Part shown: positions 1 through 64,000 of the stretch, piece after piece | Layout of the letters: every line of letters begins with the position of its first letter | Position numbering within the stretch: the first letter of the stretch is position 1 | Source: Hexactinellida sp. DTS-2022 | Lineage: Eukaryota > Porifera > Hexactinellida | NCBI GenBank assembly: GCA_028753945.1 | Contig: JAPNXP010000006.1 | Span: 2,232,001 to 2,296,000, forward strand | Reading direction: 5' to 3' | Length of the DNA stretch: 64,000 nucleotides | Translations under genes and position numbers: made by a program | The notes under the pieces: generated by a model | What the model saw: only the letters and a program-made list of their open reading frames with translations | Database searches by the model: none | What the model was told of the DNA's origin: nothing

Positions 1-453
1 CGGATTTAAAGTAAATTCGATTTTAATAAAGGAAGATAATCAATTGTGGAAGGATTGTTCTCCAAACTCACCACATTCTACCTGCTCAGTTACTCGATGA
101 AGTAAATAGTAGTTTATGTTCGATTAAATGACAAACCCCGAGATTTCTTTGATCGAAGAAAGTGGAATATCTTTAAAATGGAAACGCAAAAGTTACAATA
201 ATACGTTCTCACAATGATTCTAAATGATTAAGCGAGGCAGGAGGCGCTGTGTACAGCACCATTTGCCCAAATATATGACATTTTTTTGTGAAAGACGGTT
301 TCGCCACTGATAGGAAATACAATTTGCTGGAACATTGTTGAAGAGGTAAAAGAAGATTACTTTCTCTATCTACCAACTAACGAGAGATTTAACTTGACCC
401 ACGAACTCATTTAAGAGAAAGATATTACCTCCGCATTACCTCTTCATGCTTAC
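1..453. other. No gene seen
   Basis: AT-rich sequence without a convincing open frame, tandem array or terminal repeat. Nothing in it resembles the repeat families found elsewhere in the window. Confidence 0.5.
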
Positions 454-461
454 GTGAGAAC

Positions 462-1141
462 CAGGGTTTTACACGCCTTAATTTTTTTACTAGCCATAAG
501 CCTTGTTTTTTTTTAATTTTAAGAAAAAATAGTATGGCGAGTATGATAAATGAAAAAAGCGAAATATAAAAATTCAGGCGAGTAAAATTATTCATTGGTT
601 GCCAGAAAAAAATTAAGGCTAGTAAATAAATTTATTAGATTCGAAAAAATTAAGGCGTGTAAAACTTAAGGAAAGTAAATTAAGGCTTGTAAATATTTAG
701 TGAACAATAGATATTCGAAACAAGTTCTTTTTGAAAGGCTTAATTAATTAACCCAATTAGTGGCAAAGGTGAATATTTTATTAAAAATCTCTAATAAGGA
801 AAAAGCTAATAATGGTGTTTTTACATATAGTAAACACTAATTGTGCAAAGTATAATTTGAAAAATTGTGGCTAATCAACATTTATTCATACTTAAATGGA
901 TTAAAGGATGTTATATGATGAGTAAAACAATTGGGCTATGACTGAAAAAAAAGTAAGGCGAGTAAACCAATTGGCGTTGACCAAAAAAAAACTAAGGCAA
1001 GTAAACCAATTGGGGTAGGATCGAAAAAAAAATAAGGCTAGTAAATCAATTGGAGCTCGGACGAAAAAAAAATATGGCGAGTAGATATGAATGACCAAAA
1101 TTAAGGCGCCTTAATTTTTACACTCATTTTTTAGAACCCTG
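462..1141. mobile_element. hAT-like non-autonomous element, 680 bp
   Basis: The ends CAGGGTTTT and AGAACCCTG are short inverted repeats, and the 8 bases GTGAGAAC stand directly outside both ends (454-461 and 1142-1149). An 8-bp duplication with a CAGGG-type end fits the hAT superfamily. It has no transposase; the interior holds a 40-bp tandem array. A solo right end of a related element (TTTTTTAGAACCCTG) lies near 48820 inside another repeat. Confidence 0.8.
921..1085. repeat. Minisatellite, about 40-bp unit, four copies
   Basis: Units begin near 921, 961, 1000 and 1040 with GTAAA(A/C/T)CAATTGG and run through an A-tract to a TAAGGC(G/A/T)AGTA-like motif. The array sits inside the 680-bp hAT-like element. 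The minus-strand open frame over it is a by-product of the repeat, not a gene. Confidence 0.75.
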
Positions 1142-1204
1142 GTGAGAACTAATAGTTGGTTTTTAATACTAGTATCTCATCTACAGGAGGTTCAATTAAT
1201 AAAG

Positions 1205-1720
1205 GTCACAAAGGAACCGAAAATTTTTGACCAAATTCTGGAGTCGAATTTTGATCAATTTTTATTAGTAGAACTTTGATAAAACTTAGAAATTCAGTTT
1301 ATGATTCATTTTTTATCAAAATTCTACATTATTTACTGTTATGGAACTTTGAACAAATGGTCGCACATTTTGATCAAAAATACTTGTCGATTTTAGATAA
1401 AATTTACATGTCGATCTTTGATCAAAATTCAAAAGTTGCTTACACTAACAATTTTGGATCAAGGTTCTACACCCAAATGCTTAAATGCCATTTATATCTT
1501 TCATCAAATTAGAAAGGGAGCTGATTTGATCAAAGTATACTGTATGCTGCTGAGCTAGAACTTTGATCAAATTCTGCAAAGATTTGATTTTAACAATGTT
1601 CTACAATTATATAGTGGTGTAGAAATTTGATTAATGATTAGAAATAATTGAATTATACTTTTGTCAGGTTATTGGGATGGCTCAAATATTTTATCAAATT
1701 GGTGTTATTCCTCATCAATC
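1205..1720. repeat. Region rich in the palindromic motif TTTGATCAAA
   Basis: The motif TTTGATCAAA(T/A)TT and one-base variants recur about a dozen times over 500 bases in both orientations, spaced roughly 25-60 bases. The 78-codon open frame within (1276-1512) has the low-complexity composition expected from the repeat. It looks like a diverged tandem array; no flanking duplication was found. Confidence 0.6.
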
Positions 1721-1947
1721 TTATTCCAAGAACAATTAAATTATTTATGTTTATCCGTTTACACTATTTATGAGTTTTCAAGTGGTAACTATATTCAATG
1801 TACCTAGTATATAAAGTTATATACGAATAAAATGGTGAAATTTACAATAATGATTTTGAACACAGATTGCAGAATTATCAGACTGAATAAGCGTACAGAT
1901 AGAGTACCAAATTAGTGAAGGAAAAAAACTGGCATCTCTCAATTATA

Positions 1948-2440
1948 CACTAAGCGGCCAAAAGTGTTGAACAATAATAACATGTAGACAAACTATCAAG
2001 CTTCCAAGAGCACAGTAATATCTGTAGATGCATCAAAATGGGTGTTTACATTAAACGACATGTCAAGTATAATAAATTAAGAAAATCTTTGAATTTAATT
2101 TTTGCGATAACCTCATTAAGTATATTATAATCAAATTAAAAATATAATTCCTGATCATTATGAGGCAGTTAGAATAAACAAATTATGATTTCTTATTTGA
2201 ATAACATATGCTCGAATCACTCTAGATGCATGATTTCTAATCAATACTAGTATTTCCACTGAGATATAGTCACATTCCCACTTTTGCCACAGGTGGCAAG
2301 TGGCACGAACACTTATGTCACTTCAAGGATATTGGATAAAAAGGACTTAAAATCACAATGTTCTGAATTTTATAACGATAACAAGATATTTAAAGCCATT
2401 TAAAAGTAGTTTAAACAGCCGCTATTACGCTACAATAAGC
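1948..2440. mobile_element. Tc1/mariner-like element copy, right end lost
   Basis: It starts after TA with CACTAAGCGGCCAAAAGT and is collinear with the complete copy at 12114-12678, including the shared middle motif GGCAAGTGGCACG near 2300. The matching right inverted repeat cannot be found, so this copy is truncated. It carries no transposase. Confidence 0.65.
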
Positions 2441-2784
2441 TTATTCACACAAAAGAATCATATCGATCGAAAATATTATCCATAAATTAAACGTGTTGCA
2501 GAAAACTCAGTAGAGAATTTGCGAGTAGGTAGTTTTTAAAATATCACGAGGGATGATCAAGCTGGCGCTTTAATAAATTATCAACATGTACGAAATAATA
2601 TGCTCAAAAGAAGGATGGAGATTCCAAGAAATCACAAAAACAGCAGAAGAATATAATAATATGTTGAGACTCACTCGTTTAGCGTCAAACTTTCGAACAA
2701 TTATAATTCTCTCTGAAGAAGTAATGCTTTCTAGTCTAAAAATCACGAAATGTTGATTTTGAACGGTCTTTCTATGTTGCACTC

Positions 2785-2950
2785 AAATTTGGACAGGTGA
2801 ATTTTAAAGGTTCTCGAAATGTAACAATGACGTCATAACTTGTCGAGATGTGAGAAACTTTGAGTGGAAACCTCAACTTGTTGGCGGGTGCCAAAAATCA
2901 CATTTGGAAACCGTCCAGTTTCTTCAATCAACTCGGAACATACAAAGAAA
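2785..2950. repeat. Dispersed repeat, inverted copy near 49275-49445
   Basis: The segment with TGACGTCATAACTTGTCGAG and GGCGGGTGCCAAAAATCACA is found again as reverse complement at about 49275-49445. A further diverged relative lies at 55196-55560 inside the Harbinger-type repeat. No ends or target duplication were resolved. Confidence 0.65.
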
Positions 2951-2967
2951 TATATATATTGAAAGAA

Positions 2968-3137
2968 CATGTCCTATATCTCAGATATAGGGACATATTT
3001 ATGAAAAATACTCCATAAAAACACACTTAAAATGGTGAATTTTCTTATAGGGAATCGAGCTATTTTTTACCTAAATTGTGTTGGAAAAAAGCCAAACTTT
3101 TAAAATATGTCCCTATATCTCGAGATAAAGGGACATG
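2968..3137. repeat. Pair of palindromes around ATGTCCCTATATCTC
   Basis: Two near-perfect palindromes (2969-2996 and 3107-3136), each made of ATGTCC(C)TATATCTC and its complement, stand 110 bases apart, so each can form a hairpin alone or pair with the other. Probably a small foldback repeat. Confidence 0.55.
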
Positions 3138-3354
3138 CTTTGTATACACCCAGGCATGTGTTTTAATAGTATAGATTTAATTAAATAGATAAATTATTAA
3201 AATAAATAGTTAAATTATCAATTTAAAGACATAAGTACTCAATTATAATATGCGGGTAATCCTGCAACGAATTATTTACTGTTATTTCCTTTTGGTTTTT
3301 CTCTATCAGACACTTAGGAGTACGTGTGTAAGAACTGTCTGATTAACATCAAAT

Positions 3355-4995
3355 ATGGCAGAGTTCCTAAATAGGGTTGTGCCGGGGATTGACTTTCCCC
3401 GGATCCCTCCTGAGCTATCTGGTCTGACTGTGATTGAACAGAGACTGGTATCTCCCAGACACGAGTTCATGAACATAAGATCTCTGGGCAGGGAGATACA
3501 GCACGGGCTGCATGGCACGGTTGTTAATGTTCCCAAAGACATAGATAAGACTGTTAATCAGTTACCTAGGACATTTCCACAGTCCCAAACCATTCAGTTA
3601 CAGTTGTTTCGTAAGTTATCGTTCGCAAAACCTTATTTATACGAAACGATAAGACCAAATGTAGTGTTAGAAGCATCTCGCTATCTCCTAATACTGAGCT
3701 CTTCAAGCTAGAGAAGGTAGTAGTTTCAAAGGATTGGATAAACTCTGTAACACGTACTGGTTCTGGTAATGTTAATTTATAGTTAATCCCAATGACAAGC
3801 CTTCTGATATAGTTATGGATGAAGAGGAACAGGATTCTGAGACTGTTCCTGGTATTGAGGATCTCTTCGATAAACTTGAGTTGTTGAAGGAGCTTGATGA
3901 TTGGGATGAGATCAAGGATGATTTCCCCATAAACCCTGTTCTTTAGACACATTGCTGCTGACTAATGAAAACTCTTAATGAAATTGGCTCCTGGAGAAGG
4001 GAGGAATCCTCAGTGCTTCTTATAGGATAAGTTTATAGAGGAACTAGCTTACCTTTGTGTGTTTGCTGGGCATTGCAGGCATTGCCTGAGGACTTGTATA
4101 TTCTCAAGAAATAAAGTCTGACATTTTGAGGTTAGATACTCAATACAAATATTCTAAATCTTTACAATTAATATTATGTTAATTGTTATAGTAACCAAGC
4201 ATTTTTAGCTAAATTCATATGTGTATCCATGGTCAAATGATATGCTTCTTGTAATTACTATCTTACTATAGTTTGTATGAGAAACCAAAGTCTACAGAGG
4301 ACAGGCTATAATAGTGTCTGATGTTCTCAATGACGACAATCTGGAGAGAATGGTTAAGGACGATGAGCCTTTTAAATTCATTAAGCAAGTCCGGTCTACT
4401 CTTGCATTCTGGCAACAGAAACAGAGAGAGCTGATGTCGATGATAAGTCAGCTGGATTGTCCCACATTATTTCTAACCCTGTCTGCTGCTGAGACTAAAT
4501 GGCTAGAGCTACTGAAGATACTGAAACATATCCTAGATGACGTTAAGCTGTCTGTTGAAGAGGTTCTGGAATTCCAGTGGAGTGAGAGAGCAGAACTGAA
4601 AAAGAGAGATTCTATCACTTGTGAAAGGCAATTTGATGTCTGCTCCAAGGAACTATTTAAGGTGCTTCGATCAGAGGTTAGTCCCCTTGGTAAATTGACT
4701 GATTTCTATTTGAGAATAGAATTTCAACAAAGATGGTCCCCACATGTGCATTAATTACTTTGGGTACAAGATGCCCCTAAGTATGGTCACAATCCGTTAC
4801 ATGAAGTAATATGATCAATTGATCGTACTATCTCATGTGAATTGCCAGATGAGACTAGTATACTAACTGAGGATGATATTAAGTTACAGAGACATAGGCA
4901 CACAAATACGTATTATAAAAAAAAGCCGTTTCGGCGAAGTAGTTTGGTAACCGTACCCTCCAATGGTATCAATTAAAATTCTAGAACCATTCAAA
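3355..4995 (+). pseudogene. Helitron Rep protein, N-terminal part
   Basis: A first open stretch (3355-3711, 118 codons) matches the Helitron block with LTVIEQRLVSPR, then a nuclear-type NVVNVPKDIDKTV and NPxYETIRP-like end. The reading continues in other frames with an acidic segment at about 3800-3945. The 4314-4754 frame carries SMISQLDCPTLFLTLSAAET and ends in RIEFQQRWSPHVH, where HVH is the metal-binding HUH motif of rolling-circle Rep proteins; a TAA follows at once and LLWVQDAP continues in frame. A last piece reads LQRHRHT at about 4890-4910 and ILEPF at about 4980. Roughly 3950-4310 does not match and may be a small insertion. Single-stranded-DNA nicking was its job; it is no longer functional. 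Confidence 0.8.
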
Positions 4996-4999
4996 TTTT

Positions 5000-6640
5000 T
5001 CTAATGTGGAGGAACTTTATCCGATAGTTAAATCTGTGATATTGGATACCGAAAATGCAAACTATTTGTTGATTTACTTTTTACAGATAACTATTCACTG
5101 AATGTTCGTTTATTCAAACTGTTTTCTTCTGACCAAATGACATTAACTTCTGCAGTTCCAATCCTGTGCCCTTCGACCGAAAATTGTATATTCTATTTGA
5201 TTTCGTACACATATTATAATCTATCAGAAACAATTGGCTAAACTTGAAGGATTATTATCATACGTTCAAATTTCCAGACATGCTCTTATTTCCTTCAATT
5301 TACGATACTAGTAAATCGAATGAGGATAAGTTTGAGGATATTCGTTTACTGTACAAGTCTGAAGAACACTCGATCGTTAAACAAGCCCACAGACTGAATT
5401 ATAAGGCGTGTTGGCCAACTAGCTTTGAATGCCAGAATGTTAATCTATCACTCCGCGTTTTCAATGATTCAACTTGTGCAGCTCTTAAAATACAGAACGA
5501 TTGACGCTCAAGGTTTAAAAACGATACTCCGAATTTCGTAGATATTAATGGTAAGATGTGGAAGATCTTCAATGTGAATACTCCCCATAAACATGTTCAC
5601 TTGAATGATAAATATTATTCGCCACTTACGGAAGACGATTGGCGTTTCGGTTTTCTTAAATTAATCTCTAATTGGATTGAGAGATGGAATTTATCAAATG
5701 GCAAGAATGGTAAACTTAATGCTCAAACTTTCGTAAGTTTGCGCGATTCAAGTATTACACTGCCACTAATAGTTTCTCATCTCATTCAAAATTGTAGTTT
5801 AAATATGTTCTTACTTCCAGGCTTCAAAATGACCCAATAGAACACCAATTCGGATTATATCGAATGATGAGCGGGGCTCAATACCATGTTACTTATTCCC
5901 AAATTTTAGAGAGTCAACGGCGTATGAACATATCGAATATTCTTAAATTGTTTTCACAACAACATAACAAGAGTAAACTATCCCTTGGAAGATTTATTTT
6001 ATTATGATCAATATCTTGGTGCGTTATATGATTTGAACTCCATCAAACTTGAAATTCCTATTCTCAAATTATTTCCTGTATTGGAGGTCACGCTGTTTAT
6101 TCCTACATTAAACACTGTCTTGTATCTCTTACTGAGAACAATGATATAGATTTAAGTGATGCTGTTAAATTTGACTTGATAAAGTATGTTGATCGCGGTT
6201 CTCTGAAGAGGCCCTCAGATCTTGTTGTTGACTCCATAGTGGTCTTATGGAAATTTTCATTAAAATTGATGATGATGAGATATTGAAAACGCAATAACCA
6301 CCTCCCCTTCGCGTACAATATTAACTCAGTTAGCTGAAAGAGGGCTAGTGATTGAACAGAGTGAACACTGGAGAACTAACTACGCTCACTGCAACATTTT
6401 AGGTTGGAGGATATTTAACATATGCAATTAGCGCATCTTAACATATGCGTTAATTGCATATTAGCCAATAGAACTAGAAAAGTGAATTCTCATATAGCAT
6501 CGATAAAGAAAGATACACGTAAATTCAAGAAATTTAAATCTACGTGAATAATACTCGAGACTCCAGTAAATTATATTAATAATAATTACTGTACTAGTAT
6601 TTGACAAATGTAATTATGTTTTGTTCAGTGCATTACTTTT
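5000..6640 (+). pseudogene. P-element-like (THAP9-type) transposase relic inside the Helitron
   Basis: Broken plus-strand frames (for example 5244-5504 and 5556-5840) follow the C-terminal half of P-element/THAP9 transposases. They show HRLNYKACWPTSFECQNVNL, then TFVSLRDSSITLPL, then across a frameshift DPIEHQFGLYRMMSGAQYHV near 5830-5895, and a late GHAVYSYIKHC and RGSLKRPSDLVVDS (about 6090-6230). The THAP zinc finger and first catalytic region are missing or unreadable. The piece separates two halves of the Helitron Rep gene, so it entered after the Helitron. Its own inverted repeats were not found; both borders are approximate. Confidence 0.7.
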
Positions 6641-6779
6641 CTGTGGCTCAATATTCGCGAAATAAACATTAGAAGGACTTGATGTCCTATGTTTACTTTT
6701 CTATCGAATTTAAATGTAAATTAGTTTATCCAGTTTTTATGTGTCGTTTCCAGTCCTTATATTACGAAGTTCACGCTCT

Positions 6780-9105
6780 ATGTTACAAAAGAGCAATACA
6801 TAACTGCATTGAGATCTTGTATTAATAGAGCAACTAAATTTCTGAAACGAAATTTGAATGAAATGCGGATCAATGCTCATAATAAGACTATTCTGCATTT
6901 ATGGAAGGCTAATATGGATCTCCAATACATATTAGACCCATACGCTTGCGCCGTATATGTTATTTCTTATATCCGTAAGTCGCAGCGTGGGATGTCTAAG
7001 CTATTGAGAGATGCCTTAATGTATCTGAAAGCAGGCAATGACACTATTAAAGAGAGACTGAGAGGAATAGCATCATCTCCTGTCTTCCTCTATCTAAGTT
7101 CAGTAGAACTAATGTCTACATTAACAACAATCCTGCTAACAAACGGGTTAGGATACTCAAGTCCAAACCCGTTCTAATGGGTATGGAGCAGGATTCTGTA
7201 GATATACTTCTGTCAAGTTTAATTGAGCACTACATGCAACGACCTGATGAGTTAGAGGAAACATGCCTAGCTGAATTTGCAGCTTGGTATGAATTCAATC
7301 TAGTAGGAGGATATGTAAAATTAATCCCGACTTTGAGGAGGAAAATATGGAAGACGAGGCAGCTTCCCTGGTCGATAATCAGACTATTTCCTCTCAGAGA
7401 AACAGGTTTTATGAGACTTCGTCGTAAGGCTAAAATTATCCGATATAGAAGATATAGTATTATACAGGACGAAGTTAATTTTATAGAAAACAGTTAATGC
7501 TGTTTGTACCATGGAGAACTGACTCTAGTAATACTGACAATATCGACTTTAAGTCTATCTATGCTACCCATCTCAATCTGATTACTCAGAATAGTGAATT
7601 GTTTGAAAGCAGAGACCATCAATTGACGAGGCTATTAATATCCTCGAGGACTTGGACTCTGATGAACTCAACTTTGATGGATTTCTATTGAGGAAATAAT
7701 GAACAATGAGGGTGCAGTGGTTATTGAGGATACGAACTTCCAGGTAGACAATCCAGGGAACGACAATCCCTAGATTTAGATCCCAATAGTGATCCCGGAA
7801 CTAAATCTGTATAAAGATTCTTCAATATACCTAACCTGAATACTGAAGAGGTATTCCATGAGATGTGTCAAGGTTCAGCGTACTGTATTCCTCCACACTC
7901 AGCACTGCTTTAAGACTATGAAGCAGCTGCCTATGTATCTCTATATAGGAGTGGGTGCTGGTGTTGGTAAGAGTACGGTGGTACGAGCCTTATACAAGGT
8001 TTGATAAGATTTAGGAATCACTACCTGGAACTAAGCCTGATGCTATTAAGGTACTGCTAATAGCCCCTACAGGTAAAGCTGCTTTTAACATCAGTAGTAT
8101 GACACTACATTCTGCATTTGCTTTACCTGTAACGGAGTTTAACGGCGAAATGCCTAACTAATATTCTGATGTTTGCAACACATTAAGAAGTAAGCTAAGC
8201 TGTTTGAAAGTTATCATAATAGATGAAATATCCATGGTTGGTAGTAAATTTTGTCTCAGGTTAATAACCGATTGAAAGCCATAATGGATAATTCACTGGA
8301 CTTTGGTGGTGTCTACATCATCTGTGTTGGAGATCTCCATCAGTTACGTCCGGTTAAGGATAGCTATGTGTTTCAATTTTAAATCTCCAGTGGCATAATT
8401 ACGACGGACTGGTTGGTCCGTACCTTTGGGAAAAATTCTCATATATAGAACTGAAGGAAATAATGAGACAAAAAGATGATGAGAAGTTTGCATTAGAATT
8501 AAACAATTTTGCTAAATGTTGTTCAACTGATGATTACACAAATCTATTTACTAGTAGAATTATACAGAAAAATATTTATTAGAATCTTCTCATAAAATCT
8601 ATCCATCTGTTTAGTACAAACGCCAGTGTTAATGCTCATAACGAGACTGTTCTCAATGCATTAACCACTGAAGGTTATAGATTTATAGCTATTGATTATT
8701 TAGTAGGAGACAATGTTGGAGGTATTACTGACAAGCTGTGTAACGTTATTAAACACCTAAAGGAATGTGACACCCGGGATTACCCTATGAGCTCTTCTTG
8801 AAGCGGGGCGTTAGATACCTCATGACAGTTAAAATAACGATATACAAGATGGTTTGGTTAATGGAGCTACTGTACTCCTGAAGAACCTGGTGTATGGTAC
8901 AAAAAGCGATTCTCTGAAACGAGTTCCTTGTATCCCATGGCTGGAGTTTGACGATCCAACTGTAGGAAAGGACAAACGTGCAAAGTCTCAACATCGTTAT
9001 GTTAGAGATAGTGCAATTCAAAGGAACTGGACTCGTATTGGATTGGAAACACGAGGTTACCAGAGAGGGAAAGGTGCGAGTTCCTATTAGTCCAGCAATA
9101 TGGTG
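6780..9105 (+). pseudogene. Helitron Rep tyrosine block and helicase, first part
   Basis: The 6809-7177 frame carries LWKANMDLQYILDPYACAVY followed by VISYIRKSQRGMSK, the catalytic tyrosine block of Helitron Rep. A frameshift leads into 7177-7497, with GMEQDSVDI and CLAEFAAWY, then 7497-7691 with LFVPWR. From about 7915 the helicase begins: GAGVGKSTVVRAL (Walker A, about 7955-7990), LLIAPTGKAAFNISSMTLHS (about 8055-8110), VIIIDEISMVG (Walker B, about 8212-8245) and ICVGDLHQLRPV (about 8322-8355). It continues to YIELKEIMRQKDDEKFALEL (near 8450) and SAxWCKI at about 9090-9108, where the next element cuts in. Numerous stops and shifts; inactive. Confidence 0.85.
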
Positions 9106-9600
9106 CAAGATTGTGCATTTTCGAGATAAAAGTACAAATTTTGCACAATTGTAGTATTATAGGTTCTGATCAACTTCAGCTATGGCACTTAGCAGAATTT
9201 TTGGAAGAACAAATGTTTCAGGAGGTAAAATTTTTGTTATTGTCAGATTCGAGCTCAGCACTTAATTTCCAGCATTTTGATAGGTATATTGACTATATTT
9301 GGTGAGAATATTTTTGGTTTCCATAGCAACGGTAGGAATGTGATAACATTCCGAACCCCCAATTTGGAGTACGTAACCATATTGAATGACCCCTTGTTTT
9401 TCTCGGGTATGCGTATTGAGTGTGAATATACTATTAGAAACACTCTAAATACTAATTGTCAAGCCAAAAGTATGTATTTATCATATTCCCGCTCAAAGCA
9501 AGATTTATCCAAGATCAAAAGTAGTAGTTGCTTGAAGGAGCACTTCTATACTTTGAGCACAGAAAAAGCCGCAAGAACATGCTTTGTACTTGTACTACTT

Positions 9601-9963
9601 CTAGGCAGGCTTGGACCGGTCATAGTTCCATAGTGCAAGGCACATGCTCCCCCATTTATTCGTCCTTGTGTCTTGCCAGTAGCTAGGGGGAGGCTCGCCG
9701 GCTAGGTTAACTTTTGTGATATATCTGACATTTGGATTTGTTGTTGAATTGTATATTATTGGAGTTTCAATTTCCTCATGCCCACATTTTGTAATAATAC
9801 CCTCGAATAATCTAGCATCGCACTTGTACGTAGGTATTGAAATTTGGGTGAATAGTACTAGTAGTATTGTATCTAACTTCCAAGGGCTTCGCCCTGGACT
9901 CAACTGGGGAGCTAACTGCTCTCCCAGACCCCAAGCTGGCGATGCGATGTTTTAGAAACCACA
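9601..9963. repeat. Repeat with CCAGGGGC-type GC module
   Basis: At 9880-9950 the sequence CCAAGGGCTTCGCCCTGGAC, then GGGGAGCTAACTGCTCTCCC and GACCCCAAGCTGGCGATG, is a divergent copy of a module also seen at about 14985-15058, 35203-35275 and 37602-37675. Neighbouring tracts such as AGTACTAGTAGTATTG also match the later copies. Here it lies within the middle of the 2.76-kb element. Confidence 0.6.
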
Positions 9964-11452
9964 ACCCCCCTTATAGTTATAGCAAATCCTAAATCCACCC
10001 CAACCCAGGATCTTCATATTAAATTATAATACTCAGCTCCCCTGCAATCCTAATAGCCTCACCCACTACTACTTTCTGGCTACAGGCCTGCCTTGCTAAT
10101 AGTGATTTGTTAACCGCCCGCCCCCCTAGTCACTTAATGGCACCAGCCCAAAGAGAGGCGTTCCGATCCTGCTTCTAGGTAAATGATTAGCTCTTTCTGT
10201 CCCAACCAACATTTTCTCTCATTTTACTCACAATATCGTCAAAATATAGGGTGTTGTAACATATGCAACTTTTGTTCTTGAATCAAATGGACCTTTATGT
10301 TTTTTAATTAAGCATCTATTTGGTATGAGACGCATTTACTCCAGTCCACACAATAATTCGAACTACATTGACCCATTTACACTAATTAGACAATAAAACT
10401 TGCATCAAAAAGCGCACCCAAGGGGAGGCTAGCTAGGACCATGGCACCTTTCAGGGCTGTAGATGGGGCTAACACCGCATGCGGAGTGATATAAATAGTA
10501 CGGGTATATAATTTACATGTTGTTTATATAAAATCTGAGAGGACTTAACACCCCTAGCTCCCCAGATCTACACCCTTGCCCCTTGAGATATTCTGGCACT
10601 ACCTCTGACCCAACTTGGCTTCCCTCCATTTAATTATTATTAAGATAATGAATTCTAAGCATTCTATTAGTACAGTAGTGAAAACTCTTTCGCTACTGTA
10701 CTTATAATATTGAAGTGATAAAATTCGACCTTCTGTGGATTTAATTCTAGTATTTGTATAGAACTTCCTCCAATTCAAGCGATGGCCCTTTGTCTATGAA
10801 TCGCCCAAAGTCCGCAAGTATCTCATCTCTCATAGTTGTTCTGAGGATGGTTGTTCAGCAATGATTCAAAATGGAATTTGTAAAACGAAAATCGGATCCA
10901 GTTCTCATAGCATTGAAGCGAGTGTCTATCTCAATAATAAACCGTTCTATATCGACCTAACACTCTAATATAATCGGGAAAAACAAACAAACAAAAAAAA
11001 AAACAACAATCGAATTTGAATAATATAAATATATCGTCCCATGAAAGAGCGAGATATCCCACTAATAAATTTGTTTGATAAAAAGAGAGAAGCGGCTGCG
11101 TAGGTTTTAACACTAATATCTGATGGCGTTACAACAACATAAAAACTAGTCATAATTGTGACTAATTATAACAGTATAATAACTAAAATGGTACCTATTT
11201 AAAACCAAATATAAATATTTGCAGGGTGAAGCAAACCCACATATGGAAGTAAGCTGGCAGATCCCTCCCTATAACAGGCTTATGGCCAGCTCACGAACAA
11301 AACGGCACTACCGACAGTGCCTCAGTCCGCCCTTGTTGCATAAATACAATTACTGAAATGGTTCACTTATTTTTGGACAAAATATTGAGGGATCAAAGGT
11401 ATTAAAATGGCAAATCAAAATAGCAGGATATGAAAATGCGTACTTTTGGATC
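9964..11452. other. Interior of the long-inverted-repeat element, no gene recognised
   Basis: AT-rich sequence with a few short frames that lack any recognisable motif. A short tract near 11230-11330 is less AT-rich but does not fold as a tRNA or match a known family by eye. Confidence 0.4.
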
Positions 11453-11867
11453 GACAATTAATATTTAGAGTGTTTCTAATGGTGTATTCGCACTCAGGTA
11501 AGCATAACCGAGAAAAACAAGGGGTCACTCGATATGGTTACTCCAAATTGGGAGATCCGAATGTTATCACATTCTTACCGTTGCTATGGAAAACCAAAAA
11601 ATATTCTCACCAAATATAGCCAATATACCAATCAAAATGCTGGAAATTAAGTGCTGAGCTCGAATCTGACAATATAAAGTCGTTAAGAATGCATTTGAAT
11701 GAACTATCCTGTATTTATACTGCCGGCGATTTCGATTGGGCACCAATTTTTGACCCCCTGAAAATTTGTTTTCCAAAAATTTGCTATGTGCCATAGCTGA
11801 AGTTGATCAGAACCTATAATACTACAATTGTACAAAATTTGATTTTTTATCTCGAAAAGACACAATT

Positions 11868-12066
11868 CGACCATTTCCTGCTCTATATTGCTGGACTATA
11901 TAGGAAGCAGTTTCCTTTCATAGTAGCCGAAGCTCTTCAAGGCGATACTCACGACTGTGTTGTAGTCCATATAGAATTAAGTATGCTACGTAATGCGTTA
12001 TACACCGCACTCAGTAGGGAAAAATCAGTAAGTTATCTGAAAAGGATCCTTAAGCGGTTAAGATAA
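11868..12066 (+). pseudogene. Helitron helicase, C-terminal end
   Basis: Resuming after the inserted element, the frame reads QFPFIVAEALQGDTHDCVVV and then ALYTALSREKSVSYL, corresponding to the last conserved helicase motif (the T-x-HKSQG...ALYVALSR region) of Helitrons. The HKSQG part has been lost in front of GDTHDC. The fragment ends with a stop at 12064-12066; a TA-flanked repeat starts 50 bases further on. Confidence 0.8.
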
Positions 12067-12113
12067 CACTGTGCTATTATGTGGTCTATTCCACTAACTA
12101 GTCCAGATATCTA

Positions 12114-12678
12114 CACTGGCCGGACAAAAGTATTTGAACAACAATAATTTGTATTTATACATTCAAACTTCTGGCAGCATAATAGCATTGTTAGAAGCAT
12201 CAACACTGCTATCTACATAAAACGATATGTAAAGTGTAATAAAATAGCATATTTTTTGAATTTAATTTATAAGGAGGTGCGAAACTCATTAACTTTATAA
12301 TTTGCTAATTAAATATATAATTTCTGATCACCAAGATGGAATGAGAATATAGAAGTTCTGATCACAGATTTGAATTCCACATGGTCGAATTACTCTAAAT
12401 GTTTAATTTCAAAACAATCCGATTATTTTCTACTAAAATACTGCCACATTCCTATTTGTGCCACTTGTGCCACAAGTGGCACGTGGCAGATACACTTATG
12501 CCACTTCATGGATATTTACAAAAATGACGTGAATTGACAATATTTTTATATATAACTATAGCAAGATATTTATAGTCATTTCAGAGTAGTTCAAAGTTCA
12601 AACAGCCATTAAGTTTCCAGCCTACTATTGTTTCTGCATTAAAATTCCAATTGTTCAAATACTTTTGGCTGGTTAGTG
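12114..12678. mobile_element. Tc1/mariner-like non-autonomous element, 565 bp
   Basis: TA stands on both sides. The left end CACTGGCCGGACAAAAGTAT and the right end's complement CACTAACCAGCCAAAAGTAT are inverted repeats of about 30 bp with the CAC...CCNAAAAGT pattern known from Tc1/Tc3-type elements. There is no transposase. A truncated relative lies at 1948-2440. Confidence 0.8.
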
Positions 12679-12741
12679 TATGTACACAATGTTCGTTCAT
12701 TGAACAAACACTGGGAGGATTTCACCGTAGATCTACTCATA

Positions 12742-13196
12742 GTACTGTTGTATGACAGTTCAACTACCATGACAGTTTAACTACCTTGTATATATAGAAC
12801 CATGGATATTCCAGCCATGACAGTTTAACTACCATGACAATTCTACAACTTCTTTGTATGACTTCCTCAACTTGTAGTTCCTATTGCATGATGACGCATT
12901 CTTTCTAATAGTATTAATTCAATCAACGCTATATCATAATACATACTATAAATCGCTGAGAAACAAATGATAATGTAACTAACACAATCATAAGAGCCTA
13001 TCAAACTTTATACGCCATGTGAGAAAGAATGCGTCATCATGCAATAGGAACTACAAGTTGAGGAAGTCATAAAAATAAGTTGTAGAATTGTCATGGTAGT
13101 TAAACTGTCATGGCTAGAATATCCATGGTTACAATAATACAAGGTAGTTAAACTGTCATGGTAGTTAAACTGTCATACAACAGTACAATGCCTAGT
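12742..13196. repeat. Foldback repeat with internal CATGACAGTTTAACTAC units
   Basis: Arms 12742-12906 and 13022-13196 are near-perfect inverted copies around a 115-bp spacer. Each arm contains three to four copies of CATGACAGTTTAACTAC or a close variant, so the structure is an inverted array as well as a hairpin. No coding content. Confidence 0.85.
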
Positions 13197-13367
13197 ACAA
13201 TTCCGAAGCAAGCAAAAAAATTGTTCAATTTTTGATACAAGCATGAAAATTGGCACAGACATATATAAATATATTAAAAATTGACATGGATATGGAGGCA
13301 TCACGAAATTTAAATATTTTCAAATGGCGGCCAAAATTGTCGAAAGTGTCGGACAAAAGCCCGCTCT

Positions 13368-13536
13368 CGCATAGGCGTCGGACCCACCCGGCCACCCGGC
13401 CACCCGGCATGGGCTGGGCAGCCCGAAGGGGCTACCCGGCGTGAATGTAGCGGCCCCGGAATCGATTGGGCCGATCCCGGAACATTTGGACCGGGCGGCC
13501 CAAAGGGCCGGCGGGACCATTTCCGACGCCTATGCG
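13368..13536. repeat. GC-rich small inverted-repeat element
   Basis: CGCATAGGCGTCGGA at 13368-13382 returns as complement at 13522-13536. The interior is extremely GC-rich (CACCCGGC triplicate, CGGGCGGCCC and similar) against an AT-rich background. A partial relative with CATAGGCGTCG lies near 47000. No target duplication was found. Confidence 0.6.
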
Positions 13537-13706
13537 GGGTTACATGCTAACCGAGTTCAATTTTAAGCCAAAATGTCATTCCGTCCTACAAATCCTGTGA
13601 AACTTTTACTCGATTAAGAGGAGAAGCTCTATAAAGCGGAGTCGACTGCGTTTACGACAGATTCGACACCAATACCTATCTTATATTCAACGGATATTTA
13701 ATATTA

Positions 13707-13885
13707 CAGTAGAATCTCGTTAGTACGAACAAGAATAATACCATTTTTCGGATAAGACGACAAACAGTTCCACAGAATCAGGTCCCTACAAGCTACAATG
13801 GGGTTTACTCCGGTTAATATGAACTCTGGATAAAGCTAACAAAATTTTATCGTCCGTTGGTGCTCGTATTAACGAGGTTCTACTG
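13707..13885. mobile_element. pogo/Tigger-like MITE, CAGTAGAATCTCGTTAGTAC ends
   Basis: TA flanks both ends; the outer 25 or so bases are inverted repeats (right end complement CAGTAGAACCTCGTTAATAC). The TA target and CAGT start fit pogo/Tigger-type elements. 179 bp, no coding capacity. Confidence 0.8.
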
Positions 13886-13946
13886 TATATAAGCATGCAT
13901 GTAAAGATCTTATCCATGTTTTAATATAAATCAATAATGTATATTC

Positions 13947-14099
13947 CAGGTTTCTTTTAAGATTGAGACCTTGGTGTAACTCAGCAGCGGCCTTAGTGTA
14001 ACTCAACACTGCAGCGGCTGCGGCCGACCCTAACCGTGGTGTAACTCCAAAACATTTTGGTGCAAAATTTACACCAAGATCGGCCTTAAAAAAACCCTG
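13947..14099. mobile_element. hAT-like MITE, 153 bp (copy 1)
   Basis: Inverted ends CAGGTTTCTTTTAAG and AAAAAAACCCTG with near-identical 8-bp flanks GTATATTC and GTGTATTC. Two further copies of almost the same length occur in the arms of the large inverted repeat (34644-34796, 37754-37907). Interior carries CTTGGTGTAACTC repeats and a GC-rich centre. Confidence 0.8.
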
Positions 14100-14426
14100 G
14101 TGTATTCTATTTCCTGAAATTAGTGGATCTTATATAGGGTGACCATTGTCCAATTTTTAGCCTGGACAGTCCAGTTTTTTTACAATTATTGTGCGAAGTC
14201 CAGTAATATTCTAAATTGTCCAGTTTTTTTTTGGAGTTATTTTTTATTATCATCCAATTGTGTCCGATTCGTTCGCATTAAACTAATAGTGTCCAGTTTT
14301 TTATAACCGGTTAGGGTGTTCAGAAGATTTTGACATTGCATACCCTCACAATTTGTTAAACTCATCGAAATATAATAGGTTGTTATTTTTTAGGCCGATC
14401 CGCTAAGGTTAAGAGACTGTTATATA

Positions 14427-14622
14427 CAGTCGTCAGGTCTGCTTATTATGAACAAGATTTCGTCTGCTTAATATGAAGATTTTTAATTATGAACAACCCT
14501 ACGGTCCCAATTTAACAACTTACATAGAGTTTGTATTAAGTTGAATTCGCTTATTATGAAGTCTCTCTATTACGAACACAATTTTTGGTCCCTTGAATAT
14601 TCATAATAAAAGAACCTGACTG
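14427..14622. mobile_element. pogo/Tigger-like MITE, CAGTC..GTCTGCTTATTATGAAC family, copy 1
   Basis: TA on both sides, inverted ends with GTCAGGTCTGCTTATTATG on the left and CATAATAAAAGAACCTGAC on the right. A second, nearly identical copy sits inside the Harbinger element at 25569-25762. Confidence 0.8.
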
Positions 14623-14811
14623 TACTGTTATATTTCTGAATTTTTTATACAATCGGACAAATACAATTATTCCCTGCCACATATTCTGTATTTGTTTTTA
14701 AACAATTCCACTATTGATTTCTCTATCGAGTATACACCCAACCTTTAAAATATTAAATGAAAATTATTTAGAGTGATATCATGTGCCATTTCAATATCCA
14801 AATAATAGTAC

Positions 14812-15485
14812 AGTGGATGCCGGTTATAAGCACATCGTCGGGACTGCACTTGATGTGCTTATAACCGACATGTTCTTATAACCGACATAAATTATACCAG
14901 GGTACAGGGTTTTATACAGGATTTTTCTTCAGGGGGGGGGGGGGAAGTCTGCTAGTACCAGGATCAACTAAATAATTGCTTCACCAGATGGGGGTCTGGG
15001 GGGCGCTGTTAGCTCCCCAGTAGGGTCCAGGGGCAAAGCCCCTGGAAGCCAGATACAATTAATAGTGCAAAGTATTATTGCTAACAATGGAGAGCTATTG
15101 CTGTAAAATATTCACGTAGTATTTGAAGCTGTGGTAACTAATGGAAGATAATTATAGCTTCTGGCACAATTTCATTAATGATTATCACTAGTAATGTTTG
15201 AATGGTATGTGTGAGGAAGATACATAACTTTTAACATAAAATATTCTAGCCTAGAGAAGAATACGTCGATTTGTCTCTTTATAAAAGGCTAAAAACACCT
15301 AATTTTAATTGAAAATAAGAGCTTAGCAGCATATTTCCAGGGGGGGAAAACTCAAGCTAGGGGGGGAAATCCCGGGGCCCCCCCTCTGTATAATACCCTG
15401 GGGTATATGTCAACCGTTTCCAAACATAGTGTGCTTATATCCGATATGTTCTTATAACCGGTGTGCTTATATCCGACATCTACTG
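14812..15485. mobile_element. pogo/Tigger-like MITE, CAGTGGATGCCGGTTATAAG family, interrupted
   Basis: TA-flanked; the left end CAGTGGATGCCGGTTATAAG and the right end with ATATCCGACATCTACTG form inverted repeats. The clean copies at 37268-37408 and 50424-50596 are 141 and 173 bp, so the extra 500 bases here come from another element inserted at about 14898-15400. Confidence 0.8.
14898..15400. mobile_element. Inserted element with CAGGGTTTTATACAG ends and the CCAGGGGC module
   Basis: It begins around CAGGGTTTTATACAG (14905) and ends around CTGTATAATACCCTG (15385-15400). It contains the GC module CCAGGGGCAAAGCCCCTGG (15026-15058 area) and long G runs. Comparing with the uninterrupted pogo-like copy at 50424 shows where it entered. 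The exact target duplication could not be read. Confidence 0.6.
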
Positions 15486-15504
15486 TATTAATAGTTAGTA
15501 AATT

Positions 15505-17690
15505 TTATGTTAAGGATGTGATTATTCGTTTCGAAGCAAGTGTTGGCACAAGTTTTCTGTGGAAATCAATTACTTGAAATAACAATTGTCGCTGCTCCTC
15601 ATCATTGGTATGCGCCAAATTGAAATCTGTTGCGAGCTTAACGGCACGTTCAGCACAGTCTAACAACCAGCAAGTGTTGAAGAGCGCGATGTAACAAAAT
15701 CGGTCAACTCCTCCGCTAGAAATGTAGGAACTGTTGTTGGGACGACTGGTCGAACGTCATTAGGCTTTGCAGGCTTAGATAGTCCTGATACTAGCTTGCG
15801 CTTTAAGTCTATGGGAAGATGGTCGTTAAAAAGAGCTAGACATTCAAGGTCTTCGCTCAAATACCAAAGACCACCTCGCATCCTATGGGTTCCCACCTGT
15901 GAAATTCGGTTGTCAACTTCAGCATACAGTTCCAAGATCTGCAAAACGAGCAGGTCGCTGCTCGGGGGCAACATACTCACATGTGCGGGCACCCACATTC
16001 TGATATAGATTGTCACTGTGAAAAGTGCAATCCTTCTTAGGCCTTGCAACTCGTGTTTGGAGAGTTTAAACTGGTGGCGTAAGGCAAATATTTTAAGGCA
16101 ATAAAATATGCACCAGGTGATCTGAAATGGAGTTGATTACTCTCATCACCAAGCATAAAAATAGATAATGTGATGAACTCGCGATAGTCCTCTCTAGGCT
16201 GAAGGTTCAGAATCTGTTGGGTGAAGCAGTTTGAGTGCTGTATCCCGGTGCTCTAAAAGCCATGAATACTCTCGATCAGAAAGTGACTATTCCCAGATGC
16301 ATCACCATACAGAGGACAAGCGGCTTCTTGATCGATGAAAGACCACTGTTCCTTAACCGTTTAAAAAGAGCGATCTCTGGACCTGAGGATACAAAAATAC
16401 ATCGAACACTACAGATGCTACTAACTCCTGGATATGATGGCAGCAGGGGAAGTACAGAAGCCTTCGGTTGAAAGCTGCTTGGACGACAGTTATTGTCCCA
16501 CTGTGAATACCCGTATTGCTGGCAGTTGCATCAAAGCAGAGACCAGCAAGATGTGGAGCGACTTCCGTCCACTCCTGCAACAACAAACTATCTTCCTTCC
16601 CCATCTGTTCTCCAGAAGTATTAGGCAGACGGGGGATACCTAATAACTTCTCCACACATTTACCCACACAACTACTGGCATTCGATCGCCCTGTCGCAAT
16701 CTGATAGCATTTTCCCGTCAAAGTGAACACTTAGTGGGACTTTCGGGCAAAAGCTCTCCCTCATACTGCTTCCAATAGCCTCACGTGTGTCCTTCCGCAC
16801 TTCACACAGCGATGTGGTCGATAAAGTGATTGACTGCAAGTCTACATCCGCCGCAACCAAAGCAGGGGCAACTACTATGTGCATTGCTTGGCGAGGAGTT
16901 GTGTATGTGCGATCAAGGCAGGCATTGAATAATGCATTATCAATAATGCTGCGATTGTCAAGATTTGGACTAGACGATTCCAATGTCTCAAGAGCCGGGA
17001 TAAAAGCTGGTTCTAGCATAATGCGTTTTCGATGGTAAACTGAACGCGAATACCTCATCCTCATCAGAAGAGTATGTAGAAGCATCGTAAATACCGGGCT
17101 CGTGGCCATCATCGCTCGGTGCTTCAGTACGATTATCTGTAAGGGAAACTTTTCGAGATTCCTCTAGCTGGCTATATTCAAATTGTCTTAAGGCGCTTCA
17201 TACGTTTTTCATTCTTAACTTTGAATTCTCTATCTCCACTTCCCATTGCCATTTTCCTTACTGAACTTTAAGAAAATTTCAAGAAAATCAAGGTCTTCAA
17301 GAAAATCAAGGTCCTGTGGGATTAGAATGAGCTGAGAGCAATCAGAATGGGCGATGTCAAATAAGATTGATAGAGAAGCAGTGAATGCACTTTCAAGGAG
17401 TTGCTGTCTCTTCGTTACGCCGAAGTTTATTTCTGCTGAGTGAAACGTGGTTATTATAAAGTGCTTTCAGCTTTGATACTACATTGGGAAGTTGTGTAGT
17501 TGCTATGTTCGCGAGTATCCAAAACTCCAGTACTTCAACTGAAACCTCGTTGCAGCTCTGAGATAGATTGAGCTTCTTGATTTTGAGGCTATGATACAGC
17601 CGTCTCAAAAAAAATCCAGCTTTGGGCAGCTGGGTGGCATTAACCTTTGATATATTAGGTAGTTCTGTCCAACCAACCACACATTAGCTT
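15505..17690 (-). pseudogene. Broken transposase-like gene of an unclassified family
   Basis: Read from 17690 down to 15505, open pieces follow one another in several frames. The head (17393-17680) has LSQSCNEVSVEVLEFWILAN; the middle has VPLSVHFDGKML, then VEKLLGIPRLPNTSGEQMGK, LCFDATASNTGIHSGTITVV and FPCCHHIQELV (16353-16730, 16672-17112). The tail (15505-16049) reads GGLWYLSEDLECLALFNDHL, ELTDFVTSRS, then after a frameshift DCAERAVKLATDFN and DEEQRQLLFQVIDFHRKLVP, ending at a TAA at 15505. I recall the same order of blocks (DGKLL, FDTTASNTG, CRHH, HLWYLSEELV, AERGVKL.DFN, DEEQ) from unnamed transposase-like proteins of cnidarians and insects. The D of FDATASNTG and the CHH cluster suggest an RNase-H-fold core, but this is inference. 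No inverted ends found. Confidence 0.7.
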
Positions 17691-17692
17691 CT

Positions 17693-17980
17693 GCCAGGGG
17701 CGGCGCCAGCCTTGGTGACCTGGGGACGCCAAGGGGGCTCCACATTTTTCAATAATTTGTGACATTATTTAAAATTATCAGAGCATTAAAGCGCTCCTCA
17801 TTTTTGGAGCGCGCTCAGCGCTCCTAATCATAAAAAGGAGCGAGCTCCTGTTTTCGCTCATCCGAAAATAAAGGAGCGCACTCCCGAAAAGGCGCCCACA
17901 GACCCCTAAAAAGATACGCACATTGTTTTCAGGAAATTTTGTTAACTGTGTGGATTCGATCGGAGCGAGCATCCCTACTG
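17693..17980. repeat. GAGCGC-rich repeat, relative of 32575-32930
   Basis: It opens with CCAGGGGCGGCGCC and GCCAAGGGGGCTCC, then holds several short palindromes made of GGAGCGCGCTC and AGCGCTCC. The same two blocks, in inverted order and orientation, occur at 32575-32930. Confidence 0.55.
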
Positions 17981-19112
17981 AATTTTGAATATTGGTCTAT
18001 TTCTACCCTCTTAGGAAGCATGTGAGCTATATAAGAACGAGACTCAACAGATGTTTACAGATATATACTATTATGTTACATCTTCACAACTATTTTGTAT
18101 GAAATGTTTGATTCCAAAGAATATACCATATAATTGTACAATTAACACAATGCATTAACAATTAACATCGCTCAGTTGTAACAATTATAGCACTATACTA
18201 ATTATTAGCATGATTGTGCATTACAGCCAGCGTTCGGCCCAAAAGATAATTTGACCAGCCAGTGGCCGGTCAAATCGACAAAGCACCTCACAGTGGTATA
18301 TTTGGATCATTCACAGGAAGTAGGTATTTCCAGAGCAGATAGACCTATCAAATGTATTATATACCCATGGGTTATCTATACCTGTGAATCCATTTATGGA
18401 CTCAGAAAATTTGTACGGCATCAAATTTTTAAGTTATGACGTCATAGTGTTTTATTTATTCCCATAATTCCACAAATATTTGCTAAATTAGTATTTTCAA
18501 ATAAACTAGAGCTAATTCATTTATATGCATCTCTAAATAAATGCATGGTGTAGATATAAATCAAGTTGATAATGTAATTCGAGAGCTTAGGCCAGTCAAA
18601 TAACCAGCGTTTTTTAACATAAACGGTTCGACCAGTTTTTCTTGTTCCAATTTTGGCATTTGATCACCATTGCATTTTCTATTACATTTACAGCAACCCG
18701 TATAGTTTCCTTGGTTGAAAGGTAATCCCACGCTTCTAAATTATTTATTCATTTAGTTTACTAATTGATGAAATTTTGAAAAATAAAATAAAATCTTCGT
18801 ATATAAATTTTCAAAAGCCCCCGTATATAGACAAGTAGATTTTATTTTGCGCGCGCTTGCGCGGGGCTGGAAAGTGGTTAAAATTCAAGCTATATAGTTA
18901 AACTTTATATAAAAATAGGGCACTACAAGTTTACGCAATACCGATACATGGAATTTAGCAGTTCGGACACTTGCAGCTAATCATAATTTGCAATGATAAT
19001 TATACTAAAGGACAAATAATTATATGAAGAGTATTCAACATTTTTAGGATGATATAAACTATAATTAAACACTGTGAAAGTATTAGCTGATTGTAATCGA
19101 AACTTAATGAGA
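17981..19112. other. No gene seen
   Basis: AT-rich sequence between the GAGCGC repeat and the 12.5-kb element. A short GC tract (TTGCGCGCGCTTGCGCGGGG near 18846) stands out but has no partner nearby. Confidence 0.45.
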
Positions 19113-19120
19113 TACACGAG

Positions 19121-19660
19121 ACGAGTGTGAAGTTGGCTGAATATTCGACCAGCACAACTTCAGTCAATAAGTTGACTAACTTGCTGACATCAGATTTAAA
19201 TGATTCTTACAGCATTCGAAAGAGTAGAAACCTACGTTTATGAAACTAGCATTTCAATTTTTAAAAATTTCATTTTCGACAAAAATAATTGACCCCTGAC
19301 CCGCACTATTTCACCCACTTTTTTAATACACTAATTAGCACTAATTATCAAGCGGTGAAATTATGCATGTAAACTCCAGAGATATCTACGTTTATGTTAT
19401 AGAAATTTCATCAAAAAATATTATGTACTTTTTGAAATATTTACGTTTGAATATTGAAGTTGTCAAAATCTAGTCTCCATTTAATTAATTAAAATCCTTC
19501 TATATATATGGATACAGCTAGCAATAGCATCAATTCCAGTTTGACGTAGACAGTTAGAAGTGATTAAATTAGATCACAAGCTTCAGGCTGATATTCTATT
19601 AAATGTTAATAATTCATTATGAAGAGGATAATGTCAACTCACGCATCTCCTTATTTTAAT
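19121..19660. repeat. Left terminal inverted repeat of the 12.5-kb element
   Basis: Matches 31052-31591 as reverse complement almost continuously from ACGAGTGTGAAG to a block ending CAACTCACGC.TCTCCTT. Differences are single bases and small indels, indicating moderate age. Confidence 0.9.
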
Positions 19661-20687
19661 AGTCCTTTGATATAGCAACTCAATTTATTGTTTGTTTGCT
19701 TATTGATTCAATAAACTATTTCAACATATCAAAACAAACGAATCTTTTAATTTCAGAAATCGAATTCAAAGCCCGCAGTTATTTTATTTATCTAATCCCG
19801 CCATTGATTGATCCAATACAGCCAAAGAAACTTTACCATTTCTAACTTTGACTTGTGAGCATTGACTCTTGAGGTTCGTTTCTTCTTATTACATAAGATT
19901 TATGGTTTTACATATATTATATCAGGGATTTTCAACCTGGGGATCGAAAAGGCTTCCTGGGAGGGCCACGAAACGATTATCTTTATTGATTAGAATTTAA
20001 ACTATTCAATTATTCACAAAATACAATATATACAGGTGGCATCAATTGTGAAGTGAATAGATTGGATTTTGGACCTGTTGTCTCTCAAAATCTTAGCCTA
20101 GGGTTTCTCTAGTTCTTGAATTAAGCAGTTCCAACTCTACATCAAATAATTTGGTAATTATATAAGAGTTCTGAGTACTTCTGACAATAAAATTTATCCC
20201 ATGAACATTAAGGTGTTCGTGCGAATGTTCACAGATGCAAAAGTTAAAAATCCCTGTATTATATTGACTTTCTATTATATCGATTATTTTGTTTCTACAA
20301 TTTAGATTTACACCTACGTCTCCACGATACATGGCTCGAAATTTCAACAAATCTTTACCTGAGCCAGCTTTTCTAAAAGTAAATTTATTGATATGTTTAT
20401 CTAGGGCCCAAATCTATATTCTAAATATCGTTCTACTTTTTCGTTTCAAACAATATTGGTTTATGTCCAATGTTAAAATAAATACATTACATTCACTTAA
20501 CTAAATTATTATGATATTATTCCTGACTAATTATTTAAGTATGAACTAACAATCGCTTCTCATTCCCGAATTATCTGAATATGTGCTGGGCATAAGTATG
20601 TGCCGCATTTTTCTTTAGTAATAATCTGGGTGGAGGTAACACCACTACACTTTTTCAGGAAATACCATATACATAACTAATTCCTAT
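19661..20687. other. 5' interior of the 12.5-kb element, no gene recognised
   Basis: AT-rich; short frames (20093-20350 minus, 20289-20504 plus) show no motif. A pyrimidine-rich tract ending TTTTTAG at 20710 looks like a 3' splice site. Confidence 0.4.
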
Positions 20688-20710
20688 TTTCATTTCACTC
20701 TCATTTTTAG

Positions 20711-21075
20711 TTCCTCCAGAACTCCAGCAATTACTTTCATATGTTGAATCCACATCACAATCATACAGTGAGATTATGAAATCCCCTTCTACCAGTCCTA
20801 GCACAGTGGGCTATTATGGTGCATTAGCCAAAATTTCTACATTGAATATATTGCAATTTGATGTCATATTTACCAACAGTATATAATAGATATGAAATGT
20901 TTTCAATTTGAACTTGATCAGCCTACTAATTCTCACAATACGCTTCTATTTAGACTAGACACTTTTGCGGTCAATAATGATTCTTTGAATGACGTTTTAG
21001 TGATACATTTTGATAACAAACATTTCTGTAACTATGATACCTATAGTGTTTATCTTAAATTCATTTATGGGTAAT
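20711..21075 (+). pseudogene. Possible exon of the 12.5-kb element, unrecognised
   Basis: Directly after the acceptor-like tract (TTTCACTCTCATTTTTAG, ending 20710) the frame stays open for about 40 codons (PPELQQLLSYVESTSQSY). A second open frame, 20892-21074, contains FQFELDQPTNSHNTLLFRLD. Neither shows a known domain. Position upstream of the transposase suggests an N-terminal exon, but this is a guess. Confidence 0.35.
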
Positions 21076-21869
21076 TAAACCATTCTGAATTCAAATAAAG
21101 CATTCATTTTGAACTGTTTGCTACGTGTGAGTAGATACTAATTATTTATTTGGGATATAATTTAATATATTAATCAGCGATTTTTACATATTTAAAGTGA
21201 CCGCATTTCTACATATCAACTGATATCAATCCAATTTACTAATATGTATAACTTTGAAACGTTGTGAAACCCAAATTAAATCGACAGCCTCCGCTTCGTT
21301 GCGCAACCTGAAGAATATACTTAAATTCCATTCTAACCTTTTGGTTGCTATGACTGTAAAACCGTATAAATGCAGTAATTTACACTAAATAGAAGCGATA
21401 TTTATTAGTTGGATAATTAAATAATGTATTTATTAGATAAAACGCTGCTTTTATTCTGTTAATTTGGTAGATTATCTTCTGAAAATGGCTCCTAGATTAT
21501 TTATGCCCTAAACACGTCGGGACTTGGCTAGAAATTTTGAGTGGTAGTTAATTTAGATGTAAATTTATCGTTAGAGAAAATCTAAAGACTCTGATAGTTT
21601 ATCAACCCCAAAAATTGCACACATAGATATATAGATGTGTTTTAATGATATTTATAATATAGGAAATTCAAATAAAATAATATGCGTCATTTTACCATAT
21701 ATGGTAAATATGATGACTCATCATATTCTAGAAACCAATGCAAAATAGAAAATTCGATGTAGCGAGAAGCACCGCAATAGTCGACTTACTATACAGTAAT
21801 AAAACATTCTATAGTCCTATCTCATAAAATTAACGCGTAATACCCTAATACTAGAAATTGGCAATAATA

Positions 21870-22432
21870 GCCCACTGTGTCCTAGTCTCGCAGATTCAAT
21901 TTGGGGAGTAATTTCTAAGAAAGTTCATGGAAGTAATAGTCAAGCTAAACGCGTAAAACTCTATTTGAAATGGAAGAACAATTCCCATAATATCCGTGAA
22001 TTGTTAGAACTATTAATTAATCCTGATCCCACTTCTGAAAATATGTCATTTTTCGTTAGTTTAAGTCTCGACTCTCTCCGCCCTGAAGGGTTAGCATCGT
22101 TACAGACCTCTGTTATGCTGCGAGAAATATCTCTATGTATGTCCCTATCTAGTCTTAGCCCTGTAGTTCGTGAAGAAATTTCATGGGAATCCATTGAACA
22201 TGATTTGCAGGATGACAGATTATTGTTAATTTGGTCTTCCTCAGCATCTGACTTGGTTACCTACCATGAACTTAAGCAAAAGGACGAGCGTATTTCATTT
22301 GATCTTAGCAATAGTACTTCTATTAGTAATACACAAGCATACTATTATTACAACAATAGCCAGGCTCAATTATGGGTTGATGGTTGTAATTTTTATGGTT
22401 ACCGAAAACAAATTATTATGAAAACTTTTTGA
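21870..22432 (+). pseudogene. Mutator-like transposase, N-terminal segment
   Basis: The open frame really begins upstream of the first ATG: from about 21870 it reads CPSLADSIWGVISKKVHGSN and on into LKWKNNSHNIRELLELL. The head is basic and helical, as expected of a DNA-binding or dimerisation region in front of this transposase type. The middle is serine-rich and of unknown role. A frameshift or lost intron separates it from the next piece at 22532. Confidence 0.5.
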
Positions 22433-22531
22433 AATTAGAAAACATGATAGATTTGGAACAGTGCGATAGATTCGTTCGTTAATAAATGTATTGACGAGTT
22501 TGAGGTAGAGATTATTGAACAGACACCATTA

Positions 22532-23260
22532 TTGTTAATTTGGTCAGTTCTTAACCAAATTAATTGTAAATGTATTGACAAGTTGTTTAAAAAACAATAC
22601 GCACTTTTGACCAACGAGCAACTAAGTGAATTCGTACATTGGATAACAGATTTACGTGATCAGTTTTCGAGTAAAGGTGTTGATGTATTGAAAATCATTT
22701 ATACTGATTGTTTAGCTATAATAGCTAACCCAGAAGTAGCTCCAGAATTGTCCCCACCTGAAAATGTACCTCTTCATCTTGTTGAAGAGGAATATAATGC
22801 CGAGGACGCCATCAAGTGTAGTAATAATATCATTAACAAAGTAAATGATACTGTTTCTAATTTGCATGGGTATAATGAATGTAACTTTGTACCCGATTTG
22901 AGTGTTAATGGTGAATTTTTCCTGGACGTGGACGAGTGGAATAGCATTCATTTTATTGATATAGAAGGAAGAGATAAGTTAAATCGAGATTGGACAGCTT
23001 TGTTTAGCAGTAAAGTTTCTAAAATCTATCCCATGTGTGTTCTTAAATTTAACAATTATTGGTTTAAGAAGATTTATAGTCGTAAAGTAAACTCACCATA
23101 CTTTCGAGCATGTGCTGACTGTAAGTTCCTTAACTGTAATTCGTTTGAGTTTTACATAAATGAAAACAAAACTAGTATACCAGGATCTACAAATACCTTA
23201 GCCAGGGTGAAATCAAATCATTTTGATCTGAAAAATCAATCAATTTATGAACTGATTTGA
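22532..23260 (+). pseudogene. Mutator-like transposase, zinc-binding middle segment
   Basis: 242 open codons. The last third carries YFRACADCKFLNCNSFEFYI, a CxxC-x4-C cluster that in this transposase type lies before the catalytic core and resembles a WRKY/GCM1- or FLYWCH-like zinc site; DNA binding is the inferred job. The frame ends in a run of FDLKNQ-like codons that merge into the downstream GATCTGAAA repeat, so the true junction with the core at 23.7 kb has been disturbed by repeat growth. Confidence 0.55.
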
Positions 23261-23660
23261 TCGAGTTATTCAGTAGAAAATAATTGAACTGATTGAACTG
23301 CCTAGAATTTGAAATAATCTGAAACTGATCTGAAATGAGTTTTGATCTGAAAATGAGTTTTTGATCTTGGGAACTGAATATTTTCTTTATTTGATGTTAC
23401 ACGTATAGCATTCAAATGCAATTCTTTTCTTTTATATAATCTAAGATTCCATGTAGTATATCTTTTTGTGTAATTAATATGGATTTAGTAGAAGACAAGA
23501 TAAATTAATTTTGATCTAAAAGTGAGTTTTTGATCTGAAAATGAACTTTTGATCTGAAAATGAAGTTTAAGTATATATTGATTTGAGTTGATCGATTTAG
23601 AAAAGTTAAATAATTGAACTGATTGAACTTCCCTTGCAATTTATGATTGATCTGAAAATA
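23215..23660. repeat. Degenerate tandem repeat, TTTGATCTGAAAATGAG unit
   Basis: TGATCTGAAA(A/G)TGAGTTTT and variants recur about ten times; ATTGAACTGATTGAACTGCC appears twice at the flanks (near 23282 and 23615). It lies between two pieces of the transposase gene and may have expanded from a few transposase codons. Confidence 0.6.
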
Positions 23661-23867
23661 TAATGAACTAAATAGACTCATTAAATGATCTGTGACCGTT
23701 CACTGACCTTAGCAGTACACTTTATGTCTAAAGGTTCTCTTTCAGTGCAACACAATAATGGAGAGAACAAATATGCACGCCATGTATCTGGTATTTAGCG
23801 AACACGTCTAGGTGGAATTCTACAACACAATTCTGTTTCAAAATATTTTCATAAACAATTTGGTTGT

Positions 23868-25276
23868 ATGGATAATGTTGTCGAGTACTGTAGTGGTAAT
23901 TTTTCTCATCTTAAGACCCAAGATTGCTTAAGACAGATAAAATTTGAAGTTAACTCGTCTAACAGATTTTCAAACGATATGATCACGGATATTTCTGCAA
24001 CTCAGGAATACTACCGTAATTTATTAAATGAGAAACAAATTCCTGGCTACGTACAATATTTTGTTAAGGAACCGTTTATTATCCATTTATACACTATGCA
24101 ACAGATAGAGCTATTGAAACTTTTAAATAAAGAGATAATTTTATTTTTGGATGCTACGGGTTCTCTTATTAGTAAACCTCAATCCGTCACAAAACCAATC
24201 TACAATTATGCACTCACTCTACAGCATCCAGACTACCATACTAGCCCGATACCAGTAGCAGAGAAGATTAGCTCGGACCATGGTACTGCAGAGATATCAC
24301 ATTTTCTAAATAAATGGTATTTAAATTCTAAGTTAGTTCTCAACAAAGAAATACACATAACTAGAATAGAAACTGATTACAGTTGGGCTATGATTCATAG
24401 CACTTGTATAGCCTTTAATAAAAGTAATATTTAAGGCTACCTAGAGAGTTGTTGGAAAGTAATAAGTACAAATGTAAAGGTCATGAATAGCTTAACTGTT
24501 ATACATTTATGTTCCGCCCACATAATGCATAGATTAAGTCATAACTTAGACAAGAAATTTAAGATTCAAAAAAGTTGAAAACATCTTATTTTCCACGTGT
24601 TTGCTGTAATTCTAAAAGCAAAAAGTATGCAAGAGATAAATAGGGTTTTTGTAGGATTAAGTAATTTTTTATCTATATAGTATTATAATGATACTGTTAG
24701 CTCCAGTTTAGTGGAATTAAATGGTTTAGTTAGAGGCGACATGCTATATCAACTTGACTATGTGGAACCACCTGAAGTTGATTGCACGCAAGTAGAAAAA
24801 GCCTCAACATATCGTGCTAATTCACCCTTTGGTAGACATTTAGATTCACTAGTATCTAAGAATCGTAATGATTTAAAAACTGATAAAATTAGTATGCTAA
24901 ATGGCTGTTATTGTCCCGATATTTTAGAATATTTGTTAACATACTATATGCCAATCTTACCTTTATGGACTGGAATTATATTTATCTCGAACTAGTGATC
25001 AAGAAGAAACTAAAGCAAGTAATGCCATAGCAGAAAATTGGTTTAGGATAGTTAAACATCCAATATTCGAATCTAATATACACATCAGACCTGGTGATTT
25101 TATTCGTACAATGTATAGTAATATTCATGATAGAATTTCTGCTTTCAAATTTGGATTTCATCCCTTGGCTTCTAAAATATTTAAAGCAAAGAAGCGTAAA
25201 CTAGAAGTACTTAATGAAGAAGATTGTAAGGAGGAATGGTCTCGGAGGAGCAAAATTCATAGGAGTTATATAACCC
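23868..25276 (+). pseudogene. Mutator-like DDE transposase, catalytic core
   Basis: The frame 23868-24434 holds EIILFLDATGSLISKP, whose D (codon 24150-24152) is the first catalytic aspartate, and then PIPVAEKISSDHGTAEISHF and TRIETDYSWAMIHSTCIAFN, whose D (24375-24377) is the second. A stop at 24432 is followed in frame by GYLESCWK. After more breaks, SNAIAENWFRIVKHPIFESN near 25018-25080 supplies the E (25033-25035) in the TNN.vE.wf..lK pattern of Mutator-like transposases. The piece ends at the Harbinger insertion (TSD CAG at 25277-25279); the gene goes on at 28937. Confidence 0.75.
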
Positions 25277-25378
25277 CAGGGCCCGTATTCACTAAGAAGT
25301 TAAGTACGTACTTAGTAATTTAAGTACTAAGTACGTACTTAAGTCGTATTCACTAAGATTGGTATTCACTAAGATTTA

Positions 25379-25482
25379 AGTGCGTACTTAAGTACATACT
25401 TAAGTACATACTTAAGTACATACTTAAGTACATACTTAAGTACATACTTAAGTACATACTTAAGTACATACTTAAGTACAAA
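25379..25482. repeat. Tandem array ACTTAAGTACAT, left subterminal region of Harbinger
   Basis: About eight copies of the 12-base unit CTTAAGTACATA in a row. The right subterminal region (28805-28920) carries looser versions such as CGTACTTAAGTACGTACTTA. Arrays this close to both ends are a likely binding site for the Myb protein or the transposase. Confidence 0.8.
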
Positions 25483-25568
25483 ACTTAAGTAACCAACTAA
25501 GTTAACTTAACTTATAAGAATTTTCTTTTATTGACCCTGAGACGTTGGTGTTTAATTAGAACATTGTA

Positions 25569-25762
25569 CAGTCAGGTCTGCTTATTATGAACAAGATTTC
25601 GTCTGCTTAATATGAAGATTTTTTATTATGAACAAATCCTACGGTCCCAATTTAACAACTTACATAGGGTTTGTATTAAGTGGCGTTCGCTTATTATGAA
25701 GTCTCTCTATTATGAACACAATTTTTGGTCCCTTGAATGTTCATAATAAAAGAACCTGACTG
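25569..25762. mobile_element. pogo/Tigger-like MITE, GTCTGCTTATTATGAAC family, copy 2
   Basis: TA-flanked, near-identical to 14427-14622. It sits downstream of the Myb gene inside the Harbinger element and so arrived last in a three-level nest (12.5-kb element, Harbinger, this). Confidence 0.85.
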
Positions 25763-25832
25763 TATTATATATCTTGTAGTACTTGCTTTACTTTAGGGGA
25801 AGTTTATTATTCTATTTTCAACAATTATTACT

Positions 25833-26537
25833 TTAATTCTTTTTTTCTAAAAGTTTCTGTTTTTTCAGTCGATAGTATTCCCTCTGCTCCTCTATTAAGG
25901 CTAATTGTGCTGAAAAAAACTCCATTTGTTTGCAGAGAACTTCTTGCTGTAGAGGAAGTAGATCAGAGGCTGATTTTTCGGCGCTCCTCTTACGTTTGCG
26001 GGTACGTATTCCAACAGCAGAACTATTGTTTACAAGAACTTCTGGTGCGTCGAGGATCATGGAACTTGATTCAATGACAAGTTCTTCAGGTAGGGAATTT
26101 GATGGTCCTTCGAACAAGTCTGTACTTCCCATAATTCCACTAAATGCTGGTATACCCAGTAGCATATCTGTTACCCTCTCCGTTGCAGTGGTTGACAAGT
26201 CTTTGTCAGCAGAAAGGATAAGTATAATCTCGTCACTTATCTCTCCAACTGCATTTGGTCCTCCTCCTGTCTGTCTTGATTCTCGACGACTACTATCGAC
26301 ATGAGACTTTGCAGCTCCCTTGAGATTATTCCATTTTTTCTTAAGGTCTTTAACATCTCTATTGTTTCCATGGATCGAGTTAACCTTTCCTACCATATCG
26401 GTCCACAGTGATTTCTTCTTCCTATTGAGGTCAGCACAGTGCCCAGTACCTCTGAGTAAATCACCAGCGGATTGAATCGCGTCGATGAGTGTATACTCTT
26501 CCTCTTTGGACCAGTAACTTTTTCGAGGTTTTTCCAT
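25833..26537 (-). CDS. Harbinger Myb/SANT-like DNA-binding protein
   Basis: 234 codons, uninterrupted. Residues about 8-80 form a Myb/SANT-like three-helix domain with the spaced tryptophans and basic patch (YWSKEEEYTLIDAI, KSLWTDMVGKVN, DLKKKWNNLKGAAKSH). The middle is acidic and serine-rich, RTRKRKR (about 178-184) looks like a nuclear signal, and the last 40 residues (QQEVLCKQMEFFSAQLALIE) are predicted coiled coil. In active PIF/Harbinger elements this second protein brings the transposase into the nucleus and to the transposon ends. It starts at ATG 26537 and ends just inside the element's left end. Open frame suggests the element died recently, since only the transposase shows breaks. 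Confidence 0.85.
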   Translation of the reverse strand: MEKPRKSYWSKEEEYTLIDAIQSAGDLLRGTGHCADLNRKKKSLWTDMVGKVNSIHGNNRDVKDLKKKWNNLKGAAKSHVDSSRRESRQTGGGPNAVGEISDEIILILSADKDLSTTATERVTDMLLGIPAFSGIMGSTDLFEGPSNSLPEELVIESSSMILDAPEVLVNNSSAVGIRTRKRKRSAEKSASDLLPLQQEVLCKQMEFFSAQLALIEEQREYYRLKKQKLLEKKN

Positions 26538-26989
26538 TTTCTTTAGCTGAAATTCAAATAATCACTTTAATTTAGACTTTTGCAATAACAACAGCCGATG
26601 CAATTGTACTCGACGATATTTCTCAAGCACGAAAATCGCAGGAACTTCAAAGAGAATATTCTTTTTACAGTTAAAAGAATAAAGCAAGCTAATATAATAG
26701 CATTCCATACACTAATATGCTATGCTATTCATCCCATGTTGCATTACATCCCTAACTTAATTTAAATGCGTTTAGACTCTAGAGTCACCTCGGGACAGGG
26801 TTAATTTGACTCAATTAAACGGTGAAATCTATTAACAGTTGCTCTATTAAGCGGATAATACTGTATTAACAATATACAATACTGTTATTGAAATATTAGC
26901 TGAAATTATGAATGGAGAATTGATCTCGATAATGTTTGGCAGCCATATGGCCAGTATCCTCAACCTCAAACAGCTCACTCGGATCAGTT

Positions 26990-27900
26990 ACATTGGGAAT
27001 TCGTCATCTAATAGAGGTTGTTTCCACATAATTGCCATATTATGCAATACTGCACAAGCAACTATTATCATGCATACTTTATCTGGAGACATCCGAAGTT
27101 CGCCATGAAGACAATGAAATCTACGTTTCCATCTTCCAAATGTTTGCTCAATTATAACACGTGTTTTCTTATGACCATAGTTATAATTGGATTGGGGAGT
27201 CGAGGATGGTTGTCGAGGGTGTTAGTAAGTAGGGCTTTAGCATGTAACCACTATCCCCTAATATGTGCTCCCCGATTAATAAGTTGTTTTCAACATATAT
27301 TCCAGCCCGAGAAAGCTTCCAAATGCGAGAATCGTGAACAGATCCAGGAAAACGAGCCAACACATCACTAATTATACCATCCGATCGACATATAACTTGG
27401 ACATTAATTGAGTGGAAAAATGTCGGTTCACGTAATCTGCTTCATTTTCAGATGGTTTTTGAATGCGTATATGTGTCCCGTCAACTAGTCCAAGGACGCC
27501 TGGAAAATGAGCAATTTCGTAAAATTTGTTCTTGACAACTGCCTTCTCAGCTGAGCTTGGCATACTAACATACTGGTTGTATATATCCTGAAAACCTTGT
27601 GAAACATCATGAATATAGCGAGAAGCTGAAGACTGGCTTACATTAACTCCATCTCCACAGATTATCTGGAACGCTCCAGAAGCAAAAAACTGAAGTGCAA
27701 CACAAACCTGTAAATGTAGGGGAGCGGCATGGGAGCGATCTGTAAAGTTTAAACGATGAGCTATAAACTCAGTGATTCTTGAAATTGATGATCTAGAGAA
27801 GCGGAAACGTTGAACAAGTTCCAAATCATCATAACAATCTAAGGGATCAGTAATATCCCTAAAATTCTTGGACGTGCCATAGATGAAGAGTTTTCTTCTT
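26990..27900 (-). pseudogene. PIF/Harbinger DDE transposase, frameshifted
   Basis: The N-terminal part (27372-27824) shows RFRFSRSSISRITEFIAHRL and FFASGAFQIICGD, then FPGVLGLVDGTHIRIQKPSE with the first catalytic D. A one-base shift near 27420 leads to LARFPGSVHDSRIWKLSRAG (second D in HDSRIW) and HILGDSGYMLKPYLLTP. A second shift near 27185 leads to KKTRVIIEQTFGRWKRRFHC with the catalytic E at 27147-27149, and the end PLLDDEF near 26995. The DDE set and the GDSGY motif are those of the DDE_Tnp_4 (Harbinger) family. Two frameshifts make it non-functional as it stands. Confidence 0.85.
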
Positions 27901-28804
27901 CTTCTGCTAGAAATAGAGGAATCATTTGTGTCATTTGTAAGAATTTTGTGAAATTGAATGAATCAGATTTAAATCACAGATATATACTTAATTACGTAAT
28001 CAGGTATCAAACAATTGATGGATTTATGGTTACTTGGAATGTTAATTTAACGTTAAAATGCAAGATACAAAATTCAAAATAATAATTAAGTTCTCTATTT
28101 GAATAAAGAAAATACCATGCAATCCTTTGCAACTAACATTTGTGTAATTAAGTTCTCTATTTGAATAAATAATAATGCATGCATTCGTTTGCAACTAGCA
28201 ATTGTGTAGTGAAAAATATTCACCAACATGCTGAAACCTATTTTAGTGTGCTTCTTCTAGTAAAACCGTTATAGTAGGGTCCTACTATAGTTTTATACTA
28301 TAAGTGAATTGAATTCGTTCTGATAGAGTTCCGTCCGGCCGGAAAAAAATATAGGAAAAAAAAAAATTGAGGTTGTATTCTCCTAAGGATGTTCTTTCTA
28401 TATAGCAATTAAAATGAATAGGTCGCTAATCAATTCTCCGTTTTATTAACGGTTTTCTTTTACGGAAATCAGCCATCTTCTCCATATTGTATTGTACTCT
28501 TATGGTAGACTGAATACTATAGAATATACAGTATTACATAACAATACTGCTCTATAATGACTGTTATTGATTGGTTATAGCTACAAAGTGAATTTGTGTT
28601 TCATACAATTGAAATAAAAACACTTGGACAGTTGATTGATTATGTCAATTCTACTATTCAAAATAATAAAGTAAATACTTCACTAAGATAAAATGTAATT
28701 TAAATATTGAATTATCAATACTACGTTGAATATTACGTAAAGTCAATTCCAAAAGAATGAACAGTGTACTATAAATATAATTGAATAAATATAAAGATAA
28801 TTTC
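27901..28804. other. 5' non-coding part of the Harbinger element
   Basis: AT-rich, no open frame of note. A direct repeat GTAATTAAGTTCTCTATTTG occurs near 28083 and 28145. Confidence 0.45.
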
Positions 28805-28936
28805 GTACTTAAGTACGTACTTAGTTAAGTATGTACTTAAGTACAACAATATTTCTTAGTGAATACGACTTAGTATGTACTTAACTAAGTACGTACTTAG
28901 TACTTAAGTACTAAGTAATATTAGTGAATACGGGCC

Positions 28937-29247
28937 CAGATATAGATAATGTAGATAAAGTTTTTGAAAAATGTTATCAAACTTTAAAAAATAATGTACA
29001 GTCTGAATGAGGTAAATATTGAAAGAGAAAGATTTTGGACTCTGAATTTCCGCGAAAAAAGATCATTATAGAAAAAGAGGTCGTATCCACAGCTCCTGAT
29101 GTGGTCCTCCAGGCAGCTGATGTTGTTATTATCACTGACATCGATATAATTGAAATTTGTACAATGTATTACGACCTTCCACCCTATAAGCCACTCTCCC
29201 ACCCTGGTCAGATAAATATTTGTCATAATCTGAATTTAATGTTGTAA
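28937..29247 (+). pseudogene. Mutator-like transposase, C-terminal tail
   Basis: The frame interrupted by Harbinger resumes as PDIDNVDKVFEKCYQTLKNN and stops at a TGA (29008-29010). A second open frame follows at 29035-29247 (FPRKKIIIEKEVVSTAPDVV), basic at its start and without a known motif; it may be a further exon or an unrelated frame. Confidence 0.5.
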
Positions 29248-29286
29248 TATCGCCAGTACATAGCAAGATTAACAGTAACCAGCCCT

Positions 29287-29399
29287 TCGGTGTCGGTCGC
29301 TTCGCGACGGATCACCCTCTTACAAAAGTCGCTTCGCGACTTTTGTTCGTTCGTGTTAGACACTACGCAACACAATTAATTAACGGCCGCTTCGCGGCC
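29287..29399. repeat. Cluster of three GC hairpins around TCGCTTCGCGA
   Basis: GGTCGCTTCGCGACGG, AAAAGTCGCTTCGCGACTTT and CGGCCGCTTCGCGGCC follow each other within about 110 bases, each a perfect short stem with a TTC centre. The loop core GCTTCGC is the same in all. A comparable group with GTCGTGAAGCGAC and AGCGAAGCTCGCT is at 49655-49692. Confidence 0.75.
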
Positions 29400-30178
29400 T
29401 TACTCTCCTCAAATTAAACCTGTGACTTGTAAATTACACGTACTCAATTCAGTATGCTGCTATTTGGGACCCCAGTATGTCAATATATTAATTAATTCGT
29501 TAATTCATGTTATTTACTAACCATGATTTACTGCATAGTAAATTGTTTGTAAATAGTTGAATTAATTAATATGTAATATAAATTATTGCTTATGTGATTG
29601 ACGTAAGCTAAATACATCATGAATAGAAATAAACTGATGGAAGCCAAACTGGATTAATCAAGTATGCAATTTTGGAAATAATGTAGGTGAAGATTAAACC
29701 GTCAAAACTCAATATGTGCAATGAAGCAGCAATTGGAGGTTACATTTTTTGTAACTGCCTGGCTCAGATTAAATGCGAAAATTACAAAAATTTCTAGAGA
29801 CATGCAATACATTCTGTTTTATAATGTGACAAAATTGTTTGACATCGAATCAAAATTGTAAGTGCTGAATCCAAATTAGTTCCTACGTGAAGTCACAATC
29901 CCCTAAATCGGTATAGGTGTGTCTCATTGTATGTTGTGTTATCATCTAAAATTGTGTCCGAATCGAATAAAAACTGAAAGAGTTATTCCAAATATGAGCC
30001 TTTATGACGTCATAAACCCGTTATTTCGCTTAGAAAACACCAATAGATCGTTGTTACAGTACAAAATTACCCCTGGATACAAATTTTCAGCTTTCTGGGA
30101 CTCATAGTCTTTCCAATTAATTCTGTACAAACACACACACAGACAACAATTCCGCTTTTAATATATAGATGTAAAGAG
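29400..30178. other. Spacer between transposase tail and OTU relic
   Basis: AT-rich; a CACACACACACAGACAACAA tract near 30131 is the only simple repeat. No gene seen. Confidence 0.4.
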
Positions 30179-30179
30179 A

Positions 30180-30670
30180 CCACTGAATGAGTATGTACCT
30201 AGCAAGACATATTGTGTCCCCGGAGATGGAAATTGTTTGTTTTCTTCTATAGCATATTGGATTACGGGTTGTTAGGATAATTGTCACGAAATACGGAAAC
30301 TTATCGTTGATAGTATGATAAATAAATTAAGAGTAATATGTGGAAATTTATTAATTATAAATACCCAAATACTTACAGAAATAACGGAGATTATGTGGCT
30401 AAAACTGGTATGAAGAATAATGCCAAATGGGGCGGAGATTTAGAATTATTTGCAGCAGGTCTCTTATTTAGGACAGATATTTGGGTCTTTTCGAAAGACA
30501 CGGGTAACACATGGAATGTTTTCTCTGGAAAAGGTGCTAGTATAGATCAGGTAATTAATACACCACCCGCCAACACAACAGGATCAATTTACATTGTACA
30601 TACTGCATGATACTGGTAATCATTATGAACCAGCCTTGGAATTATCAGAAAAGGAGATAGAGACGAAGTT
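30180..30670 (+). pseudogene. OTU-family cysteine protease relic
   Basis: Read through frame changes, the segment begins YCVPGDGNCLFSSIAYWITG (about 30206-30265), where D-G-N-C is the OTU catalytic box with the nucleophile cysteine. A TAG (about 30271) and a shift near 30345 lead to NNAKWGGDLELFAAGLLFRT and DIWVFSKDTG, the W-G-G..E...A..L.....I.V core of OTU domains. A last shift near 30600 leads to DTGNHYEPALEL, with the catalytic histidine in NHYEP. OTU proteins cleave ubiquitin or ubiquitin-like chains; some Mutator-like elements of other lineages are known to carry such proteases. Three disruptions; not functional. It may have been the C-terminal domain of the transposase or a separate gene. 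Confidence 0.8.
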
Positions 30671-31051
30671 TTAGATTATTTATTTTCGCGCGCATATTAT
30701 GGTTATTCTATTCTAATTCTGTGGACAACGATTAACGATTAATTTATAAGTGTATTAATGATATTTGTGTACACTTTATGTAGAATTTTGAATTATATAA
30801 TCAAAGCTTTGTATAATCTTTGAAATCTAATAAGTCATCCTATTAAACTATCAAATTATTTAATATCTTATTTATGACGGAGGTCATCTCCTTGCAATAA
30901 TTAAAACAATACTCTCCCTCCATTAGTGAAAAGGCTATTCAGTCTACAAAATATGGTATTAATTAATTGATGAAGTAAATTAGCCCGTTTACTATTATTG
31001 AGGGACTTGGCCCTTGGGTGATTGATTACATGCTTTGAAATACCTCAAATA

Positions 31052-31591
31052 TATTAATAGAAGGAGAGGCGTGAGTTGACATCATCCTCTTCATAAGGAA
31101 TTATTAATACGTAATAGAATATCAGCTTGAAGCTGTGATCTAATTTAATCACTTCTAACTGTCTACGTCAAACTGGAATTGATGCTATTGCTAGCTGTAT
31201 CCATATAAATAGTAGGATTTTAATTAATTAAATGGAGACTCGATTTTGACAACTTCAATATTCAAACGTAAATATTTCAAAAAGTAGACAATATTTTTTG
31301 ATGAAATTTCTATAACATAAACGTAGATATCTCTGGAGTTTACATGCATAATTTCACCGCTTGATAATTAGTGCTAATTAGTGTATTAAAAAAGTGGGTG
31401 AAATAGTGCGGGTCAGGGGTCAATTATTTTTGTCGAAAATGAAATTTTTAAAAATTGTAATGCTAGTTTCATAAACGTAGGTTTCTACTCTTTCGAATGC
31501 TGTAAGAATCATTTAAATCTGATGTCAGCAAGTTAGTCAACTTATTGACTGAAGTTGTGCTGGTCGAATATTCAGCCAACTTCACACTCGT
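31052..31591. repeat. Right terminal inverted repeat of the 12.5-kb element
   Basis: Reverse-complement match of 19121-19660, ending CACACTCGT before the duplicated TACACGAG. Confidence 0.9.
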
Positions 31592-31599
31592 TACACGAG

Positions 31600-32574
31600 C
31601 ATGAAATGATTCATAATAGTTAACCACAAAATTTCTTCAATTTTATTTATCCATTAAAACTATAGACACTGCATCATATTTCTAATTCTACTAGGAATTT
31701 TTAACTGTAAAAACAGTTACCTAGGTTCTCGATTATGCTGAACACGATAAAAACGTTTTTGAAGAGATCAGAATAGGTAAAAAATTGTCCAACTCCCTGT
31801 CAATAAACCACTGTGCGCCTGCTCAAAATGACTTCCATAATGTGTTATGCACCCATCAAAATATTAAGCAAGACCATTTCGCTGGGATGGGGAATGGTTT
31901 CCTATCTATTCGAAGGTTGCAGGTAGTACGTAAGCTTAGTATACGCACTCAATTTAGAGATTTTGCGTGACACCGAAGTTATATTGTATATATCTGTTGA
32001 AACAGTGTCCTATTCTCTCCCGCCAGCTTATTGCCATTTTTTGAAATTTGTCGGTCGTAGAAGCCGGCACGAGGCCTGCCGAATGTGGCTCGTATCTTGG
32101 AATAGGGGAACACTGATTACAGTGATCTTAATTATTGTTTGAGAGCAGTGAAATTCGCCGATGTACAGATGCAAATTATAAAAATTACTTAAGTTGATTG
32201 ATACACGTATTGCGTATAATACGTATCATACAATATACGCTATCCATCAGTACGTAATTTGCATTAAATATATGATCAACCAGAGATGTTTTCAAAGTAA
32301 ATTCAGTAGTATATGTTGAAATTTTATTGTAAAACAAGATGCTAGCAAGTAATCAAATTTATACTCTACAGACTATACTATAAGTCGATTCCAATAGAGC
32401 GATATAATAATTAAGATATACGAATAATACTGAAAAACATTATACCATTATACGTAAAAGTGTCAATAGGATACGTATTAAACAACCAAGAATATTACCC
32501 AGTAATATTTGTATACGCACGTGCTTATTCGTGTAAGGTAACGATTTAGTAAATTGTAATATTCGAAGGCGCAC
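31600..32574. other. No gene seen
   Basis: Single-copy-looking AT-rich sequence right of the 12.5-kb element; the frame at 31785-31970 has no recognisable motif. Confidence 0.4.
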
Positions 32575-32930
32575 TCCAGCTTCCGCTCCTCAAATATAAA
32601 AGGAGCACGCTCCACCTATCGCTCCTGAAAAATGGAGCGCGCTCCTTTAATGATCAGAAAATTATGTCAGTGAATACATTCGTAGAGGTTAGTTTATAAA
32701 GTTACATATTGTATGGTTGCTATGATTGTTCAAACACTCAGGGCCGTGACTTCTTTTAGTCAATTGTTAGCTGCCCTAAAGATATTATAAATCTGTTTGT
32801 TATCTTAATCATAATTGATGCTTATGATATTTTGATGTTGAATTAATTGAAAGATGGCGCCCCTAAGGGGCTCCAATATTTTCACAAGGGGCGCCATGGA
32901 GCCCCTTGACGCCCCTGGTTTCTGCTCAAG
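32575..32930. repeat. GAGC/GGCGCC-rich repeat, relative of 17693-17980
   Basis: Contains GGAGCACGCTCC, GGAGCGCGCTCCTT and, at the right, GGCGCCCCTAAGGGGCTCC and GGGGCGCCATGGAGCCCC. The reverse complement has the same order of blocks as 17693-17980. Confidence 0.5.
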
Positions 32931-33359
32931 TAGTAATCCTTTTCGCCATATAAATGATTATGAGAAATACGTATTGTTTGTTAGTGTGCTGAGATGTAGT
33001 TCTCCACTATTTATACATATATGTATTGCTCGAATCCTTATACGTATTGACATGAAATAACTAAAAGTTTAAAAAAATTGGAAAACCACATGAATACAAG
33101 TGTGAAATTGAGGTTTCCATTTCAATACAAAGAGAAATGGCTTCTAATTTGGATTAAATCGACCGCAGATAATGAACTTAAACAATCTTCATACAATCAT
33201 CGATATTGCATTTTAGTATCATATGCCTATCGAGTCACGGGCCTAAAATTCATAAAATATAACTTCCGGATCGTTCTAAAACTTTTCAAGTTATCAAATC
33301 TGAATGGTACTCACAAAATAAAAGGGTATGCAACCCCTTTATCCAGAAATAAAAATTGA

Positions 33360-33505
33360 ACAGTCCAGTTAACAGGACATGAAGAGTTAAAGGGATACGA
33401 ACAGTAAATGTTAAATGAAATGTGTAAAAGGACAAGAAGCGGCTAAAAGGACTCGAAGGGGTAAAAGGACACGAAGCGGTTAAAGGGACACGAAGCAGTT
33501 AAAAT
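33360..33505. repeat. Minisatellite, about 20-bp AAAAGGACACGAAGCGGTT unit
   Basis: Five to six imperfect copies of (A)AAGGACACGAAGCGGTTA in a row, immediately outside the left edge of the large inverted repeat. Confidence 0.75.
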
Positions 33506-33973
33506 AGGGTAAAACCCTAACCATCTAAGGAAGTGCCTAAACAAACTTTTTAAGGTTTTAATTGATTCTTTAGGTCACTAGGAATAGTTTAAGCCCAGAC
33601 AACATTTTTGAAAATTGCTGGTTTTCACACAAACGGTGACGTCATCACACGACTAATTTTTCACACTATCGGTAGTAACTATTGATCTATATGTCGCCAT
33701 GACATGAAATTTGCATATTTGAATAGGGCGTAAGAAAACCTATCGATTGATGTATAAATTATTTTAGTCAGACGTCATCTGTATTTTGTTTATGACGTCA
33801 TCATAAATTTACTTTGAGAGATTCAGCTGTTTATCACGACAAACGTCACTTTACTCGATTTGAATTATTATGTTGACCTTATGCATGTTATAAATAACTC
33901 CCGCAAAGGACGTACACACGTTTTCGCAATTTTCGGAACTATAATATAGAATAATACTTAGTAAATATACGAC

Positions 33974-34185
33974 CAGGGTTTCATCTATACCCCCCCTCAG
34001 GGGGGGGTTAGCCCCCCCCCTGAAATTATTTTTTGAGAATAAAGACCCCCTGAGATTTTTTCTGACCCCCCTCTCAGGGGGGGGGGGTTTAATTAACTAT
34101 AGCGAAATGTAAATTACCCCCCCCCCCTGACTTCAATTGGACTTCGTTAACCCCCCCCTGAGGTGAAAGTCTAGATCCATCACTG
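33974..34185. mobile_element. hAT-like MITE with long G/C runs, left-arm copy
   Basis: Ends CAGGGTTTCATCTATAC and GATCTAGA..CATCACTG-type complement; flanked on both sides by TATACGAC (33966-33973, 34186-34193). The middle is mostly runs of 7-11 G or C. The mirrored copy is 38364-38575. Confidence 0.8.
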
Positions 34186-34236
34186 TATACGACAATCATC
34201 CACCGATACATATATTCCAATATGTCTGGTGAAAAG

Positions 34237-34643
34237 ATTGTGCATTTTTTGAGATAAAAGCACCCAATTATGTACAGTTGTTGCATTTTAGCTACTGATC
34301 ACCTTTAGCTATTGCGCATAGCCCAATTTATGGAAAAATGAAATATTCAGGGGTTCAAAGATTAGTGCCCAATGGAATTCTCCGGCAGTATGAACCTAGG
34401 ATAGACCATTCAAATGCATTCATTTCGACTGTATATTGTCAGATTCGTCCTCAGCACTAAATTTCCAGCATTTGAGGGCAATATTTACTATATTTGGGGA
34501 AATTATTCTTCGTTATTCCAGTGAAACAGTAGGAATGTTGTAACATTCCGATCTCAAAATTGATACTAGCCATATCGAGTGATACCTTGTTTTCTCGGCT
34601 CTGCGTACTGAGTGCGACTTTTGCTATTAGAAACACTCTAAAT
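34237..34643. repeat. Segment homologous to the arms of the 2.76-kb element (left)
   Basis: From GATTGTGCATTTTTTGAGAT to TTAGAAACACTCTAAAT it is collinear with 9110-9460 and with the complement of 11453-11867, including CAGCACTAAATTTCCAGCAT. Mirror copy at about 37916-38310. Confidence 0.75.
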
Positions 34644-34796
34644 CAGGGTTTTTTTAAGGTTGAGACCTTGGTGCAACTCAGCGCGGCCTTGGTGTAACTC
34701 AACACTGCAGAGGCTGCTGCCGACCCGAATCGTGGTGTAACTCCAAAAAATCTTAGTGCAAATTTTACTCCAAGATCGGCCTTAAAAAAAACCCTG
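34644..34796. mobile_element. hAT-like MITE, 153 bp (copy 2)
   Basis: Ends CAGGGTTTTTTTAAGG and TTAAAAAAAACCCTG; flanked by CTCTAAAT at 34636-34643 and 34797-34804. Same length and content as 13947-14099. Confidence 0.9.
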
Positions 34797-34804
34797 CTCT
34801 AAAT

Positions 34805-35121
34805 CAGTGGTTCCCAACCTGGGAGGAATTCCTCCCTGGGGAGGAATTTGGCCATCCTCGGGGAGGAATTACACATAGGTATACTAATGAAATTTTCTGG
34901 ATTACTTTGTCTCACTGAATGATTTAATCACTGAGTAATTAATTTACCTAGTATTGATAATATTGACCGTTCTCATTGACAGTATTATTTATATTTCACT
35001 TAGTTTTTCAGTTATTTCAATACCAAAATACTACATTGTAGTGCTGGGGGGGGAATTATAGCAAAAATATAGGTTGGGGGGTAATATCCTGAAATTTTTT
35101 GGAAAAGGTTGGGAACCACTG
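34805..35121. mobile_element. hAT-like MITE with CAGTGGTTCCCAACCTGGG ends
   Basis: 317 bp; left CAGTGGTTCCCAACCTGGG, right GGTTGGGAACCACTG. It abuts the right-hand duplication (CTCTAAAT) of the previous MITE and is followed by CTCCAAAT (35122-35129), one base different. It is absent from the other arm, so it entered after the inverted repeat formed. Confidence 0.85.
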
Positions 35122-35145
35122 CTCCAAATATTAAAAAGTTTGCAG

Positions 35146-35380
35146 GATTTTATACAGAAAAGCTCCCTATTATTACTCATTAGCATCCTAGAAACAATCA
35201 CATCGCCAACTGGGGGTCAGGGGGGCGCTGTTAGCCCTCCAGTGGGGTCCAGGGGCAAAGCCCCTGGAAGCCAGTAACAATATCAGAGTACTAGTACTAG
35301 ATCCAGCAGTAGGTGCTATTGGTATTCGCAAAGGAGAATAGGGGCAATGCCAGGATGCCCCAACCTCTGTATAAAACCAT
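35146..35380. repeat. Repeat with TTTTATACAG ends and CCAGGGGC module (left arm)
   Basis: Runs from ATTTTATACAGAAAAG to CTCTGTATAAAACCATGG and includes GGGGGTCAGGGGGGCGCTGT and CCAGGGGCAAAGCCCCTGG. The mirrored copy is about 37493-37737; related copies at 9601-9963 and 14898-15400. Confidence 0.7.
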
Positions 35381-35529
35381 GGTATGTATTGCTCCATATT
35401 CCTGCACAAGGCATAATGACCCAGAAATTTTGATTCGGTATTTTCAACACCTATAATGCTTCAATATTTCCAAAAAAAGGAATTGTTTTCAATGATGTTA
35501 TTAATGCAAGGTTCTTGGTCTAATTAGCG

Positions 35530-37200
35530 ATAAATTGCTGAAAGTAGTTAGAATTTATTATTATTTGAACTAGAATAAATGCCTATTATGCCAAATAGAC
35601 ATGGGCGTATATCCAGGGGGGATTGGTGGGGGATATATCCCCCATCCAGTGCTCAGTGGGAATTTAAGGGGAAATAGGATAAAATTATCATTCTCTTGAA
35701 ACTTGAATTCGTGGTTACCACTGAATTCAGAATATTAAATAACCTAGTAATGTATAATTTCATTCTGATCTAAGAAATATTTTGATTGTTATGAATATTC
35801 AAAGTATTAGATTTTTGACTATTGGAATTTCTATTTAGCGGTTATAGAAAGTTACTAATGCTTCATTGCAGATTTTGAGAACACTGTTATTGAGAATGAC
35901 TTCTCTTTTGAATATTCTTATATACATGGTTTAATTATATATATTGGATATCATAATAACAGTTGAGTATAAATTGATTAATGGGATGTGGCTAACGGAA
36001 AATATACGATTCGGACAATAAATTCATGCTTAGTCACTCTCCTTCAAGGTGATGGGAAATATCGTGTCCAGGTTTATGGGGATTTTTTAGTGTTTTTAAT
36101 ATAAAGTAGACATATTTAACTTCAATATAAACCAAATTCCAGATTCGCAAAAATTTGCCCACAGATGATTTCTTTTAATATTAATTAATTTATTAAGATA
36201 AGTGATTCAAGTACAAATTATACTCCTTCAATTAAAATTAATTCTTATGGATAACAAGGAAGCTTTTGAATTTCTTAACTCGAATCCAGTGAGTTATGGA
36301 TTACAATGAATTAGAATCTGACTAATATCAAACAATTCGGTGTCAATTTGATGAATTAAAGTTTACCAGGGAGCTGAACTGTCGGCAAATTAGTGGAAAC
36401 ATACTTTTACATACTGAGATCTCAACAATATTGTCAAAACTAGGTTCTACTAGCTCTAAAACCTAGGTAATGTAATATTCTTATAAAATAGTTTCTAAAT
36501 GCGCGAAAAGGCGCGACGTGGATCACTCAAGAACTTTGAAACATATATATATATAAGGATTTTTAAAAAAATTATACCTTGTTCAAGAAATATAATCAAT
36601 AATCATGGGTGAACAATAAAAAATTTGTTAACAAACCTAAAGTATAATTTATGACAGAATTAACATGAATTGACTAGAACTACGTTTAGGTGAATACGTA
36701 CATCATTTTTGATACTGCCATTCAGTTTACAGCTACCGATAACCTATATGTGAATAATACTTCATTAGAGTCTATCTAGCATAGTTTTCCTATTTCCCCT
36801 TACACCCCTGAAAATTCCCACTGTGCTTTGGAGTGGAGGTGATGCTCCATACAATCAAACCCCCCATTTTGTGTTTAGAGGATGCCTTAATGGAGAATCT
36901 TCCGACTACTTTCTAAACAAATCTCCAGCATTAAAATGCCAAATTTATTTCTATTATCATAGCATTTATAACTTTCTATTATTATAGCATTTGAAAGCTA
37001 GACGTTGATTATTTAGCAAGGGAATTTGCTAGTAGATCTGAAAACTTAGAAAAATCTATGGAAATTTAGTCTACTTTTGATATTATTTTTGAATTTTATC
37101 TTTATTAATAAGTAATATAAAGTGTGGTACTTCATCCTCCCACTGTTTACGTATTTACGGCCATGCAAATAGATACTTTGGATAAAGAATTCAGCAATGG
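35530..37200. other. Diverged centre of the large inverted repeat
   Basis: No gene. Short blocks remain inverted-complementary, as noted for the parent repeat, so the spacer is itself a decayed part of the arms. Confidence 0.5.
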
Positions 37201-37267
37201 ATGCTAATTAGACACAAGGACCTTGCATAAATGATATTATTGAAACAATCCCTTTTATTTGAAAATA

Positions 37268-37408
37268 CAGTGGATGCCGGTTATAAGCACATTGTCGGGA
37301 ACTGCACCCATGGTGCTTATAACCGGCATGTGGTTATAACCGACATAAATTATACAGGGTAGATGGCAAACTTTTCCAACATAGTGTGCTTATATCCGAC
37401 ATCTACTG
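37268..37408. mobile_element. pogo/Tigger-like MITE, CAGTGGATGCCGG family, 141 bp
   Basis: TA at 37266-37267 and 37409-37410; inverted ends CAGTGGATGCCGGTTATAAG and ATATCCGACATCTACTG. Left arm has the uninterrupted empty site (TGCTTCAATATTT), so this is a late insertion into the right arm only. Confidence 0.9.
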
Positions 37409-37492
37409 TAATGAAGCATTATAGGTGTTGAAAATACCGAATCAAAATTTCTGGGTCATTATGCCTTGTGCAGGAATATGGAACAATACATA

Positions 37493-37737
37493 CCAGGGTT
37501 TTATACAGAGGTTGGGGCATCCTGGCATCGCCCCTATTTTCCTTTGCGAATACCAATAGCACCTACTGCTGGATCTAGTACTAGTACTCGCATATTGTTA
37601 CTGGCTTCCAGGGGCTTTGCCCGTGGACCCCACTGGAGGGCTAACAGCGCCCCCCTGACCCCCAGTTGGCGATGTGATTGTTTCTAGGATGCTAATGAGT
37701 AATAATAGGAAACTTTTCTGTATAAAATCAAGCAAAC
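37493..37737. repeat. Repeat with TTTTATACAG ends and CCAGGGGC module (right arm)
   Basis: Inverted counterpart of 35146-35380, nearly identical, with CAGGGTTTTATACAGAGG at the left and TTTTCTGTATAAAAT at the right. Confidence 0.7.
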
Positions 37738-37753
37738 TTTTGAATATTTAGAG

Positions 37754-37907
37754 CTGGGTTTTTTTTAAGGCCGATCTTGGAGTAAAATTTGCACTAAGAT
37801 TTTTTGGAGTTACACCACGATTCGGGTCGGCAGCAGCCTCTGCAGTGTTGAGTTACACCAAGGCCGCGCTGAGTTGCACCAAGGTGTCAACCTTTAAAAA
37901 AACCCTG
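37754..37907. mobile_element. hAT-like MITE, 154 bp (copy 3, right arm)
   Basis: Flanked by ATTTAGAG at 37746-37753 and 37908-37915, the complement of the left-arm duplication CTCTAAAT, as expected if it was copied with the arm. Confidence 0.9.
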
Positions 37908-38363
37908 ATTTAGAGTGTTTCTAATAGCAAAATCGCACTCAGTGCGCACAGCCGAGAAAACAAGGTATCACTCGATATGGCTAGTAGCAATTTGAGATCG
38001 GAATGTTACAACATTCCTACTGTTGCACTGGAATAACGAAGAATAATTTTGCCAAATATAGTAAATATTGCCTTCAAATGCTGGAAATTTAGTGCTGAGG
38101 ACGAATCTGACAATATACAGTCGAAATGAATGCATTTGAATGGTCTATCCTAGGTTCATACTGCCGGAGAATTCCATTGGGCACTAATCTTTGACCCCCT
38201 GAATATTTCATTTTTCCATAAATTGGGCTATGCGCAATAGCTAAAGGTGATCAGTGGCTAAAATGCAACAACTGTACATAATTGGGTGCTTTTATCTCAA
38301 AAAATGCACAATCTTTTCACCAGACATATTGGAATATATGTATCGGTGGATGATTGTCGTATA

Positions 38364-38575
38364 CAGTGATGGATCTAGACTTTCACCTCAGGGGGGGGTT
38401 AACGAAGTCCAATTGAAGTCAGGGGGGGGGGGTAATTTACATTTCGCTATAGTTAATTAAACCCCCCCCCCCTGAGAGGGGGGTCAGAAAAAATCTCAGG
38501 GGGTCTTTATTCTCAAAAAATAATTTCAGGGGGGGGGCTAACCCCCCCCTGAGGGGGGGTATAGATGAAACCCTG
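38364..38575. mobile_element. hAT-like MITE with long G/C runs, right-arm copy
   Basis: Mirror image of 33974-34185; flanked by GTCGTATA at 38356-38363 and 38576-38583. Confidence 0.85.
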
Positions 38576-39104
38576 GTCGTATATTTACTAAGTATTATTC
38601 TATATTATAGTTCCGAAAATTGCGAAAACGTGTGTACGTCCTTTGCGGGAGTTATTTATAACATGCATAAGGTCAACATAATAATTCAAATCGAGTAAAG
38701 TGACGTTTGTCGTGATAAACAGCTGAATCTCTCAAAGTAAATTTATGATGACGTCATAAACAAAAATACAGATGACGTCTGATTAAAATAATTTATACAT
38801 CAATCGATAGGTTTTCTTACGCCCTATTCAAATATACAAATTTCATGTTATGGCGACATATAGATCAATAGTTACTACCGATTGTGTGAAAAATTAGTCG
38901 TGTGATGACGTCACCGTTTGTGTGAAAACCAACAATTTTCAAAGATGTTGTCTGGGCTTAAACTATTCCTAGTGACCTAAAGTATCAATTAAAACCTTAA
39001 AAAGTTTGGTTAGGCACTTCCTTAGATGGTTAGGGTTTTTACCCTGTATATTAAAGGGACATGTTAATTTTTAGTTTTTTTTAATTCAAATTTACTGTTT
39101 TACT

Positions 39105-39200
39105 CATTTATTTTTAAAATAAACCATAGCCTACTATATAAAGGCCATTTCACTGCTTTGGACCAGGGATAAGATAAAGGCGGGTTTATTTTTCTTACTG
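39105..39200. repeat. Inverted partner of 46185-46285
   Basis: ATAGCCTACTATATAAAGGC, CATTTCACTG and GGACCAGGGATAAGAT recur as complement at about 46190-46280, 7 kb away. They could be the ends of an older element or two independent copies of one repeat. Confidence 0.55.
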
Positions 39201-40902
39201 TAACCAATTACCTGATTAATACTATACTCATTATATCAACTATATATATCAAAGTTTTATATTTGGGTCATAGTTGTCTCCCAACATAAATTCAAGCTCA
39301 AGTATTATTATTACATTGATTTTCCTTCTGTACTAAGCAATCTATACACTCATCAACGAAGTCTTCGCACTTTTCACTATCGAGTTTTAGGAGGGGGGAG
39401 TTGGTTGAATCCGATTGAAAAAATATTTGTAAACACTATCCAATGTGTAAACACCACATTTAATAACGTAATTGGAAGGGCCATTTTAAGCAGCCACGAT
39501 CAAAAAGGCCAATCAAAAGGCAAAAGTTAAAATTCGGGTCTTCAATTTCCATTCAATTCCGTATATTTTCAGTGAGTACTGAACAACGATCGGGGTACAA
39601 ATCTGAGATTTTAGACAATTTCCTTAATAAGAAAGGCAGCATATCCTTCGATAAAAGCTAGAGGTTGTCTTGTATATGAATTCAGGAAAAAACTTCAAAA
39701 GAGTGGCCACAGACATTATGTGTGAAATCACAATTCTCCAGATGGCTGCGATAAAAATAATCTTCATGGGTTTCGAAGGTGCTGATAAATTCCATAAACG
39801 ATTCTCTATCTTTATGGAATAATCTTTCCTATTATACAACTTGAGAATATTAGACTGTTTAAGTGCCCTTTCATTTTCCAGGACTTGACGAACCAATACA
39901 TTGTAGTTTTACATCTGTAATCTCGTTCCTTAAAGAATCTCGTTCCTTGAGACGAACTCCCTTCCAAGAGTGTTGATTAATCAATCAATGTCCATATCTA
40001 TCGGTTTTCACCATCCAGCTGATTGAGAGATTCGCAAGGATTCCACGATTATAACACTCTAACTTGAAGAAACTTGTCAATAGTAATAATGTTTTGGACT
40101 GAAATGACAATATTTGATGTCTTATTGACAATATAAATGTGGTATCAAGGTGCCAAAAAACAATCCTCGGAGATCTTAATGTAAGATGATTTAGAGACAG
40201 AGAATTTTCTCTGTTCTTCTTCGTACAAGTCAAGACTCTGTTTCATTGCCTATATATAATAACATACAACATGTTAAAATACAAAACTTTTACATTTAGC
40301 ACAACTTGACATACTTGGATCTGTAAATCATGCTCCTTTTGTGTCTATCAAGCCGCTGATATTTGATAGTGTGATTAAAACGATGATAATTTTAGCATCA
40401 AAAGAAAGAGGCGGCAACGTCCTTAAACCACGAATTTATCAATTTGGGAGTATTTTGACATTCATTGGACCAAAAAATGGTTTTTCTGGATTTATAGCTT
40501 TAAATGAAAGTAAATGAACGAAGTGCAATTTCAGCATATAAATTACATAATTAAGTATGATTAATTAAAGAGCATCCTTATATGCAGACGGTCTATACGT
40601 ATAAAAATCCCATAAACATAAGCCAAAAAATTGTCGACCGTCTATAATTCTGTAGACCAAAAGCCCTGCCGTCTAGGGTATTACTAATGTATATGTAAGA
40701 AAACCTGGTCTAGAAATAGACGGTCTACATATAATTTTTATTAATTAAAGTATGTAAGTGATGTTAAGCTTAAAGGAAAACTGGTAATTTATTAATTAAG
40801 CATGTCCAACTAGTAAAGCATACTCACCATCTCTATGCAGAAAACGTTTCCACTTATGGACGATGTCTTGCGGCACAGGGGGAATGTGAAATACTACAAC
40901 AC
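39201..40902. other. Region without a recognised gene; possible decayed coding on the minus strand
   Basis: Two minus-strand frames (39624-39896, 39985-40233) lack known motifs, although KQSLDLYEEEQRKFSVSKSS read on the minus strand near 40170-40235 has coding-like composition. At 40815-40905, minus strand, VVVFHIPPVPQDIVHKWKRF is followed by HRDG and a GTGAGT donor-like sequence; the F-H-x-P...KW pattern faintly recalls a THAP finger. Imperfect AGACGGTCTA repeats lie at 40585-40735. Confidence 0.3.
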
Positions 40903-41993
40903 CACTATGGTCACTCGTGACCTTCGATATATAAGGCCTGAGTGCTAAGCGAAAATTTGTGTACCATGGATTACTTAAAGTGCATTGAAAAATGGAGAAT
41001 TGTTCTTTATCCCAATAATTAGCAATGATAGAGCTGAAAAGTGTATTATAACTATATAGGAATATGGTACCCAGGTATACATAGCACTCTCCAGAATTGT
41101 GATATGTCATCATCTGATGACGTAATGGTAATTTTGGTTGCGAATTATCTTGTTTTTCTAGCATACTTTTAACATAGTTAAACGCGTTATAAATGTTCAA
41201 AATTGGAACATGGTTATACCCATAACTAGTTGAAAAAAATATATCGAAATTATAAATGGAATGTTGACACATTCCTCGGTTGCCATGGAAATGTATATTT
41301 CCTAAAATGTGTCATAACTCAAAAACTATGAATGTTATGTAAACTAGGCTGGTACTGATCTGTCCGGAATAGGTAACTTCCTATTCATTGATAATACATT
41401 TTATATGCCTAACTTCAATCATCTTTGAGATCATGACATAATTAACACTTAATTCATTATTAGGTAATGACTCACTATCTCAAAGATGATTGAAGTTAGG
41501 CATATAAAATGTATTATCAATGAATAGGAAGTTACCTATTCCGGACAGATCAGTACCAGCCTAGTTTACATAACATTCATAGTTTTTGAGTTATGACACA
41601 TTTTAGGAAATATACATTTCCATGGCAACCGAGGAATGTGTCAACATTCCATTTATAATTTCGATATATTTTTTTCAACTAGTTATGGGTATAACCATGT
41701 TCCAATTTTGAACATTTATAACGCGTTTAACTATGTTAAAAGTATGCTAGAAAAACAAGATAATTCGCAACCAAAATTACCATTACGTCATCAGATGATG
41801 ACATATCACAATTCTGGAGAGTGCTATGTATACCTGGGTACCATATTCCTATATAGTTATAATACACTTTTCAGCTCTATCATTGCTAATTATTGGGATA
41901 AAGAACAATTCTCCATTTTTCAATGCACTTTAAGTAATCCATGGTTCAAACCAGCACTCAGGCCTTATATATCGAAGGTCACGGGTCACTATA
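40903..41993. repeat. Near-perfect palindrome, arms about 520 bp, 45-bp spacer
   Basis: Arms 40903-41431 and 41477-41993 are inverted copies with very few differences. Because of this, one and the same amino-acid sequence (MCQHSIYNFDIFFSTSYGYN...) reads outward on both strands (41272 leftward, 41636 rightward); it has no recognisable domain and is likely incidental. A non-palindromic relative of the right arm occurs at 52175-52890, and the outer left flank (40440-40520) has a relative at 51350-51450. Confidence 0.9.
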
Positions 41994-42224
41994 GTAACCA
42001 GTAGCACATCTGGGAGCAGAAAAAGAGTTGGGCATTAGTTCAGGATATAAATAAACAAGGAACTAGCATTATAAAGGCAAAGTATGATGGAATTAAAGAG
42101 AATTTGTAATTAGAATAGCTAATATTTACAGACGAATCTCGTTAACTATTTTTCTAAACCAGATAAGCATTTGTAGTTTTAATAAAAATTTAAATATTTA
42201 CATTATGGGTATGTCATTGCCCCG

Positions 42225-42395
42225 AAATTATGGAATTCAGTCCCCAAAGATATTAGAATGAGTGGATCAGTTGATATTTTTAAGAGACAATTAAAGACCT
42301 TTCTATTCGGAATTAATGAAGATGCCTTGTGGTTAAGTTAGCTGAGATGTATTAATATTCTAATTTTTCATTGTCATCTGTTCGCACTCTTAGTC
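42225..42395 (+). pseudogene. LINE reverse-transcriptase gene, last 38 codons plus 3' UTR
   Basis: KLWNSVPKDIRMSGSVDIFK then RQLKTFLF, stop TAG at 42339-42341, is the characteristic C-terminal end of CR1/L2-type LINE ORF2 (compare NLWNTLPFDVRKSKSLTIFK near 62040 in this window). The 3' UTR is cut by the transposon at 42396 and resumes at 46021. Confidence 0.75.
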
Positions 42396-43075
42396 CACGG
42401 TTCGTTATTCTAGGTACGGAGGGTAATCTGTGCCGCGCAACTTTTGAGCTACTAAAAAGTTTGTAGCACATGACTTAAATAATTTCTGAAATTTTAGCCG
42501 ACGGGAAAAATCGTTTTCTTAACTTATGCCTCTTTGAAATTTTTTTGAATTTTTTCATATTTTTCTTGACAGTCACCCCATAAGCCTATTTATTGACATT
42601 TTGTGTAGATATTCTTGCTATTATGCCCTAAATCCATTTATAATTGACTTGTATTAGATTTCTTTATAATATGGAGTGGGTGTGTTAGGTAGTTCTAAAC
42701 CTTTGGCTGAATAACTATAAGGTGATCACCGGTGCCATTCTCAGAGCCCCCCCTACTTCAGAACTAAATTATGAACACTTATGCATCTCCCATTGGGTTA
42801 CTACTTACTAACCAGTTAGTACATATATCAATGTAATTTTATATATATATAACTATTAGAAATGGATACTGCTTAACAGTCCTTAAACTAACTAATTGTC
42901 AGGAAGCAATACTAAATATTTCTTCCTATATTTGATAAATATACAATTATAGACAAAATTACAACTATTTCATTTACACGTACATAATAATACTCTAAGT
43001 CTAAGTTATTTCTCATCTATAAATTACTTTGGAAGAAACCAAAATGCAAGCTATTGTACTTAACAACTGAGCGTA
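42396..43075. repeat. Left TIR of the Chapaev-like transposon
   Basis: 680 bp; complement of 45339-46020. The inner 59 bases (43017-43075) contain the last codons and stop of the transposase gene. Confidence 0.95.
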
Positions 43076-45146
43076 GAAGTCTATGTTTACCAACGAATAA
43101 ACCGAAGGATTTATTGAAACTATGGTGACAACTTTCAAGAACTTGTTCTGAAAAATATCCAAGCCCCAATTGTTTTTGATGTTCGTGAAACTCGTTAATT
43201 TTAATCAGGTATTTTTCCAAGTGATCCAACAGAAAGTGAATTTTAGGTGTTGGTCTAGTGATCTCCATAACATGCTGAAGTGCCTTTTCAATTTCTTTGT
43301 CTATAGTAGCCCTACTAGCTACATTATCTTTCATAACTTGCTCAATTGCTATTTCTTTAAAAGTTTCCCGCATTTTTTGGTACGCATCTTTAAAGTTAGA
43401 AATGCTGCTTTGCCAACCTTCTTTCAGTTCTCTCCCAAAGATTTTATGAACAAGTATGGAGGCGCACTGTAAAACTGGTACAATTGGTCGTATACCTTGG
43501 AATTTTTGGAGGTCAATTAGATTTGCATTGTCAAGGAGTTTTAGACTAGCACTTCCTGTATAACTTCCACCGTGATATTGTTGAGGTGGACCTGCAACTG
43601 GCTCTATCCACTCAAGTTGTAGGTTTCTGAAATCCAGAGGGCCCAAAATCTTCCCTGCTAACCTATCAATGAGTTTTTCTCTTAGTCCTAATTGAGCGTG
43701 TACTGCAGCGATCGGAAATGATAATGCTGGATTTTGAAAATGTAAGAGGGGAAGTGCTTCAACACCATAGCATTCTTTTGCATGATTTGGATTACCTTGA
43801 TACTCACACTGCAGTTTTTCCCACATTTTCTCGAAATGAATGCCTGATCTAGGGAATCCCGTTTCTTCAGTTGTTCTCGAGTAAGTACAGTAAGGACATG
43901 GGTATTTTGCAGCACCTCCACGTAAACCACAAATCATGCTTATGACCTTTAGATCAGATGTAAGCGTTGTCTTGGGATCAGTTAGATCAAGAGTCGGAAA
44001 TAACTTAAAAAATTTCCTTAAGTTTTCCCTTGTTTCAGGAGCATTTGTAACAGCGACTAAAAGGCAACCCTTAACACTGTCAATATAATCTAAATTATAC
44101 GTCAGTTGTAGCACAACTTTGAGAAACCCTTTTCCATGATCTACACCCCAACGGTAATACTCTGTATTGATCAGACGTTTACCTTCAGTCCTTCGAATAA
44201 GCTCGGGTATATCATTGCAATAAACAATCTCGGTCTCCTTTTCTATGTATTTCTCATCTTCTTCGTGTAATTTGGCTCGATGTTGCAGAAATATTTGATT
44301 TTCTGTGAAAAGGTCTCCAATTTCGATTTTAAGAGCATTCAGGGCGCTACGAGGATTAGGTGTCATGAGGCCGTGATTATTCATCCATTTACAAATTTTG
44401 TTCAAACCATTATCAGATATAGCAAGATCGATCTTCAACTGAATAGTATCTTCGGTACTTACTGATGGGTTGGCAGGTAAGCTACCGTAACGTCCATTCA
44501 ATAGCCTAACTTTAAGCGAATCTACTTCAACTTCTGGTGATTTTGTATTACTCGCAAGTTTTCTTAGAATATTGGCCACTACTTCGTTAGTAATTCCCTT
44601 CCTTTCCAACATTTCAACAGCATTCTGAATTGATTGCTGCCTATTGCACTCATGAGCAACTGGTTGGGTGCTTAAGCATTTTGAACACTTTGCAGGAGTG
44701 CTGTGATTCTTGAAGTAAGTAAACTTTGAAGATTCATCATCTGAATAAGATATTTGGTCTATTACTTCGGAGGATTTCGAGTCACAGGAATCTTTTATTA
44801 ACTGATTAACTCCACGACACCCACGATATATTTCGCAAACTAAACAATTTTCAGAGTCATGAGTACGTGTTACACGACGAGAGTTATCACCAGTTCCTAG
44901 AATACCAAGTTTAGGGGGTTTGAACACCTTGGGGTTATCAATATGTCGATGTAATGATGAAGCACATCCTTTGCATATCCGAGTTGGGTAATATGATTGA
45001 GATTGTTCCTCTATTACGTCAATACAGTAAACATTATGTAACCATTGTTGGCGGTCTTGATTGATTGGTCTTAGATTTTCAGATTTTTGCTTTTTACAAC
45101 AAACACGACAAATATGTCCTGTAGCTTTTAAATGGTACTCACTCAT
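43017..45146 (-). CDS. Transposase with RAG1-type N-terminal zinc region
   Basis: 709 codons, no breaks; ATG at 45146. Residues 11-112 hold C13-x2-C16, C41, C58-x2-C61 with H66/H68, and H96-x4-C101-x2-C104 followed by RGCRG. The order CRVC...YPTRICKGCASSLHR...HDSENCLVC is that of the N-terminal zinc region of RAG1 and of the N-RAG transposons I recall from molluscs. A second small CxxC-HxC site is at 154-167. The catalytic part probably uses D336 (YRWGVDHGKG), D398 (LTSDLKVISM, next to C417-P-Y-C420) and E667 or E671 (GYFSEQVLESCHHSF); HGGSYTGSASLKLLDN (525-540) is a further conserved block. The residue roles are my inference from block order. The last 19 codons lie inside the TIR. Expected job: nuclear cut-and-paste transposition of its own ends. 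Confidence 0.85.
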   Translation of the reverse strand: MSEYHLKATGHICRVCCKKQKSENLRPINQDRQQWLHNVYCIDVIEEQSQSYYPTRICKGCASSLHRHIDNPKVFKPPKLGILGTGDNSRRVTRTHDSENCLVCEIYRGCRGVNQLIKDSCDSKSSEVIDQISYSDDESSKFTYFKNHSTPAKCSKCLSTQPVAHECNRQQSIQNAVEMLERKGITNEVVANILRKLASNTKSPEVEVDSLKVRLLNGRYGSLPANPSVSTEDTIQLKIDLAISDNGLNKICKWMNNHGLMTPNPRSALNALKIEIGDLFTENQIFLQHRAKLHEEDEKYIEKETEIVYCNDIPELIRRTEGKRLINTEYYRWGVDHGKGFLKVVLQLTYNLDYIDSVKGCLLVAVTNAPETRENLRKFFKLFPTLDLTDPKTTLTSDLKVISMICGLRGGAAKYPCPYCTYSRTTEETGFPRSGIHFEKMWEKLQCEYQGNPNHAKECYGVEALPLLHFQNPALSFPIAAVHAQLGLREKLIDRLAGKILGPLDFRNLQLEWIEPVAGPPQQYHGGSYTGSASLKLLDNANLIDLQKFQGIRPIVPVLQCASILVHKIFGRELKEGWQSSISNFKDAYQKMRETFKEIAIEQVMKDNVASRATIDKEIEKALQHVMEITRPTPKIHFLLDHLEKYLIKINEFHEHQKQLGLGYFSEQVLESCHHSFNKSFGLFVGKHRLLRSVVKYNSLHFGFFQSNL

Positions 45147-45338
45147 AATATCGAAATATTGATATTTTGGAAATAGATTAGGAATATAATCTCACGGTTA
45201 TCAAAAAAAGTGAAATGTGATAATAGATAGAAGCGTTTCAGTATATATTGAATATATACAATGCATAGTATATTACATTTCTCAAAAAGCATAGGTAAAA
45301 TAGCTAGGTCTTCAATTTCATGGTAAATTAACATTTTG

Positions 45339-46020
45339 TACGCTCAGTTGTTAAGTACAATAGCTTGCATTTTGGTTTCTTCCAAAGTAATTTATAGATG
45401 AGACATAACTTAGACTTAGAGTATTATTATGTACGTGTAAATGAAATAGTTGTAATTTTGTCTATAATTTTATATTTATCAAATATAGGAAGAAATATTT
45501 AGTATTGCTTCCTGACAATTAGTTAGTTTAAGGACTGTTAAGCAGTATCCATTTCTAATAGTTATATATATATAAAATTACATTGATATATGTACTAACT
45601 GGTTAGTAAGTAGTAACCCAATGGGAGATGCATAAGTGTTCATAATTTAGTTCTGAAGTAGGGGGGGGGCTCTGAGAATGGCACCGGTGATCACCTTATA
45701 GTTATTCAGCCAAAGGTTTAGAACTACCTAACACACCCACTCCATATTATAAAGAAATCTAATACAAGTCAATTATAAATGGATTTAGGGCATAATAGCA
45801 AGAATATCTACACAAAATGTCAATAAATAGGCTTATGGGGTGACTGTCAAGAAAAATATGAAAAAATTCAAAAAAATTTCAAAGAGGCATAAGTTAAGAA
45901 AACGATTTTTCCCGTCGGCTAAAATTTCAGAAATTATTTAAGTCATGTGCTACAAACTTTTTAGTAGCTCAAAAGTTGCGCGGCACAGATTACCCTCCGT
46001 ACCTAGAATAACGAACCGTG
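45339..46020. repeat. Right TIR of the Chapaev-like transposon
   Basis: 682 bp; includes a reverse copy of the end of the transposase gene (45339-45398) that is not connected to any gene here. Confidence 0.95.
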
Positions 46021-46183
46021 AGTCCAATAGTTAATGTACTTTACACCCCTGAACTTAATCTTATTACTGAATATATTCTGAATCTTTTTATTTATTTTTA
46101 TTTATTTTCATGTACAAAATTGTAAGCGCATTGAGACATTTGTATAATGCGCAAACAAATGATGTATTATTATTATTATTATA
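46021..46183 (+). repeat. LINE 3' UTR and (ATT)n tail, continued
   Basis: After the transposon the LINE 3' end goes on: TTGTAAGCGCATTGAGACAT, then ATAATGCGCAAACAAATGAT and an ATT microsatellite tail (46160-46183). The GCGCATTGAGACA block before an (ATT)n tail is typical of invertebrate LINE 3' ends. Confidence 0.7.
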
Positions 46184-46184
46184 T

Positions 46185-46285
46185 AAGAAAATCGCCTTCA
46201 TCTTATCCCTGGTCCAGGCGCATTTGGCTCAGTGAAATGGCCTTATGTTTAGTAGGCTATGAATAAACCTAAATTTATCTTCCTA
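46185..46285. repeat. Inverted partner of 39105-39200
   Basis: CTTATCCCTGGTCCAGGCGC, CAGTGAAATGGCCTTATG and GTAGGCTATGAATAAACC are the complement of the block at 39105-39200. Confidence 0.55.
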
Positions 46286-46499
46286 TTGCATTATGCACGC
46301 TTTTTATTTCTCAATTTAATTTGTTACTATTTTTTCTTGCGTCCGTTTGACTGAAGTTGTCGTGGTTCATAGTATATAATTTTGAAATAAATAAACATGT
46401 ACAATGGCTGTATTGGTTGCCTAGCAACAATATCTGGGGAATGTAATGTTGCATCAATTGCAATGTTGTGCATCGAAGCGGGAGCTACAGTTAAGCTAT

Positions 46500-46945
46500 A
46501 TGATGTATCGGTGCGCATGCTTTTGTCCGAATTTCTAGTATGCATTTGTCCGAAATTTTGGAGTATGCATTTGTCCGAATTTGTTGTATGCATTTGTCCG
46601 ACTGGAGTATGCATTTGTCCGAATTTTGTTGTATGTATTTGTCCGACAGAAGTAAGCATTTGCCATTGAGTTTTTATGGATCATTGATAAAACACTCGCA
46701 TTTCTAAGTGTGATTTTATGTTTTATTGTTAAAACGCACGCATTTCTAAGTGCGTATATATGATTTCGGGGGAAAGCGCGCCCTTTTTTTTTCTAAGTGT
46801 CTTAGTGACAAAATATCATATGAATGACAAAAGCTTACATCAATGTAAATTCGGACAAATGCATACGTCAGTCGGACAGATACATACTTCAAAATTCGGA
46901 CAAATGAATACTACAAAATTCGGACAAATGCAGCTTCCCCGATGT
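46500..46945. repeat. Two inverted arrays of GTATGCATTTGTCCGAATTT
   Basis: Left array (46515-46660): five to six copies of GCATTTGTCCGAATTT(TG). Right array (46848-46935): four copies of the complement AAATTCGGACAAATGCATAC. The spacer holds a 60-base direct repeat around CGCATTTCTAAGTG. A few more ATTCTGACAAATGC units occur at 56340-56440. A hairpin-forming MITE is likely. Confidence 0.75.
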
Positions 46946-47249
46946 ATCATATCTCTAGGACAGGGGCGTCAGGTTGACCAAAAAAGCGGGGGGGGCGTCA
47001 TAGGCGTCGACAATGCCGGGGCGGCCACTGTTCCGCCCCGGTTTATCCTAGAGTCTAGGATAATCTGAGATAATTTGTAGACTGGAATTGGCTGGTTATT
47101 CAAATTTTCATTTGTATCCAAGTGCAAAATTTTTGTAAGGAAAATTAATTAATACAGTAAATCAAACCTACCACAACTCGCTAAATCTAACCAACCCAGC
47201 AATAATTAATTGAATATTAATTGAAGTAGAGGAAATAGACAAAAAAAGC

Positions 47250-47350
47250 AAAAAAAGCAGCTGTGCCGACACATGCTCCTTTGGTGGCTACAGATTGGTA
47301 AATTGATAGCGGCTCCAAAGAAAAATGCTGTCGGAAAAGCTGCAATTTTG
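47250..47350. repeat. Long hairpin, diverged copy 3 of the GTGCCGAC family
   Basis: Stem GCAGCTGTGCCGACACATGC...CTTTGGTGGCT pairs with AGCGGCTCCAAAG...ATGCTGTCGG..AAGCTGC. Same design as the hairpins at 57882-57988 and 62480-62586, with several substitutions that break pairs on the 3' side. Confidence 0.65.
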
Positions 47351-47900
47351 GATTTTTTAGCCATGTCATCATCACTTTGAAGGTGTTAAATTATTTCAGA
47401 AAGTGTTTCAGAAGGCAACGACACTTAGAATGGCGGAAGTTTGCATTTAGCTCACTTCATTTTAGAGATATTCAAGTTTGGGTAGAATATAAAAGGTGAT
47501 GGCTCAGCATTTTTATGTGCGTGTTGGGTGTTCAGCCAACACCAACCAATTCGAAATATAAAATTCACAAAATTGTAAAACAATTTTTTTAACGATGTCA
47601 TCATCAACTCAACGTGTCAATACCCATTTATAGTGGTTTACGTGGCAAAGGATCAACTATCTGTGGGATAAATCCTGGTGCAGATAGATAGCTGGTTTTC
47701 CAGCGTAAACCCTCCAGGCTCCAGGGGATCAGGATTCCTGCCTGTTAATTGGCAAAGTGATTTATTTTTTGGGGGATATTTGTTTCTGGTTTTTGTTTTT
47801 TGTTTTTTATAAGTATTTTCGATAATAATGTGTAAGAGCAATTTAGCCTACGGGCTACTAATTAAACCTTTCTTTTCTTTCTTTTCTTTTCTTTTAGAAG
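47351..47900. other. No gene seen
   Basis: AT-rich; a T/C-rich tract with repeated TTTTC is at 47868-47898. The minus-strand frame 47653-47841 is low complexity. Confidence 0.45.
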
Positions 47901-49055
47901 CCTACTCGATCTCACAAATTGGATCCATATAATTATTGCAAGTTGAAACAATAGAGTAAGATTTAACAAGAATAGTCACTATTTGAACAATGGAAATAGT
48001 TTAACAGCTTACTGAATCTGAAGCGTGAAGAAACACAGGAGATTGGCAGCCCAATTATGGCACAAACCTTTACAAATTGAACATTTGTGATTTGCCAAAA
48101 TGTGTACCATTTAATTCTCTATCCAAATATGTAAAATTTATAAATCTCACTATTAATTATTCAATGTTATGAGCCATAATTACAGGCTTGCCGTGGAGAT
48201 GAAAATCGCATCCATATCCATATCCATATCCAGACCATTTTTTGTGGATATCCATGGATATCCATTGAATATTGATAGATTTCTAACACCGAATATCAAC
48301 AAAATATCCAGAAGATTTAGGTCCTATAATTTATGTATATTTATTATGTATTAACTAAATATTGTACTGCCATATAATCAAAGTTCATAAATATCACTAT
48401 CAGATCAAAACATCTCTTTCTGGGTCATTATTGATGGCTTCTACTAGATTATTGGGTTCGAAAACAAATCATAGATTTTGAAATTCCGACGCGACTAATT
48501 TTTTGAATTTAATTGTCTCCTCTATGGTTAATTAATAAGCTAAAAGTATAGAATGTAGAATAAACGAAAAAACCAGAATAAAAATAATGGCAAGTAAAGA
48601 TTCAGGAGTGACGTAAAATTAAGGAGATTGATAGGTCAATCTAGGAATATGACAAAGTACACATTTCTTGTATTAGCATTCCCAAATATACTTTGACATG
48701 CAAGGCTTCCAAAGGTGAAAGAAAAAGTCGATTCAGTTACTATTTTGAGCTTTTTGACGTAACTAAAGGTCAAAATTGGGGGTAGGACAAAAAAAACAGG
48801 GCTACGTAATTTTCACAATCATTTTTTAGAACCCTGGTTTGAAATATTTTCGAAGATAAATTTGAAATGGATATCCACTATATCCATGGATATGACAAAA
48901 CTCGATATCCATCCATGGAGATCTCCATGGATATCCATATCCACGGCAAGCCTGCATAATTAGCTTAAATAGGTATTTAAATTATTTTATCAAGAATCGT
49001 AACCCCAAGTGCAAATTAGACGGTGATCCGCAAGGTGTGGTGAGGGCACCGTCTA
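47900..49055. repeat. Dispersed repeat (copy A), split by a hAT-like element
   Basis: The halves 47900-48182 and 48955-49055 are collinear with 57640-57850 and with 62880-63245: they share ACAGGAGAT(T/C)GG, CTCTATCCAAATATGTAAAA, TTATGAGCCATAATTA, AATCGTAACCCCAAGTGCAA and ATTAGACGGTGATCCGCAAG. The family is 500-700 bp, AT-rich and non-coding. Confidence 0.65.
48183..48954. mobile_element. hAT-like element, 772 bp, CAGGCTTGCCGTGGA ends
   Basis: Ends CAGGCTTGCCGTGGAGAT and ATATCCACGGCAAGCCTG; CATAATTA lies outside both (48175-48182, 48955-48962). Both subterminal regions are rich in ATCCATATCCATGGATATCC. An internal solo end TTTTTTAGAACCCTG (about 48820) relates to the element at 462-1141. No transposase. 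Confidence 0.9.
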
Positions 49056-49061
49056 CGGAGA

Positions 49062-49190
49062 AAACAGAAATAAAGGCAGTAATTTCAATACTGGGCCACC
49101 ATACTAAAGTATAGTCGGCACAGTAATAAAGGCAGTGATTACAATACTAGGACACTATACTATAGTATAGTCGACATAGTAAATTACTGA
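49062..49190. repeat. Two-copy tandem repeat, about 60 bp
   Basis: AATAAAGGCAGTAATTTCAA...ACTATAGTATAGTCG occurs twice in a row, each unit ending in the palindrome ACTATAGTATAGT or its variant. Confidence 0.65.
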
Positions 49191-49274
49191 GACTATATAC
49201 TTGTGTTACTAATCATCCATACTAATAAAACACAAACATTTATGTATATACTGTACGTATATATATATTTGTTT

Positions 49275-49600
49275 GCACGTTCCGAGTTGATTGAAGAAAC
49301 TGGACGATTTCCAAATGTGATTTTTGGCATATAGGGGTAACTTTTGGCACCCGCCAACAAGTTGAGGTTTCCACTCAAAATTTCTCACACCTCGACAAGC
49401 TATAACGTCATTGTCACATTTCGAGAAGCATTAAAATTAACTTAATCGCACATAATTTTAATAGAACATGCACATTAATGATGCGGACATGTTGGTCAAA
49501 GCAGATTCCCAATATACTTACTCATTATTGCATGATGACGTAACCACTAAATTTAACTTCGTTAAATTCTACTATTTAGGCCTATTCACGCTTTATAATC
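49275..49600. repeat. Dispersed repeat, inverted copy of 2785-2950 and relative of 55196-55560
   Basis: Holds TTTTGGCACCCGCCAACAAG and ATAACGTCATTGTCACATTT, then AATCGCACATAATTTTAATA and ATTGCATGATGACGTAA, blocks also seen at 55196-55560. Confidence 0.6.
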
Positions 49601-49619
49601 AATGTTGTAAGTATATAAA

Positions 49620-49692
49620 CCACACACCAACCGCAAAGCAGTTGGTGTGTGGTACTGGTCGTCGTGAAGCGACCTAGCAAGCGAAGCTCGCT
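49620..49692. repeat. Strong hairpin plus two small GC hairpins
   Basis: CCACACACCAAC (49620-49631) pairs perfectly with GTTGGTGTGTGG (49641-49652) across a 9-base loop. GGTCGTCGTGAAGCGACC and AGCGAAGCTCGCT follow at once. The small hairpins recall those at 29287-29399. Confidence 0.7.
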
Positions 49693-50423
49693 AGTAAATC
49701 ATAAATACTGATATTCATAATTCTCAAAATTCGCCTATTCCCTGTTACTAAGCCACTGTGTGAATAAATATGGCATCACACCTTCCAATTTTCTTCGGGG
49801 GAGAGATCCCAGGGCTCCCCCTCTGTAAGGTACACACACTGGGAACGATTACTTGAAGGAGTTTTGGGGGACAAGTGCACCCATTACTACGCCCTTAATG
49901 AAACTCTGATTATACATTTTGATTTGTGCAAATTAACTGTAATTAGGCAAGTTCGCAAATTTCCCAAGACCTCAATTGTTTCAACATATCTACTCTGGAT
50001 ATGTACACCGAAAATTTGTCATGATTTATCCTGGTAAAAGTTGGCACGTATGGGAGTAATTAATCGGGCTTTTAAAAATTGTGTAATTAGTTATCGAATG
50101 AACCACATGAAGTGGTGCGTGATAAAATCTTGATCGTGTTTTGCACCACGCCCATTACAACTGACTGTTAAGCTGCACGGGTTGGTCCGGGATTTTATGG
50201 CATGAGCCACATGATTCGCGCGATAACGACTGAGCTGAGCGCAGAGGTGATCACAATAACTGGCCAGTGTGGGAAATGTTATACTTTAAATTCAATCCAT
50301 GAAGTGTACGCCTACACTACAAACTACCAATTGAATAAGCGTCAAGTTGTACCATAGCGCATTGTTCAGATGCTCATAATCCCTTACAATAAAGAACAAG
50401 ATGTATTGAATTTGAGCTAAATA
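49693..50423. other. No gene seen; part of the ALG2 first intron by orientation
   Basis: Includes GGGGGAGAGATCCCAGGGCT and CCCCCTCTGTAAGG near 49796-49830, which resemble the end of the CCAGGGGC repeat family. No further ALG2 exon could be recognised. Confidence 0.4.
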
Positions 50424-50596
50424 CAGTGGATGCCGGTTATAAGCACATCGTCTGGAACTGCACTTGACGTGCTTATAACCGACATGTTCTATAACCGACA
50501 TAAATTATACAGGGTATATGGCAACCGTTTTCCAACATAGTGTGCTTATATCCGATATGTTCTTATAACCGGTGTGCATATATCCGACATCTACTG
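50424..50596. mobile_element. pogo/Tigger-like MITE, CAGTGGATGCCGG family, 173 bp
   Basis: TA at 50422-50423 and 50597-50598. Ends CAGTGGATGCCGGTTATAAG and ATATCCGACATCTACTG. It lies 52 bases beyond the splice donor of the ALG2 exon. Confidence 0.9.
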
Positions 50597-50648
50597 TACT
50601 ACCAAATTAAGAGTTTTAAGAGAAAATGATATAATTATAATAACTCAC

Positions 50649-51146
50649 TTCTTTAGTAAATTCACTATTAACCAATACTAAGTCGGCTTTTCCAATACTC
50701 CATTCCTCAAGCCAATCAATATTTCCCCTATATAATCGTTTAGCGATACATTTTCGATCAGTTAAAAGCTTGTCAGGGTAGTGGCAATAGAAAATTACTT
50801 TTCGACAAGAAGTTTTAAGTATGGGAATACATATTGAAATTTGATCACATAATATCATGTGAAAATAATTTCGATAAAAGAGAAAAACATAAAAAGCCAG
50901 GAAAATGATACGTAAATAAGAACAAAATGCATTAAATTTTCCAAGTATTGAACGAGGCAACCAATCTCCTCTACAACAAATAATCAGAGTACCATCCTTC
51001 GTTTCAGGAAATGAATGATTCGGATCATAATGCGAAGTGAAACAAGTAACTGTATGCCCATTCTTCTTAAGAGCAGACCCGACTTCAACAATTAGTTTCT
51101 CAGCACCCCCTATTCCTAAATCAAGGTGAACAAGAGCAATCTTCAT
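50649..51146 (-). CDS. ALG2: ALG2 alpha-1,3/1,6-mannosyltransferase, first coding exon
   Basis: 166 codons from ATG 51146 to a GTGAGT splice donor at 50648-50643. It matches the N-terminal half of ALG2: DLGIGGAEKLIVEVGSAL (residues about 9-26), TSHYDPNHSFPET, GDWLPRSI, a hydrophobic segment ICSYLRII.LAFYVFLFY, CDQISICIPIL, FYCHYPDKLLT and LYRGNIDWLEEWSIGKADLV, ending NSEFTKE. ALG2 adds the second and third mannose to the dolichol-linked glycan on the cytosolic face of the ER; this exon gives the acceptor-side Rossmann half and a membrane-associated helix. The GT4 donor-binding half must lie in later exons, to the left or outside this window; none was found. Past the donor the frame runs into intron (VSYYNYIIFS, stop). 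Exon is unbroken, so the gene may be live, or it may be a cut-off copy. Confidence 0.85.
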
Positions 51147-51671
51147 TGATCTAGTTTAAATTACAATCAAAGAAATATCACATAATAAATATGTAGGGTG
51201 CTTAGGAAATCCCAGCAAAAAAAGGATCCGATATATTTTGAAGTATATCAGTATCAATAAAGTTCATCTTGCTGAAAATAACCGATTGGTAATTCCTTAT
51301 AGCTCCCATAACTCCAGTGTAAAGTTTTTCGAAAAGTTGATCATAATTTTTTCCTTAAATTCACGAATTTATGAATTTGGGACTTTTTTGAGAGTCAATG
51401 GACCGAAAATGGGTATTCTTGAATTAAAGCTCATAAATGAATGTAAATGATCGAGATGCAAATTCAGAGGCATTGTCTTGACACTTTTGTCACAAAATAA
51501 TTTTTAGCATCAAAGGAAACAGCCGGTAACGTCCTTAATCACGCATTTGACAGTCAAATGAGCTATTTAAACACTGAGCACTTATAATTAAAGTTGTACT
51601 ATATATATGCCTAACTACAATAATTTTTGAGAGAATAATATAATTAGCACTTAATTCCTTATGAGGTAATA

Positions 51672-52173
51672 CAGTGGAACCTCTATAAGTGGGGGAGCTG
51701 GGACGGGGAAAATTTCAATTGCCCCCCATTCCCCGGTTATAAAATTCAATTGGAAAAACATTATATATGCTATATTATACAAAATATTCATATAACACAC
51801 ACATTAATGCACGTTCTAGTTCTTATTTGTATGTTATGACAATTTAGTTAACTGCTGATCTACACTAGGTGATTTATTCTAAAAACATCAGAGTAGATCA
51901 ATCGAAAATATTTTTTCTGTAGAACTTTTGAGTCGATTTATTTGAAATATTGTATAATTTTATAAGAATCATTTTAGGATTTGTCCATTCCCCCCATTTA
52001 TGGAGGTTGTTTTGTATGGAGATAAAAACTCCTTGAAATTTATGGTCCCCCCATTCCCCACTTCCCCGCTTATAGAGGTTCATTTGTATGGATATAAACG
52101 AATATGGTAAAAAAAATTCCCCACTTATGGAGGTTCCCCATTTATAGAGACCCCACTTATAGAGGTTGCACTG
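51672..52173. mobile_element. pogo/Tigger-like MITE, CAGTGGAACCTCTATAAGTG family, copy 1
   Basis: 502 bp, TA on both sides; ends CAGTGGAACCTCTATAAGTG and CACTTATAGAGGTTGCACTG. Internally GC-rich CCCCATTCCCC tracts alternate with AT-rich DNA. Almost identical to 56842-57340 apart from two small deletions. Confidence 0.9.
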
Positions 52174-52542
52174 TACACTAATTATCTCAATGATTATAGT
52201 AGTTAGGCCTAGAAAATGTATTATCAATGAATAGGAATTTACCTATTGCGGATAGATCAGCACTAGCCTAGTTTACATAAAATAGACAGTTTTTTAGTTA
52301 TAGCTCATTTTAGGAATTTTACATTTCCCTGGCAACCGAGGAATGTGTCAACATTCCATTGATAATTTCGATATATTTTATCTAACTGGTTATGGGCATC
52401 ATCAAGTTCCAATTTTAAACATTTATAACGCGTCTAATTATGTTAAAAGCAGGCTAGAAAAACATGATAATACCCACACAAAAAATAGCGATTAAGTCAT
52501 CAGATGATGACATATCACAATTCTGGAGGGTGCTATGTATAC

Positions 52543-52783
52543 CAGAGATGGAACCGGTCGGGATTTTCACGACCCGACCCGACCGGTGCCGGTCAATCAT
52601 ACTAGAAATAATTCATAAATAATAGAAAACAAATTATGATATTATGATATCGAATAGATCATATAGAGATCTCGACCGGCCGGTCAGCGTTCGACCGGCC
52701 GGTCAAGTTTCCGACCGATACCCGACCCGACCCGGCCCGGCCGGTCGACCGCTGCCGGTCAGACCCGACCGGTTCCGTCTCTG
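52543..52783. mobile_element. hAT-like GC-rich palindromic element, 241 bp
   Basis: Ends CAGAGATGGAACCGGTCGGG and GACCGGTTCCGTCTCTG; ATGTATAC is present on both sides (52535-52542, 52784-52791), and the palindrome at 41826-41833 shows the empty site. The interior is made of CCGGTC and CCCGACCCGA repeats. Confidence 0.9.
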
Positions 52784-53086
52784 ATGTATACCCGGATACC
52801 ATATTCCTATATAGTTATGATACACTTTTCAGCTCTATCATTGCTAATTATTCGAATAAAGATCAATTCTCCATTTTGAAAATTAGAAACTGGCCTCTTT
52901 GTTTTATGGCCTTCTCGGCGACATATATAGTCGTATATTAAGTAGGTCATGGTTCACACCATCATTTTTCAATTGATGTAACGGTGTTAATCCAAAATAC
53001 TTCGGCTTCTTATTTATTCCATGCACAAATCTAATCTTTTATAGAATGCATAAATAATACGAAATAATTTTGTTGTCCAAAATTCA

Positions 53087-54646
53087 ATGGAATATACTAT
53101 TGAAGAATATAAACGCAGCTTTGGAAAAGTCTTTATAAGTTGTGATGGAAATAATTACATTCAGTCAAAACCTACGGACAAATATATTTTCCTTAAATGT
53201 GCTATATTTCGTACTGGCTGCAAGGGGACTAGTAGGATTAATCGTGAAACTAATTCAATTACCCCTTTGCGAGATCACAACCATACTGTGAATGATTATA
53301 TGTCAGAAATTTTTAAACTTAATCCAAATGCAAATCCACTTCTAAATCATCACAATCAAACCTCAGGAAAGTGTTCGATGATACGACTAGAACTGATTCT
53401 CATTCTTTCGATATTTCCTTTTACGGAATGTGAGTCATCCATGAACCGGGCTAGAAGGAAGATTCAACCAAAGATTCCCCTGACAGCTGATGAATTTTGT
53501 AAGATGTTGCCAACAACACCTTATGGCCAATATTTCAAAATTCTGGTGAGCAGACTGGAGTGATTTTCTTTTCTGAACAAATGGCCAAATTTCTAAGTGA
53601 AGTTACAAATATTCAATTTGATGGAACGTTTTATACAGTTCCTATCCAATTCGCTCAATTGTGGACTGTTTTTGTTTCTGTAGCCTGTAGGACGTCATAC
53701 TTTACCAGCAATTCACTGCTTAATGACGGCAGAGAGTAAGGAGTTATATAAAGCGGTGTTGGAAAATATTACCGTCTATGTCCCTCAATTCCAGCCTTCA
53801 GCCTCCATGTCACATTGGGAACCTGCAGCTGGAAATGCACTAACAGAAGTTTACCCACAGGTGAAGTTATATGGCTGCTGGGCAAAAACACAGAAACTAG
53901 GACTGGCTCATACATTCAGGAACAAAGCAGACACAAGATCTTTCACCAAACAATTGATGGCTATCCCTTTTTTGCCAGGACCTCTGATTACTCCCACTGC
54001 AAACTTAATTCAAATGCCTACTATCGAACATTCTGAGATGCAAAAAATGGAAAAATTAAAACTATATTTTTAGAAGAGATGGCTAACCCGAATAACACCC
54101 GAAGAACTATCAATTCATGAACTGAATTTTTCTACTAACAACGCGGCCGAAAGCTACCATTCAAAGTTAAAGTCGATAGTAGAAACTTGCCACCCACGAA
54201 TTTGGACGTTTATGTCGATACTAAATGAGGTAATTACAGATATGGACAATGATGTTGGACTCTTACGCCAGGGGCGAGAAATATCCAGACCTAGAAGGCT
54301 AGAAAGAAGACCTTGAAATGATGATTATAGGTTGGCATGCAAACAAAAACTCCAAGATGGAATTTACAACCCGTGGCAATTTTTGAAATCAATAAGCAAT
54401 TCAATCGGAAACATAGCGAATGATAACACTTCTTCAAGCGATTCCGAAGATGAGATTGATGAAAATTGTGCATCAGGAAATCAATGTGTTGTTTGTCTTG
54501 GACCCCGTACTGAGACGTGGGTATTTATGCCATGTCGGCATGCAAACTGCTGCAATGTATGTGTCCAAAGAATCGCTGACCTTGGGCAACCCTGTCCCAT
54601 GTGCCGTTTCTTTATAGAGTCTAGGTTTCAGATTTTCACAGATTAA
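53087..54646 (+). pseudogene. Mutator-like transposase with FLYWCH-type head and RING tail
   Basis: The first frame (53087-53563) has KYIFLKCAIFRTGCKGTSRI followed by a DHNHT pair, a FLYWCH/WRKY-type C2H2 finger. Then, in a shifted frame, VTNIQFDGTFYTVPIQFAQL (about 53605-53665) gives the first catalytic D. Another shift near 53690 leads to MTAESKELYKAVLENI and SMSHWEPAAGNALTEVYPQV, LYGCWAK (with a short deletion after CW) and LGLAHTFRNKADTRSFTKQL. An in-frame TAG (54071-54073) precedes KRWLTRITPEELSIHELNFS and TNNAAESYHSKLKSIVETCH, with the catalytic E in NNAAESYHSKLK. After a TGA the last open frame (54332-54646) ends in a C3HC4 RING: CVVCLGPR...MPCRHANCCNVCVQRI...CPMC. RING domains usually act as ubiquitin ligases. 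Several breaks; inactive as transposase. Confidence 0.8.
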
Positions 54647-54753
54647 TTATATTATTATTATTATTTTCACATTCTATTAAATAATTTATTAAATAACTCC
54701 TATTTGATGATCCTTGTGCTCAAGCAAGTAACAGTTGATAATTTACAGGTCAG

Positions 54754-56305
54754 CTGGGGCCTTATTCACTAAACTACTTAAACTAAGTAAACTTAGTATT
54801 ACTTAGTTTTTATCCCAAACTAAGTATTTAATTAGTTTATACTAAATTGTCATTAATTTAAAATTGATTATGCAGAATCAACATCGACAGTATTTAAGAT
54901 TTTAAAAGTGTTGAAATACAATATTTATTTATAAAAACTGTCATTTCGATCAATTACAACTTAACTATTATTTTTGAGTGGCACTATTTCTTTTATTAAT
55001 TGAAGCTGAAATAACTCAGAGTCTAATCACAGTGGCACGAAATGGTCAAATCCTGGAAGTAGCTATTTAGGTGTAACGCATTAAACTCCCATAGGTAAAT
55101 AATATCGCATTAAACTATATTATTTACCTATGGGAAATCGCATTCATAGAATACATTAGTGAAATTATATATTTTCTATGGCTTCAGATGTGAAAGTTAT
55201 GACGTCATTGTCACATTTTTGAAAGTGTTAAGATCCACCTAATTGCTCAAAACTCACATTTCATATCAGTTAGAAACGTGAAAATTAATAGACATTATGT
55301 ATACTAATAGTGCCTACATATTCCTCACCCAAAATCACGAATATTCTTAGTATTCATCATCAAATTACCACGTCATCATGACAATACAAAATTTTTGGAA
55401 ATTCACTTAATCGCACATAATTCGCACCGTCAACGAGATAAACTCTGTGAAAATTAATGGAACATAACATTAATGATGATGACACGTTGGTCACACCAGA
55501 TTTCGCTCATTAGCGCATTATGACGTAATCACAAAATTTCGCGAAGAATTAGCTAAACTACAAAACAGGGTCGGGGCAATCCTCCTATGGATAGTGCCAA
55601 AATAATAATATAGGCTAAGGGGAACGCCTTAGGTAAATCAATGTGATCAACTGAGTCCCTAAATATGAATTCCCAATTCCAATTCGCCAATAATATATTT
55701 CATATGTATAAAACTAACTAATCTCGAGATTTTAACAATATTACCATATATGGAAAGGTGTGAGAATCGTATAACTTACATTCCACTAATATTTTCGATA
55801 AACCAATATTACCGTTGGACTCCCAAAATATGATTTCCTGTACGAAAATGATACATTTCATATGTATAAAGTTAAGTAATCTCGAGATTTTAACAATATT
55901 ACCATATATGGAAGGGTGTGAAAATCGCATAACTTGCATTCCACAAATATTTTCGATAAACCAATATTACCGTTGGACTCCCAAAATATGACTTCCTATA
56001 CGACAATAATACATTCCTATGTCTAGCATTAGCGGATTACGGGATATCAATAAGTAACAATACTGTTTTAGGCCTACGCTAATTTTACAGTAAAACGAAG
56101 TTTACAGTCCCTATATTAAAGAAGTCCCTGGTAAAACTAAGTATTTAGCTCAAAAGTAAGTTTAAACTAAGTGTTTAAATAGTTTAGCTTTGTGAATACC
56201 TACTTAGTTTCTGCTAAGTAGTAAGAAAAATACTTAGTTTTACTTAGTTTTCTGGGAAATACTTATTTTAAGTTAAGTTTAAGTAGTTTAGTGATTAAGG
56301 CCCCA
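54754..56305. mobile_element. PIF/Harbinger-like non-autonomous element, 1.55 kb
   Basis: GGGGCCTTATTCACTAAACT on the left and AGTTTAGTGATTAAGGCCCC on the right are inverted; subterminal regions are dense in ACTTAGTTT and AACTAAGTA. The design copies the 25280-28936 Harbinger (GGCCCGTATTCACTAA ends, ACTTAAGTAC arrays). The exact 3-bp duplication could not be settled. It carries the 49275-type repeat (55196-55560) and an internal tandem pair. Confidence 0.75.
55690..56020. repeat. Two-copy tandem repeat, 158-bp unit
   Basis: CTCGAGATTTTAACAATATT begins at 55723 and again at 55881; AAACCAATATTACCGTTGGA also occurs twice. Lies inside the Harbinger-like element. Confidence 0.85.
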
Positions 56306-56559
56306 GTGATAAGTAACTTCATATTCAAACTAATTATTGATTCGGAAAGTGAAAGTCGATCTAAATATTGATTCGGACAAGTGAAGGTCATGATAATTCT
56401 GACAAATGCCAACTCCAAAATTCTGACAAATGCAGCGACCCCCAAATAATGAGAAAGAAAGAAATTCTTTAATTTATACTTTGAGAATTATTCAAAATAC
56501 AAAGATAATCTAGAAGAGAAACCTATAAGTACAGGATAGAAGTTCACTAAATATAAATA

Positions 56560-57607
56560 CGGTGTACTCCGCTTAATTGGGACACAGGTTAATCGGGACA
56601 GCCGCTTAATTGGGACAACGCCCCAAGAACAGAATCCTTTCAACAGAAGCTATTACTAAATGTTCGGTTAATCGAGACAAACTTCGCTTAATCGGGATAA
56701 ACTAAACAAATTTGGTTCAAAATTCGTTCTCGCTGAATAGAAAATTCATATTAATCGGAACAAATTCTAATAATCTTGTCAATACTGATGAAGGCAATAC
56801 AAATATCTAAATATTTTCAATTTTTTATTGATTTCAGTGTACAGTGGAACCTCTATAAGTGGGGGAGCTGGGACGGGGAAAATTTCAATTGCCCCCCATT
56901 CCCCGGTTATAAAATTCAATTGGAAAAACATTATATATGCTATATTATACAAAATATTCATATAACACACACATTAATGCACGTTCTAGTTCTTATTTGT
57001 ATGTTATGACAATTTAGTTAACTGCTGATCTACACTAGGTGATTTATTCTAAAAACATCAGAGTAGATCAATCGAAAATATTTTTTCTGTAGAACTTTTG
57101 AGTCGATTTATTTGAAATATTGTATAATTTTATAAGAATCATTTTAGGATTTGTCCATTCCCCCCATTTATGGAGGTTGTTTTGTATGGAGATAAAAACT
57201 CCTTGAAATTTATGGTCCCCCTTCCCCACTTCCCCGCTTATAGAGGTTCATTTGTATGGATATAAACGAATATGGTAAAAAAATTCCCCACTTATGGAGG
57301 TTCCCCATTTATAGAGACCCCACTTATAGAGGTTGCACTGTAATCGAAAATTTTTCCAGAGATTATGGCCTTGTGGTTCAGGGATATATTAAATGGTGTA
57401 GATAATATTACGGCTCATTCTATGGGTTTGAGAAGAATCAAGGGTCCTCAGGCATTGGAGGAATTGTTGTAACAGGTTTAAAAACAAAATTTGTGTATAT
57501 CACAGGTAAATCACTACTTTACAAAGGTTTTTCGGTTAATTGGGATCTCCGCTTAATTGGCACAAGAGGCCTGGAACAAAAGTGTCCCAATTAAGCGGAG
57601 TAGACTG
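56560..57607. mobile_element. pogo/Tigger-like MITE, TACTCCGCTTAATTGGGACA ends, interrupted
   Basis: TA on both sides (56558-56559, 57608-57609). Left GTACTCCGCTTAATTGGGAC, right GTCCCAATTAAGCGGAGTAG; further TTAATCGGGACA units follow inside each end. It contains a complete second pogo-like MITE at 56842-57340. Confidence 0.85.
56842..57340. mobile_element. pogo/Tigger-like MITE, CAGTGGAACCTCTATAAGTG family, copy 2
   Basis: 499 bp, TA on both sides, nearly identical to 51672-52173. Inserted in the 56560-57607 element. Confidence 0.9.
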
Positions 57608-57694
57608 TATAACAAGATGAAACAATAGAGTAAGTTTCAACAAGTTTAAACAATAGAGTAGATTCAATATAATTATTACAAGATGAAACAATGG

Positions 57695-58170
57695 AAATTG
57701 ATTTAACAGTTTACTCAATCTGAAGTGTGAGGAAACACAGGAGATCGGTATCCCAATTATGGCACTAACCTAGGTCATATTGAACATTTGTAATTTGCAA
57801 AAAGGTGTAGAATGTAATAATCTATCCAAATAGGTAAATTTTATCAAGGTGTGGTCAGGGCAACGTCTACGGAGAAATATCAAATTTGCAACCTGTGCCG
57901 ACGCATGTTCCTTTGGTGGCACTATATTTTATGGTGGGTTATTGATAGTGCCTCCAAAGAACATGCTGTCGGCACAGGCTGCAATTTTTGGAATTTACCA
58001 TTTGTTAATTGGACCTAGTCACAAGGAACGGTAGATAAATTTGAAGTCTCAATTTTTGGAATTTACCATTTGTTAATTGGACCTAGTCACAAGGAACGGT
58101 AGATAAATTTGAAGTTTGTTTCTATCATAAACCATCTTGAGTTTAATGCCATTCATTCATTATGTATTGA
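57695..58170. repeat. 476-bp direct repeat, left of the LINE
   Basis: Runs from AAATTGATTTAACAG to TTATGTATTGA and returns at 62292-62769 with only two one-base insertions noticed. It starts exactly where the LINE poly-A ends on the other side and ends exactly where the LINE begins, so it behaves as a very long target duplication. It contains an older 68-bp tandem duplication (57982-58117) that both copies share. Confidence 0.9.
57882..57988. repeat. Long hairpin, copy 1 of the GTGCCGAC family
   Basis: The 5' arm (AAATTTGCAACCTGTGCCGA...CTTTGGTGGCACTAT) pairs with ATAGTGCCTCCAAAG...GTCGGCACAGGCTGCAATTT over about 40 base pairs with a few bulges; loop about 19 nt. The shape resembles a microRNA precursor or the centre of a small foldback element. 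Confidence 0.75.
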
Positions 58171-58584
58171 CTTTTACAAACTCTTCAAATAAAAACTTAC
58201 AGTTTAATTAGATTGTATATTACCTATCTCTTTGGATGGATTTCTCACAGACTAACTCTCTTGGTTGCCACCTTCCAAAAGGTCTAAAGTGTGGACATTG
58301 GAATGTACAAAGTATTTGTAACAAATTGGACGAGTTCACCTTACTCCTTTCCGGTTCCCAGGACAAAATGGACTTTCTTGCCATAACTGAGACATGGCTA
58401 AATGATTCATATGATGACGCCTGGACTAGTATTCCAGGATTTACTAACGAAAGAAGAGACAGAAGCAACAATCAGCGTGGAGGTGGTATACTAGTATACA
58501 TCAATGAAAACATTCCGTATATTAGAAGAACAGATTATGAATCTATTTCTCCACAACTAGAATGTATATGGCTTGAGTTAAAAA

Positions 58585-59559
58585 TAGGGCTGAAACGAAT
58601 ATACCGAATATTCGAATATTCGTTCGAAATGATTGAACGAATATTCGTTACGAAACGAATATTCGTTTGGACGAATATTAGATTGAAACGGATATTCGTT
58701 AACTAATTTTGGACAACAACAAGACTTTTGTATAGCTTAGAGCAGTAGTTCTCAAACTTTTCACAGCCCGTACCACTTCATCAAATATTAGGGTGTCCGC
58801 GTACCACCATAATGATCAATATTTAAATACACCCCTGAAAACGACGTACAGCAAATTGTACTAAAGTACATTTCCATTGTATTTAATAACATCTAAATGT
58901 TGATGCATTTTTAAAGTATAATGATCTACCCCCTCTCAAGGGCGTAGCTAGGATGAAGTCTCTGCGCGGTCAAATGAACAAGGAGCGAGCGTAGCGAGCG
59001 ACCTAAGGGGTTTGGGAGTATACCCCCAGGATTTTTTGCAGAGTTAATGTTAAATACTAATCTACATGCAGAAAGCATAATTTGCTAACAAAAACAAAAT
59101 ACAATTGATTTAGAATGTGTAGTCTAGCAACATTAGAGAATTGAAGATATTGACGGTGTTGAATAATATCAACAATAAACTGCCAAAAATTCAAATGGCT
59201 GAAAAAAGTATTTCCCAGTTCCCCTGACTCCTCCTCCCTCCGCCTATAGCTCCGCGTACCACTAGAAAGGAGCTCGCGTACCACCAGTGGTACGCGTACC
59301 ACAGTTTGAGAACCACTGGCTTAGAGATATCGTAAATATATATTCCCACTTAAACTAGCTGATTATTAGTTAACTTGTGTATAATACACTATGTAACTAT
59401 TATTATACCATTGTAACATTATCAAAAACCTATTTTCCAATGTATTTTGTCTCTAGAATTTGATTTAATGCTTAGTCATCCAAACGAACGAATATTCGAA
59501 TATTCGTTCGTTTAGAAAAAGTTTCGTTCGTTAGATTTCGAATATTCGTTTCAGCCCTA
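58585..59559. mobile_element. hAT-like element, 975 bp, inside the LINE
   Basis: Ends TAGGGCTGAAACGAATA and ATTCGTTTCAGCCCTA; GTTAAAAA stands on both sides (58577-58584, 59560-59567). Both subterminal regions are packed with CGAATATTCG and ACGAATATTCGTT palindromes. Contains another hAT-like element at 58743-59318. Confidence 0.95.
58743..59318. mobile_element. hAT-like element, 576 bp, inside the 975-bp hAT element
   Basis: Ends CAGTAGTTCTCAAACTTT and CAGTTTGAGAACCACTG; GCTTAGAG on both sides (58735-58742, 59319-59326). CAGTGGTTCTCAAACT is a classic hAT end. Subterminal CGTACCAC repeats; no transposase. Confidence 0.95.
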
Positions 59560-62291
59560 GTTAAAAACGTCTCACATGGGTTCAATTATGTTATGCACGG
59601 CGTATAGAGCACCATCTTTGTCGGGTTGTTCTTGGATTCAGAGATTTGAAGACATGTTAGAGGCAGTCTATCTCAAGGATTCAAAAGTAATAATTATTGG
59701 TGATTATAATTTTGACCTTTTAAATCCTGAATCTTTAGAAGTGAAAAGATGGATCAATCTACTATCCGTCACTTATAACTTTACGTCGCTAGTAAACTCT
59801 CCAACACGCATAACCAGGGATAGTCTATCTATTGTTGATCATTTGTTTGTATCACATCCTCATATTGTGAGTGCTGTGAACATTCCAAACATCGGCCTCA
59901 GCGACCACTACCCTGTACTTTTTTCCTTAAGCAAATCGAATATGAAAAGTAGTGGGCAGAAGACAATCACTTATCGTTGTTTCAAACTTTTTGTCCAAGA
60001 AGATTTTCTCAGGGATCTATTGGAGTTACCATGGATTACAATAGATATCTTCGACGAACCAGATGATGCGTTGGAATGCTGGTATACATATTTTACAAAT
60101 ATTCTTGATAAACATGCACCTATAAGAGAAAAGAGAGTAAAACATATTTATAAACCTGAATGGTTAACAGCTGATATTTCAAAGGCTATAGCTAAGCGAA
60201 ATGCTCTCAGAAAAGGGAATGAATTAGTCAATTACAGATTTTGGAGAAATAAAGTTTTGAGTTTAATAAGGATATCGAAAAGAACTTTTTACATGCGCGA
60301 GATTGAGAAGAATACAAGTGATACTAGGAAACTCTGGAAATTAATAAATGAAATTGCTCAAAAAAAAACCTTCACAAGTTCTACTATCCTGGAAGTGGGT
60401 CAAAATTTGATCACTGACAAGTATCAGATTGCGAATGCTTTTAATGATTTTTTTACTAACGTGGCATCAACAATCATAGATGGAAACATTACAATTGTGT
60501 CTAATTCATCTTTTAATAATATCGAATATCTTGTGTCATCCAAAATGGAAAACAATACAAGTTTCGAAATTCCTCCTCTAAACAAAAGTGAAGTTGCAAA
60601 ATTTTTATATGAGCTAAATGAAACAAAAGCTACTGGACCAGACTTTATCAGTCCTAGATTATTAAAGATTTCAGCAGATATTATAGCACCTTCTCTAACC
60701 AAAATATGTAATCTCTCTATTTCGAAAGGGATATTTCCAAAGAAATGGAAAGAGGCAAGTGTTATTCCTTTGCACAAGGGTGGGGACATTAAAAAATGTA
60801 ATAATTACAGGCCTATTTCTATCCTGTGTAGTATGTCTAAGATCCTAGAAAAGCATGTACATATCCACTTCTATTAATACTTAAACTCATATGGTCTCTT
60901 ATGTCCTGCTCAGTCAGGTTTTCGAAAATTTCACTCTTGTGAGACTTCTTTAACAAGTTTACTTGACAAATGGACAAATTCAATGGAAAACCGTCTCTTA
61001 AATGGAGTACTGATTGTTGACCTAAAGAAGGCTTTCGATTTGGTATCTCATGAAATTTTAATCCAGAAATTGAGACTTTATCGCTGTAGTATTCCGACTC
61101 TAAATTGGTTTAAGTCATATCTCACAGACCGTACCCAGAGAACAATCTTCAAAGGAACCAAATCCGACTCTAATTTTATTTCATCAGGAGTTCCTCAAGG
61201 TTCTATTTTAGGCCCCCTACTTTTCATCATATTTATCAATGATCTTCCGTCTATTATTAAATCCAATACAGAATTATATGCTGACGACACAACAATTTCA
61301 ACGCAAGGAGATTCCCTAGTAGAAGTTGAATCTAACTTACAAGAAGCGGCAAATAATCTCAGTAGATGGTGTAATGAAAATAAAATGGCCATAAATTGTA
61401 TTAAAACTATGGTGATGTTGGTTGCTACAAAAAAAAGACTATCACTTCTTCCAAGCACCAATTTGAATATAACAATAGACAACGTCACTATTAAAAATGT
61501 AAGCGTGTTCAAAATTCTTGGCGTAGCTATAGATAATAACCTTTCTTGGCAGAGTCATTCACACAATGTATATGCCTCTATCTGCAAAAATCTTGCTCTT
61601 TTGAAGAGAATTAGACATTTCCTACCTTTTCATACAAGGAAAGTTTACTATAATGCGCATGTATTATCTAAATTTGTGTATTGTATGTCAATCTGGGGAA
61701 ATTCGATTAATATAGAGCCGCTTTATAAACTACAAAAGCGAGCAGCCAGAATTATTCTAGACATAACAGATATAAGAACCCCTACAAAATGTATGTTTAA
61801 AAGGTTAAGCTGGCTCCCTCTTGAATATATAGTGAAAATACAAACTCTCAACCTAGTATACCGATCCCTAAACCACCTAACATCTGATAAATTACAAGAA
61901 ATGTTTAAATATATTTACAACGTGCAATCACGTACAAGATCAGCTAAGAAAGAATTATTGTATGTTCCTAATCGTGTTCGTCTTAAATGCAGGAGTAATT
62001 CCTTTATGTATCAGGGAGCAAATTTGTGGAACACTCTACCATTTGATGTCAGGAAATCAAAATCTTTAACTATATTTAAAAGACTGCTAAAGAACCTTTA
62101 CTATGAAATATATTTTAGTACTGAAACCAATTTTTGAACTTGAAACTCTGAACATTGTGTAAATATCCAATTGTAATTGTATTTGTATATAGCCTGTGTT
62201 GTGCTTTTGATTGTATGTATATATGTTGGACCGTATGGAAGAATAGCTTAATAGCTAAACACGTCATCCATTAAAGAATTAAAAAAAAAAA

Positions 62292-62769
62292 AAATTGATT
62301 TAACAGTTTTACTCAATCTGAAGTGTGAGGAAACACAGGAGATCGGTATCCCAATTATGGCACTAACCTAGGTCATATTGAACATTTGTAATTTGCAAAA
62401 AGGTGTAGAATGTAATAATCTATCCAAATAGGTAAATTTTATCAAGGTGTGGTCAGGGCAACGTCTACGGAGAAATATCAAATTTGCAACCTGTGCCGAC
62501 GCATGTTCCTTTGGTGGCACTATATTTTATGGTGGGTTATTGATAGTGCCTCCAAAGAACATGCTGTCGGCACAGGCTGCAATTTTTGGAATTTACCATT
62601 TGTTAATTGGACCTAGTCACAAGGAACGGTAGATAAATTTGAAGTCTCAATTTTTGGAATTTACCATTTGTTAATTGGACCTAGTCACAAGGAACCGGTA
62701 GATAAATTTGAAGTTTGTTTCTATCATAAACCATCTTGAGTTTAATGCCATTCATTCATTATGTATTGA
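62292..62769. repeat. 478-bp direct repeat, right of the LINE
   Basis: Second copy of 57695-58170, including the hairpin (62480-62586) and the 68-bp tandem duplication; differs by an extra T near 62310 and an extra C near 62697. Confidence 0.9.
62480..62586. repeat. Long hairpin, copy 2 of the GTGCCGAC family
   Basis: Same sequence as 57882-57988, duplicated with the LINE flanks. Confidence 0.75.
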
Positions 62770-62869
62770 TAATAAACTATATTATTAGTTATTTATTTCA
62801 GCAATGTTATCCACGGTGAGTTGAGGAAAATTCAACAAATTCCGTATTTATTTTATTTTATTTAATCCG

Positions 62870-63245
62870 TTGTATAGTAATACTACAAATAAATAGAAGT
62901 CAGCTCGAATTCACAAGTTAAATCAATGTAATTATCGCAATAAACAATAGTGAAAGATTTAACAAGTTATATCAATATAATTATCGCAAGTTGAACCAAT
63001 GGAATTAAATTTAACACTTTAAATGGAACTGAAGTGTCAAAGGAAACTTGCAACTCTATTGTGGCACTAACGAAACCAAATTTAAAAATTCGTGCACTGT
63101 GAAAAGGTGTAGAATTTAATTCTCTATCCGTACATGTAAAATTTATCAAGCTCAATAATAATTATTTCATTTTATGAGCCATAATTGGTTTAAATAAGTG
63201 TTAATATAATTTGATCAAAATTCGTAACCCCAGGTGCAAATTAGA
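62870..63245. repeat. Dispersed repeat, further copy of the 47.9-49.1 kb family
   Basis: Shares TATTGTGGCACTAACG, GAATTTAATTCTCTATCCGT, TTTTATGAGCCATAATTGG and CGTAACCCCAGGTGCAAATT with the other copies. The GTGCCGAC hairpin is absent here. Confidence 0.6.
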
Positions 63246-63299
63246 CGGTTACTCCGCACCTGCATGGCAATTTCAGCCCTCAATTTTCAGCCCTCACCC

Positions 63300-64000
63300 A
63301 GAGAAGATGGCCATCCTATGAGGTCCCGCGAAGAAGACCCAAATTAAATCCTATCGCTGCCCCCTCTCTCCTTCCTGGTTGTCCGTCTTATTATTCCTCT
63401 ATCCCTTCAATTAGAATCAAACGAACTCGGTTCTCTTACGACTCCAAAGAGGAAGATTTATTGAACCAAGCAACTAATCTCAGCTTGAGATCAGATAAAA
63501 TGGAGAAGTTTCGTGTTGGTTGTATACAAGAAATACGAGATAAGTTAGCTTTGATAACAATCCCAACTGACTGTTTAGGTTGGATTCAAACAGATAATTG
63601 TGTGAGATTTTTTTGCCTAAGATGGAAAATCATAATATTTGTGCAGATGTTTCTCTTGAAATAAATTCTTTTTTATCTGTGAACGGATATATAGTATTAT
63701 ATATATGGGAGGAGTCCATTTCTCTCTCATTTATCTCTATCACTGATATTCGACAAATTGAAACTTCCCCTCATAAGAAACATCTTCACCATATCTCTAA
63801 AGCAAAAGAACATAATGAGGAGGCCATATGTAATCTATTAGATAGTGATAAAACAGAATCCAATTGTTCCGATTTGCCAAGATGACAATCTATTCTTGGC
63901 CAACTAGAGAATGTGGGTATTTACAAGAAGAGAAGGAGATATAATGTTCTTACACAAATTCTGGCCATAAAAACGCATCTGGTTTCTCCTGCTAGTTACA
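63300..64000 (+). pseudogene. Unrecognised coding fragment running off the window
   Basis: Just after an acceptor-like ATTTTCAG (near 63286) an open frame without stops runs from about 63300 to 63664: RRWPSYEVPRRRPKLNPIAA, then KRTRFSYDSKEEDLLNQATN and VGCIQEIRDKLALITIPTDC. Within the T-run at about 63607-63613 the coding continues one frame over as LPKMENHNICADVSLEINSF, to CSDLPR and a TGA at 63883-63885. Beyond it, QSILGQLENVGIYKKRRRYN and HLVSPASY stay open to the end. The composition is clearly coding. The closing KRRRYN..TQILAIKTHLVSPASY faintly recalls the region before the core of some THAP/P-like transposases, which I cannot confirm. One frameshift and one stop suggest a relic. Confidence 0.45.

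Follow-up and report, generated by a model that had tools for sequence, protein, structure and literature searches.

A probably autonomous Chapaev transposon of a hexactinellid sponge with a RAG1-type zinc head and a RAG1/Transib-fold core

The window analysed here is a 64-kb stretch of DNA from Hexactinellida sp. DTS-2022. It very probably holds an autonomous cut-and-paste DNA transposon of the Chapaev group that has moved recently. Its transposase would join a zinc head, ZAD-like and homologous to the C1-C2-C3 region of RAG1, to a DDE core of the RAG1/Transib fold (Table 1). A RAG1-type head on a Chapaev is not a new idea, because such Chapaevs were published in 2015 as carrying the 'Chapa domain' (Kapitonov & Koonin 2015, in the excerpt of PMC4411706 available). 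The headed kind is already known and the element is a new member of it.

Table 1. Features of the element in the window
Feature	Positions	Strand	Remarks
Whole element	42396..46020	.	3,625 bp; ends set by the TSD and empty sites
TSD AGTC, left	42392..42395	.	
TSD AGTC, right	46021..46024	.	
Left TIR	42396..43075	+	680 bp, starts CACGG; covers the last ~19 codons and the stop of the transposase gene
Right TIR	45341..46020	-	680 bp
Transposase gene	43017..45146	-	709 codons without internal stop; near-identical intact ORF in copy L002
RAG1-type / Chapa head	44811..45146	-	residues 1-112; zinc-type groups C13xxC16, C58xxC61, C101xxC104
ZAD-like part of head	44946..45113	-	residues 12-67; from a Pfam zf-AD match below cut-off and Foldseek of the head model
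Fourth zinc-type group	44646..44687	-	C154xxC157...H165xC167
RAG1/Transib-fold DDE core	43047..44489	-	about residues 220-700
D336, candidate first catalytic Asp	44139..44141	-	aligned with the Asp conserved in the DGLDGSG of Transib
D398, candidate second catalytic Asp	43953..43955	-	followed by C417xxC420
E671, candidate catalytic Glu	43134..43136	-	in SEQVLES; H637x4H642 before it

Catalytic core and descent of the head

Judged by profile comparison and predicted structure, the core is distantly homologous to that of Transib/RAG1 and has the RAG1 fold. When alignment A1 was compared by hhalign with a Transib alignment from the same genome (A3), the probability was 96.8% and E was 3e-10; the match spanned 447 columns and kept both Asp, the CxxC, the HxxxxH and the Glu motifs in register, and a repeat gave E 1e-9. 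Furthermore, the core alone scored 72 against Transib and 60 column shuffles reached at most 22. The full-length predicted model is weak (mean pLDDT 55, the head mostly below 50), and with it all 19 Foldseek matches to the PDB at E<=0.001 were RAG1/2 entries (6oeo_C and 18 other chains, best E 1.5e-10). The structural alignments to RAG1 chains had an rmsd of 8.9-15.5 A and an identity of 10-13%, and PDB sequence searches with the whole protein or alignment A1 did not return RAG1.

The element shares a homologous DDE core with zinc ligands with the Transib transposases (L051 and L053-L055, as well as PDB 6pqn, which we take to be HzTransib), which marks kinship of the core and not membership in Transib. 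Actually, the TSD of Transib is 5 bp long according to the accessible sections of PMC8355894, whereas that of this element is 4 bp. Regarding function, D336, D398 and E671 would cleave the DNA at the CAC termini and insert these into a target opened with a 4-bp stagger, and C417xxC420 and H637x4H642 may bind structural zinc, by analogy with ZnC2/ZnH2 of RAG1.

The original prediction took the element to show how the RAG1 head was shared between transposase superfamilies. The RAG1-type head on a Chapaev stands; a transfer between separate superfamilies does not follow, since the core is homologous too, and therefore common descent accounts for the data no less well than a swap does. In a swap, an N-RAG-type or Chapaev zinc module would have been fused later to a Transib-type core, thus making RAG1, which we regard as rather unlikely. 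It would agree with the three Transib-like ORFs that were seen to start without such a head (L053, L054 and L055; L051 is cut at its start), with the noise-level score of the head profile against the Transib-like ORFs (22, E 0.06) and with three stray head matches which, once opened, were pieces of family-B Chapaevs; an N-RAG-TP fusion model for the RAG1 N-terminus is also in print (PMC8355894, in the sections at hand). Nevertheless, the Chapaev and Transib/RAG1 cores are homologous and, therefore, an ancestor with both parts requires no fusion; joint inheritance is argued in the available part of PMC4411706. Most simply, head and core were inherited jointly from an ancestor shared with RAG1, and their common descent is the scenario of Kapitonov & Koonin 2015 (PMC4411706, same excerpt). 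That ancestor would have had both head and core, and the Transibs of this genome would have lost the head.

The three stray matches (C11:10377992, C11:10422735 and C7:1741535) had been candidates for core-less heads and were rejected as such. Further weak head matches lie, for example, at C11:9985414 and C11:4056832.

The zinc head and the RAG1 N-terminus

The cysteine order of the head is as it had been described, and the pattern H-x4-CxxC-x3-RG agrees by eye with HDSENCLVCEIYRG. The fourth zinc-type group was absent from that description; its C154, C157 and C167 are invariant in the six aligned heads, whereas H165 varies.

The idea of a RAG1-type zinc head is supported by PDB ranking, Cys-fixed shuffles and the head-profile score. 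Among 177,635 PDB sequences, the RAG1 N-terminal domain (21wb) ranked first for the window head (E 0.1) and for head profile A2 (E 0.0044), and second for head profile A4 (E 0.022). The Smith-Waterman score of the window head against mouse RAG1 was 65, reached by 1 of 1000 and by 0 of 500 Cys-fixed shuffles. The head-profile score against RAG1 was matched by 0 of 200 shuffles and that of profile A4 by 1 of 200; hhalign of A2 against RAG1 gave a probability of 16% with E 0.0016. Furthermore, the C1, C2 and C3 zinc motifs are present with similar intervening residues (IDV...YPTRICKGCASSLHR in the head, IDV...HPTEFCHDCWSIMHR in RAG1).

It is improbable, in our judgement, that this resemblance arose by convergence, from zinc knuckles without common origin whose CxxC spacing is alike. 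The single-sequence E value of 0.1 is marginal, the heads of L035, L039, L041 and L042 (four of six) do not beat Cys-fixed shuffles against mouse RAG1, and a genome search with Pfam RAG1_imp_bd missed the element locus, the window head matching this family only at E 0.93; all this would suit convergence. However, the window head stands out over such shuffles, as does that of L040, and so does the profile; RAG1 is among the top two in the blind PDB search with the window head and both profiles, though not with the L040 head, whose sole match was a BED finger (E 0.88); and the agreement extends to the residues between the knuckles. We read the head as probably homologous to that of RAG1.

The likeness to vertebrate RAG1 comprises the N-terminal C1-C2-C3 region and the predicted core fold. 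The differences are the low identity (24% in the head, besides the low identity of the structural alignments) and the RING/ZDD, which was not recognised in the element: downstream of the head there is a single CxxC...HxC group, and Pfam listed no RING family for the window protein or its head. Among the seven heads of A4, three are weakly matched by zf-RING_4 (best E 0.057). For Pfam RAG2 the genome search was negative, as it was in every control. The N-RAG-TP of Aplysia reportedly goes back to Panchin and Moroz in 2008. By its description in the excerpts of PMC2996935 and PMC8355894, it is likewise a transposon-coded relative of the RAG1 N-terminus.

Insertion, copies and Chapaev assignment

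The coordinates of the element, its near-identical TIRs starting with CAC, the outer AGTC duplication and the unbroken gene proved exact as predicted. Over the first 680 bases, the TIR pair shows 678 identities, 2 mismatches and 2 gap positions, with CACGG...CCGTG termini. The window contains exactly two copies of the terminal 31-bp sequence, where shuffles predict 0. The insertion is proven because the four empty sites fetched hold one AGTC each; they were taken from 43 listed matching places, which include the two flanks of the window itself. The GC content of the window is 35%. Among marker genes, 4 nuclear-receptor and 150 scored cadherin matches in the genome indicate an animal, nuclear receptors not being known outside animals; the cadherin search also matched 1 of 14 control genomes, that of an archaeon. 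No Wnt was found, in a search without a match in any control genome, and the low number of receptors together with the absence of Wnt may suit a sponge.

In the genome searched (112.4 Mb in 18 contigs) we found three full-length copies, 99-100% identical, on two contigs and with different flanks. Their TSDs are perfect, 4 bp long and all different: AGTC in the window, GTTT in L002 and TATT in L003, so that the second copy with another duplication, proposed beforehand as a check, exists. The ORF is intact in two of them (window and L002, between which 9 substitutions and 2 gap columns were counted in 3,627 aligned columns) and frameshifted in L003. There are also older copies, as pieces at 73-98% identity. 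The siblings L041 and L042 have CACGG...CCGTG ends and, read from their flanks, the 4-bp TSDs AACT and ATGT; for L040 and L043 the element ends were not found within the stretches fetched. The dN/dS of L041/L042 was around 0.16 for the head and around 0.10 for the core, with dS near saturation; two of the three family-C pairs were saturated and their values are not given. No transposase relatives were found in the viral contigs scanned.

Since two near-identical copies are intact, the element appears potentially active from its sequence, as had been proposed. It is extremely unlikely that a domesticated host gene accounts for the intact ORF, or that the copies are an assembly artefact: the three copies lie on two contigs and differ in TSDs and flanks, the third of them is mutated, and both empty sites and older, diverged pieces are present.

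Membership in Chapaev, of the Chapaev-Mirage-CACTA group (Kapitonov & Jurka 2007, as cited in the parts of PMC4079192 and PMC4411706 available), is probable and was assigned by sequence features. The Chapaev-like nature originally proposed is borne out by the 5'-CAC...GTG-3' termini (in all three full-length copies and the two siblings with mapped ends), by TSDs of 4 bp, within the 3 to 4 bp of Chapaev, in copies, siblings and empty sites, and by the candidate DDE residues together with the C(2)C and H(4)H motifs; the Chapa-type zinc head is a further likeness. The TSDs lack the 3-bp TWA of Chapaev3. No Pfam family matched the whole protein above its cut-off, and DUF1280 matched the transposase below threshold (E 1e-4). 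The differences from Chapaev are the 680-bp TIRs, the lack of a RING behind the head and VH, at residues 482-483 of the window family, in place of the LH motif, which is present in siblings L035, L040, L041 and L042. We keep the assignment because the other features tested are present and the LH-bearing siblings align throughout, LH to VH being a conservative change in one motif.

The ZAD-like part of the head

Profile searches, Pfam and the predicted model are suggestive of a relation between the head and ZAD, no value being significant alone; we did not find this resemblance in print. Pfam zf-AD matched the head at E 0.0085, with 16.8 bits, below the cut-off of 28. Neither the 170-residue piece of the window protein nor the whole protein had zf-AD among its Pfam matches, and a genome-wide search with it did not find the element locus. 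Among seven heads, zf-AD appeared in two at E<=1 and zf-RING_4 in three. The best six Foldseek matches of the head model (pLDDT 71) were ZAD chains (probability 0.30-0.84, E 0.14-1.4), and 21wb was not among the matches. Scores of A4 against the ZADs of CG2712, M1BP and Pita were reached by 11, 3 and 0 of 200 shuffles respectively. Regarding RAG1 itself, single RAG1-ZAD alignments were at noise level, the mouse RAG1 head retrieved no ZAD from the PDB at E<=10, and the score of a 3-ZAD profile against RAG1 was matched by 1 of 200 shuffles.

The head resembles insect ZADs (Pita 7pok, M1BP 7po9 and CG2712 6fp5) in the pattern C-R-x-C ... P-x-x-I-C-x-x-C and in the predicted fold of residues about 10-70. 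In insects, ZAD sits on C2H2 zinc-finger proteins, in which it is a dimerization or targeting module, whereas here the ZAD-like part is borne by a transposase. By analogy, the head may be a non-catalytic dimerization or targeting module. We are slightly more doubtful than confident of a wider reading, in which RAG1 C1-C2 and the Chapaev head would be ZAD domains, the same domain as that by which a large class of insect transcription factors dimerize. The element would then keep, still mobile, the whole RAG1-like architecture of ZAD head and RAG1-fold core, in an animal whose rough markers do not suggest a typical bilaterian and may suit a sponge.

Whether RAG1 obtained its non-core N-terminus by N-RAG-TP fusion or inherited it from a common Chapaev/Transib ancestor has been disputed, and the ZAD resemblance could help to explain the source of the RAG1 head. 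This genome combines intact Chapaevs that bear the head with Transib-like ORFs that lack it, so that the function and the loss of the head can be tested together. If the ZAD link is true, the RAG1 head could be assigned to a known fold family and would be predicted to act in dimerization; insect ZAD proteins and RAG1 would then seem to have made use of one common domain.

The element, its insertion and its surroundings

The element carries the unbroken gene and the near-identical 680-bp TIRs that the original prediction had described from the sequence. In an end-to-end alignment, its first 680 bases and the reverse complement of its last 680 gave 678 identities, 2 mismatches and 2 gap positions, and the 3' end of the gene (~19 codons) falls within the left TIR. 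The four bases directly outside the element, on the left as well as on the right, are AGTC. Furthermore, the element interrupts a repeated LINE-like sequence within its tail, and the joined flanks of the element have uninterrupted matches elsewhere in the genome (among the 43 matches listed, 2 were the window's own flanks). In all four empty sites aligned with the window flank the junction AGTC is single; these four also have one extra T relative to the window flank, placed seven bases to the right and thus outside AGTC. Therefore, the element was inserted with a 4-bp duplication.

Features in the window
Feature	Positions	Strand	Remarks
Helitron_like_N fragment	4281-4751		Pfam 2e-19
Myb/SANT-like ORF	25833-27962		Pfam 2.5e-14; adjoining ORF with a Harbinger/PIF transposase look by eye, without Pfam match
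Near-perfect palindrome	40904-41995		just left of the element; outer pair 43 nt
Palindrome arms	40960-41436 and 41472-41948		477 nt, 99% complementary, 35 nt apart; one ORF fragment common to both
LINE-like sequence, tail	about 42200-42395 / 46025-46200		flanks the element
Element	42396-46020		both ends covered by inverted arms
Transposase ORF	43017-45146	minus	709 codons
Repeats clustered around ATGCATTTGTCCGAATTT	46517-46952	both	right of the element
LINE-type endonuclease and reverse transcriptase ORFs	59561-62137

Regarding the genome as a whole, the Wnt domain had no match, and the control genomes gave none either; nuclear receptors are few and cadherins are many. The matches to these two families indicate that the host is an animal, with a gene set unusual for one and perhaps that of a sponge.

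Copies, related families and classification

Searching the host genome (112,398,167 bases in 18 contigs) with the element gave 3 full-length copies at 99-100% identity, together with decayed pieces at 73-98%. The duplications of the three oriented copies were AGTC, GTTT and TATT, all of them perfect, so that the two further copies do have different 4-bp duplications. One of these two, L002, lies on a different contig and its ORF of 709 codons is likewise intact; aligned with the window copy over 3,627 columns, it shows 9 substitutions and 2 gap columns, and within the gene four codons differ, three of which change the amino acid. The gene of the third copy is frameshifted.

Further families of the same kind are present in this genome. 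Our Chapaev alignment (A1) has 12 rows from three families: A (the window element and L002), B (L035, L037, L039 and L044, with L037 and L044 in two pieces each) and C (L040-L043). The ends of L041 and L042 are CACGG...CCGTG and their duplications are AACT and ATGT. In L035 the gene start (970-1408) is repeated inverted downstream (3918-4356), 100% identical.

According to the part of PMC4079192 consulted, the Chapaev motifs are C(2)C, H(4)H and LH with a DDE triad, whereas Chapaev3 produces TWA duplications, which we did not see here. The window transposase has C417xxC420, H637x4H642, D336, D398 and E671; the LH motif reads VH in the window family and LH in L035, L040, L041 and L042. Thus, in agreement with the original prediction, the element is best called Chapaev rather than Chapaev3 or Transib, an assignment made by motifs and duplications.

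We presume that the long TIRs are where the transposase binds and that its DDE triad cuts at the CAC ends; the cut ends would then be joined to target DNA 4 bp apart, and repair would leave the observed duplication. By analogy with RAG1, the zinc site of the core may be structural. We only infer what the head does, and likewise excision and hairpin formation.

The core and the RAG1/Transib fold

The host genome gave at least 68 matches to Pfam RAG1, at least 15 of them over the cut-off, and Transib/RAG1-like matches are thus numerous in it. Four such ORFs (alignment A3), compared with the PDB, matched the transposase 6pqn (5e-47), which we take to be HzTransib, as well as RAG1L 6b40 and RAG1. 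When the 12 Chapaev rows (10 after filtering) were compared as a profile with these four Transibs, the match extended over 447 columns (probability 96.8%, E 3e-10), and the two Asp motifs, the Glu motif, CxxC and HxxxxH were all in register. In a rerun (E 1e-9) the whole scored 85 and the core by itself 72; the highest of 60 column shuffles was 22, and the reversed profile scored 19.

The AlphaFold2 model of the transposase built from A1 was weak to moderate (mean pLDDT 55), the core being better than the head. Foldseek compared it with 350,542 PDB chains, and all 19 hits at E<=0.001 were RAG1/2 entries (best 1.5e-10) with chain lengths that fit RAG1, the next hit being the P element (7e-3); the TM-scores of the RAG1 hits were modest (0.31-0.48), with 10-13% identity and rmsd of 8.9-15.5 A. 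Judged from the profiles and the predicted model, the core belongs, as a distant relative, to the RAG1/Transib fold.

Two of the Transib-like ORFs (L053:165-2297 and L055:195-2414) have a C-terminal CxxCx3GHx(5 or 3)C knuckle, which resembles the Cx2Cx3GHx4C tail that a portion of PMC7204232 gives for RAG1L proteins.

The head and its origin

Six heads of the three families share H5, C13, R14, C16, P54, C58, C61, C101, C104, P151, C154, K156, C157 and C167 as invariant residues. In our own mapping onto the naming in the portion of PMC7204232 consulted, C13/16, C58/61 and C101/104 would be C1, C2 and C3. We recognised no RING in the window transposase.

In blind searches of 177,635 PDB sequences, the mouse RAG1 N-terminal domain (21wb) ranked first with the window head (E 0.1, alone not significant), first with head profile A2 (E 0.0044) and second with head profile A4 (E 0.022); the L040 head alone did not find RAG1. 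Pairwise BLASTP of the window and mouse RAG1 heads gave 24% identity and E 2e-4 for one comparison, and hhalign of A2 with RAG1 was weaker (16% probability, E 0.0016). When RAG1 was shuffled with its cysteines kept in place, the score of the window head was reached by 1 of 1000 and 0 of 500 shuffles, and that of the head profile by 0 of 200 (1 of 200 with A4). The window head's score against RAG1, 65, is inside the 41-74 range of the window head against its same-genome siblings. Four of the six single heads did not score above shuffles. Homology of the head to the RAG1 N-terminus, as originally proposed, appears well supported, but not beyond doubt.

Beside RAG1, these blind searches found the insect ZAD: 7po9 was second with the window head (E 0.19), 7pok was second with A2 (0.023), and with A4 7pok was first (0.02) and 7po9 third (0.072). 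RAG1 alone against the PDB did not find ZADs. The 68-residue window head had zf-AD as its sole Pfam match (E 0.0085), and for mouse RAG1 zf-AD came second (E 0.0043), neither match reaching the curated cut-off. With longer stretches of the window transposase Pfam did not list it; at E<=1 it matched two of seven heads, and zf-RING_4 three. The six best PDB matches of an AlphaFold2 head model (pLDDT 71) were ZAD chains of M1BP, Pita and CG2712 (E 0.14-1.4, probability 0.30-0.84), although AlphaFold2 may have learned ZAD structures. With single ZADs, the real score of head profile A4 was reached by 0 (Pita), 3 (M1BP) and 11 (CG2712) shuffles out of 200; this, the mere two of seven heads with zf-AD and the RAG1 search without ZADs speak against the link. 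None of the values is significant by itself, and what makes a resemblance to the ZAD a lead is that profile search, Pfam and model agree. We found no literature joining ZAD, or zinc-finger associated domain, with RAG1; as far as these searches reach, with subscription papers mostly outside them, the connection is unreported.

The head likely acts as a dimerization or targeting module, because it is under constraint in siblings (dN/dS about 0.16 for L041/L042) and Transibs manage without it. Three Transib-like ORFs (L053-L055) could be read to their start, and these three are headless; L051 is truncated at that end.

The part of Kapitonov & Koonin 2015 (PMC4411706) consulted names the Chapa domain, places it in Chapaev, Chapaev3 and RAG1, and truncated in TransibSU, and proposes that the fusion of head and core dates from a common ancestor of Chapaev and Transib. 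A fusion with N-RAG-TP (PMC8355894, in part) is a possible, less favoured alternative. Our data fit the common-ancestor proposal: this one genome has Chapaev elements with the head and Transib-like ORFs without it, and their cores are homologous. As the Chapa domain is published in PMC4411706, the central idea of a shared head is already in print, and this particular element appears to be a new specimen.
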